Part shown: piece after piece, positions 1 through 64,000 of the stretch
How the letters are laid out: every line of letters begins with the position of its first letter
Numbering within the stretch: position 1 is the first letter of the stretch
Source: Prochlorococcus sp. AG-347-L17
GTDB lineage: Bacteria > Cyanobacteriota > Cyanobacteriia > PCC-6307 > Cyanobiaceae
Assembly (NCBI GenBank): GCA_003278925.1
Contig: QCCN01000005.1
Coordinates: forward strand, 1 to 64,000
Direction of reading: 5' to 3'
DNA length: 64,000 bases
Translations under genes and position numbers: made by a program
Notes under the pieces: generated by a model
What the model saw: the letters and a program-made list of their open reading frames with translations, nothing else
Databases searched by the model: none
What the model was told of the DNA's origin: nothing

Positions 1-1278
1 TTTATCTCTTTTTCTAACTCTTAGACCATAAACTGCTAAAAATATAATAGTTATTAAATTGGGGTTAATAATCAACAGAAATTCTAGAGGACTAGATAAA
101 GTAGTTAGAAAAGCTAAAAAAAATAATATAAAACTCTTAAAAGAAAATCCAATAGATCTAAACATTATCCTCATATTAAAAATAAAATAACTACAAATTA
201 ATAAGATAAAAATAAAAGTAAATAAAATTGGTTCACCCAATAAAAAAGAAGCTAATAGTCCAGGACTGCTTCCAGAATTATAAAATTTTTCTGCATATGC
301 TTCTGAAAAAGTATTTAAAACATTAATTCGATTAGGGGTTAAGATTTGATCAGAATAAGAAGATTTGTCTATGAGATAAGATATCCGCCACAATAAACCA
401 GATAAAGGATTAAAGAATTTGCACTCAGAATCACATCCAATTATTAATCTAAACAATGAATAAGAATGGGTAGTTAATCTTACAAAAACGTTTAAGATCG
501 TCTCATTTATGTTTGAGATAGCATTAATAAAAGATAAGAATGATTTATTTATAAATCCCGCAGAGATCGAAAATATAGGTATTAGAGAAATAAATATAAT
601 TGAAACCAAGAAATTCAATTTAATTTTTGATTTAATGAAAATTCCTTTAATTTCATTTAAAAAATCAAATCTTCTTAACCAGCTTAAATTATATAATATG
701 GCCACAATAAAAATACATGTACTTAGAGAACCATTCATAAGAATCATATAACCAACAAGTGCGGAAAGAAAGGATATTTTTTGTTTATTTGATCTGCTTT
801 CTCTCTGTGGAAAATAAAATATAGTGTCAAATATTAAAAAGTTTGTTAAATAATATAATGTAAATGTATGAACGATACCTAAAAAACCAGTAGAGTTAAT
901 TCTAAAAACATCAATATGCCTAGAATATAAACCAAATTTTAAAAACAAAATCAGCTTTGATATAAAAGCAATTAAACTAAAAGATCTAACTATTATTGAT
1001 GAACTTATCCAATAGAAAAATGAATTTATAATTTTTGAAAAATATAAAAATAAATACTTAAATTTAAATGAAGAGATTGTAGATATTAAACTCAAAGCTA
1101 TAACACTGAAAAAATATATCAATATATTCTGAAGTGAATATTCACTATTTGATCCATATAGTAAAAGAAAATATATTTCTAAATTTTTTAAAGTAAGAGG
1201 AATAAAGTTTATAAAATAGACTAAAAAAATACATAAATAAAATGCTTTAGATGAATAATCAGTTATAAATTTCATCAT
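1..1278 (-). CDS. Polytopic membrane protein, O-antigen/polysaccharide polymerase (Wzy-like), 3' end beyond the window
   Basis: Manual minus-strand reading: no stop in frame from position 1317 to the window edge; ATG ATG at 1278-1273; product (MMKFITDYSSKAFYLCIFLVYFINFIPLTL...) is strongly hydrophobic; lies next to a flippase-like gene. Not in the ORF track because it is open at the edge. Confidence 0.6.
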   Translation of the reverse strand, partial: MMKFITDYSSKAFYLCIFLVYFINFIPLTLKNLEIYFLLLYGSNSEYSLQNILIYFFSVIALSLISTISSFKFKYLFLYFSKIINSFFYWISSSIIVRSFSLIAFISKLILFLKFGLYSRHIDVFRINSTGFLGIVHTFTLYYLTNFLIFDTIFYFPQRESRSNKQKISFLSALVGYMILMNGSLSTCIFIVAILYNLSWLRRFDFLNEIKGIFIKSKIKLNFLVSIIFISLIPIFSISAGFINKSFLSFINAISNINETILNVFVRLTTHSYSLFRLIIGCDSECKFFNPLSGLLWRISYLIDKSSYSDQILTPNRINVLNTFSEAYAEKFYNSGSSPGLLASFLLGEPILFTFIFILLICSYFIFNMRIMFRSIGFSFKSFILFFLAFLTTLSSPLEFLLIINPNLITIIFLAVYGLRVRKRDK

Positions 1279-1376
1279 TGCATTAATACGAAAAGCAGAA
1301 TTTCTACTTATTTTTAATTATTATAAAATGCTTGTAGCAAATATCTATTAAAGTCAGCTTATTAAAAGTTATTTAT

Positions 1377-2591
1377 TCATATCAAGAATTTAAAATACTT
1401 TTTATAACTTGTAATTAACATACTAATTATCACAAACAAATAAAAAGTAATCGCTATTTTTAAATTTGAAATGAAAATTAGTACGACTAAAGAGCAAATC
1501 AAAGATGGCATGAAAAAAAGCAATTTTTTATTTAATCCAAAGTTCCAATAAATCATGTCAACAGGTACTAAAAGTAATATTCCAGCAATAGATTGAATTA
1601 AAGCAAGTGATATTAAATAAAAATCAAAGCCGAATGCTATCAAAGAAACAGCTATAGAAAAAACTATGCCAATTAATAATAAATCATGGAATAAAATATT
1701 AAACTTTTTTTTACTTTTAGATCCTACATTGATTATTTCCCATCTATTGGCGCTAAAAAATATAATGCTATAAGCAATAATTGGCATTGAAAACAATCTT
1801 TGAAATAATGAAAAATTAGCCATTTCATTTAAATTTTCAACATTATTTGAAACCACTAGAAAAGGAAGAACTCCAAAACTGGTTAATGAGAAAGATAGAA
1901 TAATTTGCTTTAAAGGAATTCCTTTCAAATAAAAATTTCTTATAAAAGAAATATCTAAATCAAAAATAGATTTTAATCCTATTAATTCTCTAAAAGCAAT
2001 ATATTTTCCCTTAATTATCAACCATGCAAGTAAATTTGAAAATAAAGAAAAAAACATAATAAGAATCAAAAATTTGTTGGAACTTATTAAATTTATAAAT
2101 AAATAAGGGGAAAGCATAATTATTCTTCTTGAAAAAAGGAACATTGTATAGGCAGGAATATCTACTTCACCGATTTGAAGAAACCTTTGTAATTCATCAA
2201 ATATTTTCTCTCCTAAAACAAAAAAGAATAAAAGAAAGGACAAAATTAAACTATTCGGTCTTAATAAAATAAAAATCAAAGGTAAAGCAATACTAATATG
2301 TAGAAAGATTTTTTTTATATAAATTGACCAAAATTTATTTAACTTATCTTGATTAGCAGGATTAAAATCATCTTTTTTAGCAAGCTTGCTATGCTCAAGC
2401 ATAAATTTTGTATGATATTCGGTTGATATTAGATTGGATAATAAAACGCCCATGCCAACAAGCTGAGTTAAGAAAAAATAATTACTATCATTTTTTGATT
2501 TAAGAAATGTAAGTATTAAAATTGGAATAAATAGTGATATGCCTCTTATTGCCGTATTAATGATTTTATTTTTAATTATCAAATCGAACAA
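1377..2591 (-). CDS. Polysaccharide flippase-like (Wzx/MATE-like) membrane protein
   Basis: 404 aa, many hydrophobic helices; glycan-gene context. Confidence 0.55.
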   Translation of the reverse strand: MFDLIIKNKIINTAIRGISLFIPILILTFLKSKNDSNYFFLTQLVGMGVLLSNLISTEYHTKFMLEHSKLAKKDDFNPANQDKLNKFWSIYIKKIFLHISIALPLIFILLRPNSLILSFLLFFFVLGEKIFDELQRFLQIGEVDIPAYTMFLFSRRIIMLSPYLFINLISSNKFLILIMFFSLFSNLLAWLIIKGKYIAFRELIGLKSIFDLDISFIRNFYLKGIPLKQIILSFSLTSFGVLPFLVVSNNVENLNEMANFSLFQRLFSMPIIAYSIIFFSANRWEIINVGSKSKKKFNILFHDLLLIGIVFSIAVSLIAFGFDFYLISLALIQSIAGILLLVPVDMIYWNFGLNKKLLFFMPSLICSLVVLIFISNLKIAITFYLFVIISMLITSYKKYFKFLI

Positions 2592-2692
2592 ATTTATTTA
2601 GCATTATTTTAAAGGTTGATAATTAAATATATTGATAATTTAAAAATATGAAAAGATTATTTTTTTTCAAAAACACTATTTAATTAGTGAAA

Positions 2693-3988
2693 TTAATAAA
2701 CAATTTTATTGATTTTCTCTAAAAGCAAATCTGATACATCTCTTGGTATTTTTTTTACTTTTTTTTGAAAAGCAATTGCATCATTATACAATTCCGAAAA
2801 AGAATTATAATTTTCTCTTTTAAAAACATATCCATCTAAATCATTAAAAGAAGACTTTAGACATCTTTTTGAAGCAGGACAAAGAAATAAAGTAACTTTA
2901 TTTGCATAATATGCATCTATAGTGCAAGAACTACTTAAAGTTATATGTACATCAGACCAATTTAAATCATCCGATAAAGAATTATTTTTACTTAAATTAA
3001 AAATCGATTGATTATTTACTTTTGAGAGGTAACTAATACCTTTGATCTGCTTAAAACAATCTTTATTATTATAAGCAATGGGATGTAATCTAAATCTAAT
3101 AACATAATCTTTAATTTTAAGCATCCAATTAAATAATTCTATTGTATTTAGGAGATAAGGATCAATTTTTTTGAACTCATTGTTTGTATAAAATCCCTTA
3201 TGTCCATAAGAGCAGGTAATTAGGATATTATTCAAGAATTTTTTATTTTTTTTTCGATTAATTTTATTTGTTTTAATATTTGGTCCAATAATAATTAATT
3301 CTGATTTTTCATTCTGATTTTCAGAGGAGGTGATCATTTCTTTGATAATATTAATTTCCCTTTTACTCCAAAGTAGTAAATGAGTAGGTTTAAATTTATA
3401 GAAAAAAGAGTCTTTATAATGAAATCTATCCATATACCATTCTTGATCCGAAGTTAAGAGACCATGCTGAATATCTGCGATCTTTATATTATTTTCTCTA
3501 GCTACTTCTACTAAAATGGGATTAGGCATTAACCCAATTATTAGATCAGGATTATATTCTATAAGAATTTCTCTCCAGAAATTCTTAAAACTTACTATTA
3601 AAGAACCTGATCTAAGAAGTTTGAAAAATAATAGTATTGAATGGGAATAAATTTTTCTAGTTATATTTTTAGAAATTTGTGAAAGTGGATCATTTATATA
3701 ATAAAAGTTTATTTCTGGCGTATCTTGCAAATTCAAGAGTCTTTCTGTAGTGGGACAAATAGTCTTGCCAACTATTCGATTACCATCAATAATAATTAAA
3801 ATATTTTTTTTATTATTTTCTTTTACAGATTTTTTATTTTTAAATTTAATAAGATAAACTTCCTGAATTATATTCAATGTAAAATTTACTATTTGAAAAA
3901 ATCTTTTTTTTATCCTTGTAAGCAATGAAATTGATTTTCTATCAGGAAATATTATCTTAAAAAAATTATTGGAATTATATTTTTGCAT
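2693..3988 (-). CDS. Surface polysaccharide biosynthesis protein, glycosyl/glycerophosphotransferase-like
   Basis: 431 aa; IADIQHGLLTSDQEWY resembles the QHG motif of capsule/CDP-glycerol transferase-like proteins; context. Confidence 0.45.
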   Translation of the reverse strand: MQKYNSNNFFKIIFPDRKSISLLTRIKKRFFQIVNFTLNIIQEVYLIKFKNKKSVKENNKKNILIIIDGNRIVGKTICPTTERLLNLQDTPEINFYYINDPLSQISKNITRKIYSHSILLFFKLLRSGSLIVSFKNFWREILIEYNPDLIIGLMPNPILVEVARENNIKIADIQHGLLTSDQEWYMDRFHYKDSFFYKFKPTHLLLWSKREINIIKEMITSSENQNEKSELIIIGPNIKTNKINRKKNKKFLNNILITCSYGHKGFYTNNEFKKIDPYLLNTIELFNWMLKIKDYVIRFRLHPIAYNNKDCFKQIKGISYLSKVNNQSIFNLSKNNSLSDDLNWSDVHITLSSSCTIDAYYANKVTLFLCPASKRCLKSSFNDLDGYVFKRENYNSFSELYNDAIAFQKKVKKIPRDVSDLLLEKINKIVY

Positions 3989-4095
3989 TACAAAAAGGTT
4001 ATTTTTTTTTTAATAAATTTATAATAGAATAATAAAGTAAGTTAATTTTTTAACAACTTATTGATAATATTCTACTAGATATATTCAAAATTATT

Positions 4096-4662
4096 TTGAT
4101 TAGTTACTTGGGGAAAAGATTCATAGATATTATTTTTTCTTTATTAGCTATTGTTTTTCTTTCTCCCCTTTTCGTTTTAATTTCCTTAAGTATTTTTATA
4201 TTTGATAAGGGTCCAATATTCTTTACACAAAAAAGAATTGGTAGAAGAAATAAAATTTTTAAAATTATTAAATTTAGGAGCTTACCAGTTGGCACAAAAA
4301 ATATCTCCTCGGACAAATTACCAGAAATAAAAACAACTAAAGTTGGCAAAATCATTAGAAGGACTAATGTGGATGAATTACCACAACTCTTTAATATATT
4401 AAAGGGAGAAATGAGTATAGTTGGTCCAAGACCTCCTTTATCATCTCAGAAAGAGCTTATAAATTTAAGAAATAAAAATAAATCTATTAATTGCCGGCCA
4501 GGATTAACTGGCTTAGCCCAAATCAATGGATTTGATAATATGCCGGTTCAAATTAAAGCTTCTTATGACTATGAATATTCCACAAAAATGTCTTTTTTAT
4601 TAGATATTTGCATTATTTTAAAAACATTTATTTATCTTCTTTCTCCGCCACCAAAGTATTAA
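4096..4662 (+). CDS. Initiating sugar transferase (bacterial sugar transferase / WcaJ-PglC-like), TTG start
   Basis: GKRFIDIIFS, GPIFFTQKRIGRRNKIFKIIKFRS, VDELPQLFNILKGEMSIVGPRPP motifs. Confidence 0.9.
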   Translation: MISYLGKRFIDIIFSLLAIVFLSPLFVLISLSIFIFDKGPIFFTQKRIGRRNKIFKIIKFRSLPVGTKNISSDKLPEIKTTKVGKIIRRTNVDELPQLFNILKGEMSIVGPRPPLSSQKELINLRNKNKSINCRPGLTGLAQINGFDNMPVQIKASYDYEYSTKMSFLLDICIILKTFIYLLSPPPKY

Positions 4663-4782
4663 ATGTTGAGATTTGGATTTATAATATTTGTTAAATTAGG
4701 TATGATTAGAATTTAAGAAATATATAGATCAGGATCTAAATTAGATATTACTATAACAATTAAAAGATTTAATAAGTTTTCA

Positions 4783-4872
4783 ATGTTAAAAACCATATCT
4801 TTTCTTTATCATGAGGTATGCGATCAACCATCTGATGCAGGTTTTCAAGGATTAGATGCTCTTCAAAGCTAG
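4783..4872 (+). pseudogene. Possible decayed 5' fragment of a polysaccharide-deacetylase-like gene
   Basis: MLKTISFLYHEVCDQPSDAGFQGLDALQS then TAG; 'SFLYHEV' resembles the N-terminus of polysaccharide deacetylases; no continuing ORF. Confidence 0.3.
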
Positions 4873-5074
4873 CTATATCAATAAGAATTAACTTGACCAA
4901 AGATATAAACCTCAAATAGATATTTTTGAAAAAAAGCTAGTCTTAAACCAATTAATAAAAAATAAAATTATTGGTAATTTAATTGTTTGAGTTTGCAAGG
5001 GGAAAAGGGAGAAAAATTTATTATTACTATTTGTTTTTACATAATTTAACCTTTAGAACTTTTTAAAAACCATT

Positions 5075-6097
5075 TCACAGGCAAAGCTGCCTTTCTGATA
5101 TTTGTTCTGATAATATTTTTTGTCCTTCTCTATTTGGGTGATTAAAATCTATTCTATCGCCTTTGTTATAAACATAGAAAGTACCAATTTGCTTTTGAGG
5201 AAAACTATTTTCTAGAAAATAAATTGGAACATTTGAATATTTTCTAAAAGTATCTATGAAAATTTCTTGAGTATAGAAATTTAAGAAGCTCTCATCAAAT
5301 TTGATGCCAATTGAACTATAGATATTTGCGGCATTTTCTGATATTTGCATCTCATATGGTAATAAAATCACACAAAATTGAACCAATTCACTTGTTTCAT
5401 TCAACTTTTTCGCGAAATTTATTGCAGCCTTCTCAATTTCCAATTTATTCTTTATGGGTTCCAATTCTATCGCTTTGTATCCCGTTGCATTTAATCCTAA
5501 ATAAGTGACAAAAATATTCTTTAATTTATATCTTATGTGAGTATAAAGAACACTATTACCTCTTAAATTTTTATCTATTGGATATAAAAAAAGTTTAAAT
5601 TTTTTCACGAATGATACTTTGTTATCACCTTCTTTAGTCAAATTAACAAATTCAGAAATATCGTTTAGATTCATCATAAAAATAAATTTATCTATCTTAT
5701 TTGATGTTATAAAATCAATAAAAGGTTCGGAATATTTTTTTTTCCTAAAAACGTTATCAAATTTATTTACATTTATATGTTCAAAGTCAGGTTCAAGGTC
5801 ATCTAAATATTCAGTTATTCTAAATGGAAATCCAGCGCCTGTTCCATACACGACAGAATCTCCGGAATATGCATATCTTTTTATTGTCTTAGGATCATTC
5901 CATTCCTTATCAAAATGTCCTTTTGAATTTACCGGAACCTGCCCATAAGGATGAATATTTATGGATTGAAATTTAGAGCGTTTTGGAAGTGCATAAAAGT
6001 TTGAATTATAGTCCACTAAATATCTAGCAAGAACCTCTCCTAAAGTAAGGAATAAAAAAAGTAAAACTATATTTTTGCTTAGATTTCTGAGGTTCAT
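5075..6097 (-). CDS. Membrane-anchored SGNH/GDSL-hydrolase-like protein (probable acyl-transfer partner)
   Basis: N-terminal hydrophobic segment; YSGDSVVYGTGAG block I and DFNHPNREGQKIL C-terminal D..H block; divergent from MBOAT gene. Confidence 0.65.
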   Translation of the reverse strand: MNLRNLSKNIVLLFLFLTLGEVLARYLVDYNSNFYALPKRSKFQSINIHPYGQVPVNSKGHFDKEWNDPKTIKRYAYSGDSVVYGTGAGFPFRITEYLDDLEPDFEHINVNKFDNVFRKKKYSEPFIDFITSNKIDKFIFMMNLNDISEFVNLTKEGDNKVSFVKKFKLFLYPIDKNLRGNSVLYTHIRYKLKNIFVTYLGLNATGYKAIELEPIKNKLEIEKAAINFAKKLNETSELVQFCVILLPYEMQISENAANIYSSIGIKFDESFLNFYTQEIFIDTFRKYSNVPIYFLENSFPQKQIGTFYVYNKGDRIDFNHPNREGQKILSEQISERQLCL

Positions 6098-6157
6098 TAT
6101 TTAGTTGTACCAAATAACATGATATGTTATTCCTAATAGGAGCTTTAGTTATAAAAA

Positions 6158-7528
6158 ATGTTATTTACTGATATAAAGTTTTGGTTATTCTTCATTTTTA
6201 TAATTCTAATAATAAAAATTAATTCTGATTTTATAAAATCAGTTAATCTACAAAGCTCTATTTTTTTATTTTCAAGTTACATTTTTTATGCATTTTGGGA
6301 TTGGAGATTCCTTAGCCTAATAATAATTGTATCTTTACAAACTTTTTATTTAGGTAAGTTAATTTATGAAAAACCAAAAAGAAAAAATTTTTTGTTGTCT
6401 ATATCAGTAATTATAAATTTATTAATAATATTTTATTTTAAATATTTTAATTTTTTTGCAAATGAATTCCTAAATCTATTTAGTTTAAATGATGATTTTA
6501 TTCTTCCCAATATAATATTGCCTGTAGGAATTTCTTTTTATATTTTTCAATCCTTAACTTATATAATAGATATATATTTCAGAAAGATTGTTCCAGAAAT
6601 TAATATTATTAGTTATTTGGCATATGTCTCATTCTTTCCGCAACTAGTAGCTGGACCAATTGAAAGAGCTTCTTTTTTACTTCCACAATTTAAAAAATTA
6701 AAAAAAATAACTGTAGAAAACTTATACATTGCTGCGAAATATATATTAATTGGACTGTCTTACAAAATTGTAATCGCTAATCAGTTAGCAAAATATGTGG
6801 ATAATGTTTTTATTAATTTTAATAGCTTAGATGGAGGCACTTTACTTTTGGGTGCGATATTATTTTCAATCCAAATTTATTGCGATTTTTGTGGCTATTC
6901 ACTTATTGCTATTGGTACTGCAAAAGTTATGAATATAACTTTATCTAAGAATTTTGATAATCCCTATTTTGCAACTTCTTTAAGGGACTTTTGGAGAAGG
7001 TGGCATATATCACTAAGTTCTTTTTTTAAAGATTATGTTTATATTCCATTAGGAGGATCTAGAGTAGATAGCAAAAAATTAGTTTTTAGGAATTTATTAA
7101 TAACTTTTGGACTTAGTGGCCTTTGGCATGGAGCTAACTGGACTTTTATAATTTGGGGAATATTAAATGGTTTTTTGCTTTTCTCTCAATCTTTTATAAA
7201 ATTGAAATTACCAAAAGTCATTTCATGGTTGATTACTTTTATTTCCATATCATTTCTTTGGATATTATTTAGATCTAATTCAATAAGTGATTCTTACTTA
7301 TATATTTATGGGATTTTTTCAGATTTAAGTTTCCCAACTATTAATAGAAATGAGACTATGATTTTATCTTATTTTATCTTTATTGATTTACTTCTTAATT
7401 ACTACAAAAATCTCAAGGAATACTGGTTTAATAGTTTTACTTTACAAAACTATATTTTGGTTTTTATGTTTATTGTCATATTATTATCCGATAATACTCA
7501 AATGAATTTTATTTATTTTGAATTCTAA
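6158..7528 (+). CDS. MBOAT family O-acyltransferase (AlgI-like)
   Basis: FFPQLVAGPIERA, FWRRWHISLSSFFKDYVYIPLGGS, GLWHGANWTFIIWG motifs and FIYFEF C-terminus. Confidence 0.9.
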   Translation: MLFTDIKFWLFFIFIILIIKINSDFIKSVNLQSSIFLFSSYIFYAFWDWRFLSLIIIVSLQTFYLGKLIYEKPKRKNFLLSISVIINLLIIFYFKYFNFFANEFLNLFSLNDDFILPNIILPVGISFYIFQSLTYIIDIYFRKIVPEINIISYLAYVSFFPQLVAGPIERASFLLPQFKKLKKITVENLYIAAKYILIGLSYKIVIANQLAKYVDNVFINFNSLDGGTLLLGAILFSIQIYCDFCGYSLIAIGTAKVMNITLSKNFDNPYFATSLRDFWRRWHISLSSFFKDYVYIPLGGSRVDSKKLVFRNLLITFGLSGLWHGANWTFIIWGILNGFLLFSQSFIKLKLPKVISWLITFISISFLWILFRSNSISDSYLYIYGIFSDLSFPTINRNETMILSYFIFIDLLLNYYKNLKEYWFNSFTLQNYILVFMFIVILLSDNTQMNFIYFEF

Positions 7529-7738
7529 AAATCAAGGGTAAAAAATCTCATTAATTGCAAATTTTAATAAATAAAAATAAATAGATAGAGCAAAGAACTA
7601 AACTCTAAATCATGATTTAATTATCTAACTTTTTATTTTACCTAAAGATTGCCAATCCCTTTCAGTTTTGCAACTATAGAATTAAGATCATAATGATAAT
7701 ATATTGTTTAAACATAAAAAGATAAAAATTATATTTAA

Positions 7739-8644
7739 ATGATTGATACTTTTAACAAAAAAAAATGTAGTCCTCTCGCTTGGGGTACAGGAGCTGTTTT
7801 TGGACATGCTTGTCCTACTTATAAAGCCTCTAAGCTAATAGAATTACTATTAGATAAGGGTATTAATTTATTTGACACAGGACCAAGTTACTCGAGTGGA
7901 AAGTCACAGAAACTTTTAGCAAAATGTTTACAATCAAGTTCTGTTAATAGAGGGGATATTCTGATTTCAACGAAAATTGGGAGCGTTCCACCTAAAATTC
8001 CATTTGGTAAAACAAAAAAGAATTTTACAAAAAATTCATTTGAAAAATTGGTTATTAGTTCACTCAATGATTTTAAAACAGATTATTTAGATGTTCTTTT
8101 TCTTCATGGATTGCCAACTCAAGAGATAGATGAAGAAGCGTTCAATTACTTTACCAAGCTAAAACCTCAAGGTAAGGTAAGGTTTCTAGGAGTTGCAGCT
8201 CATAATAAAAAAGACCTAGAGTGGGCATATAGGAACTCTAATAATATAGATGTTGTAATGTGTCATTATAACCTGATTAATCATCATGAAGTTGAGCCAT
8301 ACCTTTTAAGGTTAAAAGAAAAGTCTATTACGATAGTCGGTTCTACTCCTTTTGCTGGAGGTTTATTATCAAAGCGAAAAAAGTTTGAAAAATTATCAAC
8401 CTTTAAACGTGATCTTTTTTATTCATTAAAAGATTTACATCCTAGACAACGAAGAAATCATAAAAAAGCAAAAGATATTCTTAAACAAATAAGTATCAAA
8501 ACATACTCAAAAATGTTTCCTCTTGAATTTTCGTTAAATGCTAAATGTTTAGACATAACTGTATTTGGTTCCTTATCACAGCAGTCAATAATAAATTCTG
8601 TAAATTTATTAAAAGAAATAAATCATTCTGAACATTTATCCTAA
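7739..8644 (+). CDS. Aldo/keto reductase family protein
   Basis: LAWGTGAVFG, GINLFDTGPSYSSGKSQ, DYLDVLFLHG motifs. Confidence 0.8.
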   Translation: MIDTFNKKKCSPLAWGTGAVFGHACPTYKASKLIELLLDKGINLFDTGPSYSSGKSQKLLAKCLQSSSVNRGDILISTKIGSVPPKIPFGKTKKNFTKNSFEKLVISSLNDFKTDYLDVLFLHGLPTQEIDEEAFNYFTKLKPQGKVRFLGVAAHNKKDLEWAYRNSNNIDVVMCHYNLINHHEVEPYLLRLKEKSITIVGSTPFAGGLLSKRKKFEKLSTFKRDLFYSLKDLHPRQRRNHKKAKDILKQISIKTYSKMFPLEFSLNAKCLDITVFGSLSQQSIINSVNLLKEINHSEHLS

Positions 8645-9003
8645 TTTCATTCAAAGTTGATATTTAAGATAGGTTAGAAAATTAACAAAAGGCTCTATAA
8701 ACTAAGATGGATTTTTTGCTAGAACTTAAAAAAATTTACAAGCAATTAAAGATATGAAAAAAAATAATTTGAATTTTAAAAAACTTAAACATTACAAAAA
8801 AAACCATCAATTATATTAACCAAAATTATTCAAAAAAATTTTGATACCTTATCCTACAAAAAATATAATTACAAATAATTTAAATAATGTATTCAGCTCT
8901 TCAATTCATTAATTTTAGTAGCTATTGAATTAACTACTTAAAAAAACTTATTGCATGAATGTAAAAATTTACGATTAGGAAGTAGCCTAATAGATCTATT
9001 GTT

Positions 9004-10311
9004 TTAATTTAACCTTTTAAATCCTCCATGACAAACATCTCCTTTAATCATATTTTCAGGAACTAATTCCCCCTTTTCACATTTACTTATATTTTGGAGA
9101 ATTCCATCAAGTTCATCAAAATATCTATTTAATATTTTTTTCTTATGTGATATTGACACATATATTGAATTAGCTGCTAGATAATTCTTCTTTAACATTT
9201 CCTGCGTTATGTAGGTTTTATAAAATAAATTATTTTTACTTTCAAAAGCAAATCCTGCCAATGCAGCTATGCCAGTATCTTTATATTTAATTTTATAGCT
9301 ATCAAACATTTGTTTCCATCGAGATTTAATAAAAACTCCTGTTTCTGTAATCATCTCCCAACTCCTTAGTTCTTGCATAACTTCAAGTGTTTTTAATGCT
9401 GCTGTAGGACCAATCCTTTCAGTCCAAAAAGTACTGCTTATGAATGTTTTTTGTACAGCATCCATTATCTCTTCACGACCAACTACCGCAGTAATGGCAT
9501 ATCCATTACCTAATGCTTTCCCAAACATTGCGATATCAGGTTGTACTTCAAATTTTTTATGAATACCTCCATAGGTTTCTCTAAATCCAGAAGTACATTC
9601 ATCAAATATTAAAACAATTCCATTTTTACTGCATAAATTTCTTATTGATTCGAGAAATCCCTTTTGAGGTGGGTCATTCCTCTGGACTTCCATCTTAATA
9701 GCAGCAAGTTTTTTATTTGCAACAATTTTTTGTATTTGGGAAAAATTATTAAATTCAAAAGGATGTACCGTTCCCTTTAAACCTTTTGGCACTCCATTAG
9801 GTTCTAATCCTGGCAATAGGTGCGGCTCTAATTGAGATTCCCCTTCTAGATTAGTTGCCAAATACCAGTCATGCCAGCCATGATAACCACAAATTGCTAT
9901 ATCATCTCTCCCTGTAGCTGCCCTTGCTATTCTTATTGCAATAGCATTAGCTTCTCCACCGGATCTAGCAAATCTAACCTTTTGCGACCATGGATGTAAT
10001 TCAACTAATTTTTCTGCCAATAAAACTTCTTCAGGACAATTAAGTGTACTCATATTACCTTTAGCTATTGTCTTCTTTACTGCTTCATCTACTTTCCTAT
10101 TGCCGTAACCAAGAATATTAGTACCTATTCCCATAATACTAATATCTTTGTATTTAATGTTATCTAAATCCCATACATAACATCCCTTTGCTTTTGAAAA
10201 ATATGAAGGCCAATATTCTGGTAGAAACATCTCTGACCTTTTGGAAAGGAGCATATTACCCCCAGGAATAATATTTTTAGCTCTTCTCCATAATTTTCTA
10301 CCAGTATTCAT
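9004..10311 (-). CDS. Class III aminotransferase, glutamate-1-semialdehyde 2,1-aminomutase-like
   Basis: PGGNMLLSKRSEMFLPEYWP, VRFARSGGEANAIAIRIARAATGRD, IFDECTSGFRE, MFGKALGNGYAITAVVGR motifs. Confidence 0.85.
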   Translation of the reverse strand: MNTGRKLWRRAKNIIPGGNMLLSKRSEMFLPEYWPSYFSKAKGCYVWDLDNIKYKDISIMGIGTNILGYGNRKVDEAVKKTIAKGNMSTLNCPEEVLLAEKLVELHPWSQKVRFARSGGEANAIAIRIARAATGRDDIAICGYHGWHDWYLATNLEGESQLEPHLLPGLEPNGVPKGLKGTVHPFEFNNFSQIQKIVANKKLAAIKMEVQRNDPPQKGFLESIRNLCSKNGIVLIFDECTSGFRETYGGIHKKFEVQPDIAMFGKALGNGYAITAVVGREEIMDAVQKTFISSTFWTERIGPTAALKTLEVMQELRSWEMITETGVFIKSRWKQMFDSYKIKYKDTGIAALAGFAFESKNNLFYKTYITQEMLKKNYLAANSIYVSISHKKKILNRYFDELDGILQNISKCEKGELVPENMIKGDVCHGGFKRLN

Positions 10312-10369
10312 TAATTAATCAATTTAAAGGGTGATTTTATATTTAATATAGGATAAAGAATTAAATTTA

Positions 10370-11113
10370 ATGAAAAATGTAGGAATTTTAATTCAAGCAA
10401 GAATTTCTTCAACAAGATTACCTGGGAAAGTCTTATATCAATTAGGTAAAACCAGTTTTAATTCTATCTCGTTAATGAATAAAAGATTGAATAAAAAAGA
10501 GATCAAAGAAATTGCAGAAGTAGTCATTATTACTAGTAATAATAAAGCTGATAACGCAATAGAGTATTTGTGTAGAAGAGAAAACTTAAAGGTATTTAGG
10601 GGTAGCGAAAAAGATGTCCTTGATAGGTATTTTCAAGCTGCAAAAAAGTTTAAATTCCATACTATAATAAGACTTACTTCTGACTGTCCGTTTATAGACT
10701 TTAAAGAGGTATCGAAAGTTTTAAATATACACAACCATAACAAAAACGAATACACATCTAATAGTTTTCAAGATTCAACAATTGTTGATGGTTGCGATGT
10801 TGAAGTTTTTAGTTTTGCAGCCTTAAAAAGGGCTCACAAAGATGCTCAGACAATGAAAGATAGAGAGCACGTTACTACTTTTTTTACAAAAGAAAATAAT
10901 TTTAAAATCTCATTGATTGATCCTAAATTTAAACTTCCTTATACTCGTTTAACACTAGATACTCCTGAAGATTATGAGGTAATTTCTCAGTTAATAGATC
11001 TTGTAGAAGATCCAATTAATATCGATATTGAGACTTTAGGAAAAATATATTTCCAAAAAAAATTAAATTGCATTAATAATTTTATTAAAAGAAATTCAGG
11101 ATGGAATAAATAA
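10370..11113 (+). CDS. Cytidylyltransferase-like protein (SpsF family)
   Basis: ILIQARISSTRLPGKVL N-terminus; GSEKDVLDRYFQAA; IIRLTSDCPFID. Confidence 0.85.
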   Translation: MKNVGILIQARISSTRLPGKVLYQLGKTSFNSISLMNKRLNKKEIKEIAEVVIITSNNKADNAIEYLCRRENLKVFRGSEKDVLDRYFQAAKKFKFHTIIRLTSDCPFIDFKEVSKVLNIHNHNKNEYTSNSFQDSTIVDGCDVEVFSFAALKRAHKDAQTMKDREHVTTFFTKENNFKISLIDPKFKLPYTRLTLDTPEDYEVISQLIDLVEDPINIDIETLGKIYFQKKLNCINNFIKRNSGWNK

Positions 11114-11118
11114 TTTTT

Positions 11119-11793
11119 TTAAAGTTTATTATTCTTTAAAACAAAATTTTTGGAGGGTAAATTTCTAGATTTTTTTAGAAATTTAGCAGGCTGTCCAACT
11201 ACTATGCTGTTTTTAGGAACATTTGAGTTAACGATACTACCAGCACCAATAAAACAGTTTTCTCCTATTGTAATATCGGGGAAAATTGTTGCATTTGCTC
11301 CAATTGTTGTCCATTTACCAATCTTTACTCTACCTGCTATGTAAGATGAGCCCATTATGTGACATCCTTTATCTATAAAAACTTCATGGTCAATAGTAGC
11401 TGAAGTATTGATAATGCATCCCTTAGAAATTTCTGAAAGAGGCATTATTGTGACATTGGGCATAATAATGCTTTCATCAGAGATCTTACAATTTTTGTCA
11501 ATATAGGAGGAGAAATGATGCATTTTTATTTGATACCCTTTTTCTTTCAGTTTTTCTTGTATGGTTAATCTTTCAAAACCATATTCATTTCCTATCGCAA
11601 CAATAAAATTCGAGAACTTCAAATTATTTATTGAATCATAGATATTTATATTTCTGTTTAACCAAAAATCTACATTTTCAATATTTCTAATGCCTTGATT
11701 TTCAATTATAAAAAATTGTTCCTCTTTATCAAATTGTTTATAAAAAAGTAAAAAAAGTACTTTTGCAAAAGAACCTGAACCAAATATAACCAT
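11119..11793 (-). CDS. NeuD-like left-handed beta-helix sugar O-acyltransferase
   Basis: Hexapeptide repeats; IIMPNVTIMPLSEISKGCIINTSATIDHEVFIDKGCHI; VVGQPAKFLKK. Confidence 0.8.
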   Translation of the reverse strand: MVIFGSGSFAKVLFLLFYKQFDKEEQFFIIENQGIRNIENVDFWLNRNINIYDSINNLKFSNFIVAIGNEYGFERLTIQEKLKEKGYQIKMHHFSSYIDKNCKISDESIIMPNVTIMPLSEISKGCIINTSATIDHEVFIDKGCHIMGSSYIAGRVKIGKWTTIGANATIFPDITIGENCFIGAGSIVNSNVPKNSIVVGQPAKFLKKSRNLPSKNFVLKNNKL

Positions 11794-11802
11794 TAAATAT
11801 AT

Positions 11803-12630
11803 TTAATCAGTACTGACTTTATATTGCAAAATATCATTTTCACAATCAAAATTGATGTTATTTCTATATCGACCGAGCATTAAATAAGTAGATTGACAAT
11901 CCTCAACTAACTTCTTAAAAGTGATAGGATCTGCACTCATAGAATGATCTGCACCAACTAAATCATTATCTATAGTGAAATGTTTTTCAATTATTCTAGC
12001 TCCAAGAGCAGTGGCGATAATTGAAGAATTTGATCCAATACTATGATCAGAAAATCCAACTTTTTTTTCAGTTATATTAGCAATTAATTTTATATTGGAT
12101 AAATGATTATCTTCTGCTCTAATTATTGGGTATTTTGAAATACAATGTAGAAAAACTAAATCCGGCTTATTAGGGCAGCTTAAATCATTGTAAGTATTAT
12201 TCGCTGATACTATATCTGAAATTGTACTTACACCAGTTGATAAAATAAGTCTTTTAGCATTTGAATACTTTAGAATGTCCCTAATTAAATCTAAATTTGT
12301 CAAATGAAAAGATGCCACTTTTATAGAAGGAATCCCAATTTCATATAAAATCTTCGCGCTCTTTTTACAAAATGGAGTTGAACAAAATTCAATATCTAAA
12401 TTTCTACAAAATTCACTTAATTCAAAAAAATCATCAGGTTTGAGTTCGCATTTTTTTAAAATTTCAAAAATAGGTGAATTTAAGTTTGTTCTCGTTTCAG
12501 TGAAATATGTTTGAAACTTAGCGATTGTTGCCCCAGCATTTTTTGCTGCCTCAATATGCTTTTTAGCTAAATCAAGAGAACCATTATGATTGATTCCTAT
12601 CTCAGCAATAAATTCAATTTCATTTACCAT
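11803..12630 (-). CDS. NeuB/SpsE-like N-acylneuraminate synthase family protein, short form
   Basis: EFIAEIGINHNGSLDLAKKHIEAAKNAGATIAKFQTYF; EFCSTPF; ASFHLTNLDLI; LSTGVST; GFSDHSIG; IIEKHFTID; ADHSMSADP. Confidence 0.88.
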   Translation of the reverse strand: MVNEIEFIAEIGINHNGSLDLAKKHIEAAKNAGATIAKFQTYFTETRTNLNSPIFEILKKCELKPDDFFELSEFCRNLDIEFCSTPFCKKSAKILYEIGIPSIKVASFHLTNLDLIRDILKYSNAKRLILSTGVSTISDIVSANNTYNDLSCPNKPDLVFLHCISKYPIIRAEDNHLSNIKLIANITEKKVGFSDHSIGSNSSIIATALGARIIEKHFTIDNDLVGADHSMSADPITFKKLVEDCQSTYLMLGRYRNNINFDCENDILQYKVSTD

Positions 12631-13379
12631 GCACTCATTCCTCCATCGAGAGATATGGTTTGTCCTGTTAAATATTTACAATTTGATTCAACAATAGAAC
12701 AAATTAAATTTGATAACTCTTGCACTCTGCATAATCGGTTTTGAGGTACAAGATCACCATAATTTTTAAGAAATCCAGAACCTTGTAATTTTTTATTATA
12801 AATCCCTCCAGGAGCAATGCAGTTAATTTGTAAATCATCATTAGCATATCTAGTTGCAAAATATTTAGTAAGTTGTATTAAACCAGCCTTAGATGCACCA
12901 TAAATCTCAGAACTATTTCTTTGAGTATCAGTATAAATTTTTTGATTAGGAGCTATTAATCCATAAATAGATGCAATATTTATTATTGAGCACTTCTTTT
13001 CTTTTAAATCTTTATTAGGTTTTACAAAAAACTTATAAAATTCAGTAATCCCAACTATTGGCCCAAAAAGATTAATATCACTTACCTCTCTATATTCCTC
13101 ATAAGTTCTTTCTTCAGCTGGGGTAAAAACGGCCACTCCTGCATTATTTATTAAAAGTAATTCTCCAAATCTAAGTTCATTAGTATTTACAAACTTGAAA
13201 AAATCCTTAAATGATTCTCTTTTTCTAACATCCCCATATAAGTAGCCTTTTAAATTTGGATTAGAGGATTCTTTAAAAATATCCATTCCATAACAGTCCC
13301 ATCCTTTTTCTGAGAAATTTCTCACTAATTCGCAACCAACTTGACCTTCTGAGCCAGTAACAAAAACAGTCTTCTTCAT
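12624..13379 (-). CDS. Short-chain dehydrogenase/reductase (SDR)
   Basis: VFVTGSEGQVGCELV, NNAGVAV, SIINIASIYG, YGASKAG, CIAPGGI. Confidence 0.88.
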   Translation of the reverse strand: MKKTVFVTGSEGQVGCELVRNFSEKGWDCYGMDIFKESSNPNLKGYLYGDVRKRESFKDFFKFVNTNELRFGELLLINNAGVAVFTPAEERTYEEYREVSDINLFGPIVGITEFYKFFVKPNKDLKEKKCSIINIASIYGLIAPNQKIYTDTQRNSSEIYGASKAGLIQLTKYFATRYANDDLQINCIAPGGIYNKKLQGSGFLKNYGDLVPQNRLCRVQELSNLICSIVESNCKYLTGQTISLDGGMSAW

Positions 13380-13384
13380 TTTTT

Positions 13385-14167
13385 TTAAATCAAACCTTTT
13401 AAATAATTAAGATATTTAATCAAATTTTCAGAATCTCTATAATACTCTATTGTTAAAAAATCTACATTATATTTCTTCATGAGATCAAGTGCACTATTGG
13501 TAGATAAAGGAGATGGCAAATTATGAGAATCTACAGCATGAACTCCAAACTCATCATAAAAAAAGCTTGGCTCACACAAATGAAATTGATTACAAGTAAT
13601 ATTTTCTAAAAGTTTATTAGAATAAGCTTCAAAGTTAGTTTTGCTATTAATGCAAGTAACCATTGCATGAGCATAATCAAATAAAAGATTTAAATTAGCT
13701 TTTTCACAACTCTCCAAAATATATTCTGCTGAAGTACAAATCATATATGCTCCTGTATTGTAAAAGTTATTATTTTCTATTCCTATTTTTCTAAAATTGC
13801 CAACTATATCTCTTATTTTATTTATTGATTTTTTTGTATTTTCTACCTGTGTCTTTAAGTCTAAGGGTTTAGATTTAGGAAAATATTTATTATCTTTTTT
13901 TTCAACCTCCTCACAATCTCTTGCCGCTTGAAAAGTTAAAGTTTGGATTTTTTCATTAGGTTTAACATATTTTTCAAGAAATTTTATTTGATTATCTGTT
14001 AATCCAATATTCAAATCAAAATCAATGTGATAATGAGTAGTATTGTCAACATTTAAATCGCAAGTTCTTTCTCTGGCTTCAAGCTCATCAGATAATCCAA
14101 TAATATCTAACATATCTTTTTTAATATTGAATAAGTGAGATATAGGCGTTAAAAGTTTCACTGACAT
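13385..14167 (-). CDS. Putative TIM-barrel sugar isomerase/DUF692-like protein
   Basis: 260 aa, LLFDYAHAMVT and FHLCEP segments suggest a xylose-isomerase-like TIM barrel; cassette context. Confidence 0.45.
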   Translation of the reverse strand: MSVKLLTPISHLFNIKKDMLDIIGLSDELEARERTCDLNVDNTTHYHIDFDLNIGLTDNQIKFLEKYVKPNEKIQTLTFQAARDCEEVEKKDNKYFPKSKPLDLKTQVENTKKSINKIRDIVGNFRKIGIENNNFYNTGAYMICTSAEYILESCEKANLNLLFDYAHAMVTCINSKTNFEAYSNKLLENITCNQFHLCEPSFFYDEFGVHAVDSHNLPSPLSTNSALDLMKKYNVDFLTIEYYRDSENLIKYLNYLKGLI

Positions 14168-14187
14168 TTAATAAATTTGATTCTCTA

Positions 14188-15369
14188 ATGTATAGTATTC
14201 TATATGAAAGAATTCAATTGAGCATTCAAAATTTACCTTTTTCACCTCCCTCTTTTACAAAAGAAGAAGAAGAAGCTGTTTTAGATTGTGTAAAATCAAA
14301 ATGGGTTGGTACTGGCCCAAAAACAATTGATTTTGAAAAGAAATTTGCCTCTTATAAAGAAGTAAAATATGCTGCAGCGTTAAGTTCTTGTACCTCCGCT
14401 TTATTCTTAAGTTTAAAAGCATTGGGTATACAAGAAGGTGACGAGGTAATAACTACTGCAATGACTTTTTGCAGTTCTGTTAATGTAATAATGCATTGCG
14501 GTGCGAAGCCTATTCTTTGTGATATTGACTTATACAGCAAAAATATAGACGTTAATCAAATTGAAAAACTCATCACATCAAAAACAAAGGCCATAATTCC
14601 TGTTCATTATGCTGGATTCCCTTGCCAAATGAATAAGATTATGGAAGTAGCATCTGAATACGATCTTTATGTTGTTGAAGATTGTGCTCATGCGATTGAA
14701 TCAAAATTAAATCATCAACATTGTGGAACATTTGGTGATATTGGATGTTTCTCTTTTTATGCCACAAAGAATATAGCTATTGGGGAGGGTGGCATGGCTA
14801 TTTCAAATCACGAAAGTTTAGTTTCCAAAGTACGCATGTTAGGACTTCATGGACTTTCAAGAGATGCTTGGAAAAGATTTGAATCAAGTAACCGAAAAAG
14901 CTACGACGTTATTGATATTGGATACAAGATGAACTTAACTGACATTCAATCAGCAATAGGAATAGTTCAACTTAAACGTTTAGGAGAGATGAGAAAGAGA
15001 AGAAAAGAAATTTGGGATTTTTACAACGAAAACCTTCAGAAATATAATTTAGAGCTACCAAATCTTCCTAAAGATAAAGGAAGCGTCCATGCACTTCATC
15101 TTTACACAATAGGCTTACCACCAAGTATTGATAGAGATCAATTTGTATGGCAAGCCTCTCATGAATATGGAATTACTCTTGGAATTCACTATAAGTCGAT
15201 TAATACATTTTCAATTTACAAGAAGATTTTGCCAAATTATGAGCCTAAAACTAGTTTACCAGTCTCTTTTGATTGGGGAAACAGAACTATTTCACTTAGC
15301 TGTTCTGGAGGCACATCAGAAACTCATTGTGAAAGAGTATTAGATACTATAAAAAAATTGCTAAATTAG
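14188..15369 (+). CDS. DegT/DnrJ/EryC1-family PLP sugar aminotransferase
   Basis: WVGTGPKTIDFEKKFASY, GDEVITTAMTFCSSVN, VVEDCAHAIES, GDIGCFSFYATKNI.EGG motifs. Confidence 0.9.
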   Translation: MYSILYERIQLSIQNLPFSPPSFTKEEEEAVLDCVKSKWVGTGPKTIDFEKKFASYKEVKYAAALSSCTSALFLSLKALGIQEGDEVITTAMTFCSSVNVIMHCGAKPILCDIDLYSKNIDVNQIEKLITSKTKAIIPVHYAGFPCQMNKIMEVASEYDLYVVEDCAHAIESKLNHQHCGTFGDIGCFSFYATKNIAIGEGGMAISNHESLVSKVRMLGLHGLSRDAWKRFESSNRKSYDVIDIGYKMNLTDIQSAIGIVQLKRLGEMRKRRKEIWDFYNENLQKYNLELPNLPKDKGSVHALHLYTIGLPPSIDRDQFVWQASHEYGITLGIHYKSINTFSIYKKILPNYEPKTSLPVSFDWGNRTISLSCSGGTSETHCERVLDTIKKLLN

Positions 15370-15424
15370 TTAAAAAACAATGCCAAGAATTTTTTTTAAT
15401 ACACAAAATAAAAAAGTAATGCTT

Positions 15425-15556
15425 CTACGATATCAACCCAGCATTTATATCAGGGTCTAACAAGTCATCTGAAAGATTACAATTTAAGTCTTTTAAAAGT
15501 TTTGAGAATAGATAAGCTCTGTTACTTCCCATTACTCCAATTAATATTTTTACCAA
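15425..15556 (-). pseudogene. 5' fragment of a second copy of the sulfotransferase-like gene at 15926-16870
   Basis: Translates as (M)VKILIGVMGSNRAYLFSKLLKDLNCNLSDDLLDPDINAGLIS*, clearly homologous to MVKILIGGMGRSGTSLFSKLFQDLNCNLSDDLIDPEINAGIEI, ending at an in-frame stop. Confidence 0.8.
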
Positions 15557-15760
15557 AATGATTTATTAAATTTTTTTAATGATACAACAGTTCATTTTTA
15601 TATCAATTTTAAAATTATTAGTGCTATATACCTTTTTACCTATTTGCAAGACTTACAGGTCGCAGAGGGGTACATTTTGCCATATTTTGACTTATCAAAA
15701 CCTATCTTTTTATTATGATAAATTGGTCAAATAATTTGGCATAACAAGCTTAAATCCAAA

Positions 15761-15829
15761 TGGTGCCAAGCGGACTCGAACCGCTGACCCCCTGCATGCC
15801 ATGCAAATAACCAACGTAGCTATAACTAG
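15761..15829 (-). pseudogene. tRNA-Ala(TGC) pseudogene/remnant
   Basis: Revcomp ...TTGCATGGCATGCAGGGGGTCAGCGGTTCGAGTCCGCTTGGCACCA matches the 3' half of the intact tRNA-Ala at 17162-17234 with one mismatch near the acceptor end; 5' half is degenerate. Confidence 0.85.
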
Positions 15830-15887
15830 CTTTTAGAGGTGTTTCTGATAATTTGCGCGCAGGCCTGCTCTCACAGATAACAATACC

Positions 15888-15913
15888 TGAAAGATAAAAA
15901 ATTTTATCTTTCA
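15888..15913. terminator. Hairpin downstream of the sulfotransferase-like gene, possible terminator
   Basis: TGAAAGATAAAA..TTTTATCTTTCA inverted repeat just past the stop codon; no long U-tract. Confidence 0.4.
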
Positions 15914-15925
15914 ATAAATTCGTTC

Positions 15926-16870
15926 TTAATTTTTTGAATTCCGTAATTTATCTATTACCTTCCTAAATTTATAGGAATATTTCCAAATTCTCGATTTTTG
16001 AATTGAAAATAAAATCTTTTGAAGTTCAAGAGTGCTTTTGTTTAATTCCTCATTTTTAATTTTTAGTTCCTCATTTTTAATTTTTAGTTCCTCAATTTTA
16101 ATTTTCAATTCCTCATTAGCAGATCTAAACTTTTTTTTAAAACGCAAATGCGCGTGTAAAAAAGCAGCACTATTTATAGATGATGCTTTTTTTTTAATTT
16201 CATAATCAGTAAAAATCTCAGCAAAATTTTTATTTTCTAAATCAGACTGAGAAATTGAAACTTTTTCTTTTTTAAAATTTTTAGTCATCCATTTAACGAT
16301 ATCCTCTTTGGAGATGTTTAACTTCAATGTAATATCCTCTATAGAAGCAGCCCAAGTTTCACATATTTCTTTAACTCCAATCGAAGGAAAAGGAACTAAA
16401 GAAAATCTTATTCCTTTGATTAAACACTGATTGATAAGTGATAATGTTCCGCTACTAAGAAAATCAGTTTGATAAGAGGAATCTAAGGTGTAATGTAATC
16501 CTGCATTAACTTTACTAAAAGACATTGTTAGATCCTGCTTATCTTCAGAGTTATAAAAACTAGTATATATTTCATTAGTAAGACGACTAAAGGTGGCCAA
16601 ATAGGGGTCTCTTACTGGAATAATTAATAGTGAAATATTATTTTTATTAAACTCATTAGAATGAGCAATTTCATAAATGAAAGGGCTTTTAGCAACTCCT
16701 GAATCTTGAGAAAGTAAAAAATTGCATATTTGATCAACTTGAATCTCAATACCAGCATTAATTTCGGGGTCTATAAGGTCATCTGAGAGATTACAATTTA
16801 AGTCTTGAAAAAGTTTGGAGAATAGAGAAGTGCCACTTCTTCCCATCCCTCCAATTAATATTTTTACCAA
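15926..16870 (-). CDS. Sulfotransferase-like P-loop protein with C-terminal coiled coil (TTG start)
   Basis: VKILIGGMGRSGTSLFSKLF matches the phosphosulfate-binding loop pattern; (KIKNEEL) heptad repeats near the C-terminus. Confidence 0.65.
   Translation of the reverse strand: MVKILIGGMGRSGTSLFSKLFQDLNCNLSDDLIDPEINAGIEIQVDQICNFLLSQDSGVAKSPFIYEIAHSNEFNKNNISLLIIPVRDPYLATFSRLTNEIYTSFYNSEDKQDLTMSFSKVNAGLHYTLDSSYQTDFLSSGTLSLINQCLIKGIRFSLVPFPSIGVKEICETWAASIEDITLKLNISKEDIVKWMTKNFKKEKVSISQSDLENKNFAEIFTDYEIKKKASSINSAAFLHAHLRFKKKFRSANEELKIKIEELKIKNEELKIKNEELNKSTLELQKILFSIQKSRIWKYSYKFRKVIDKLRNSKN
16046..16116 (-). repeat. About 21-nt in-frame tandem repeat encoding LKIKNEE heptads
   Basis: ttcctcatttttaatttttag-type unit repeated about 3 times with minor variation. 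Confidence 0.85.
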
Positions 16871-17161
16871 AATAATTCTTTAATTTTTTTACCAATATAG
16901 CAGTTCATTTTTATTTCGATTTTAAACATTATTCGCATTTAATATATCAAAATTCAAAAGAATCTAGATTCACCATACCTAGCTGAGCTTTGGCATAGCC
17001 TGTTAGAATAAAAAATAATATATCCCCTTTTACCTATTTGCAAGGGTACTTGTTACATCTTGCAGAGAGTCCATATTAATACATATTTAGACAATAAAAT
17101 TCATCTTGTATTCCTGTGTATTTTCGTTCAAACTAATTAGTATTACTACCGAAAATCCTGA

Positions 17162-17234
17162 TGGAGCCAAGCGGACTCGAACCGCTGACCCCCTGCATGC
17201 CATGCAGGTGCTCTACCAGCTGAGCTATGGCCCC
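17162..17234 (-). tRNA. tRNA-Ala(TGC)
   Basis: GGGGCCATAGCTCAGCTGGTAGAGCACCTGCATGGCATGCAGGGGGTCAGCGGTTCGAGTCCGCTTGGCTCCA: complete cloverleaf, anticodon TGC. Confidence 0.97.
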
Positions 17235-17300
17235 ACTATCTACAAATATATCAATTGAAACCTTGATATTTGTATTTTCAAAATATGAATTTATCTAAAA

Positions 17301-17918
17301 TTAAACTTTTCGCCAAACAGCTAATAATTTTCCTTGAAAAACGACTTCATCTTGATTTAACTCAATCGGTTCATAAGCCGGATTGGCTGCTTCAAGATAT
17401 ATTTTTCCTCCTTTCTTAACAAAATACTTTAAGGTAGTTCCTAAACCGGGAACCATTGCACTAACAATTGTTCCATTTCTAAGAGAGTATGAATCTGTTA
17501 TTGGCTCCATCAAAACCATATCTCCATCTGCAATACATGCGTTTATCATAGAATCTCCATTAACTGTAAGAGCGAAAACATTTTTCTTTTTTAAAACATC
17601 AGAAATATCTAAATTATCTTGAACATCAGAATAAGTTTCAATTAAACCCCCAGCTGCGACTGAACCCATAATTGGTACTCCTTCAATAATTTCTTCAACT
17701 ATTTGCATTGTTCTTGCTTTACCTTCTTGCCATGAGATGTAGCCCTTTTCTTGCAAATGTTTTAAACGACTTTGAATTGGAGCAGGAGATTTTAATCCCA
17801 TAGCTTGCATCATTTGCCGGATGGATGGACTATGTTGGAAGTCTTTCATATATTCCTTTATCCATCCATATAGCTCATTCTGAGCTTGAGTAAGATCATC
17901 CCCTGAAGAAGTTTCCAT
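17301..17918 (-). CDS. lexA: LexA repressor
   Basis: Winged-helix N-terminus; AAGG cleavage region, NGDSM Ser and TTLKYF Lys of the S24 domain. Confidence 0.95.
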   Translation of the reverse strand: METSSGDDLTQAQNELYGWIKEYMKDFQHSPSIRQMMQAMGLKSPAPIQSRLKHLQEKGYISWQEGKARTMQIVEEIIEGVPIMGSVAAGGLIETYSDVQDNLDISDVLKKKNVFALTVNGDSMINACIADGDMVLMEPITDSYSLRNGTIVSAMVPGLGTTLKYFVKKGGKIYLEAANPAYEPIELNQDEVVFQGKLLAVWRKV

Positions 17919-17934
17919 AAAACAAATTTACACT

Positions 17935-17948
17935 AATACATTTGTACC
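17935..17948. promoter_or_regulatory. Candidate LexA box (autoregulation)
   Basis: Revcomp GGTACAAATGTATT fits the cyanobacterial consensus RGTACNNNDGTWCB with one mismatch; 16 nt upstream of the lexA start. Confidence 0.5.
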
Positions 17949-17975
17949 CTTTTATTAATTAGTTTGCAAGTATTC

Positions 17976-18902
17976 CTATTGGATAATACAAGATAAAAGA
18001 GCTTGTTGAGCATGCAATCTATTTTCCGCTTGATCAAAAATTCTACTTTTATGACTTTCAAATATTTCATCAGTTATCTCTTTGGACCTATACGCAGGAA
18101 GGCAATGAAGAATAATTGCATCTTTATCAGCCTTATTAACTAAATCACTGTCAATAGTGAAACCATTAAAAACTTTTTCTTTCTCATCCTTTTGATTTTC
18201 TTCACCCATAGATGACCAAACATCTGTATAGAGAACATTTGCCCCTAAAACAGCAGTATCGAGATCATTAGTAATTTTCAACATATTCTTATTTTTATAT
18301 ATTTCATATGCTTTATCGATCACCAAAGAATTAGGTTCATAACCTTTAGGACATGCAATCCTAACTTCTACTCCTAATAACGCCCCGCATAAAATAAGAG
18401 AATTTGCGACATTATTTCCGTCTCCAATAAATGTCAAAACAACATCTTTAAAATCAAGAAATTCCTCTTTAATAGTTAAAAAATCAGCTAAAGCCTGACA
18501 TGGATGTTCTAAATCTGTAAGAGCATTAATAACTGGCTTTGTAGACCATTTTGCATATTCTTCCAAATCTAAATGATCAAATGTTCTAATTGCGATAACA
18601 TCACAATATCTACTTAAAACTCTTGCAGTATCTTTAATTGGCTCACCTCTTCCTATTTGTGATGTTGAGGGATTTAGGTCAATCGTGGTTCCACCAAGTC
18701 TGTTCATTGCAACTTGAAAACTAACTCTTGTGCGTGTTGATGACTTATCAAAAATTAATCCTAAAACTTTATTACCAAGATCAATATTTAATTTTTTATT
18801 TTTAAAATTATTTGCAAGATCTAAAATATGTAAAACCTCATAAGTTGATAAATCCAAGCTCGATAGGAAATTATTTTTAGCAAGCTTATTTGGTTTTAGC
18901 AT
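17976..18902 (-). CDS. argF: Ornithine carbamoyltransferase
   Basis: FDKSSTRTRVSFQVAMNRLGG, HPCQALAD, HCLPAYR motifs. Confidence 0.96.
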   Translation of the reverse strand: MLKPNKLAKNNFLSSLDLSTYEVLHILDLANNFKNKKLNIDLGNKVLGLIFDKSSTRTRVSFQVAMNRLGGTTIDLNPSTSQIGRGEPIKDTARVLSRYCDVIAIRTFDHLDLEEYAKWSTKPVINALTDLEHPCQALADFLTIKEEFLDFKDVVLTFIGDGNNVANSLILCGALLGVEVRIACPKGYEPNSLVIDKAYEIYKNKNMLKITNDLDTAVLGANVLYTDVWSSMGEENQKDEKEKVFNGFTIDSDLVNKADKDAIILHCLPAYRSKEITDEIFESHKSRIFDQAENRLHAQQALLSCIIQ

Positions 18903-18930
18903 GAATATTTTTAGTTAGATCAAAATTCTA

Positions 18931-20805
18931 CTATGCAGGCATTTTACTTTCTGCTAAGAGATTTTTAAGATCTTCGCCTTCAATAACTTCTTCTTGGAGG
19001 ATTTTCTGAGAAATTGACTCCAGAAGAGGTAAATTATTTCTCAAAATATTGAGTGCAGTTTCATGAGCATCATCAACTAAATCTCTAACTTCTTTGTCTA
19101 TTGCTTGAGCAGTAGCATCACTAACAGATCGCCTAGGATTATTACCATTTCCTAGAAACTGTCCACCACCTTGTTTATCGTAAGCAAGCGGACCAAGAAT
19201 ATCACTCATTCCAAATGTACCAACCATTTGTTCGGCTATGTCAGTTGCTCTTTGTAAATCATTTGAAGCTCCCGTAGTAATTTTTCCAAAAACTACCTCT
19301 TCAGCAGATCTTCCTCCAAGAAGTGTAGCTATTTGTCCTTTTAATTCTTCTTTTGAATTTAAGAATCTTTCTTCAGTTGGCAATTGAAGAGTATAACCAA
19401 GTGCACTCATACCCCTTGGTACAATTGAAATCTTTGCAACTTTTGAACCTCCTGGCATAAGATGACCAACAATTGCATGACCGACCTCATGGTATGCAAC
19501 TACTTTCTTTTCGTCAGCTTGCAACACACGACTTTTCTTTTCCAAACCAGCAACAACTCTCTCTATAGCTTCACTCAAATCCTGTTGTTCTACACTTTTT
19601 CTTTTGGCTCTGGCTGCAAGTAAAGCAGCTTCATTTACCATATTTGCTAAATCAGCCCCTGCAAAACCGCTTGTAGCTTGGGCAATAGAATCTAAATCTA
19701 TTGAATCAGCTAATTTAACTTTTTTTGTATAAATTTCTAGAATTGTCTTTCTCCCAGAAAGATCAGGTCTATCGACTAATACTTGCCTGTCGAATCTACC
19801 AGGTCTAAGTAAGGCAGCATCAAGAACCTCTGGTTGGTTTGTGGCGGCTAAAACTATAACTGGCTTATCAGTTGAGGCGAATCCATCCATCTCAGTAAGT
19901 AATTGATTAAGAGTTTGTTCTCTCTCGTCATTTCCACCAACAACTCCCATTGATCCTGAACGACTTTTACCAATAGCATCTAGTTCGTCGATAAAGATAA
20001 TACAAGGAGCTTTTTTCTTAGCTTGTTCAAATAAATCTCTTACTCTTGCAGCACCAGCACCAACAAAAAGCTCAACGAATTCAGAACCTGAAATAATGAA
20101 GAAAGGAACTTCTGCTTCGCCAGCGACAGCCTTTGAAAGAAGAGTTTTTCCTGTACCTGGAGGTCCAACAAGAAGTACACCCTTAGGTATTCGCGCTCCA
20201 ATATCAGTATATCTTTCTGGTTTTTTTAAAAAATCAACTATTTCTGTTAATTCATCCTTAGCTTCATCAACTCCAGCTACATCTTCGAATGTTACTTTTG
20301 ATTCATCATCTGGTACATATACTTTTGCTTTACTTTTAGTAAAACTTAGAGCCCCTTGAGCACCTCCGCCTCCCATACTTCTTCTAGCGAAAAATTGTAA
20401 GACAAGGATAAAAATCAAAGGAGGTACAACCCAACTCAGTATAGTTGAGAAGAAATTAGGTTTTTTGGGAGGAGCAGCAGCGAATTCCACCCCTTTACTT
20501 TCTAACCTTTGGGGCAGATCCATATCAAAAATTGGGGTTGTTGCTAACACTGAAGGGGCACCCTCTTCAGCTCCATTTAACTCATATCTGATTTGTTCTT
20601 GGGTAATATATGCCCTTTTTACCTCTCCATCATTAACTTGATCAATAAATAAGGAGTAAGGAACTCTAGGGATTTGCATATTTTGATTAGGGAAAAGGCT
20701 ACTAAATAAAAGTAGTGCTCCAACTCCTATCAAAATGATATTTACAATTCCAAATCTTCTATTAGGTTGATTATCGTCTTGTCTTATTGGCATAATTGTG
20801 GGCAA
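18931..20805 (-). CDS. ftsH: ATP-dependent zinc metalloprotease FtsH
   Basis: GPPGTGKT Walker [12 protein letters not shown] Walker B, SRH region, HEVGH zinc site. Confidence 0.97.
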
Positions 20806-20857
20806 ATTTGAACTTATTATAAACTAAACCAACAGTTTCCGTATCTGTATTGTTTTT

Positions 20858-20892
20858 TTTGGGTAAGAACCGTACGGTACTTTAACCCAAAT
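20858..20892. promoter_or_regulatory. Imperfect palindrome between ribD and ftsH (regulatory site or terminator)
   Basis: TTTGGGTAAGAACCGTACGGTACTTTAACCCAAA, centre ACCGTACGGT. Confidence 0.4.
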
Positions 20893-20906
20893 AAATATCT
20901 TAAAAA

Positions 20907-22007
20907 TTAATTTTTGAATAAACTCTTAACGCATATATCATCACCAATCAAACTAAGCTGAGATTCGCTTAATTTAATAATTTCATGCATTTCTCCAAAC
21001 TCAAAATCCCCAAGGGGATTCATACTATTTTCTCCGCCTAAAATTTTTGGAGCAATAAAAGTTACTATTTCTTGAATACAATTAGATTTAATAGCGGCAG
21101 TAGCCAATCGAGGACCACATTCCCACAAAACATTATTACATCCCCTTTTAGCAAGTATTTTTGAAATTAACTCTGGATTATCTGATGATACCTTTTCAAC
21201 TTCAACAAATTTTGGAATCCTAGTTAGGTAGTTTTCATTTGCTGTTGAAGAATCATAAATAACTAATGTTTTTGCCTTATTACAATCCCAAAGATTAGTT
21301 TTTGTTGGCAAGTCTAAACTTTTTGTAAACACAACCCGCAAAGGCTCAGGATTTTTTAAACCTCTAGTAGTTAAGAGGGGATTATCTCTTCTTAATGTGT
21401 TTCCACCAATGATTATTGCATCAAATTCTGCTCTAAAAGAGTGTACTAATGCCCTTGATTCTTCATTGGTAATCCATTTACTTTTTCCATTTTTTAAAGC
21501 TATTCTTCCATCAATACTCATTGCCCATTTAAAAACACCAAATGCCTTTTTAGTAATATTCCTATGAATGAAAGCCTTATTTAAATCTAAGGATTCCTTT
21601 TTGCATAATCCTAAGTGCACTTGTATTCCAGCTTCTTCTAGCAGCTTAATACCTTTACCAGCGACTCTTACATCAGGGTCTTCAATAGATATATAAGCCC
21701 TTTTTATCCCAGAGGATATCACCTTATCTACACATGGAGGTGTTTTACCCTGGTGGCAACAAGGTTCAAGATTTACATAAATTGACCCACCTTTAGCATC
21801 TTTTTTTAAATTATTAAAAGCCATTGCCTCAGCATGAGGCATCCCTGCCTTGAAATGAAACCCTTCTGAAATAAGCTTTCCATTCTTATCAAGTATAACT
21901 GCTCCCACCCTTGGGTTTGGACTCGTTGTATTTTTACCTAAAGAAGCCAAAAAAATTGCTCTTTTCATCCATTTTGTATGGCTTACATTTTTTTCAGTCA
22001 TCTCCAA
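20907..22007 (-). CDS. ribD: Bifunctional pyrimidine deaminase/reductase
   Basis: HAEAMA and EPCCHQGKTPPC deaminase motifs plus reductase domain. Confidence 0.96.
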   Translation of the reverse strand: MEMTEKNVSHTKWMKRAIFLASLGKNTTSPNPRVGAVILDKNGKLISEGFHFKAGMPHAEAMAFNNLKKDAKGGSIYVNLEPCCHQGKTPPCVDKVISSGIKRAYISIEDPDVRVAGKGIKLLEEAGIQVHLGLCKKESLDLNKAFIHRNITKKAFGVFKWAMSIDGRIALKNGKSKWITNEESRALVHSFRAEFDAIIIGGNTLRRDNPLLTTRGLKNPEPLRVVFTKSLDLPTKTNLWDCNKAKTLVIYDSSTANENYLTRIPKFVEVEKVSSDNPELISKILAKRGCNNVLWECGPRLATAAIKSNCIQEIVTFIAPKILGGENSMNPLGDFEFGEMHEIIKLSESQLSLIGDDICVKSLFKN

Positions 22008-22016
22008 AAATCAAAT

Positions 22017-22517
22017 TCAGTTTATTGATCTCCACTCTTTAACAACAAAAGGAGGAACAGGTAACTCAGAAAAAACTCCCGACAAAGATAATCTTAATGG
22101 TCTATTTTTATCTAAATTTTTAATCAATTCATCAAGATCGAATTCTGCTGCAGCTTGTCTTCCATCATTTGCTAATTCAACATTAAGTAATGTTTTATCA
22201 TCTAAAAGCCACTGTTTTCTACCTGATTCAACCCTCAAGTCAGTGGGATGATCAATCCTAAGATTTCCTGGATATCCTATTATTCTCAAGACCAATTTAT
22301 CTTCAAAAAGAGGAGATTTATAAGCTACTAATTGCCAAGTTTCAAAGTCTAAATCCCTTAAGAACTCACTGCTGGCATTCATTAATTCCCCATTTATTTC
22401 TGTTTCTGCAACTTCTGCGGATACTGTTAATGGGGTAAAAATAAAGGAGAGTAGTAATAGTAAAGGTAATATTTTTTTAAAAAAAATATTTTTATTTGAT
22501 TTTGTAATTTTCTTCAT
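22017..22517 (-). CDS. Exported conserved protein, DUF3122-like
   Basis: Signal-peptide-like N-terminus; cyanobacterial conserved-protein character. Confidence 0.6.
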   Translation of the reverse strand: MKKITKSNKNIFFKKILPLLLLLSFIFTPLTVSAEVAETEINGELMNASSEFLRDLDFETWQLVAYKSPLFEDKLVLRIIGYPGNLRIDHPTDLRVESGRKQWLLDDKTLLNVELANDGRQAAAEFDLDELIKNLDKNRPLRLSLSGVFSELPVPPFVVKEWRSIN

Positions 22518-22797
22518 TTTCAGAATCCATCAGGGCGTCAAGAGTAACAGCTGTTCTTACAATAACTTGATATCTCTTGATTATTTTACGATTTTTTTCT
22601 ATAACTCGAGATAAATTCAAAGTGTCTTTTTCAGAATAGCTAGATGTTAAATCGTTAGAATCTTCTTCAATAAACTCAAATTCACTATCTTTATTTATTA
22701 GAGTTAATAATAAATCATGTAATCTCTTTCTTCTTTCAGACAATTGATTTATTATGAGAGCTCGAACAATCATAAGATAATTTAATAAAACATTCAA
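22492..22797 (-). CDS. Conserved hypothetical protein (possibly DUF3181-like)
   Basis: 101 aa ORF overlapping the next gene by 26 nt. Confidence 0.6.
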   Translation of the reverse strand: MNVLLNYLMIVRALIINQLSERRKRLHDLLLTLINKDSEFEFIEEDSNDLTSSYSEKDTLNLSRVIEKNRKIIKRYQVIVRTAVTLDALMDSENEENYKIK

Positions 22798-22826
22798 ATA
22801 GATAAGTTTCTTTTAATTAAATATTC

Positions 22827-24101
22827 ATGACTGAAAAAAAAAGAAAAATTCATGTAGTAGGAATAAATTCTTATAAATTTGAGGATCTATCTTTCAAATT
22901 ACAAAATCTATTTCAAGAGACAGTTTCTATTGCAGTTCCAAATTCATATTTTGAAGAAATAAAATCATGGAGCGAAACTGGTTTAGAAAAAAAGAAATTA
23001 TTTTTTTCGAGCAAAAGTAATAAAGAACTTGTTAACTGGCTTAGATCACAAAAAACTGATGTTATTTTAGTTTCGAGAGGAGATCCACTTTGGTTTGGCA
23101 TTGGGAGAATACTACTAGAAAATTTTTCAAAAGATGAATTAAGTTTCTACCCTTCAAATACCTGCATTCAATTAGCATTTAGTAAGTTAAAGATCCCATG
23201 GCAGGATACTGTTAATGTGAGTATTCACGGCAGAGATTCAAATCGGTTAGTAGAGGCTCTTAAAACAAGGCCTTCAAGTTTGGCTGTTATTACAGATTCA
23301 AATAACAAAAGTTTAGAAATAATAAAAAAAAACTTATCAGAATTAAATCTTATTGAATTCTATGATTTTTGGCTCTGTGAAGAGATTGGCTTCGAGAATG
23401 AAAAGATAAGAAAATTAAATCTTAAAGAGTCATTACCAACTGATATATCAAGTTTGAACATTATTGTTCTTAATAAAATAAAGAAAAATTACTCAAATCA
23501 TAATCTCCCTCTTTTCGGAATCAGTGACCATATTTTTAAGACTTTTGATGATAGACCTAATTTATTAACTAAAAGGGAGGTTCGCGTTCAGATATTAGCT
23601 GCTTTAGAGCTCCCAAGAAATGGTGTCATCTGGGATATAGGAGCAGGTTGTGGGTCAATTGGTTTAGAGGCACTAAAGTTAAGGCCTAATTTGGATTTGT
23701 TTTGCATCGATAAGAGGATTGGCTCAAAAGAATTAATACTAGAAAACTCGAAGAGGCTTGACGTCAAACCAAAATTTATTTTTGAGGAAGACATAAATTA
23801 CACCTTGAATATGAATAATTTAAGTTCTCTTGAAAAACCTAATAGACTAATAATTGGAGGATGTGATAAAAAAACTAAACTCCAGATTATTAATAAACTA
23901 GCTCAAGATATGGATATTGGAGACATTATCGTTATCCCAATAATTAATATTCAAACTATTAAAGAATTGAAAGAGGAATTAGAAGATAAAAATTTCAAAA
24001 CAAATTTAAATTTAATTCAGACCTATAAAAGCTTAAGTATTGCTGAGGGAATAAGACTAGAACCAAATAATCCTGTTTTTCTATTAAAAGGGAAAAAATA
24101 A
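22827..24101 (+). CDS. cobL: Precorrin-6Y C5,15-methyltransferase (CbiE/CbiT fusion)
   Basis: CbiE-like N-terminal half (VILVSRGDPLWFGIGR); CbiT SAM motif VIWDIGAGCGSIGLEAL. Confidence 0.9.
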   Translation: MTEKKRKIHVVGINSYKFEDLSFKLQNLFQETVSIAVPNSYFEEIKSWSETGLEKKKLFFSSKSNKELVNWLRSQKTDVILVSRGDPLWFGIGRILLENFSKDELSFYPSNTCIQLAFSKLKIPWQDTVNVSIHGRDSNRLVEALKTRPSSLAVITDSNNKSLEIIKKNLSELNLIEFYDFWLCEEIGFENEKIRKLNLKESLPTDISSLNIIVLNKIKKNYSNHNLPLFGISDHIFKTFDDRPNLLTKREVRVQILAALELPRNGVIWDIGAGCGSIGLEALKLRPNLDLFCIDKRIGSKELILENSKRLDVKPKFIFEEDINYTLNMNNLSSLEKPNRLIIGGCDKKTKLQIINKLAQDMDIGDIIVIPIINIQTIKELKEELEDKNFKTNLNLIQTYKSLSIAEGIRLEPNNPVFLLKGKK

Positions 24102-24114
24102 ATTTAAGTAATTG

Positions 24115-25023
24115 TTATTTATCAGGTTTAGCCACATGGGGTAAACCCCAACCTAGTTTATTTCTTAAAACTTGGAAAAATTCGTGATCTTCAAGTCTAA
24201 TAAATTTTACTGAGTGTTTACTTTTTCTTATTAAAACCCTATCTTCAGGCCAAACATAACAACCAGCATTGCCATCAACAACCATTACTAACCTTTCAGG
24301 AGTTGCAGGAAAAACAGTTACTGGCTCTGAATCATTAAAAACCAATGCCCTAGATGCCAATGAATGTGGAGCAATTGGAGTTAATTGCACGACTGGACAA
24401 TCAGGTGTGATAACTGGTCCTCCAGCACTTAGAGAATAGGCGGTAGAACCAGTTGGAGTAGATAAAATTACTCCATCAGCTGAAATATCCACAGGAGCAT
24501 GTCGACCTATAGAAATTTCAAAGTGACACATACTTGTTAGAGGTTCTCTATGAAGAGCCATCTCATTAAGGCAAAGAGACTCCCATCTCCTCTGATCATT
24601 CCTCATTACACTAATGATAAAGCAAGTTCTTTCTTCTATATCCCAATTTCCAGCAATTATTTTATCTATAGCCTCATCTAGGTTAGATAAGTAAGCTTCC
24701 GCAAGAAATCCTAAATGACCAGTATTTATTGTAAGAATTGGAATTTTAGCGGGTGCCGTTTGCCTTGCAGCAGAAAGTACAGTCCCATCTCCGCCAAGAA
24801 CAATTGCAAATTCCAATGATGAATCAAACCCCTCAGGGACACAATTCGTATATCCCAAAGGACGAACATGTTGATCAGGATTTGCGAAACCAACCATCCC
24901 TCCAGAGCTACTAACTCTTACAACTTCAAAATTAGATTTTTCTAATTTTTTTTGAACAGAAGTTGCAGTTTGAACAGCTAGTTCCTTTCCATCATTAACG
25001 ATTAGTCCTGCTTTACGTAGCAA
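24115..25023 (-). CDS. nadK: NAD kinase
   Basis: [28 protein letters not shown] motifs. Confidence 0.96.
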
Positions 25024-25093
25024 TCAAAAAATTAAAACTAGGACTATCTTAAACTAATTTGCTGGACAATCCTAATTTAAAAATTAAATACTA

Positions 25094-26101
25094 TTAGAAC
25101 TGTTCTAAGAATCTAATATCATTTGTATAAAATTTTCTGATGTCGTCGATCTGATGTCTCACCATACAAAATCTCTCAACTCCTAATCCTGCTGCAAAAC
25201 CAGTCCATTGCTCAGAATCTATTCCTAATTTTTCTAAGACCTTTGGATCAACCATTCCGCAACCCATTACTTCTAACCATTTACCTTTCCACTGGACGTC
25301 CACTTCTGCTGAAGGTTCTGTAAAGGGGAAATAACTAGCTCTAAATCTTACAGGAATATCTCCAAAAAAGGTCTTTAAAAATGTAAGAACTGTTCCTCTT
25401 AAATGACTAAAATTAATGTCTTGATCGATACATAAAACCTCAACCTGATTAAATACAGGCGAATGAGTAGCATCTACTGCATCTCTCCTATATACTCTCC
25501 CGGGAGCAATAATTCTTACTGGAGGAGGATTCTTCTCTAAGTACCTTATCTGAACAGGAGAAGTATGGGTCCTTAAAAGTCGATTTTCATCTAAGTAGAA
25601 AGTATCCTGCATATCTCTTGCGGGATGATTTTTAGGTATGTTAAGAGACTCAAAATTATAAAAATCAGTTTCTATTTCAGGGCCACTTTCAACTGAGTAT
25701 CCTAAACCACAAAATATATCTATTATTTCATCTTGAGTTGAAATCAAAGGATGTTTATTCCCAGGGGGGGTTCCAATTGAAGGGATAGTTACATCAATTT
25801 TTTCTTTTTTAATCTTTTTATCTAAGGCTTCGCTGTTTAGTTTATTTTTTCTTTGAGTTATTAGTTCTTGCAAATTTATCTTTATTAAATTTGCCTTCTG
25901 GCCAATAATTGGTCTATCAGTAGCAGATAATTGACCCATTGTTTTCAAAATAATTGATAAATCACCTTTTTTCCCTAGCAAAGAAATTCTCAATTGATCC
26001 AGTTCCTCATGAGTATTAGAATTATCTATATTATTTTTTGCTGTTAGAGAAAGATTATTTAGTTTTTCCTCAATTTGACTTAATGATTCAATTTGACTCA
26101 C
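25094..26101 (-). CDS. pheS: Phenylalanyl-tRNA synthetase alpha subunit
   Basis: [31 protein letters not shown] motifs. Confidence 0.97.
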
Positions 26102-26169
26102 TGATATAGTAAAAATAAGTATTGCTTTATCTTACTTAAATATCGTCCATAAATAAAATGTCTTGATTA

Positions 26170-26979
26170 ATGAAACCGTTAAATATATTAATTAGCAATG
26201 ATGATGGTGTTTTCGCAGCGGGGATAAGAGCTTTAGCAAAATCAGCCCAAAAAAGAGGGCATAAGGTAAAAGTAGTATGTCCTGACCAAGAAAGATCAGC
26301 TACTGGTCATGGTCTTACTTTACAATCCCCATTAAGAGTGGAAAAAGCTAACGAGTTATTTGGACAAGGAATTGAAGCTTGGGGATGTTCCGGTACACCT
26401 GCTGATTGTGTCAAATTAGCTCTATCTGAACTCTTGGATCATAAACCTGATCTGATACTATCCGGAATAAATCATGGACCCAATTTAGGGACAGATATTT
26501 TTTGTTCAGGCACAGTCGCGGCAGCTATGGAAGGCACTTTAGAAAATGTTCCCTCCATGGCAATAAGTGTTGCTAGTTTTAAATGGAAGAATTTTGAATT
26601 TGCTGGAGAAATTGCAATGAATATTGCCGAACAAGCAATTAACGATAGTTGGCCAGCTTCACTTTTATTAAATTTGAACATACCCCCCTGCGAAAAAAAC
26701 AAGATAAAAGAATTATCCTGGACAAGATTATCGGTAAGAAAATATAAAAATCAATTTTCCAAAAGGGAAGACCCGAGGGGTGATGATTATTATTGGTTAG
26801 CAGGTGAAGTTGTTTTAGATCTTAAATCGAAAGGTTACGGTCCTAAGAATTGGCCTAGCGATGTATCTCAAATTCAAGAAAATAAGATATCTCTTACACC
26901 TGTAGAACCAGATTTATTTTGGAGAGGTAATTTAGATGACTTACCTAAAATTAATAATTCATTTGTAAATCCTTCTTAA
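26170..26979 (+). CDS. surE: 5'-nucleotidase SurE
   Basis: [39 protein letters not shown]. Confidence 0.97.
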
Positions 26980-27492
26980 AAGCCATAAAGAAAAGCAAAG
27001 TCCAAAAAAATGAGCAGCGATAACTTGCGTATTACTGAGAACTGATAATATTTCAAGACCAGTAATTGGGATATCAGATGTCGCTGTTATCAATTGTCCA
27101 GTTGTTTGAGAGGATGCTTGTATAAATAAAGCTCCCATAAGAGCTTGATATCCAATTAATCCAAACAAAATTCCAAATAAATCAACTATTAGACCTCGTT
27201 TTATCAATTTACCGGTCTGTCCTCTTGAGGGTCTTGCGTTGCTTGCGATTGCTCTTCCTGTTCTAACTATTAACCAACCTTGCCAAAGACTAAAAAGTAG
27301 TAAAATCAGGGATATGGTTGTAAGTGATAGACCAGGCGCTAAGCCAAGCTGTCCTTCGCTGTTATTTACAACATTTGAAAAAAGCAAAACAGCTGCAACA
27401 ACAACACCTAAAATGGACTGAACCCAAAAGCGTATCCATCCAATGCGCCGCATTCCAAATGAAAGGGACTGAAAATCGATTTTGTCAGACAT
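26959..27492 (-). CDS. Conserved membrane protein, DUF3611-like
   Basis: 177 aa, four hydrophobic segments; convergent 21-nt overlap with surE. Confidence 0.7.
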
Positions 27493-27560
27493 TCATTTGA
27501 TTGAATAAACTGTAATCAATCCAAATTTGCCACTAAAATCATAAAATTGCACGTAATCTT

Positions 27561-28484
27561 TTGATCTCTTTAATATCGCCATCTGAAGTTAAGAGTCCTA
27601 CCTCAATAGCTATTGGAAGTTTTGATGGCCTCCATGCTGGCCACAGACAATTAATAAAAAGTGTAGTTGCAGAAAATCAATATACCCCAACAATTGCAAG
27701 CTTCTGGCCTCATCCCAGAGAAGTTCTTTACAAAGAAATGCGTCTTAGACTTGATCTCCCTAATGAAAAACTATCTATTCTTGAAGATCTGGGGATTGAA
27801 CAATTAGTTCTGATTCCTTTTGATATGAAACTATCCAAATTAAGTGCGGAAAGATTCGTAAGAGATATTTTGATAAATCAATTACAAGCAAAAAACATTT
27901 CTGTAGGTGCTAATTTTAAATTTGGTTTCAGAAGAAGTGGAGATATAAATACAATAAAAAATATTATTAAGGATACGGATATTAAACTAAAAATTATTCC
28001 AATTTTAGAAGACAAGCAAGGTAGAATCAGCAGCAGCAGAATAAGAGATCTATTAGAGAAAAGTGATCTGAAAAATGCTTTCAAAATTCTTAATAGGCCT
28101 TATAGTTTTAATGGAAAAGTTGTTAAAGGTAAAGGAATTGGAAAAAGTATAGGATGGCCTACCGCAAATCTTGAAATAGATGGCAGAAAATTTTTACCTG
28201 GAGAAGGAGTTTACGCATCTTGGACAACCATAGAAAATTCCAACAAAAAAATTGAATCTGTTATGAATCTTGGCTCTCAACCAACAATAAATCCTTTATT
28301 GCCTTCTGCAGTTGAAGTTCATTTAATAAATAAAGATATCGATCTATATGGTTTAAATCTATCTGTTGAACCAGTTGCAAAACTTAGATCCCAAATCAAG
28401 TTCAAAAATATAGATCAACTTTCTAATCAAATTAAAAAAGATAGAGATAATGCTCTGAAAATTTTCAAAAACTACAAAAAATAA
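27561..28484 (+). CDS. ribF: Riboflavin kinase/FAD synthetase
   Basis: IGSFDGLHAGHRQLI, SSSRIRDLL, GWPTANLE. Confidence 0.95.
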   Translation: MISLISPSEVKSPTSIAIGSFDGLHAGHRQLIKSVVAENQYTPTIASFWPHPREVLYKEMRLRLDLPNEKLSILEDLGIEQLVLIPFDMKLSKLSAERFVRDILINQLQAKNISVGANFKFGFRRSGDINTIKNIIKDTDIKLKIIPILEDKQGRISSSRIRDLLEKSDLKNAFKILNRPYSFNGKVVKGKGIGKSIGWPTANLEIDGRKFLPGEGVYASWTTIENSNKKIESVMNLGSQPTINPLLPSAVEVHLINKDIDLYGLNLSVEPVAKLRSQIKFKNIDQLSNQIKKDRDNALKIFKNYKK

Positions 28485-28491
28485 ATTACAA

Positions 28492-29547
28492 ATGCTGAAT
28501 TCCAATCCTAAAGACGATGAAGATTTAAGAATTTATCAAATTATTGACGCTAATCTAGATAGAGCCAGAGAAGGACTAAGAGTATTAGAGGATTGGGCTA
28601 GATTTGGCCTAGGCAAAGAAAAATATGTTGAAAAGATTAAAAATTTTAGACAAATTTTAGGAAAAAATCATTTAGAAGTTTATAAACAATCTAGAAATCA
28701 CATCGAGGACAAATGTAAAGGATTGACTCATCAAGAGCAATTCAACAGAAAAACTTCTGAGCAAATCATAAGTTCTAATTCAGCCAGAGTTCAAGAAGCA
28801 TTACGAGTCATAGAAGAATTCTCAAGGCTGCAGAATCATGATCTTTCAAAAATCGCTTCTGAAATTAGATATGAAATTTATACTATTGAAATTGACTTAT
28901 TGAATTATGGCAAGTTTAAGAAGTCGGAGGAAATATTAAAAGAAAATGACTTATATGTAATCACAGATCAAAAAGACAATTTATTAGAAACAATAGAAGA
29001 GATTTTAATTGCTGGAGTAAGAATTATTCAACATAGATTTAAAACAGGAACTGATCAAGATCATCTTCAAGAAGCAATTCAGATTAAAAATCTATGTAAA
29101 AGATATAATTCTTTGTTTATTGTTAACGATAGACTTGATATAGCTCTGGCATCTAACGCTGATGGGATTCATCTTGGTCAAGACGATTTAGATTTAAAAA
29201 CCGCAAGAAAACTATTAGGATATTCAAAAATTGTCGGTATAAGTGCAAATAATGCAATTGATATTTCAAATGCTCTTAAGGGGGGTTGTGATTATATAGG
29301 AATAGGGCCAGTATTTGAAACTACAACAAAAAAGAATAAAATACCTTTAGGTATCGAAAATATAAAAACATTAACAAAGGATTTAAATATTCCTTGGTTT
29401 GCTATTGGAGGAATCAAGTCAAATAATATTTCGTATTTAAAAAGAAATGGGTTTAAAAAAGTTGCCTTAGTTTCGGAATTAATGAATTCTGAAGATCCTA
29501 AAGAAGACGCTATGATGATTCTAAAAAAGTTGTCTCATGAAAATTAG
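28492..29547 (+). CDS. thiE: Thiamine-phosphate synthase with cyanobacterial N-terminal extension
   Basis: IIQHRFKTG, IVNDRLDIAL, GIHLGQDDL, YIGIGPVFETTTK. Confidence 0.95.
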   Translation: MLNSNPKDDEDLRIYQIIDANLDRAREGLRVLEDWARFGLGKEKYVEKIKNFRQILGKNHLEVYKQSRNHIEDKCKGLTHQEQFNRKTSEQIISSNSARVQEALRVIEEFSRLQNHDLSKIASEIRYEIYTIEIDLLNYGKFKKSEEILKENDLYVITDQKDNLLETIEEILIAGVRIIQHRFKTGTDQDHLQEAIQIKNLCKRYNSLFIVNDRLDIALASNADGIHLGQDDLDLKTARKLLGYSKIVGISANNAIDISNALKGGCDYIGIGPVFETTTKKNKIPLGIENIKTLTKDLNIPWFAIGGIKSNNISYLKRNGFKKVALVSELMNSEDPKEDAMMILKKLSHEN

Positions 29548-29746
29548 GGTAAATGGAGAAGAAAAAAAAATAGAACTTGATCAAGAAAATGCTCTACTAT
29601 CTACAGCTCTTCATCATATGGGATATAAACCAAACACAATTGTAGTTGAGTTAAATAATTTAATTATAAATTCAATGAAATGGGAAAAAGTGAAAATTAA
29701 AGATGGTGATAATTTAGAAATTGTTTCAATAGTTGGTGGCGGATAA
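29537..29746 (+). CDS. thiS: Thiamine biosynthesis sulfur carrier protein
   Basis: Ubiquitin-like, C-terminal GG (VSIVGGG). Confidence 0.93.
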   Translation: MKIRVNGEEKKIELDQENALLSTALHHMGYKPNTIVVELNNLIINSMKWEKVKIKDGDNLEIVSIVGGG

Positions 29747-29858
29747 AAGAAAAATATTCAATTTATTAAAAATCTTCATATTTTTTTAAGTTTAGGCTTG
29801 AAACAATAACCAAATCTCCCCTTTTTTCGTTTTATATTTTTAATACTTAAACTTAACA

Positions 29859-30026
29859 ATGAAAGAAAGAATTGATAGCAACTCAAGGTCTCTAAAATGG
29901 GAGCAAAATGGGGAGTTAGCACATAAAGATCTCTCCGAGCTAATTGAAAGATTAAAAAATGTAGAAAGTGAACATACCTCATCTGAGCTATCTAGATTAG
30001 GTACAAAAGCAAACAAAAAAGATTAA
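29859..30026 (+). CDS. Small hydrophilic protein, 55 aa, unknown
   Basis: MKERIDSNSRSLKWEQNGELAHKDLSELIERLKNVESEHTSSELSRLGTKANKKD; ATG to TAA read manually; absent from the ORF track (below size cutoff). Confidence 0.6.
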   Translation: MKERIDSNSRSLKWEQNGELAHKDLSELIERLKNVESEHTSSELSRLGTKANKKD

Positions 30027-30093
30027 ATTTGTTACTTAGATCTTGTTTTTATAAAAATTTGTACCAAATTAAAAATACTAATTATAAAAATAA

Positions 30094-30225
30094 ATGCCGA
30101 AAAGATTTCCAGAGTGGGTAAATACAGAAGTCGTAATAAAAGCAATCAAAATGAGAGAAGAAGGAATGTTATCAAAACAACTAAATTTATGGATAGAAAA
30201 CCTATTAGAAATAGAAAAAAAGTGA
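30094..30225 (+). CDS. Small protein, 43 aa, unknown
   Basis: MPKRFPEWVNTEVVIKAIKMREEGMLSKQLNLWIENLLEIEKK; ATG to TGA read manually. Confidence 0.5.
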   Translation: MPKRFPEWVNTEVVIKAIKMREEGMLSKQLNLWIENLLEIEKK

Positions 30226-30229
30226 TTTT

Positions 30230-30886
30230 TTAGGAAATACTTTTAATAATTCTGAGAGCCGCCATTGCTGCTCCGTAACCATTATCTATATTCATAACAG
30301 AAATACCTGGAGAACAGCTTGACAACATACTATTTAAAGCAGTTTCTCCATCCTTGCTAACGCCGTATCCTACTGAGACAGGTACTGCAATTATCGGTTG
30401 AGACAACAATCCGCCCACAACTGTTGCCAAAGCTCCTTCCATTCCAGCACAAACTATTAATACATCATATTTATTAATTTCTTCTAACTGACTCATCAAT
30501 CGATGAAGTCCCGCCACTCCAACATCTATAAAAGATTGACAATTGACTCCATAAATTTCGAGCGATAGTTGTGCTTCAAGTGTTACGGCTAAATCGCTTG
30601 AGCCGCCTGAAATTATGGCAACTTTTTTATTCGTAATTATTTTATTAAAATTTTTCCCAATTGTTAGGCAATTTGCTTCTTCATAAAATCGTGCATCATC
30701 ATACAAATCTAAAAGATAATTAGCCTTTTCGCTATTAATCCTAGTAATGAAAACAACCTCATTTTTACTTAATATATTTCCACATAATCTTTCTAATTGG
30801 TCGATACTCTTATCTTGCCCCCAAATAGCCTCAATTAGTCCAAGCCTATCTCTTCTTTGAAAATCAAACTTGATATCAAAATTCAT
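30230..30886 (-). CDS. larB: LarB-like nickel pincer cofactor biosynthesis protein (AIR carboxylase family)
   Basis: IISGGSSDLAVTLEA, VDVGVAGLHR-like and CAGMEGALATVVGGL motifs. Confidence 0.88.
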   Translation of the reverse strand: MNFDIKFDFQRRDRLGLIEAIWGQDKSIDQLERLCGNILSKNEVVFITRINSEKANYLLDLYDDARFYEEANCLTIGKNFNKIITNKKVAIISGGSSDLAVTLEAQLSLEIYGVNCQSFIDVGVAGLHRLMSQLEEINKYDVLIVCAGMEGALATVVGGLLSQPIIAVPVSVGYGVSKDGETALNSMLSSCSPGISVMNIDNGYGAAMAALRIIKSIS

Positions 30887-31329
30887 CTTTGTTTATTTAA
30901 TTCTCCCTCATAAATCAATTCAAAAGGATTATCGCCTTCATTTAGAGCAGCTTTAACATTATCTTCAAATTTTTGTTGAACTACATTTACTTCTGACATT
31001 GGTATGCTTTTCCATAATTTCTTACTTTTCCAATTTACCAATATTAAAGCTTCTTCTTTTTCTTTATTCCAAAATAATTGTCTACCCAAAAAACCATCTT
31101 GAGAAGATAACCATGGCTCCCATATTTCTTTTTCCGCATTTAGCCAAGCTGCTTTTACATCAGCAGGTACTTTAAGTCTTAATTCCTCTATGACCATTTC
31201 ACTTTGAAAATTATCCATTGTAAGAGCTTTTAAATTGGGCATATCAGATTGAAAAATTAAAACTACTAAGCAAATTAATAATAAACAAAATCCTTGAATT
31301 TTTTTTTTCATATTTAAATTAAATCTCAT
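30883..31329 (-). CDS. Conserved exported protein, TIGR03792-like
   Basis: [40 protein letters not shown]; hydrophobic N-terminus. Confidence 0.7.
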
Positions 31330-31826
31330 TTTTTCTCAAGAAGAGCTACTGAATGGCAACTTATACCCTCTTCTCTCCCTTCTGGACCCAATTTTTCATT
31401 TGTAGTTGCTTTAATCCCAATTAAATTTGCATCAATATTTAAGACCTCTGAAATATTTTTTTTCATTAGTTTTATATGTGGCATGATTTTTGGCCTTTCA
31501 GCGACAAGAACACTATCAATATTATTTATTTCCCAACCATCTTGTCTTATCAAGTCAATTACTTTTGACAACAAAAACAAGCTATCAGCATTTTTCCATT
31601 TTTCATCAGATGGAGGGAAATACTTTCCTATGTCGCCTAGCGAAAGTGCTCCCAATAATGCATCCATTATTGAGTGACTTAAAACATCAGCATCACTATG
31701 ACCATCCAAACCTAAGTTTTCAGGATGATGCAATTTTACACCGCCAATAATTAAATCTCTACCCTCAACTAATCTGTGAATATCGTATCCATTACCAATA
31801 CGAAACCTTTGAAAAGAACCAGTCAT
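31326..31826 (-). CDS. ispF: 2-C-methyl-D-erythritol 2,4-cyclodiphosphate synthase
   Basis: [35 protein letters not shown]. Confidence 0.97.
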
Positions 31827-31970
31827 AGCAATTATCTACAAATATAAAATACAATCTCAAATTATGATCTACAAGTTATCCTATCATGTTTGATCTGATT
31901 AATTACCAATTTGGTTAATGAAATATTCAACTAACATATTAATTAAAAATTTTTTAGAAATTGAGGGAAC

Positions 31971-32879
31971 TTATGTGATTTTTGGTGTTGTGTTTATTCC
32001 AATTAGTTTTAATGTATTCTTTACTTTTCTTGATTCATACATTAACCGAGATATTTTTCTATAAATATCTGAGCGCATATTTTCATTTGATTTATAAATA
32101 TTTTCTATAATTGGTAGTAAATCCATTTTTTCAAGATTTTTCAACACATAAAAAGAGTAATCATAAAATCGAAAATAGGACATGACTATCAATTTAGCAG
32201 TTAGATCCTCTTTGCTTAATTTACTTAAAAGTTCAATAGAGGGCAAAAACAAAAGATTATCTCCCGTAAATTTCCCCTGAGATCTAGCAAATTTACCTTC
32301 AGTATCAAATTTCCAATATCCACCAGCAGAATCTTTGTGGAACAAAACATAACCAATTTCATGATAAAGTTTCATGATTTCAAAATCTAAAGGAACTGAT
32401 TCATAAACTTCCTCTGACCAAGTCTCTAAAGCAACTATTGGACAACTCTCTTCTAACAATTTAATTCCTCCTTTTGAAATCTCATATTCAGCACCTTGTG
32501 TATCACATTTAATAAAATCAATACTTTCTCCTGGTGAAAACTCTTCATCAAGAGTTGAGACTTGATCTATAGATATTTTTTCCCAAGTAAGTCTCTTATC
32601 ATAATTTTTTTTTTCAAATTTTTTTATTTTTGAATTAGGTCGATAACAGGAACTCATACTGGGTTCACTTGTAATAAAAAAATCAAGTGTTTTTTTTGAA
32701 GACCACAATCCACATTTATGATTAATATATTCAAAAATTTTATCTTCTAAAAATTCTGACTTGGGATCTAATTCAAATGTATGAATTTGTATACCATTAT
32801 CAACATACTTAGAAAGTATCTTTAATTCTTTAGGAGTAGCACCCCTTGCACCAATATCAAGGATAATAAGTTTTCTCAT
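31971..32879 (-). CDS. FkbM-family methyltransferase
   Basis: LIILDIGARGATPKEL, HTFELDP, IDFIKCDTQGAEYEISKGG. Confidence 0.85.
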   Translation of the reverse strand: MRKLIILDIGARGATPKELKILSKYVDNGIQIHTFELDPKSEFLEDKIFEYINHKCGLWSSKKTLDFFITSEPSMSSCYRPNSKIKKFEKKNYDKRLTWEKISIDQVSTLDEEFSPGESIDFIKCDTQGAEYEISKGGIKLLEESCPIVALETWSEEVYESVPLDFEIMKLYHEIGYVLFHKDSAGGYWKFDTEGKFARSQGKFTGDNLLFLPSIELLSKLSKEDLTAKLIVMSYFRFYDYSFYVLKNLEKMDLLPIIENIYKSNENMRSDIYRKISRLMYESRKVKNTLKLIGINTTPKIT

Positions 32880-33188
32880 AAAGTCGAAATTTTAATTTTT
32901 TCTTATTCAATTATCAAAGAAAAAGTAATTATCTTCAATTGTTGTAAAGAATTAATGTTTTTATATAAATATCTTTTTCTCTTCAAATTTCACACATTTT
33001 AATAATAATCCTTGGTGATGATTATTGAATAATCTTATAAAACGAGCAGTTGGGAGGAAAGCACCAATTCCTAAAGGATGAGAAAATTATCTGTAACTTA
33101 TTTGTAATCTTTAATTTTAGTTTATAGAACTACATTTAGTTCTTAACCCGTCTGTAACTAAAATTTCATCATAAAATCCTTGTTATAA

Positions 33189-33971
33189 CTACCAATCTGG
33201 GTAAAGGTCGGATTCATTACCTATTATAAATTTCATAAATTGATTATATTCTTTTATTATTCTCTTACTTTGTGGGGATTTTTTATAGTTTTCATTTGAA
33301 ATTAAGTCACTTCTTCTCTGTAATGTTCTTTCAAAACTTTTTCTTCTCCTCCACGATTTAATCTCTTCATGATTACCACTGACTAAAATATCAGGCACTT
33401 TCATATTTTTAAAAGTTAAAGGCCTAGTGTATTGAGGATACTCTAATAAAAAAGAATTATGACTCTCATCTACTAAGGATTCTGGATCACCAAGAGTTCC
33501 TGGTAATAATCTAGTCAAACCGTTAATTATTGATATTGCAGGTATTTCACCTCCAGAAAGCACATAATCGCCTATCGATATCTCTTCATCAGCTAAACAT
33601 CTAATCCTTTCATCAAAACCTTCATATTGACCACAAATAATTATTATTTGATCCAAAGTAGACCATCTCGCAAGATCCTTTTGCTTTAAGACTTTACCCT
33701 GTGGGGTCATCATTAGAGTTTTACTTTTAGGTAATTTTCTAATTGATTCATATGCCCTATAAATAGGTTCAGGTTTTAATACCATTCCTGCTCCTCCTCC
33801 ATAAGGCTTATCGTCTACTTGTCTGTAGGAACCTTCTCCATATTCTCTTAAATCATGTAAATTTAAATCGATCAAATTCTTATCTAGAGCTCTTGTTATG
33901 ACTCCTAAATTATTTATTAATTCAAAAGCTTTAGGGAACAATGTAATTACATCAAAATTAAAACCACTCAT
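33189..33971 (-). CDS. trmD: tRNA (guanine-N1)-methyltransferase
   Basis: [40 protein letters not shown]. Confidence 0.97.
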
Positions 33972-34883
33972 CTAGAATTCTTCCTCAATACCAAACTCAA
34001 TTAGCCTTGATTCTTTTTTTCTCCAATTTGGAACAACTTTCACAAACAACTCTAGGTGAACTGGACTATCAATTAATCTTGACATATTTGATCTTGCTGA
34101 TTGACCAATCATTTTTAACATTGAACCTTTCTTCCCAATAAGAATTCCTTTTTGAGTAGGCCTTTCAACAATAATAGTAGCCAAAATAGCTGTAAAAACT
34201 TTGCCATTTTTTCTTTTCATTTCCTCTCTCTTTTCTATCTTTACTGCGACACTATGAGGTACTTCTTCTCTTGTATTTTTTAATACCTGTTCTCTTACTA
34301 AATCAGATAATAAGTTATCTAATGGTTGGTCGCAAATCGTCTCTTCGCCATAAAGTTTTGGTCCCTCAGGAAGAAAATTAAGAACCATATCGACTAGTTC
34401 AGAACATCCCTGTCCTTGAGAAGCACTTACAATTTGAAAGTTTTTATTAATTCCAAAAAATCTTCTATATTGATCTAATCGTAAATTCCTAAATTCTTTA
34501 TCAACCAAATCCCACTTATTTAATGCCACAATAAACTCAATTTTATTTGCGATTAGAAAGTTCAAAATATATTCATCACCCCTACCAGGTTCTTCACTTG
34601 AATCAATTACAAAAATTACCATATCAACTCCATTAATGGCAGATTTTGCGTTTTTTACTAATATCTCTCCAAGTCGATGATGAGGTTTATGAACACCAGG
34701 TGTATCGATAAAAATTATTTGCCCATTGTCTGTAGTAAGTATTCCTTTTAATTTATTTCTGGTAGTTTGCGCTATTGGAGAAGTAATTGTTATTTTTTCT
34801 CCAATCAATTTATTTATTAAAGTAGATTTACCGACATTTGGCCTTCCTAGTAAAGTTACAAACCCAGATCTATAATTGGCCAA
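33972..34883 (-). CDS. era: GTPase Era
   Basis: GRPNVGKSTLINKL, DTPGVH, NKWD, KH domain GKKGSMLKMIG. Confidence 0.97.
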   Translation of the reverse strand: MANYRSGFVTLLGRPNVGKSTLINKLIGEKITITSPIAQTTRNKLKGILTTDNGQIIFIDTPGVHKPHHRLGEILVKNAKSAINGVDMVIFVIDSSEEPGRGDEYILNFLIANKIEFIVALNKWDLVDKEFRNLRLDQYRRFFGINKNFQIVSASQGQGCSELVDMVLNFLPEGPKLYGEETICDQPLDNLLSDLVREQVLKNTREEVPHSVAVKIEKREEMKRKNGKVFTAILATIIVERPTQKGILIGKKGSMLKMIGQSARSNMSRLIDSPVHLELFVKVVPNWRKKESRLIEFGIEEEF

Positions 34884-34921
34884 AGACTTTTAATACATCA
34901 ATAATAAAATTCTGATCAAAA

Positions 34922-35449
34922 ATGGAAAAAAAAACCATAAATTTAAAAGAAGCTTCCTTCACGCAAGCAATAAACATATCTGCACAATGGTGCAAAGAGT
35001 GGGGTGAAGATTTACTAAGCGAAGAGGTTTTAGCAGATAGAATTGCAGAGCTAACTAAAACAAGAAATGGACTCAGAGGATTTTTTGCTTACGCTTTATC
35101 CGATAAAGATTGTTTTTTATTAGATAAACTTCCTTTTTCACTAATTTACAAACTGAACGAAGGTGGTGATGCTGTAACAGAAATAGTAGTAAAAAATTTA
35201 ATAATGAGTTCCGCTCAAATCATTATTCATAGAAGAGATAATAATCATGAATATGAGATAACATCAGAAAACATTTCAGATAGATGTAAGGCTATTTTAA
35301 GACTGCTAGAAACTAAGACAGTTACAAAGTCTGTCAATCAAGTCATTAGAGACTTAGATGATATGGGCAATAGTTTTGATAATTCAGTGAAGTATGACTC
35401 AGAGCAAAAGGAATTCATAAAAAAACAAATTCTTGATATCGCCCATTAA
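34922..35449 (+). CDS. Conserved hypothetical protein
   Basis: 175 aa ORF with good coding character in a housekeeping context. Confidence 0.7.
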   Translation: MEKKTINLKEASFTQAINISAQWCKEWGEDLLSEEVLADRIAELTKTRNGLRGFFAYALSDKDCFLLDKLPFSLIYKLNEGGDAVTEIVVKNLIMSSAQIIIHRRDNNHEYEITSENISDRCKAILRLLETKTVTKSVNQVIRDLDDMGNSFDNSVKYDSEQKEFIKKQILDIAH

Positions 35450-35450
35450 A

Positions 35451-35476
35451 AAAGCGTAGAAACAAATCTACGCTTT
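35451..35476. terminator. Bidirectional terminator hairpin between convergent genes
   Basis: AAAGCGTAGA-AACAAA-TCTACGCTTT, perfect 10-bp stem between convergent ORFs. Confidence 0.8.
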
Positions 35477-35499
35477 AGGTTAGTTATTTAGGTGATGTG

Positions 35500-36237
35500 T
35501 TAGTCTCTTCTTCCACCGCCTTGTAGTGCAATCATTAATCTCAATATAAAGACAAAAAGATTTATATAAGTTAGATACATACCTAAAGCCCCTGCAAGGT
35601 ATTGATCATCATTGTATCTTCTTGGCATTGTATAGAAATCAACGAAAGACATTGCAACAAATAAGACAGTTCCAAATCCTGCAATTATCAATTCGAGTCC
35701 TGAACCTCCAAAAACTCCTGGAGCAAATAATCCTCCAATTAATTGGACAAACATTGCTATTAGAAGTCCTATCAATCCAAGACCAACTACTCCACTTAGT
35801 GCTTGACCAACACTATCACTCATTCTTTGGCCAGTGTAAGAAGCAATAACAAAAGTTATACCAGTGGCTAAGGCAGCTGTTCCAACCGAACCAATACCAA
35901 TTGTTCCTATTGCTAAAGCTACTATTCCACTTAAGGTAAATCCAGTTAACAAACTAAATCCTGTCAACAAAGGTAGGGCCTTCGCATTATTTGCATTATT
36001 TGCAGCGCTAGTGGCTATAAAAAACAAAATCAATTCTGCAATTAATGCAACTATAGAAAGAGGCTGGAAAAGACCAGGATTTGTTGCTATGAGAGAGACA
36101 CCTGCTAAAACTCCTAAAGATGTTAGAACCATACCTCCACCTACATAAGGTAAAGCCTTTTGAACAACGTTAGGTCCAACAATTGAACTAGTTTGTGCTT
36201 CACGAATAGCTTGATTGAAATTACTACTTGCTGGCAT
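35500..36237 (-). CDS. Bax inhibitor-1/YccA-like membrane protein
   Basis: Seven hydrophobic segments; DFYTMPRRYNDDQYLAGALGMYLTYINLFVFILRLM C-terminus. Confidence 0.88.
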   Translation of the reverse strand: MPASSNFNQAIREAQTSSIVGPNVVQKALPYVGGGMVLTSLGVLAGVSLIATNPGLFQPLSIVALIAELILFFIATSAANNANNAKALPLLTGFSLLTGFTLSGIVALAIGTIGIGSVGTAALATGITFVIASYTGQRMSDSVGQALSGVVGLGLIGLLIAMFVQLIGGLFAPGVFGGSGLELIIAGFGTVLFVAMSFVDFYTMPRRYNDDQYLAGALGMYLTYINLFVFILRLMIALQGGGRRD

Positions 36238-36310
36238 TTTTTTTATTAAATATGGTCTTATTCTACTTGATTTTTAAAATTTCAGGGTACGGATCTCCAG
36301 AGCTATAAAT

Positions 36311-37267
36311 TTATTGATAAGCCTCAATAATTTTTTGAACTAAAGGATGACGAACTACATCTTCAATATTTAAATAACAAAATTTTATACCTTCAGTTTC
36401 AGAGAAAATTCTAGATGCTTCAACGAGGCCGCTTTCCTGATCTTTTTTTAAATCAATTTGTGTAATATCTCCGTTTACAACCATTTTTGATCTATCGCCC
36501 AATCTGGTTAAAAACATTCTCATTTGAGAGCAAGTAGTATTTTGTGCTTCATCCAAAATAATTAAAGAATTATCTAAGGTTCTTCCCCTCATAAATGCCA
36601 AAGGAGCAACTTCAATAATTCCCTTATCAATTAACGAATTTGTTCTATCAAACCCGAAAATACTATGTAAAGAATCAAATAAGGGTCTTAAATATGGATC
36701 TACTTTTTGTTGCAAATCACCAGGTAGAAATCCCAAACTTTCACCAGCTTCTACAGCTGGTCTGGTTAAAACAATTTTTTCAATTTTTTTCTCGTTCAAT
36801 AGCCTTGCAGCGCAAACAGTTGCTAAAAATGTCTTACCTGTCCCAGCCGGGCCAATTGCGAATGTAAGATCAAAGTTTTCAATTGATTCAACATATTCTT
36901 TTTGCCTTATAGTTCTTGGTCTTAAAAATCTTCCTTCTTTGGAACGCGCAAGGATTTTTTTTCCAAGTTCAGCATGTGAAGATGATTCGCCCATATTTAA
37001 AGAACTTAAAGCCGCTTTAAGATCTACCTCTGGAACTTCTAACCCTTGTTCCCAAATTGGTCTTGTTAGCTCTACTAATGCTGAGGCTCTCTCAATTTTA
37101 GATATGACACCGTTCATCTCAAGTTGTAAGCCTCTTATAGTTAAAGAGACTCCTGTAAGAGACTCAAATTTTTTTAAGAAAGAATTACCAGGTCCAGATA
37201 ATGCTGTAGCGGCATCAGAGCTTGGCAAATCAATTTTGAAGTGACCAGTTTTGGAAACTTCCTTCAT
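36311..37267 (-). CDS. phoH: PhoH-like ATPase
   Basis: FAIGPAGTGKTFLA, LDEAQNTT, GDITQIDL. Confidence 0.94.
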   Translation of the reverse strand: MKEVSKTGHFKIDLPSSDAATALSGPGNSFLKKFESLTGVSLTIRGLQLEMNGVISKIERASALVELTRPIWEQGLEVPEVDLKAALSSLNMGESSSHAELGKKILARSKEGRFLRPRTIRQKEYVESIENFDLTFAIGPAGTGKTFLATVCAARLLNEKKIEKIVLTRPAVEAGESLGFLPGDLQQKVDPYLRPLFDSLHSIFGFDRTNSLIDKGIIEVAPLAFMRGRTLDNSLIILDEAQNTTCSQMRMFLTRLGDRSKMVVNGDITQIDLKKDQESGLVEASRIFSETEGIKFCYLNIEDVVRHPLVQKIIEAYQ

Positions 37268-37303
37268 CTAGTTATTGAATAAGAATAATAATTTATCAAC
37301 TCA

Positions 37304-37669
37304 CTAGCTTTCAGCTTCATTACCCTCGCTTTCAGCTTTACTACTATCATTTTCTTCGACTTTAGTTTTAGCTTTAGCTAATTTTTCCTTCTCTAACTTT
37401 GCTTTACCAATTGCGATAGAGGGTCTTTCTGTTTTTTCTAATAACCCGCCCTTTTCTAATAAAGTTCTCACAACATCAGTTGGCTGAGCACCCTGTGTAA
37501 GTCTTGTTCTTAAAGCTTCTGTGTCAAGCCTGGTTTCCTTAGTTCTTGGATTATAAAAACCTAGTTCTTGCAGAGGTTTACCGTCTCTTCTGGAAGTACT
37601 ATTGCATGCAACAATTCTGAAACTTGCCTCTTTTTTCTTTCCAAAGCGCTTAAGGCGCAATTTAATCAT
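37304..37669 (-). CDS. rpsP: 30S ribosomal protein S16
   Basis: [29 protein letters not shown]. Confidence 0.97.
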
Positions 37670-37723
37670 CTTAAATTAATGGGTTTTTAATAATAATATC
37701 ATTTAATGGTAAAAATATAGAAA

Positions 37724-39148
37724 CTATAAATCGGCAAAACCTTTTTTCTTTTTATTATTTTTTTGTTTTTTCATTGGCTTATTACCACTCATCCCTCCCA
37801 TTCCTGGCATACCTCCCATTCCTGGCATACCTCCCATTCCTGGCATACCTCCGTTAGACATTTGTTTCATAAAACCTCTCATTCTTTGAAAATCAGCTAA
37901 TACTTTATCGACATCTTTTGCTTCATAACCGCTACCTTGAGCAATTCTTTGTCTTCTTGAGGGTTGAGCGGCAAGAACTTCGGGTTTTTGTTTCTCCTCA
38001 AGAGTCATTGACGAGATCATGGATTCTATTTTCTTAAGTTGATCTTCTCCATCTTTTATCATCCCATCATCTATTTTATTCATTCCAGGAATTAATTTAA
38101 TCAATCCACCAAGTGAACCCATTCTTTTAATTAATCTCATTTGCTTTACAAAATCATTAAAATCAAAAGTTGCTTCTTGAAGTTTCTTTTGCATCGCTTC
38201 TGCATCAGCAAGTTCAACTTCTTTTTGTGCTTTTTCAACAAGTGTCAATACATCGCCCATGCCTAAAATTCTGCTTGCCATTCTCTCTGGATGGAATGGT
38301 TGCAGTGCCTCTATTTTTTCGCCTACACCTATAAATTTGATTGGTTTACCACTTATTTTTCTTATTGATAAAGCAGCTCCACCTCTTGAGTCGCCATCCA
38401 ACTTAGTTAATATCGCCCCTGTGATTCCTACTTTTTCATGAAATGACTTTGTTAAATCTGCAGCTTCTTGCCCAATCATTGAATCAACAACAAGCAAAAC
38501 CTCATCAGGATTAGAAACTTCTTTTATTCGAACCATTTCACTCATCATGGAATCATCAATTTGCAATCTTCCTGCGGTATCAATAATTATCGAATTAAAA
38601 TCATTTTCACTAGCAAAATTCAATGCTTCCTTTGCTATTTCTTCTGGTTTGCTATTTTTTTCTTTAGCTGAAAAAACTTCCAAGTCATATTGACTTCCCA
38701 ATGTTTTAAGCTGCTCCACAGCAGCTGGTCGATAAATATCTGCAGCAACCAAAAGAACTTTTTTATCTTTTTCTTTCAAATAAAGGCCTAATTTTCCTGT
38801 TGCAGTTGTTTTACCTGCCCCCTGGAGTCCAGCCATTAAAATGACTGTGGGACTATTTTCATTTTCTTTTAATGGGGAATTTTCATTACCCATAATGTTA
38901 ATCAATTCTTTATTTACAACTTCTATAAATTTTTGACCTGGGTTTACACCCCTAACTACTTCTTCTCCAATAGCTTTATCTTTGACATCTGATATAAACT
39001 CTTTAACTACAGACAAACTAACATCTGCATCAAGGAGTGCTCTTTTTACCTCCTTCAAGGCATCGTTGATATTATTTTCACTAATTTTTGCTTCGCCTCT
39101 TAAACCCTTTACTGCGTCTTCAAAGCGTGAAGAGAGTTCATCAAACAT
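37724..39148 (-). CDS. ffh: Signal recognition particle protein Ffh
   Basis: GLQGAGKTTATGKL, DTAGRLQID, TKLDGDSRGGAAL, M-domain. Confidence 0.97.
   Translation of the reverse strand: MFDELSSRFEDAVKGLRGEAKISENNINDALKEVKRALLDADVSLSVVKEFISDVKDKAIGEEVVRGVNPGQKFIEVVNKELINIMGNENSPLKENENSPTVILMAGLQGAGKTTATGKLGLYLKEKDKKVLLVAADIYRPAAVEQLKTLGSQYDLEVFSAKEKNSKPEEIAKEALNFASENDFNSIIIDTAGRLQIDDSMMSEMVRIKEVSNPDEVLLVVDSMIGQEAADLTKSFHEKVGITGAILTKLDGDSRGGAALSIRKISGKPIKFIGVGEKIEALQPFHPERMASRILGMGDVLTLVEKAQKEVELADAEAMQKKLQEATFDFNDFVKQMRLIKRMGSLGGLIKLIPGMNKIDDGMIKDGEDQLKKIESMISSMTLEEKQKPEVLAAQPSRRQRIAQGSGYEAKDVDKVLADFQRMRGFMKQMSNGGMPGMGGMPGMGGMPGMGGMSGNKPMKKQKNNKKKKGFADL
37793..37852 (-). repeat. 18-nt in-frame tandem repeat in the ffh 3' end
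   Basis: acctcccattcctggcat x3 plus partial, encoding GMGGMP repeats. Confidence 0.92.
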
Positions 39149-39195
39149 TATTAAAAAGTAATTTTAATTATTATAGATGATCTTTAAGTTTGTAA

Positions 39196-41301
39196 TTACA
39201 AGCCACTCACGAAATCAACCAATTTCCACGATTTATTTGAAAAACCTAAAATATATTTGACTTTCAGAGGAGTCAAAGATGTTTCATTAACAAATTCTCC
39301 AGAATTCTTTACTATTCTCTCTAAATAATCTAATTCAACTAAAACAACTATCCGAGATGAAGATTGCGATTCTAAATCTATCTTACGTATTTGGGAATTA
39401 ATTTCTTTGAAGATTCCCTTATTGATATCGTTCTGCCTCTCTTCGATTGTTCGAGCAATCAAACCATTATTAACAATTTTAGAAAGATTAATTTCACCCC
39501 TTCCAGCTAAGTAATTACTTTTACCCAGAAGCCATCCGTTAATTAAATTACTTATATCTTCCAAAGAAGGCGAAGCCGTATTAAGTTCTTTTAGTTCAGA
39601 GGGAATAATTTTAGTAAATTTCTCTGGAGTAGACTTCAATTGATTTGTAGGACTTTTTTTTATTTCCTGAATAATATCTTCCTCACTAAGCTTTTGATTT
39701 TTATCTTTTGCAATTAAAGGTTTTTCAGCAATAGATTCGTCCTGTATTGATTTTTTAAAATTATTTCTTAAAAATCCAATCCCAATACCAAATGCAAATA
39801 AGATCAAAAACGCATAGATATAAATTAAATACGGCGACTGATTAATTATCTCTTTATCCTTTAAGAATTCCCCAAAGCTAAACTTTAATTCAGCAATTTT
39901 TTCAATTAAAAAATTATAAAACTCAATTGGTTTTTTCTTAAAGTATTCTTCATTGAATTCTATTTCTTTGGTCTCAACCTTTTCATATCCTTGTTTTATC
40001 CCACCAGGCCAAGGTAATCTTCTTTCATCAATACTACCCAATATATTATCAAGATCTTCAGTCGTTTTTGTGGTGGATTCCTTCTCAGTTTGCTGGTTTT
40101 GAAGATTTGATCTAATTGCAATTTTATTTGATTTCTTTTCTAATTTTTCAATAAATTCTTGAATTTCCCTATCTTCAAACCAAGAATCCAAATCCACCTC
40201 TTTTGAGTCAATGTCTCTATACCCAACTAAAACATCATTCTCTAACCAATTTTTACAGAAAATACATATCGCTTCTAACTTATTTCCAGGATAATTATTG
40301 AGCCAATCTCGTAAATTTTCATCAGAACTGCTTGAAAACCTTGCAGAGGCCTGGTTAATATCAGCTAAAAGCAAGTCTAAACAACCCACTAGAGGCATTG
40401 AATCAAGACCGGATAAATTTAGTTTCTTTAAAATTCTCCTAGCTTCAAATAATTTTTCAGGCTTCCTTCTGGAGAAACCAATTGCTGTTAAAGATAGAAA
40501 AGCTAAAAATCCTGCTTCTAATGATCCTCTTTTTTGTAATTCAAGAAATAAGTCAATCTGTTCTTGCACATTTAAAAATGGCCTAATTTGTTGAAAAAAA
40601 GCTTCAAATTCTTGCTGATTTAAATAATCTTTATATTCAGATTTATTATTACCTTCCAAACCACCTCTTTTGATAATTAAATTTTCCAACATACTTAAGC
40701 CTTTTTTATGAGACTCTTGATCACTTAGATCTCTACTAAGTAGATCTAGGATTCTGTAAGGAAGCAGAGCAGCCAAATCTTCTTCAAGTTCTTTTCTAAT
40801 ATCTCCAAGCTTTCCCATTCTCTGTAGAAGTTGTATTCCTTCATGTAAAAAGTCTGCGGCGTTCGAATAGGATCTAAGCTTTTGTTCATGAATTGCAGAA
40901 TCTCTAGCTGTTAAAGAAGCCAATAATGTTAAATCAGCTTCTCTACTACTTCCTAAAGCAGGAGTCTGTGGGGGCTGCAAAGCTTTTCTTGTGATTTTAA
41001 AAGCTTCTTTTGGTGAACCCGATTCCCAAAGAAGTATTAATCCTGCTACTTCTCTATTAGAGGAAAACTCAAGTCCAGATTTCCCATTTAACAACAAATT
41101 TTCGTACTCTCTTCTGCTTTCTGGATCTGTAAGTAAATCGGCAGTAAGACGAAGCAACTCAGATCTTTGGGTTAAAACTTCATAAGTAAAACCATCATCG
41201 GGAGTCTTATCTAACCGCAATTGAAACGCCCTTAATATTTCCTCAGAAGTTGCAGAGGGGCTTACGCCAATTAAACGAAAATGGTCTAAAGGAAGTTCCA
41301 A
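39196..41301 (-). CDS. ftn2: ARC6/Ftn2-like cell division protein
   Basis: DnaJ-like N-terminus DHFRLIGVSPSATSEEILRAFQLRL, central TM segment, IMS-like C-terminal domain. Confidence 0.85.
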   Translation of the reverse strand: MELPLDHFRLIGVSPSATSEEILRAFQLRLDKTPDDGFTYEVLTQRSELLRLTADLLTDPESRREYENLLLNGKSGLEFSSNREVAGLILLWESGSPKEAFKITRKALQPPQTPALGSSREADLTLLASLTARDSAIHEQKLRSYSNAADFLHEGIQLLQRMGKLGDIRKELEEDLAALLPYRILDLLSRDLSDQESHKKGLSMLENLIIKRGGLEGNNKSEYKDYLNQQEFEAFFQQIRPFLNVQEQIDLFLELQKRGSLEAGFLAFLSLTAIGFSRRKPEKLFEARRILKKLNLSGLDSMPLVGCLDLLLADINQASARFSSSSDENLRDWLNNYPGNKLEAICIFCKNWLENDVLVGYRDIDSKEVDLDSWFEDREIQEFIEKLEKKSNKIAIRSNLQNQQTEKESTTKTTEDLDNILGSIDERRLPWPGGIKQGYEKVETKEIEFNEEYFKKKPIEFYNFLIEKIAELKFSFGEFLKDKEIINQSPYLIYIYAFLILFAFGIGIGFLRNNFKKSIQDESIAEKPLIAKDKNQKLSEEDIIQEIKKSPTNQLKSTPEKFTKIIPSELKELNTASPSLEDISNLINGWLLGKSNYLAGRGEINLSKIVNNGLIARTIEERQNDINKGIFKEINSQIRKIDLESQSSSRIVVLVELDYLERIVKNSGEFVNETSLTPLKVKYILGFSNKSWKLVDFVSGL

Positions 41302-41414
41302 ACAAATATCCTATTGAAAATTCTTAGACAAATTTTATCAAGTTAAAAAATTTTTTCACAAGGTCTTACAGAGTTATTAAAAAAAATCATGAAAATCGCC
41401 CTTCACAGCTTAGA

Positions 41415-42488
41415 ATGTTAACAAATCAAAACTTCGTTAAGGTATTTTTCTTGGAAACACATGTAGAGAGAATCTCAAATCTTCAAGACATAAAAAAGGC
41501 CGAATTAGATCGAGAAACAGGATTATTTCTCTATGAAGACATGACGCTTGGTCGTAGGTTCGAAGATAAGTGTGCAGAAATGTATTACAGGGGAAAAATG
41601 TTTGGCTTCGTTCATTTATATAACGGTCAAGAGGCTATAAGTACAGGAGTAATTGGCGCCATGAAAAAGAAACATGATTGGTTTTGTAGTACCTATCGCG
41701 ATCATGTTCATGCACTTAGTGCGGGTGTTTCCTCGTTTGAAGTAATGAGTGAACTTTTTGGTAAAGCTACTGGTTGTAGCAAAGGTCGAGGTGGATCCAT
41801 GCACTTATTTTCAAGAGAGCATCACTTACTAGGAGGATATGCATTTATTGGAGAGGGAATTCCAGTAGCCTTGGGGGCAGCCTTTTCAAGTAAATATAAA
41901 AAGGAAGTTGCTGGTAATAATAGTAGTGATGCCGTAACTGCAGCATTCTTTGGGGATGGGACTTGCAATAATGGGCAGTTTTTTGAATGTTTAAATATGG
42001 CCCAGTTATGGAAATTACCCATAATTTTTGTTGTTGAAAATAATAAATGGGCTATTGGAATGGCGCATGATAGAGCTACTAGTAATCCTGAAATCTGGAG
42101 AAAAGCGTCTGCTTTTGGTATGCACGGCGAGGAAGTTGATGGAATGGATGTATTAGCAGTTAGAGGAGCAGCACAAAGAGCAATTGAGCGCGCGCGAGCA
42201 GGAGAGGGGCCCACACTTTTAGAATGTTTAACTTATAGATATAGAGGGCATTCTCTTGCAGATCCAGATGAATTAAGGTCTGAAAAAGAGAAGGAGTTTT
42301 GGGGAAAAAGAGATCCTATAAAGAAATTAGCCAAAGAAATTATTGACGGTAAATTCGCAACGGAAGAAGAATTAAAAATTATTGAAAAGAAAATAGATAC
42401 AGAGATATCTGAGTCAGTTAAAAATGCTATTGAAGCACCCGAACCCCCTTCAGAAGAATTAACCAAATATATTTGGGCAGAAGATTAG
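41415..42488 (+). CDS. pdhA: Pyruvate dehydrogenase E1 alpha subunit
   Basis: [19 protein letters not shown] motif [30 protein letters not shown]. Confidence 0.96.
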
Positions 42489-42489
42489 A

Positions 42490-43431
42490 TTAAATACCGC
42501 TAGGTAATTTTCTGGTTAAATTTCTTAATTTTCTTAGTGCCTTAAGTTCAACTTGTCTTACTCTTTCTCTAGAGACTTCTAATAATCTTCCAATTTCAGC
42601 AAGCGTATGTCTCTCATTTGCATCAAGTCCAAACCTTAATTTGAGAACATGTTGTTCTTGCTCACTTAAATGACTTAACCACTTACCAAGTTGCTCTTGA
42701 TGCATTTTTTGTTCAACTTGATCTAAAGGTTCTTCATTATTACTATCTGCAATCAAATCGCCTAAAAAGCTCCTACCATCATCACCATTTACTGGAGCAT
42801 CTAAACTACTTGTCGATAAGGCTTGTCTCAAAACAGAATCCAATTCTTCTACATCAATTTCCATAGCCTCTGCAATTTCAATTCTGCTTGGCATAGCACC
42901 AAGCTTATGAGCCAAATCTCTACTAACTTTTCTAATAGAAGCCAACCTTTCACTTAAGTGAACAGGTAAACGGATTGTTCTTGATTGACAGGCAATTGCT
43001 CTAGTCATACTCTGCCTTATCCACCAAAAGGCATAAGTAGAAAACTTATATCCTCTTGTCGGATCAAATTTTTCAACAGCCCTTTCCAATCCAAGAGAAC
43101 CTTCTTGTACTAAATCTAGTAATTCCAGTCCTTTACCTTGATATTTTTTTGCAACACTGACAACTAATCTTAAATTAGCTTTCATCATTCTTTCTTTAGC
43201 TCTTCGACCAGTTTTTATAGTTCTTTTTTGCTGAGTTGTAAATTCATTAACCTTTTCATTCAATTGTCCATCTTCTGTAAGAATCATCATCTTCTGGACT
43301 TGATTACCCAATTCAATCTCTTCAGCAGGTGTTAATAAGGGAACTCTTCCAATATTCTGCAAATACCAACTTATTGGATCACTACTCCTCCTTTTTGGTT
43401 GTTCTGATTGAGTTGGTAATGATGAGACCAT
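42490..43431 (-). CDS. RpoD-family (group 2) sigma factor
   Basis: DPISWYLQNIGRVPLLTPAEEIELG, GLELLDLVQEGSLGLERAVEKFDPTRGYKFSTYAFWWIRQ, region 4 VSRERVRQVE. Confidence 0.95.
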   Translation of the reverse strand: MVSSLPTQSEQPKRRSSDPISWYLQNIGRVPLLTPAEEIELGNQVQKMMILTEDGQLNEKVNEFTTQQKRTIKTGRRAKERMMKANLRLVVSVAKKYQGKGLELLDLVQEGSLGLERAVEKFDPTRGYKFSTYAFWWIRQSMTRAIACQSRTIRLPVHLSERLASIRKVSRDLAHKLGAMPSRIEIAEAMEIDVEELDSVLRQALSTSSLDAPVNGDDGRSFLGDLIADSNNEEPLDQVEQKMHQEQLGKWLSHLSEQEQHVLKLRFGLDANERHTLAEIGRLLEVSRERVRQVELKALRKLRNLTRKLPSGI

Positions 43432-43571
43432 TTTTTTTACCTAATTAGGTAGTAAAACTCTCCTACACTTTTAAAGAAATGGCCAAATATTTAATGCGCG
43501 CTTCAGATTTCAAGTAATATTTGTATACTTATGTGTTTAAAACTATAAATAACTCTCTTAAATTGTTTCTT

Positions 43572-45137
43572 TCAAGATATTTGTCTCGTTTTTATATTTC
43601 TCATTAATTTTGTCAGTTCATCACCTATAGCAGAAGCATTTGACCCACTTTTGCACTTTGATGCAGCAAATGAATGCAAAAGTACATATTTAGCAAAAAA
43701 ATCTGTTGATATATTTCTACATAAGGTTAAATCAATCGCAGAACTACCAGCTACAAAACCAGATAAAAGATCACCCAATCCAGCTCGAGCCGTCTGAGAA
43801 TCGGTTCCAAAAAGTTGCCATACTTTTTTATCATCAGCAACTATACTGTTAGCTCCTTTTAACAAAATACTGATATTGAATTCTTTTGCCGCATCACGAG
43901 CAAGTCCAACATTAGTCTTAGATTTTATATTAGGAAATAATCTTTCAAATTCTTTGCTATGCGGTGTAATCCATGTCTTAAACTTTCTCTCTAAAAAGAA
44001 ATTTGCCCCCAACTTAGATTCCGAAATTCTATTAAGTGCATCTGCATCTAAGATCAATAATCCTTCAAAAGCCATAAGATAGTCTTTTGATTTTTGCCAA
44101 TCATCATTATCAATTCCTATTCCTGGACCGACAGCTAATGAATCAAACACACTTAAATCAATATTCTTTAATGCACTAAATAAAGATGCATTTCCATTTT
44201 GGTTAGATTGCATAGTTTCTTTTAAAACTATTTCTGGGGCAACTTGCCAAATAGATTCAGCTACTATCCCAGGAAGGACCGCAGAGATAAATCCTGCTCC
44301 ACTTGATATGGCCCCTTTTAATGCCAAGTATGCAGCACCAGGATATTTTTCACTTCCGACTATTAGTAATGTTCTACCTCTTTGATATTTGTTGGAATTT
44401 TTTGGTAAAGAAGGTAAATCAATATTTTTTATATCTTTGTAAGTAACCTTAAAAATCTTTTTATCAATTTTGGACAGCTTACTTATAGGCATCCCAACAT
44501 CTATATGGTGCAATTCTCCAATAAAAGTTAAAGCAGAATCTTGGGTCAAACCAATCTTATGAAGACCAATGGCCAAGGTATAATCTGCCTTTACTGCGTC
44601 ATCTAAAAAAGGCTCTCCTTTATCAGGACATAACCCTGTTGGAATATCAATACTTATTACCTTTCCAGATTTTTTATGAAATTTTTGATTAAACAGTTTA
44701 ATTAATTTATCATCAACTTTTCTTGTTTGATTATTACCAAAAACTGCATCAATCCAAAGCTCTTTCCCATTTGCATCAGGAGGCTCTACTAATTTTGTGA
44801 CCCCAATAGATGTAAGATAATTAAGATGGTTATTTGTTAATGTTTTTTTTATCGGGAATGGACACCATACCTGAACATAAAAACCTTTCAAAAAAAGCTC
44901 TCTAGCTATTACAGCACCGTCCCCGCCATTATGCCCAGGACCTATAAAAACAGTTATTCCATTCTTAAGAAGACGTTTCTTTTTTAAGAGCCAACTACTA
45001 ATTTGGATACCAGCTTTTTCCATCAATGCTTCTTGTGGCATTCCATCAGAAAACATTTCTTTCTCTAATATCAACATTTGCTTTGAATCAACAATTAAAT
45101 TTTTAGAGTCAATTGTTGGCCATACATTTTCGTTCAT
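43572..45137 (-). CDS. nnr: Bifunctional NAD(P)H-hydrate repair enzyme (YjeF)
   Basis: FIGPGHNGGDGAVIAREL epimerase motif; C-terminal kinase-like TARAGLGDLLSGFVAG. Confidence 0.94.
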   Translation of the reverse strand: MNENVWPTIDSKNLIVDSKQMLILEKEMFSDGMPQEALMEKAGIQISSWLLKKKRLLKNGITVFIGPGHNGGDGAVIARELFLKGFYVQVWCPFPIKKTLTNNHLNYLTSIGVTKLVEPPDANGKELWIDAVFGNNQTRKVDDKLIKLFNQKFHKKSGKVISIDIPTGLCPDKGEPFLDDAVKADYTLAIGLHKIGLTQDSALTFIGELHHIDVGMPISKLSKIDKKIFKVTYKDIKNIDLPSLPKNSNKYQRGRTLLIVGSEKYPGAAYLALKGAISSGAGFISAVLPGIVAESIWQVAPEIVLKETMQSNQNGNASLFSALKNIDLSVFDSLAVGPGIGIDNDDWQKSKDYLMAFEGLLILDADALNRISESKLGANFFLERKFKTWITPHSKEFERLFPNIKSKTNVGLARDAAKEFNISILLKGANSIVADDKKVWQLFGTDSQTARAGLGDLLSGFVAGSSAIDLTLCRNISTDFFAKYVLLHSFAASKCKSGSNASAIGDELTKLMRNIKTRQIS

Positions 45138-45183
45138 AATGAGTACAAAGCAATTTAAGAACTGTTTAAAAATTTAAACTTCC

Positions 45184-46341
45184 ATGTTAAAAACACAAAA
45201 GGATAAAAAATTAGAGAACTTTTTTTCTTCTAATAATAAAACTAAAAAGAAGAAAAATATTATTGTAGGTCTTTCTGGTGGCGTAGATAGTTCCCTTTCA
45301 GCTGCTCTTCTTGTAGAAAAAGGCTGGAATGTTGAGGGACTAACTCTTTGGCTAATGAAAGGACAAGGCTCCTGTTGTTCTGAAGGATTAGTAGATGCTG
45401 CTGGCCTTTGTGAAGATTTAGGAATTAATCATAAAATAATAGACTCAAGAGAAATTTTCGAAAGAGAGGTAATTAAAAAAACTACTGACAGCTATGAGAA
45501 AGGATTCACTCCACTTCCATGTTCGATGTGCAACAAGAATGTGAAGTTTGAAGAGATGCTTAATTACGCAATAAGCAAAAAAGACTTTACTCATATTGCC
45601 ACCGGACATTACGCAAGGATAAAAAAATCATCTTATGTTGAAAAACCTGATTGCAAGAGCTTTGTATTTAAAGACTTCCTTCTTCTCAGAGGTGCTGACG
45701 AAAACAAAGACCAAAGTTATTTTCTTTATTCTCTTTCTCAAGAAGTACTCAGCAGATTAGAATTTCCCCTTGGTGAAATGAAAAAAGAACAAACAAGAAG
45801 GGAAGCCCTCAGATTAGGCCTTAGAACTGCTCAAAAACCAGAAAGTCAAGATTTATGTTTAGTTGAGCATTATGGATCAATGCAGAGATTTATTGACAAA
45901 CACATAGAACCCAAAGAAGGAGAAATTGTGCATGTTAATGGGAAAGTCCTTGGGATGCACAATGGTATTCAGCACTTTACAGTAGGCCAAAGAAAAGGTT
46001 TAGGCATCGCTTGGCCTGAACCATTATATGTAAAAAGTTTAGACAGGGATAAAAACATAGTTTATGTAGCAGATAAAAGTGATCTTTTTAATAGAGAAGC
46101 AATAATTAGAAAGGTTAACTGGGTTTCAATCGAAGAACCTAAACAAGAGATAGAAGTAGAAGCACAAATAAGATATAGAAGTCATCCAGTTAGAGGAACT
46201 TTAATACCTTTGAAAAATTTAGATCATCCAACTACAACATTTAAATTAATTTTTGAAGAAAGTCAAAGTTCGGTAACACCCGGACAAGCTGCAGTTTTTT
46301 ATAAAGGAGAAATTTTATTAGGCGGCGGATTAATTAATTAA
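45184..46341 (+). CDS. mnmA: tRNA-specific 2-thiouridylase
   Basis: [40 protein letters not shown]. Confidence 0.97.
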
Positions 46342-47821
46342 TTTTCAAAAAGAAATTTAATCCCATAAAAAATATAAACAATAACAAAATAGGTTTATCT
46401 CCAAATTTTGTATAGAAGGTCTTTTCGGATGAAAAATTAGGGAAAACTACTTTATTTTGCTCCACATTTAAATCTAGAATTTGAATTATTTTTCCATCAT
46501 CTTGAACCAAGCCCGAAGGGCCGGTATTTGATACTAGTAAATTATTTTTCTTATTTTCAATACTTCTTAATCTAGCCAAAGATAGGAATTGATTATAAAG
46601 CTTAGCTGGATATGGATCTAAATTTGCTGCAGTTATTATTAGTTTTGCGCCGCTATTAATAGCCTTTCTTATTTCTAGTCCATCACTAATTTCGTAACAT
46701 ATAGCTACTGCTAATGGGGGTGTAAATTTAGGATCAAAATATCTTGAATCAGAGCCTGGTTTAATTCCTCCTACTGCAGATAATCCTCTTGAAAAACCAT
46801 CTAGAAATCTAGGTATTTTTTCACCTATTGGTACAAGTCTATTTTTATCTATAAATGAGGTAAAAGATTTATCTCCAATTTGAAATCCGAGCAAAGAACT
46901 TCTTAACTCATTATTTGAATTCCTGAAACCTCCTGATAAGGTATTAACCTTAATGCCTTTAGAAAAATAAAAATTATTAGATAGAGTTCCTTCAGGAGCA
47001 ACAAGAAGTTTCGCTTTGTTTGATAAAGCATATTTTTGAGCGATAGATAGTTTTTCTTCAATCAATTCATCATTTATTTTTAATTTTTCTCTAGTTGGTA
47101 TATTAGTTTGCCAAATAGCTACTGGATATTCATAATTTCTTTTAATTGGCGTTGTTAAACCTCCAATTAAATGTAAGAAAATAAAAACCAAAAGTCCTAA
47201 AAGAAATATTTTTTTAAAGTAAAGTTTTCTTTCCCATCTTCCTTGAATATAAAAAATCCAAAATCCAATCAATACTTGTAATACGGATAAACCACTTGCA
47301 CCAATCCATCTTGCTAAACCAGCAAGATAAATATCACCTGGGATAAGACTCTCTCCTAAACCTATCCAAAAAAAAGGTGTTTGAGAAAGTATCAATTCAC
47401 CAACACCCCAAGTCAAAGATAAAAAAAATACTTTTACTATTAAAGATAATATTTTCATTTTGAAAACATCCTCTTTCCAGAGAATAATTTCAACTAATAA
47501 TCCCCATAAATAAACTAATATCCCACCCCAAAAAGCGCAAAATAATAAAATTAAAATGGCAACAATTAAACTTGCAAGCCATGAAAAACCAAGCCATGTC
47601 AATGGATGAAGATCATAAAGCCAAGAATGACTTATCAAGATAAAGAAAAAACCCCAATAAAAATTTGCTATTCTCCTTTCACTTCCCTTCCATAAAATAA
47701 ATAATGATATCGGCATAAAAATCAGCCAAAAATGAGTTGAAACTGAAATTCCTCCTAAAATCCCTCCTAAACAAGGGTAAAAATATTGTCTTAGACTTTT
47801 AATTTGAGTTGGGATTAACAA
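46334..47821 (-). CDS. lnt: Apolipoprotein N-acyltransferase
   Basis: Multi-TM N-terminus; [35 protein letters not shown]. Confidence 0.88.
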
Positions 47822-47907
47822 TCTAAAATTACGAAATTAAATTTATAATCACCCATTTATTGTACCTTCATTCTGTAAACTAAGTTTTAGTAACTTTCAA
47901 AATTTAA

Positions 47908-48480
47908 GTGAAAGAAGTCTTTATTAGTTTTGCAGTTTTTGTTTTTTGTGTTTCATTAACTCTTTTCAGTCAATTTAATTCACCACAAGTTGTTAATGCT
48001 GCTGAATCAGAAACTCAGTCAGTTCAAAGAACACCTGTTGCAAAATCATCAAATGTCTCAAATAATAATTTATTTGAATTAGACCCTTCAGATCCAAATC
48101 CTATACTTTTCGCTATGGCAGAAGAAACACCATCAGACAACAATTCAAGGACTACAGAAAGTGGTCTAATTATTACAGATATCGTAAACGGTGAAGGAGA
48201 TGAAGCTAGTTCTGGGCAAAAAGTTACTGTAAATTATACAGGAACTCTAGAAGACGGGACACAATTTGATACCAGTATCGGCAGAGCTCCATTCAGCTTT
48301 CCCTTGGGTGCTGGACGAGTAATAAAAGGTTGGGACGAAGGTGTAGCAGGCATGAAAGTTGGAGGCAAAAGAAAATTGACAATACCTCCCGAACTTGGAT
48401 ACGGATCAAATGGAGCTGGGAATGTAATACCTGCTAATGCGACTTTAATATTTGAAATTGAATTATTAAAAGTCAATTAA
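47908..48480 (+). CDS. Exported FKBP-type peptidyl-prolyl isomerase (GTG start)
   Basis: Signal-peptide-like N-terminus; VTVNYTGTLEDGTQFDTSIGRAPFSFPLGAGRVIKGWDEGVAGMKVGGKRKLTIPPELGYG. Confidence 0.96.
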   Translation: MKEVFISFAVFVFCVSLTLFSQFNSPQVVNAAESETQSVQRTPVAKSSNVSNNNLFELDPSDPNPILFAMAEETPSDNNSRTTESGLIITDIVNGEGDEASSGQKVTVNYTGTLEDGTQFDTSIGRAPFSFPLGAGRVIKGWDEGVAGMKVGGKRKLTIPPELGYGSNGAGNVIPANATLIFEIELLKVN

Positions 48481-48558
48481 ATTAAGTAAGAAAAATATTT
48501 AAGACTTTTCAATTTAGTTAATCTCCAAGTAATATATATACAACACCTAAAATTTGAA

Positions 48559-49032
48559 ATGTTAAGTAAATTCATCAATTCTTTTCTAAATAAAAAATCC
48601 CCAATGACAGTCCATGCTCACTGCGATGGTCCTTGTGGTGTTTACGACCCAGCATCTACGAGAGTTGCAGCTGAAGCAGTTTTATCAATGACAAAAAAAC
48701 TTATTGCATTAGAAGCTCCTTCTAGCACTGATTCAACTGAGTGGGCTGCATACAGCAATACATTTTCTAGATATGTTGCAGTTAAAGAAGAGCAAGCAAA
48801 AGAAACAAAGAAAGAGATTCTAATTTTGTGGACAGATTACTTTAAACCAGTTCACTTAGAAACTTATCCAGACTTACATGAAACCATTTGGAAGGCGGCC
48901 AAATTATGCAGTGCATGCAAAGTTAATATTGACTTAGCCCAAGCTGAAGAACTCATGAGTTATGTAGAAAAAATTCATAATATTTTCTGGGCTTCAAAAG
49001 GAAGATCAGACGCTTTTGTAAAAGCTAGTTAA
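48559..49032 (+). CDS. sodN: Nickel superoxide dismutase
   Basis: Diagnostic nickel hook HCDGPCGVYDP. Confidence 0.97.
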   Translation: MLSKFINSFLNKKSPMTVHAHCDGPCGVYDPASTRVAAEAVLSMTKKLIALEAPSSTDSTEWAAYSNTFSRYVAVKEEQAKETKKEILILWTDYFKPVHLETYPDLHETIWKAAKLCSACKVNIDLAQAEELMSYVEKIHNIFWASKGRSDAFVKAS

Positions 49033-49034
49033 TC

Positions 49035-49394
49035 AGAGTTATTTTCAAAAGTTTTTTTGATTTTATTTTATTTTTTTTAGGTTTAAGAAAAACAGCGATT
49101 ATTAGTGGTGAATCGATGTCTCCTTACCTAAAGGAAGGTGATATTATATTTTTTAAAAAATATAAAAAGGATAAATCAATACTTAAAAATCGACAAATAG
49201 TTATTTTTAATCATCCAATTAAAAATAAACACCTTATAAAAAGGATAAATTCAGTAAATCAAAATAACGTTGAGGTTATTGGAGACAATGTTGAATTTAG
49301 CGAAGATAGTAATAAATTTGGATTAATCAATAACGAAAAAATAATTGGGATTGTCACTTCTAAATTAACTATTCCTAAATTAAAAATTTTTTAA
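49035..49394 (+). CDS. sodX: SodX-like NiSOD maturation protease (S24/S26-like); start codon unresolved
   Basis: AIISGESMSPYLKEGDIIFFKK; directly downstream of sodN. ORF-track ATG at 49116 would exclude the predicted catalytic Ser of the SMSP motif; frame is open upstream to 49029 without ATG/GTG/TTG. The start given here is only an approximate boundary. Confidence 0.8.
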   Translation, partial: RVIFKSFFDFILFFLGLRKTAIISGESMSPYLKEGDIIFFKKYKKDKSILKNRQIVIFNHPIKNKHLIKRINSVNQNNVEVIGDNVEFSEDSNKFGLINNEKIIGIVTSKLTIPKLKIF

Positions 49395-50062
49395 TTCAAA
49401 AAAACAGAAGCACTTCTTTGAATCCAAAATAATCCCAAAGAAAAGGAAAGCCCACCTGCTACAGCTATTAATCTTTTAATAAATTTTTGACTTGCTTGAA
49501 AGGTAGTAAAAGATATTAAACAAGTAAAAAGATTCATACTTATAAGTGAACCAATCAAATATGAAATCAAATATAAGCAAGCGCTTGTTAAAGGTAGTGC
49601 TAAAGCAGGAAGAACTGCAAGAAAATGTGAACCTCCAGCTATACCGTGAAGCAAGCCTAAACCAGTCAAAGCGTGTGAGTGCTTATTATTATTTTTCTGT
49701 TCCTTAACATGAAAGTGAAAGTGACGATGGGCAATTCCATTCTCATGCTTATGGGAATGCGAGTGGATACTTAATTGAAAAGAATTTTTTATAGCAAATA
49801 CTCCAACAACTAGAAGAGAAATTCCAACTAGGAATTCGGCAATACTAGAAAATTTGTTTAATGGAGTAACATCCTTAATAAAAATCGCTAGAAAAGCTAA
49901 CAAGAGGACTCCTGAAGAATGTCCCAAGCCCCATGAGAAACTATTTTTTAGAGCTTTTTGGGGATTATTAATTGCTGCTGGTGCCATTGCAATTAAATGA
50001 TCAGCTCCACTAACAACATGCACAAATCCAGCAACTATACCTGTTAAAATTACAGCCTGCAT
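49391..50062 (-). CDS. Nickel/cobalt transporter-like membrane protein (HupE/UreH-like), possible NiSOD-linked Ni importer
   Basis: GFVHVVSGADHLIAMAP; His-rich loop HSHSHKHENGIAHRHFHFHVKEQKNNNKHSHA; GLLHGIAGGSHFLAVLP; adjacent to sodN-sodX. Confidence 0.82.
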   Translation of the reverse strand: MQAVILTGIVAGFVHVVSGADHLIAMAPAAINNPQKALKNSFSWGLGHSSGVLLLAFLAIFIKDVTPLNKFSSIAEFLVGISLLVVGVFAIKNSFQLSIHSHSHKHENGIAHRHFHFHVKEQKNNNKHSHALTGLGLLHGIAGGSHFLAVLPALALPLTSACLYLISYLIGSLISMNLFTCLISFTTFQASQKFIKRLIAVAGGLSFSLGLFWIQRSASVFLN

Positions 50063-50117
50063 ATATATTTAGTACAACTTGGTTTATTCAATTTTATAGC
50101 ACGATTTGAAGTCAATA

Positions 50118-51005
50118 TTAAATTGAGTCAAATAATTTCTTGAAAGATTGTTCAATATCACTTTCTCTCATAAAAGTTTCACCAATTAAAACTCCCTTGA
50201 TTCCAACAGATCTAAGAGATTCTAAATCTTCGGCACAATTAATTCCGGATTCGCTAATGGGAAGAATATTTTGTTTTAAAAAAATATCAGCATATTTATG
50301 CATCAATTCTATTGATGTTTTTAAATCCGTTTTAAAAGTCTTTAAGTCCCTATTATTTATTCCAATCAAATTAAAAGATTTTAACTTTAGAATCCTTTCT
50401 AATTCATTATCGTTATGGACTTCAACAAGAACACTCATCTTTAAATTATCAGCTATTTTCTTTAAATAAATTAAATCGTCATCACTTAAAATCGCAGCGA
50501 TTAATAATATTGCATCAGCACCAGATACCCTTGCTTTATAAATCTGATAAGCAGATATAATAAAATCTTTGCAGAGTAGAGGGAGATTAGTTGATTTCCT
50601 TACAATTTCGAGTATTTCATAACTACCTTGAAAAAACCTTTTATCGGTGAGTACTGAGATACATGATGCACCTAATCCTTCATAACAAATTGCTATGTCT
50701 TCAGGGTTAAAATCTTTTCTAATAACTCCTTTACTCGGACTAGCTTTTTTTATTTCAGCAATCACTCCTGGTTTTATTTTTGACTCCAAAATATTTTTAT
50801 AAAAATCTTTGGGAGCAGGAAGGTTTTCAATCTTTTTTATTAGATCTTCTAGAGAAAAGATTTTTTTAAAATTCTTAATTTCAATATCCTTATGCCATAC
50901 AATTTCTTCAAGAATATTTTTTGCTTGTGCTTCCCTATGAGGTACAGCATATTCTAAATTTTCTACCCTAACTGTTGGATTCGGTGGCCTTCGTCTTATC
51001 TCCAT
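50118..51005 (-). CDS. trpC: Indole-3-glycerol phosphate synthase
   Basis: [37 protein letters not shown]. Confidence 0.96.
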
Positions 51006-51017
51006 TAATTTTAAATA

Positions 51018-52457
51018 TTATTTTATTTGAGAAGCAGCTTGTTTATACGCGACCTCGACCACTTCACTAAGAGTGGGATGAGTATGAACTTCTTTAGATA
51101 ATTCAATTACATCTTGGTTCCTTGAAATAGCGTTCGAAATTTCTTGAATCAAATCAGCTGCATGTAACCCAAAAATATGAGCACCTAATACTTTCCCATT
51201 ATCTTTATTGAAAATCAACTTCAGAAGTCCATCACTCTCCAATTCAGCCAATGCTTTTGAATTAGCTTTAAAGAAGCTTTTAACAACTCCCAAAGTAAAG
51301 TTTTCTTTTGCAGATATCTCTTTAGCTTCAGCTTCAGAGAGACCAACTGAACTTATCTCAGGATGAGTAAAGGTTGCTGCAGGGATACTTTTATAATTAA
51401 TTTCGACATTACCACCGCAAATATTATCGACAGCAATAGTACCCTGCGCTGCAGCTGTATGGGCAAGCATGAGTTTTCCTGTTACATCTCCAACAGCCCA
51501 AATATTAGGTATTATTTCATCACCATTCTTTACTCTCATTTGATCATCTACAGGAATGAAACCTTTTACTGTTTCGATACCAACCGACTCAAGATTTAAG
51601 TTATTACTATTAGGACTTCTGCCAGTTGCGACTAGTACAGCGTCAACTTGTAAAGTTTCTACAACTTCCTTAGATTTTGCATCAGTCAGTTCTATTTTTA
51701 CAGGGCAACCAGGTGTTATTTTTGTCGCAAAGACATTTGATTTTGTGTCTATATCTCTTGCTTGAATAAGACTCTTTTTAGCAATTTTTGTGATGTCTGG
51801 ATCAAATGTTGGCATAATATTTTCTAAAGCCTCGATCATGGTAACTTCACAACCAAGCGCGGTATAAACATCAGCAAATTCTAGACCTATATATCCGCTT
51901 CCGATAATTGCTATCCATCTTGGAAGCCACTCAAGTTTAACGGCATCATCACTAGTAAATACAGTCCTTTTATCCACAGTTATTCCAAGGGGCACAAAAG
52001 GAGAAGAGCCTGTTGCTATAACAATATTCTTACATGTGAAAATTTTATCAATTCCGTTTTTATCTCTCACACCTACTTTTTGATTTCCTTCAATTCTGCC
52101 AATGCCCAAAATAATTTCAACTCCACTTCTTTTGAGAGTTTTTGTTAAATTTTCTCTAACATTTAAAACTAAATTATTTGCGTGATCTGCAATTTTTGAT
52201 CTCTCGAACCTTACTGGTGAAGCATGTATACCAAATTTAGCTAAATGTTCATAATCAGCTATTTCTCTGACTTTTCCACTTGCAGCCAAAAGAGCTTTAG
52301 ATGGAACACAACCCTTATTTACACAAGTACCTCCCATATCAGAAGATTCAACAATTGCGACTTTCAGTCCCTTACCAGCAGCATGCTTAGCGGCATCAAA
52401 ACCTCCATATCCTGCTCCTATTACGATTAAATCAAAATCAAAATTTGAATCAGTCAC
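51018..52457 (-). CDS. lpdA: Dihydrolipoamide dehydrogenase
   Basis: VIGAGYGGFDAAKHAA, GGTCVNKGCVPSKALL, HTHPTLSEVVEVA. Confidence 0.95.
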   Translation of the reverse strand: MTDSNFDFDLIVIGAGYGGFDAAKHAAGKGLKVAIVESSDMGGTCVNKGCVPSKALLAASGKVREIADYEHLAKFGIHASPVRFERSKIADHANNLVLNVRENLTKTLKRSGVEIILGIGRIEGNQKVGVRDKNGIDKIFTCKNIVIATGSSPFVPLGITVDKRTVFTSDDAVKLEWLPRWIAIIGSGYIGLEFADVYTALGCEVTMIEALENIMPTFDPDITKIAKKSLIQARDIDTKSNVFATKITPGCPVKIELTDAKSKEVVETLQVDAVLVATGRSPNSNNLNLESVGIETVKGFIPVDDQMRVKNGDEIIPNIWAVGDVTGKLMLAHTAAAQGTIAVDNICGGNVEINYKSIPAATFTHPEISSVGLSEAEAKEISAKENFTLGVVKSFFKANSKALAELESDGLLKLIFNKDNGKVLGAHIFGLHAADLIQEISNAISRNQDVIELSKEVHTHPTLSEVVEVAYKQAASQIK

Positions 52458-52468
52458 TTTTTATTTAT

Positions 52469-53317
52469 TTATTTAGAGGTGTATGCGACTCTTTTTCGTT
52501 CTAGTAATAAAGGAACTGCAACACAAGCCACATTTAATGATTCTACAATCTCGCTATGCGGAATTGTAATTGTTTCATTAAAAGCTTCTTGAATTTTTTT
52601 ATGAATACCTTGGCCTTCATTACCCAAAATTAATGCTGTACGTCTAGACCAATCAACTTCCCAGTAGGGTTTTGAAGGTTTTTTTGAACTCTCATTATGG
52701 CTACTAGTAGAGAAAATCTTAAATCCTACATTTGATAATTCAGACAAAGACTTAAGTAAAGAATTTAATATTTCTTCTTCAATGCCATCAAATCTTAAAA
52801 ATGGCAGATGAAAAACTGCACCTGAAGATGATCTTAATACCTTTTGACCTAGTGGGTGCGCACCTCCAGCTAAAAAAATTGCATTAACACCCGCAGCTAA
52901 AGCGGTTCTAAATAGATTACCCATATTCCCAGGATCTTGAATTCTGTCGAGAACAAGAACAAAATCATCTTTTCTATTAAATTGATAATTAGGTATTGAT
53001 GAAATCTCTACTAAAGCCGCTATCCCATCTGGATTAATTGTTGAAATCGCAGATGCCAAGACTTCCTCTGAGACAATATTTATTAATGACTTATCAAATT
53101 TTTTGCTTAGATTTTGATTCTTTCTTAGCCATTTTTCGGTAACTAAAATCTTAGAGGGATTTTTTCCAGACTTCAGCAATTCTTCAATGAGATGTGTACC
53201 CTCTATGCAAAAAAAATCTTGATCTTTTGGAGATGATCCTCTTTTAAATGATCTAAATCTTTTAACTAGATTATTGTTTTTACTAGTTATTTTTAAAAAA
53301 GTATTTTCTATGAGTAT
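52469..53317 (-). CDS. SpoU/TrmH-family RNA methyltransferase; N-terminus extends upstream of the ORF-track start
   Basis: VLDRIQDPGNMGNLFRTALAAG, ALILGNEGQGI, SLNVACVAVPLL; upstream in-frame peptide NTFLKITSKNNNLVKRFRSFKRGSSPKDQDFFCIEGTHLIEE resembles the substrate-binding domain. Upstream boundary (ATA at 53317) is approximate. Confidence 0.85.
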   Translation of the reverse strand: MLIENTFLKITSKNNNLVKRFRSFKRGSSPKDQDFFCIEGTHLIEELLKSGKNPSKILVTEKWLRKNQNLSKKFDKSLINIVSEEVLASAISTINPDGIAALVEISSIPNYQFNRKDDFVLVLDRIQDPGNMGNLFRTALAAGVNAIFLAGGAHPLGQKVLRSSSGAVFHLPFLRFDGIEEEILNSLLKSLSELSNVGFKIFSTSSHNESSKKPSKPYWEVDWSRRTALILGNEGQGIHKKIQEAFNETITIPHSEIVESLNVACVAVPLLLERKRVAYTSK

Positions 53318-53500
53318 TTTGAAAAATTTGTTATCAACTATATTTTAATTACATAAATATTTTGATCAATTATTTATTAAATTTTTATTTCCCAAGCAAG
53401 CAAAAAATACATTTTCACTTTTAATTAATATTCATGACGTTACATAGGGTGGACTTAATATTATTAGTTTGTCATGATGAATCTAATAAATTAAGTCTTA

Positions 53501-54871
53501 ATGATTTGCGGAAGCAAAACGAAGTCATATCTTAAATCGCAAAATTTAAAGATTCTTGGCCAAGGCAAGTTAAATGGAATAGTTGAAATAAGTGGTGCGA
53601 AGAATTCCGCCTTAGTTTTATTGGCCTCATCATTGCTAACTAATGAAAAAATAATTCTTGAAAATGTACCTTTTCTAACTGATATTGAAAAGATGGGGAA
53701 TATCTTAAAGAATTTAGGAGTGAATTTACTTCGTAAAAACAACCAACTAGAAATAGATCCAACAACTATTTCGATTAAAGAACTTCCATATGAACTTGTT
53801 AAAGGATTAAGAGCTAGTTTCTTTTGTATAGGTGCACTTTTAACTAAATTTGGAGAAGCTCAAGTACCGTTACCAGGTGGATGCAATATTGGTTCAAGGC
53901 CAATAGACGAGCACATTAATGGATTAATCGCACTGGGAGCAGATATTATTATTGAAGAGGGTATTGTAAAGGCAAAAACAAGGGGGAACAAAAATAGACT
54001 TCAGGGCACTCATATTAAATTAAATTGTCCAAGTGTAGGTGCGACAGAAACTTTAATAATGGCAGCATCTTTAGCCAAAGGAAGAACTACTATTGAAAAT
54101 GCTGCTAGAGAGCCTGAAGTTCAAGATTTATGCCAAATGCTTAATAAAATGGGGGCAAAAATTTATGACTCTGGTAAAGAAACAATTATTATTGATGGTG
54201 TTAATAAGCTTGGCGGATGTATCCATAAAGTAATTCCAGACCGAATAGAAGCTGGAACTTTTCTAATAGCTGCTGCTGCAACTTCCTCTTCAATAACAAT
54301 TTCTCCAGTAATCCCTCATCATCTTGAGGCTGTCACTAATAAGCTTCAAGAGAGTGGGAGTAAAATTACGATTAAAGGTAATTCGATTTCTATCAAGAGT
54401 AAAGAGATTAAAGGAGTAGATATTGAAACATCTCCTTTCCCAGGCTTTCCTACTGATTTGCAGGCACCATTTACAACTCTAATGACAATCGCAAATGGGG
54501 AATCAAAGATAACTGAAACAATTTTCGAAAACAGAATGAATCATATTTATTTACTTAATGAAATGGGCGCCAGTATTAAACTAAACAAAAACGTTGCTCA
54601 CATCAAAGGTGTTAAAACAATTAATGGGATGAATCTAGTTGGCTCAGATTTAAGGTCATCAGCTGCATTAATAATTGCAGGAATCATCGCAAAAGGTAGT
54701 AGTAATTTCTATGGATTGGAACATCTAGATAGAGGTTATGAAAATTTTGAATTAAAACTAAAAAATTTAGGTGTAAAAATAATTAGAGAGATCAGTAAAA
54801 ATACTTTTGAGGAAAATGAATATAAAATTGAACCAAAATCTGAGAATTTTCCAAAACTCGAGGCAGCTTAG
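53501..54871 (+). CDS. murA: UDP-N-acetylglucosamine 1-carboxyvinyltransferase
   Basis: GIVEISGAKNSALVLLASSLL, PLPGGCNIGSRPIDEH, FPGFPTDLQAPF, DLRSSAALIIAG. Confidence 0.96.
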   Translation: MICGSKTKSYLKSQNLKILGQGKLNGIVEISGAKNSALVLLASSLLTNEKIILENVPFLTDIEKMGNILKNLGVNLLRKNNQLEIDPTTISIKELPYELVKGLRASFFCIGALLTKFGEAQVPLPGGCNIGSRPIDEHINGLIALGADIIIEEGIVKAKTRGNKNRLQGTHIKLNCPSVGATETLIMAASLAKGRTTIENAAREPEVQDLCQMLNKMGAKIYDSGKETIIIDGVNKLGGCIHKVIPDRIEAGTFLIAAAATSSSITISPVIPHHLEAVTNKLQESGSKITIKGNSISIKSKEIKGVDIETSPFPGFPTDLQAPFTTLMTIANGESKITETIFENRMNHIYLLNEMGASIKLNKNVAHIKGVKTINGMNLVGSDLRSSAALIIAGIIAKGSSNFYGLEHLDRGYENFELKLKNLGVKIIREISKNTFEENEYKIEPKSENFPKLEAA

Positions 54872-54909
54872 TCTTTTCCAAAAATATTTTTAAAAATAAA
54901 AAAGTTAAT

Positions 54910-55020
54910 TCAAACGTAAGCAATATTGATTAGTGAAATACAACCCAAAAATAGTATAAACAAGACTAGAAAGCGATTAGACCAAATTTGATTTAAACCG
55001 TTAAATTTGAATTCATTCAT
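54910..55020 (-). CDS. Putative 36-aa single-TM small membrane protein
   Basis: MNEFKFNGLNQIWSNRFLVLFILFLGCISLINIAYV; ATG overlaps the stop of the upstream small ORF (ATGA). Below ORF-track cutoff. Confidence 0.6.
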   Translation of the reverse strand: MNEFKFNGLNQIWSNRFLVLFILFLGCISLINIAYV

Positions 55021-55124
55021 GCCCAAGTTCCGCTATTAGATCCGAATGTTGTCAGTATAGTAACTGCAATAAAAAGATAAGGGACAAATTTAAAAGATAA
55101 TTTTTTAGCTTGAGTTTTAGACAT
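55017..55124 (-). CDS. Putative 35-aa single-TM small membrane protein
   Basis: MSKTQAKKLSFKFVPYLFIAVTILTTFGSNSGTWA; read manually on the minus strand. Confidence 0.6.
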   Translation of the reverse strand: MSKTQAKKLSFKFVPYLFIAVTILTTFGSNSGTWA

Positions 55125-55402
55125 TTGTTTTTTATAAGAATATAACACAATATTACTAAACATGAAGCTATCCCATACATAAAAAGACGTTTAAGCATAT
55201 TAAATCACAAAAATGTATCATAAATGTTTAAATTTTCTTTTTTACCTTATTTCTTGTCAGCAAATGCAATAAATAATTCTATGTTTTTATCGAAAAGATT
55301 AACTATTAACGAAAGTTATCTTGATAACTGTTCCTTGACCAAGACAATAGTCAATAAGTTGATTTTTGTTATAATAAAAAAGTTCATTTTTTCAAAAGCC
55401 TT

Positions 55403-55484
55403 GGGAGCGTGGTGGAATTGGTAGACGCACCGCACTCAAAATGCGGCACCTTCGGGTATGTCGGTTCAAGTCCGACCGCTCCCA
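55403..55484 (+). tRNA. tRNA-Leu(CAA)
   Basis: GGGAGCGTGGTGGAATTGGTAGACGCACCGCACTCAAAATGCGG...GGTTCAAGTCCGACCGCTCCCA; anticodon CAA. Confidence 0.97.
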
Positions 55485-55489
55485 CTTTG

Positions 55490-56665
55490 ATGAATACCTA
55501 TAGTCGATTCGATATATCTTTCAAAAAAGGAAAAGGTTGTTGGCTATGGGACAAAACAGGTAAAAAGTATCTTGATGCAGTCGCTGGTATAGCGACTTGC
55601 AGTCTTGGACATAGCGACAGAGTTCTAAGAAGAAGGTTAACAACTCAACTAAAAAAGATTCAGCACATTTCTAATCTCTACAACATTGAAGAACAAGAAC
55701 AATTAAGCAGAACTTTAACGAATATGAGTTGTGCTAAAGGCGTCTTCTTCTGCAATAGTGGTGCGGAAGCAAATGAATCAGCAATTAAATTAATTAAAAA
55801 ATATGGTAATACAACAAATAAAGGTAAAGAATCAATTATTCTCGCAGCAGAATCCAGCTTTCATGGAAGGACGCTTGCAGCCTTAAGTGCCACTGGACAG
55901 CCTAAATATCAAAAAGGTTTCGAACCAATGATACAAGGTTTCAAATTTTTTAAATTTAACAATTTTGATTCGGTAAAAAAATTATTTGAAGAGTGTGAAA
56001 ATAATGATCAAAAAATTTCCGGCGTTTTAGTTGAACCAATACAAGGAGAAGGCGGCGTAATTCCTGGAAGTAAAATATTTTTTAAAAGCCTGAGAGAAAT
56101 ATGTGATAAATATAATTCTCTTCTCATTTTAGATGAGGTCCAAAGTGGAGTAGGTCGAACTGGAAAAATGTGGGGTTATGAGAATTTAGGAATTGAACCT
56201 GATGGATTCACCCTTGCTAAAGGATTAGGAGGAGGTCATGCAATTGGTGCATTATTGGTAAAAGAAAAAGCCAACATTTTTTCTCCAGGAGATCATGCAA
56301 GCACTTTTGGAGGTAACCCATTCGCCTGTAAAGCTGCCCTAACTGTATTAGAAGAAATTAATAGAAGAAATATTATCAATAATGTTTATCTAAGAGGGGA
56401 ACAATTAAGTGCTGGATTTGAAGAATTGTCAAAAAAATTTCCAAATATTATTAGCGGGAAAAGAGGTTTAGGTTTAATACAAGGTCTTGTGATAAATGAT
56501 GATTATGCTGATGCAAAAACAATTACATTAAAAGCTTTTGATAAGGGATTACTGGTGGTTCCTGCAGGAGGAAATGTTGTGAGGATTGTTCCGCCATTAG
56601 TTATATCTCGAAGAGAAATTAATATTCTTTTGAATAAGCTAAATTCAATTTTGGAAGAGTTATAG
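55490..56665 (+). CDS. argD: Acetylornithine aminotransferase
   Basis: DKTGKKYLDAVAGIATCSLGH, FFCNSGAEANESAIKL, LDEVQSGVGRTGKMW. Real start is the internal Met (MNTYSRF), as the ORF-track start lies inside the tRNA. Confidence 0.96.
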   Translation: MNTYSRFDISFKKGKGCWLWDKTGKKYLDAVAGIATCSLGHSDRVLRRRLTTQLKKIQHISNLYNIEEQEQLSRTLTNMSCAKGVFFCNSGAEANESAIKLIKKYGNTTNKGKESIILAAESSFHGRTLAALSATGQPKYQKGFEPMIQGFKFFKFNNFDSVKKLFEECENNDQKISGVLVEPIQGEGGVIPGSKIFFKSLREICDKYNSLLILDEVQSGVGRTGKMWGYENLGIEPDGFTLAKGLGGGHAIGALLVKEKANIFSPGDHASTFGGNPFACKAALTVLEEINRRNIINNVYLRGEQLSAGFEELSKKFPNIISGKRGLGLIQGLVINDDYADAKTITLKAFDKGLLVVPAGGNVVRIVPPLVISRREINILLNKLNSILEEL

Positions 56666-56676
56666 CAATTTAAATT

Positions 56677-57909
56677 TTGAAAAATGCAAATTTAAAAATT
56701 TTTGAATTATTATCTCCCAAATATGAAAGGGATAATATCAAATTAGGTTTATCAAGAATTAAAAAAGCACTTCAAAAACTTGGTAATCCTTGCAAGAATA
56801 TCCCTGCGATACAGATTATTGGAACCAATGGAAAAGGATCAATCGCGGCATATTTAGAAAGCATTCTTTTTGAAGCTAAAAGGAATTTCGGTGTAACGAC
56901 ATCTCCTCATCTTTTGGATGTATGCGAGAGGATTAGAGTTAATAAAAAAAATATTAATAAAACTGATTTTGAAAAAATCTATAGATTAATAGAAAAAAAT
57001 TTTTCAACATTTGAATTAACTCCTTTTGAAAAAATTATTTGCTGCGCACTAAATTTTTTTGATCATAAAAAAGTTGAATTACTCATTCTTGAAGCTGGCT
57101 TAGGGGGACGATTGGACGCGACAACAGCCCATAGATCTAGACCAATCATTGCTATTGGGAATATTGGCTTAGACCACAAAGAATTTCTTGGAGATACGAT
57201 TGAAAAAATTGCCGAAGAAAAATTAGCAGTTATTGAAAAAAACTCAATTGTCATCTCATGCAATCAAAATAGTAAAGTTGAAAATTTAATAACCAAAAAA
57301 GTTAAAGAGGTAGGAGCAGAAATTATCTGGAAAGATTCAATTTCAAACAGCTATGAGCTTGGATTAAAAGGAATTTTTCAAAAGCAAAATGCTTCAGTAG
57401 CTGTTGGAGCAATTGAAGCGCTGAATAATTTGGGATTTAACATAAAAGAAAAACAAATATCTGAAGGTCTTAAAAAGACGTCTTGGAAGGGAAGGCTAGA
57501 AATAATAAATTTTTTGAACAAAGAAATTCTTGTGGATTGTGCACATAATTATTCTGCTGCAAAAGCGCTCTCTAATGAGCGAAGCAACTGGGAGAATGAA
57601 GATAAAGGAATTTATTGGATTTTAGGTGTCCAAAGACAAAAAGATTTTTACGCAATATTAAAAACGCTTCTCAAGAAAAATGATCACTTATTACTTGTGC
57701 CAGTACCAAACCAACCTAGTTGGCAATTAAAAGATCTTTCTCAGATTAAAGAAATTGACCTTCAAAAAATAATTGAATTTAAAACATTTGAACTTGCCAT
57801 TGATTATTTATTTTCCCTAGAAAAATGGCCACCTAATCATCCTGTCCTAACGGGTTCTATTTTTTTAGTTGCTGAATTTATTAAATTTACAAATAAACAG
57901 AAATGTTAA
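56677..57909 (+). CDS. folC: Folylpolyglutamate/dihydrofolate synthase (TTG start)
   Basis: IIGTNGKGSIAAYLESIL, TTSPHLLDVCERIRVN, EAGLGGRLDATT. Confidence 0.94.
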   Translation: MKNANLKIFELLSPKYERDNIKLGLSRIKKALQKLGNPCKNIPAIQIIGTNGKGSIAAYLESILFEAKRNFGVTTSPHLLDVCERIRVNKKNINKTDFEKIYRLIEKNFSTFELTPFEKIICCALNFFDHKKVELLILEAGLGGRLDATTAHRSRPIIAIGNIGLDHKEFLGDTIEKIAEEKLAVIEKNSIVISCNQNSKVENLITKKVKEVGAEIIWKDSISNSYELGLKGIFQKQNASVAVGAIEALNNLGFNIKEKQISEGLKKTSWKGRLEIINFLNKEILVDCAHNYSAAKALSNERSNWENEDKGIYWILGVQRQKDFYAILKTLLKKNDHLLLVPVPNQPSWQLKDLSQIKEIDLQKIIEFKTFELAIDYLFSLEKWPPNHPVLTGSIFLVAEFIKFTNKQKC

Positions 57910-59261
57910 ATATTAAATTGTTCCTTTACTTCCCAACCTTCCAATTTTCCAGGATTTAATAGCCCCTTAGGATCAAATTTTAATTTCGCTTTTACTTGAT
58001 CTGCGTCAACCACTCCTAGGCCTCCACCTTCTACAGTTAAAACATGGGGATTAAAAATAAAAGCCCCAAGTTTCTTACAATCTTCCATTATTTCATTTAA
58101 TTCATCTATCCCATTCCACCTTAATACAGGTAAAGCGGCTAATCGCGGTGATCCTTGTTGAGAAACTGCCTCTAAATGCCAAAGAATTTTTCTACCCCAT
58201 TTTTTTTTCAAAAAATTAATCAACTCTAGTTCATCATTAAGTGGCAAAAGCATCTGTAAATAAGTCCAATTTTTATCCTTAGATCTCATATGAAGAGTTG
58301 TATGATTCCATACGACTTCAGAAATTCCATTGACGAGTTTTTCTTCTTCCCCAAGGAGGGTAGATTCAACTTTGAATTTTTTACAAATTAGCTCGATGGT
58401 TTTTATTCCTCCAAGAGTAGATTGAATTAATATTTTGTGACTTCTAGAGTTAGTTTTAAACCATTTTGGCATTTGATCTACAATTTCTTCTTCAAGAATT
58501 GCTCCTAGTTTCAGATCAATTGCTGCGCTGGTGAGAGTTTTTAATATTTCTATTGTTTTTTCAAATTCAATACAGTCAATAACTATTGAATACCACTTAC
58601 GTTTGATATCAGTAGCAAGTAGTAAAGAAGTAATTATTCCATTAGTCCCATAAGCATGATTCAGAGGTTCGGATTCTTCAGCATCAAATTTTAAGAATTC
58701 AGGTTTTTCATTCATCGTTACTGCCTCTAGACCAATAAGATTTCCTGGATCTCTTAAAAATCCCCACCTAATTGAACCAATACCTCCTGATCCACCTGCA
58801 ATAAAACCTCCAATTGTTGCAGTTTTCCAAGTACTAGGAAGCAACCTCAATTCCCTCCCATATTTCTCTAATTGTTTATTCAAATCTCCCATAACACAGC
58901 CAGATTGTACTTTTACAAAACCTGTATCTGGATCAAATTCTTCTAGCTTATTAAAGTGACTCATCTGCATTACAACTCCTTTAAACAATGGGACAGCTTG
59001 TCCATAATTACCTGTACCTGCACCCCTTAAAGTAAGTGGGATAGAAAATTCCCAACAAATTTCTGCTACTTCCTTTACTGCTTTGTGATCACTAGGTCTT
59101 ACAACCAAATCAGCAATACATTCGTCTAATTTTTCAGTAAGGATTGGAGAGTAGTTATAAAAATCTTTTGAAAGTCTTTTTATGTCAGATTGACTTTCAA
59201 TAATCTCTAAGTTTTTAACTTCCCTAAATTTGTCTATAAATTTAAGAGTATTTGATGTCAT
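57906..59261 (-). CDS. FAD-binding oxidase/GlcD-like protein
   Basis: DLVVRPSDHKAVKEVAEICWEFSIPLTLRGAGTGNYGQAVP; IGGFIAGGSGGIGSIRWG. Confidence 0.88.
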   Translation of the reverse strand: MTSNTLKFIDKFREVKNLEIIESQSDIKRLSKDFYNYSPILTEKLDECIADLVVRPSDHKAVKEVAEICWEFSIPLTLRGAGTGNYGQAVPLFKGVVMQMSHFNKLEEFDPDTGFVKVQSGCVMGDLNKQLEKYGRELRLLPSTWKTATIGGFIAGGSGGIGSIRWGFLRDPGNLIGLEAVTMNEKPEFLKFDAEESEPLNHAYGTNGIITSLLLATDIKRKWYSIVIDCIEFEKTIEILKTLTSAAIDLKLGAILEEEIVDQMPKWFKTNSRSHKILIQSTLGGIKTIELICKKFKVESTLLGEEEKLVNGISEVVWNHTTLHMRSKDKNWTYLQMLLPLNDELELINFLKKKWGRKILWHLEAVSQQGSPRLAALPVLRWNGIDELNEIMEDCKKLGAFIFNPHVLTVEGGGLGVVDADQVKAKLKFDPKGLLNPGKLEGWEVKEQFNI

Positions 59262-59299
59262 TAATTAAATCCATATTGTTTTGTATATAAATTAGCCGA

Positions 59300-60535
59300 T
59301 TAGCAATATAAATCGCCTTTTATAAAAACTTTTCTCTTTAAGGAACTCGAAAAAACATCTGCCCATTTTTGTGCATCTAAAATCACGAAATCAGCAGGGC
59401 AACCCTTTTTAATTAAACCATCCCACTTTAAGTTTAATAATCTGCTTGGAGCTAAAAAAATAGAAGATAGAGTCATTCTCTCCCAGGGATTTAGTTGAAG
59501 CATAGGTATCGAGCAAGACAACATATAAAAAGGATCAAAATTACCAAATGGGTACCAGGGATCTTGAACGTTATCACTACCAAGAGATACATCCACGTGC
59601 GATTTTTGTAATTGCTTTATTGGAGCAACTGGTCTTTTTAATGAGGTGGTTTCATGACTTCGATTGAGCAGCCAAAAATTTGTTAGAGGTAAAGCGATAA
59701 CTTTAATATTTTTATCAGCCATTTTTTCTCCTAAATTTAAAATCTCTCTATGACTTAGAGAAATAAGACTACTCATATGACTACAAGTAATTGGAATACT
59801 ATTAATTTTTAAATTTTCGATTGTTTCTAATAAAACTTTTATTCCCGCTCCAGGCTCAATGATAGATTCGTCTATATGCAAATCAATTTCTAATTTATAT
59901 TTACTAGCTAAAACAAGCATCTTTGCGAGAAATTTGCTTGTATCTTTTTTATTGATAGGAGGAACAATTACACCTCCTAAAATACCTCCATTAGATGAAA
60001 ATATTTTTGCCAAATCTTCTCCATTAGTTGTATCCCAGAATTCCAATGGAGCTAGAGCAACAAATTGTAAAGTCAACTCAGATGAAAATTTTTTTTGTAA
60101 TTTAAAAAGTTCAATCCAAATATCAATCGATTGACTTTTATAAGTATCAATATGACTTCTAATAGCTCGGTATCCATTTTGTATGGCAAGTTTTAATGAT
60201 TTCTCAACTCTTTCAAGAACCTTATCTGTAGTTCTAGTTTTATGTTCTTCAAGATTTACTGATAATGCTCCTCCATAGTTTGATTCCAGATTAGGAAAGT
60301 CTGACCATGTAAAAGATTTATCAAAATGCGAATGAGTTTCAACAAATCTTGGGAATAAAATATTTTTTGGTTTTGTAACTTTATTTTTCAAAGGCTTTAA
60401 CTCAGAAACAAATCCATCCTCCCAACTAATTGAAACTGAACATAAATCCTCTATATCAATAATGAGGTTATCTATATCTTCTATTAAACAAAGGCTTCTG
60501 GGAATAAGAACCTCAGCTGTGCCGGAATTACTCAA
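59300..60535 (-). CDS. Cytosine-deaminase-like amidohydrolase
   Basis: FPRFVETHSHFDKSFTW, IDLHIDES, TCSHMSSL, SLGSDNVQDPWYPFG. Confidence 0.88.
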   Translation of the reverse strand: MSNSGTAEVLIPRSLCLIEDIDNLIIDIEDLCSVSISWEDGFVSELKPLKNKVTKPKNILFPRFVETHSHFDKSFTWSDFPNLESNYGGALSVNLEEHKTRTTDKVLERVEKSLKLAIQNGYRAIRSHIDTYKSQSIDIWIELFKLQKKFSSELTLQFVALAPLEFWDTTNGEDLAKIFSSNGGILGGVIVPPINKKDTSKFLAKMLVLASKYKLEIDLHIDESIIEPGAGIKVLLETIENLKINSIPITCSHMSSLISLSHREILNLGEKMADKNIKVIALPLTNFWLLNRSHETTSLKRPVAPIKQLQKSHVDVSLGSDNVQDPWYPFGNFDPFYMLSCSIPMLQLNPWERMTLSSIFLAPSRLLNLKWDGLIKKGCPADFVILDAQKWADVFSSSLKRKVFIKGDLYC

Positions 60536-60663
60536 ATTTTTAAATTTTCTTATATTTTAAATCATAAGAAAACTTTATTGAATTAGAAAATAATTCAAAT
60601 TTCGCTAAAAGATAAAAATAACTATGAAAAATTCCCCTTGAGTTGTTAAATTTATAAATGTGA

Positions 60664-60737
60664 GGCGGGCGTCGCCAAGTGGTTAAGGCAGCGGCTTGTG
60701 GCGCCGCTATTCGGGGGTTCGAATCCCCTCGCTCGCC
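60664..60737 (+). tRNA. tRNA-His(GTG)
   Basis: GGCGGGCGTCGCCAAGTGGTTAAGGCAGCGGCTTGTGGCGCCGCTATTCGGGGGTTCGAATCCCCTCGCTCGCC; anticodon GTG, extra 5' G. Confidence 0.97.
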
Positions 60738-60809
60738 CTCAAAAATATTGCAGCAAAATTATTTAACTTGTAATTTTGAATTAAAGAATCATAAAAAATT
60801 CCTAGCAAA

Positions 60810-62204
60810 GTGCTAACAAAAACAAAATCAGACGAAAAACAATCTAAAAAGAATTCAACTACTGGCAGTTATTGGATAACCACATTTGGATGCCAAATGA
60901 ACAAAGCTGATTCTGAGAGAATGGCTGGGACATTAGAGAAGATGGGATATACCAGAGCAGATAATGAATTAAATGCCGATTTAGTCTTGTACAATACATG
61001 TACGATCAGAGACAATGCGGAGCAAAAAGTTTATAGCTTTCTAGGAAGACAAGCAAAAAGAAAGCACAAAACACCTAACTTAAAACTTGTTGTTGCAGGT
61101 TGTCTTGCGCAGCAAGAGGGAGAGTCCTTATTAAGAAGAGTCCCAGAACTTGATCTTGTTATGGGGCCTCAACACGTAAATAATCTTGAGAATCTTCTGG
61201 GGAAAGTTGATTTAGGAAATCAAGTTGCTGCCACAGAAGAAACCTTCATTTCTGAAGACATAACAAGTGCCAGAAGAGAAAGCTCTGTTTGTGGCTGGGT
61301 TAATATCATTTATGGATGTAATGAAAGATGTTCATATTGTGTAGTCCCCTCTGTAAGGGGAAAAGAGCAATCAAGATATCCGCATGCGATAAAAAGTGAG
61401 ATCCAAAAATTAGCAGATGATGATTTTAAAGAAATTACTCTTTTGGGTCAGAATATTGATGCATATGGTAGAGACCTCCCAGGAACTACAAAAGAGGGGA
61501 GAAAAGAGAATACTCTAACTGATCTTTTATATTATATTCATGATGTTAAAGGAATTCGCAGAATAAGATTTGCTACTAGTCATCCAAGATATTTTTCAAA
61601 AAGATTGATTCAAGCTTGTTATGAACTTGATAAAGTCTGTGAACATTTCCATATTCCCTTCCAAAGTGGAAATGATGAAATCTTAAAACAAATGTCAAGA
61701 GGATATTCTATTAAAAAGTATAAAAATATTATCGAGAATATAAGGTCATTAATGCCAGATGCATCAATCACTGCTGACGCAATAGTTGCTTTCCCAGGAG
61801 AAACCGAGAAACAATATCAAGATACATTAAAACTAATATCAGATATTGGTTTTGATCAAGTAAATACGGCAGCATATTCACCAAGACCAAATACTCCTGC
61901 AGCAGTTTGGTCGAATCAAATTTCTGAAGTGGTAAAAAAAGCTAGATTACAAGAAATTAATGATTTAGTCGAAAAAACTGCTAAGACCAGAAATCAAAGA
62001 TACATCAACAATATTGAAAGCGTTTTAATTGAGGGTTTAAATCCAAAAAATTCCTCGCAAATTATGGGTAGAACTAGAACAAATAGATTAACTTTCGTGG
62101 AGATTCCCAAAAACATTAATTTTAATTTTTCATTGGGAGATGAGATAGATGTCAAAATAAATGAAGCAAGACCTTTTTCTTTAACAGGCGAACTTTATTT
62201 GTAA
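60810..62204 (+). CDS. miaB: tRNA-2-methylthio-N6-dimethylallyladenosine synthase
   Basis: [16 protein letters not shown], radical [23 protein letters not shown]-like C-terminus. Confidence 0.97.
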
Positions 62205-62213
62205 TCTTTTTAA

Positions 62214-63281
62214 ATGATAGGGGGGCAAAAAAAATGTATTGGTTTAATATTTGGCGGTAATTCCAATGAGCATGAAATATCTATATCCTCTGCAAAAACA
62301 GTTTTTCAAGCATTTAATTCAGAAATAAACAAAGAACGCTATATAGTTAAAACCTTTTACATAAACAAATATGGAGATTGGCTTGATAGTCATCTCTCAG
62401 AAAAGATACTAATTGGTGGAATTGAAAACAATAAAACAAATAAACAAGAAATTTTTAATCAGAAAAAAATTAACTTCCTTGACGGAATTGAATTTCAAAA
62501 TGTTGATGTGTGGTTTCCTCTTTTACATGGATTTAATGGTGAAGACGGATCAATTCATGGCTTACTTAAATTTACAAAGAAACCTTTAGTCGGATGTGGA
62601 ATTATTGGCTCTGCACTTGGAATGGATAAAATATTGATGAAAACAGTTTTCGCAAACCTTAAACTTCCGCAAGTTAATTATCTAGTTTTTCAAAATGAAA
62701 ATCTCAACGATAAGGAAGTAAAAAACAAAATAATTAATGAAATTTTAAAAAAATTAAAATTTCCTGTTTTTGTTAAACCATCGAACTCAGGATCATCTCT
62801 TGGCATCTCCAAAGTCAAAAATGAATCAGAAATATTACAAGCTTTAGAAAAGGCTCGGGAAATAGATTCAAGAATCTTAATAGAAGAAGGTTTAGAGGTA
62901 AGGGAGATTGAATGCGGAATAATTGGGAATTCAAAACTCTTAAGCTCTGAGATAGGCGAGGTAAATTACGAAAGTGATTGGTATGATTACGATTCAAAAT
63001 ATCACTCTAATAATAAAATAATTATCCCAGCCGAAATAGATTCTAAAATCACAAAAGAAATTAAAGAAATTGCTATTAAAAGTTGTAGAGCACTAAATAT
63101 TTTCGGTTTTGCAAGAGTAGATTTCTTTTTAGAAAAATCTTCAAATAAAATTTTGCTGAATGAAATAAATACAATTCCTGGTTTTACAAAAAACAGTATG
63201 TTTCCAATGCTTTGGGAAGCTTCAGGTTTAAAAATTGAACACCTTGTGGCTAAACTAGTAGATATATCTTTAGATTTGTAA
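62214..63281 (+). CDS. ddl: D-alanine--D-alanine ligase
   Basis: GLIFGGNSNEHEISISSA, VFVKPSNSGSSLGISKV, LNEINTIPGFT. Confidence 0.96.
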   Translation: MIGGQKKCIGLIFGGNSNEHEISISSAKTVFQAFNSEINKERYIVKTFYINKYGDWLDSHLSEKILIGGIENNKTNKQEIFNQKKINFLDGIEFQNVDVWFPLLHGFNGEDGSIHGLLKFTKKPLVGCGIIGSALGMDKILMKTVFANLKLPQVNYLVFQNENLNDKEVKNKIINEILKKLKFPVFVKPSNSGSSLGISKVKNESEILQALEKAREIDSRILIEEGLEVREIECGIIGNSKLLSSEIGEVNYESDWYDYDSKYHSNNKIIIPAEIDSKITKEIKEIAIKSCRALNIFGFARVDFFLEKSSNKILLNEINTIPGFTKNSMFPMLWEASGLKIEHLVAKLVDISLDL

Positions 63282-63291
63282 TTTAAATCAA

Positions 63292-63702
63292 ATGTTGCAT
63301 GGACTACTTTGGTTGCCATTACTTTTAATCTTCATTTTATTAACTGCACTTGGATGGTTAGAAAGAAGAAGGCAAAATCTTTTTAGAAGTTGGGCGAGTG
63401 ATTCTGAACTGTGCAAGTTAGATAGTTCAGGTGCAGCGTACTTAAAAAATGGAGAGTTAAAGTGGAGCGCATTTGAAGCTGGTAAATTTGAAGAAAAAGA
63501 TTGTTTTACAATCAAGAAATTGGAATTAGTTGAATTAATGGCACTAACCTCAGGAGAAGCTCCTCTAACAAGTGAATCTCAAGGTAAGTGCCGGTTGAGA
63601 TTAGTTGGGGATGGGAAAGAGATGGATGTACCATTTTCAGATGCAGAGCAAGCGAGAGAATGGATGGACCAACTGATGGAAAAAGCTCGATGTGATTTGT
63701 GA
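63292..63702 (+). CDS. Conserved hypothetical protein, N-terminal TM segment
   Basis: 136-aa ORF between ddl and ftsQ-like gene, 4-nt overlap with the next ORF. Confidence 0.75.
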   Translation: MLHGLLWLPLLLIFILLTALGWLERRRQNLFRSWASDSELCKLDSSGAAYLKNGELKWSAFEAGKFEEKDCFTIKKLELVELMALTSGEAPLTSESQGKCRLRLVGDGKEMDVPFSDAEQAREWMDQLMEKARCDL

Positions 63703-64000
63703 AAAACCAAAAAGTTATCAAAAATAGAACCTTTTTTTTTCTAATTTCATTTTTATTTTTAACAAGCTTATTAAGCATAAAAACTCTCAAAAAAGTTGAG
63801 ACTCAGGACATTAGGATTTCTGGAAGTGAATTATTTACGCAGAATGATGTAGTAAAAAATTCATCTTTAAGTCTTCCAATCCGATTAATTTTTGTTGAAA
63901 CTAATTTGTTAGAAAAAGAGTTAAAACAAAATTTATCTCTCAAGAATGTTTCGGTAAATAGAGAATTATTTCCTTTTGGTTTGAAAGTGCACATTAATAC
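63699..64000 (+). CDS. ftsQ: FtsQ-like cell division protein (GTG start, truncated by window end)
   Basis: Manual reading: VKNQKVIKNRTFFFLISFLFLTSLLSIKTLKKVETQDIRISGSELFTQNDVVKNSS..., single TM plus POTRA-like start, downstream of ddl. Confidence 0.8.
   Translation, partial: MKNQKVIKNRTFFFLISFLFLTSLLSIKTLKKVETQDIRISGSELFTQNDVVKNSSLSLPIRLIFVETNLLEKELKQNLSLKNVSVNRELFPFGLKVHIN

Follow-up and report, generated by a model that had tools for sequence, protein, structure and literature searches.

The most abundant photosynthetic cell has a hypervariable surface island, and by what route single genes enter it is an open question that bears on phage resistance. The locus described here poses this question at the edge of such an island, in the 64-kb stretch of Prochlorococcus DNA that we analysed as a whole and call the window (contig C5 of a 1.52 Mb assembly, 94.6% complete). 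A sequence-only reading had noticed a block comprising a tRNA-Ala, a spacer and the 5' end of a gene that occurs twice in the same orientation, and had proposed that this was the scar left when one attachment site received insertions repeatedly, each pushing older cargo inward. The comparison with relatives bears out that proposal, but changes the identity of several of its parts.

The outer tRNA-Ala(GGC) is intact, as that reading had it, and lies on the minus strand at 17160-17235 (ARAGORN, Rfam), flanked 5' by lexA and 3' by an island of surface-polysaccharide-type genes. It is the putative insertion target (attB), and its present 3' half would come from the youngest element. The apparently younger, outer unit spans 1.4 kb (15806-17205) and holds one gene. 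Its parts, all on the minus strand, are a right, P'-like arm directly 3' of the tRNA end (17041-17161), a vestige of an integrase start (16986-17002), a cargo gene encoding 314 aa with a sulfotransferase-like P-loop (15926-16870) and a left end, or P-like arm, that includes degenerate arm repeats (15806-15887). Next comes a second tRNA-Ala 3' half at 15760-15805(-), running from tRNA position 29/30 to the end and 98% identical over 46 nt (E 2e-16), which would be the attachment core of the junction. What remains of the inner, apparently older unit is also on the minus strand: a right arm at 15645-15757, with one intact arm repeat CTCTGCGACC at 15658-15666, and at 15425-15556 a dead 5' fragment of 43 codons from a related gene, the remains of its cargo. 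The far end and left arm of this unit have been lost.

The repeat itself is real: in addition to the tRNA half, the spacer and gene 5' end recur at 15438-15576 and 16752-16890 with 83% identity over 139 nt (E 9e-47). It consists of two blocks rather than one, however, the tRNA half with its arm and the gene 5' end, and the two arms are of different subtypes. Translation agrees that the inner gene piece encodes 43 aa and a stop, with the P-loop GGMGRSGTS altered to GVMGSNRAY, and adds a frameshift before the similarity stops. The name sulfotransferase holds for the N-terminal P-loop motif, the one feature on which it is based, but no Pfam or NCBIfam family fits the 314-aa protein. Its structure model was uninformative (pLDDT 45), and no relative was found in viral contigs, genome contigs or the other genomes of a 266-genome sample of the genus.

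The inner tRNA had been described as decayed, with a nearly perfect 3' half and a scrambled 5' half. The first half of this description stands. The second does not, as the copy is an exact tRNA-Ala 3' half from the anticodon stem onwards, fused to a conserved element end that is present in relatives; the supposed 5' half is this end, which happens to resemble the 5' half of a tRNA. A caution follows for other islands, where copies labelled as decayed tRNAs can be attachment junctions.

We surveyed about 100 tRNA-Ala loci in the genus. Many carry one to three extra 3' halves, each beginning at tRNA position 29-32 and oriented like the tRNA; these lie on its 3' side, at distances of 0.17 to 5 kb or more. 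Every remnant on a contig with an intact tRNA has this one orientation and this start (about 29-32). A conserved sequence precedes the displaced halves, for example ...CTGTGCGAGCAGCCCTGCGAGCAAAATGCCGAAAACACCTGCAAAACCTAGTTATAGCTTAGTTGGTGATC|TGCATGGCATGCAGG, and was matched at E < 1e-7 in 26 of 266 Prochlorococcus genomes. The left end in the window is 84% identical over 96 nt to that of genome G182 (E 1.8e-24). A profile built from 95 nt of the relatives' ends, excluding both the window and the tRNA part, found a single place in the 64-kb window, 15887-15807 (E 4.7e-17; next match E 0.36).

The right arms are as distinct. The usual right arm combines a palindrome (AAAACGATACGTTTT) with direct repeats CTCTGCGACCA. 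With the window left out of its construction, a profile of this arm matched 15757-15645 (E 4.9e-23) and 17161-17041 (E 6.7e-17), while no other match scored below E 2.9, so the similarity of the spacers is far above the AT-rich background that might have explained it. Repeats of the type CTGCGA(G/C)CA occur on both arms around the tRNA 3' half. The arm dyad TGCGASCWNNNYTGCGASC occurs 28 times in the 266 genomes; in 27 cases a tRNA-Ala 3' half is adjacent, and the dyad is found on both sides of units, while the reversed pattern used as a control did not occur at all. As relatives have arm-type repeats on both sides of the core, the arm-core-arm layout is that of a lambda-like attP, although in the window the arm repeats are degenerate. 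Full-length ends were found in Prochlorococcus and in none of 58 other genera of the family, and the named loci that match the element arm exactly come from Prochlorococcus single cells or MAGs. Viral contigs were scanned for the palindrome, the left end and both arms, with no relevant result: the eight matches to the arm pattern were in contigs of 48-66% GC without a tRNA. A search of a phage collection returned tRNA matches only.

Complete units, measured from tRNA to end or from end to end, have a median length of 1354 bp (n=32). Most are 0.7-2.6 kb long and hold a single gene but no recombinase. Of the 31 units scored, 20 have exactly one ORF of 80 aa or more, and an integrase was absent from 31 of 32 units, the sole exception being locus L160 in genome G124. 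The orientation of the genes within units is mixed. The cargo of the relatives' units is mainly surface-decoration enzymes, including FkbM and other methyltransferases, AT3/SGNH acyltransferases, sulfotransferases, arylsulfotransferases, MBOAT and GDSL proteins, GDP-mannose-dehydratase-like proteins, GT10, PhyH, formyltransferases and O-antigen-ligase-like proteins. Turnover of cell-surface genes is probably what the units are for.

A recombinase family accompanies the target. Five loci (L052, L066, L070, L111 and L160) encode a divergent tyrosine recombinase, 429-439 aa long, directly 5' of tRNA-Ala and transcribed away from it. It falls under the Pfam cut-off but matches the phrog_1 integrases (E 4e-20) and also phrog_216, and it keeps the invariant residues R254, R366-H367, R372, H392 and Y401. 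Searching genus-wide gave matches in 114 of 254 genomes. The 11 best all adjoin tRNA-Ala, on its 5' or 3' side, and start about 130-150 nt away; the next groups adjoin tRNA-Gly(GCC) and tRNA-Thr(GGT). A candidate autonomous element is present in genome G017: its integrase begins 140 nt from the 3' end of the tRNA, and 6.8 kb further on there is a displaced half. At G106:C25:9393-12274 the tRNA-Ala lies between two intact recombinases of this family, one on each side. The window genome's assembly (G000) has no member of the family.

With a probability that we put at about 85%, the window feature records two or more site-specific insertions that followed one another at tRNA-Ala(GGC). The remnants share one orientation and a breakpoint in the anticodon stem, conserved element ends lie on both sides, and an integrase family is dedicated to tRNA-Ala. 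In relatives there are one to three remnants per locus, at variable distance from the tRNA and with different cargo in between, and the arrangement seen in the window is not common to them. The inner arm is nearest to those of L034 and L038 (86% over 100 nt) and the outer arm to that of L145 (91% over 102 nt), followed by L163 and L160, but the two are only 66% identical to each other. As both match other genomes better than each other, they point to serial insertion. The T-stem alleles of the intact and displaced tRNA-Ala halves often differ in relatives, as would be expected if each newcomer supplies its own tRNA half.

Each unit would bring its own lambda-like attP, in which a tRNA 3' half is the core between two repeat-bearing arms. 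Crossover in the anticodon stem-loop would be the work of a tyrosine recombinase, probably of the family found beside tRNA-Ala, and the arms would presumably bind this enzyme. The newcomer would restore the tRNA with its own 3' half, pushing the old half and the older unit inward. In the window, the younger 1.4-kb unit (15806-17205) would descend from an integrase-bearing element, and the older unit would since have been truncated.

The vestige in the outer unit bears on that descent. The sequence CAGGCTATGCCAAAGCT at 17002-16986 (ATG CCA AAG CTC AGC TAG) is identical at 17 of 17 nt to the integrase-start region of L160 and is in the same place in L160 and L163, 232 nt from the tRNA against 239 nt in L160. 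The L160 fragment at this position is recognised as an integrase N-terminus (E 4.5e-9). The identity and the near-equal distance make it most likely that the outer unit is an integrase-deleted derivative of an integrase-bearing element.

Whether units move after losing the integrase is the point on which the strongest alternative turns. Each unit may have arrived as a full integrase-bearing, tycheposon-like element and then lost its integrase and most of its cargo where it stood, the small units being immobile relics. The vestige in the window fits this, as do about 18 decayed integrase fragments found beside tRNA-Ala in other genomes by comparing coordinates. So does a unit with one intact and one broken integrase, L160 at 1762-4237, in which a sulfotransferase-like gene accompanies the integrase fragment and the intact copy, and which looks like a composite of two elements. 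Many of the small units seen would also result if integrases were lost once inserted and nothing moved in trans. However, the best-preserved ends (G182, G020, G156 and G016) belong to units in which one gene is packed between the arms with no integrase remnant, which favours movement after integrase loss. We regard decay in place as a serious possibility, though less likely than not, and lean slightly towards integrase-less units having been moved in trans. The best reading is that integrase-deleted mini-elements stack at tRNA-Ala and supply the cell-surface island gene by gene.

We first favoured another enzyme for that role, a core tyrosine recombinase of 392 aa, as it is the assembly's only PF00589 match, and dropped it for the divergent family beside tRNA-Ala. 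Its gene (L161, G000:C3, 9286-10464) lies between hemH and cobO, with no tRNA nearby, and is conserved across the family of genera, in 190 of 201 genomes. That it acts in trans on the units is highly improbable, as it is found in 55 of 59 sampled genera while the element ends were found in one only, and as a dedicated tRNA-Ala recombinase family exists.

Least probable of all is a plain tandem duplication, in which tRNA-Ala, spacer and gene 5' end were copied without any mobile element and the inner copy then decayed: it would account for the 83% identity of the gene 5' ends and for a gene unique to the window genome, but it would make the arms each other's closest relatives, which they are not, relatives carry the same junction with unrelated cargo, the inner copy has the tRNA 3' half only, and the foreign left end before it (15806-15887), known from other genomes, already refutes duplication as the sole cause. 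Serial insertion nonetheless needs one addition. The outer and inner units have in common the 5' end of one rare gene, and as this gene is in no other of the 266 genomes, independent acquisition does not simply explain the sharing. Recombination between the outer and inner units is the simplest addition and must have played a part.

Other tRNA loci show related arrangements. The 3' half of a tRNA-Pro(TGG) in the window genome recurs behind that tRNA as at least six direct repeats (L200, G000:C15:1-18000), each 46 nt from position 29 and mostly 1.3-4.4 kb apart, so that a second tRNA appears to show stacking of this kind. At L102, L224 and L200, tRNA 5' halves (positions 1-34 to 1-43) are duplicated near intact tRNA-Ala or tRNA-Pro genes, which suggests that the 5' side of a tRNA can receive elements too. 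The position of lexA also varies (window 17160-17918; L068, L091, L101 and L112). It adjoins the tRNA in the window and in seven relatives; several other relatives have it in the opposite orientation and beyond the tRNA-Ala island, at its far end, as if the tRNA and island had been inverted together.

With the insertion point, both element ends, the growth direction and a matching recombinase family named, gain gene by gene becomes trackable in single-cell genomes and testable in vitro.

Repeated partial tRNA 3' ends have been seen in Prochlorococcus islands before. Work by Coleman in 2006 reportedly described tRNA-Pro repeats in MED4. An island of MIT9313 has pseudo-tRNA-Met copies (PMC2784084). 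Those islands involve other tRNAs, and the accessible parts of the accounts do not define element ends. The picocyanobacterial integrases are also divergent tyrosine integrases grouped by neighbouring tRNA, but those described in PMC10187409 sit upstream of tRNA-Phe or tRNA-Cys, while the family found here goes with tRNA-Ala, tRNA-Gly and tRNA-Thr.

Additive flexible genomic islands are assembled from cassettes at tRNA genes. The reports on Ca. Actinomarinales fGI1 (PMC7771536), Alteromonas fGI1 (PMC4119200) and Ca. Methylopumilus fGI-2 (PMC10872708) describe a tRNA as repeated target, partial tRNA direct repeats at cassette ends and small variable cassettes, in Actinomarinales likewise in a cell-envelope island. 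The tRNA target, the partial direct repeats and cassettes that vary between strains (PMC7771536, PMC4119200) are all found here. In the available sections of those reports the tRNA repeats appear without conserved arms on either side of the core, whereas arms, repeats and recombinase family are defined here.

Tycheposons share with the units their host, tRNA targets, a tyrosine recombinase and genomic-island cargo, and as in tycheposons insertion is at a tRNA whose 3' part is repeated at the far end. The parts of PMC10872708 and PMC10187409 that treat them describe elements that carry a tyrosine recombinase and measure 4-200 kb. The units here mostly measure 0.7-2.6 kb and have a single gene; the outer unit is 1.4 kb and the median 1.35 kb (n=32) against 4-200 kb (PMC10872708), and the recombinase is absent from 31 of 32, reduced in the window to the 17-nt vestige. 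The tRNA-Ala family may nevertheless be a tycheposon recombinase. The tRNA-targeted cassettes and tycheposons are thus known kinds, and what appears new is the defined arm-core-arm structure and a single-gene, integrase-less form dedicated to tRNA-Ala, although tycheposons were compared through citing papers and Hackl et al. 2023 may cover part of this.

Integron cassettes and CALINs (PMC11389934) offer a functional likeness: there too, single-gene units lacking an integrase accumulate at one site, plausibly through the action in trans of an integrase encoded elsewhere. The details differ: judged by sequence rather than folding, the junctions here are tRNA 3' halves with lambda-like arm repeats instead of attC hairpins, gene orientation is mixed, and the recombinase belongs to another integrase family, with matches to phrog_1 and phrog_216. 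It is a tentative suggestion, but the tRNA gene may play the part of attI in an integron-like system, in which integrase-less, single-gene arm-core-arm units are moved in trans by a tRNA-dedicated recombinase and the surface genes of Prochlorococcus are swapped singly.
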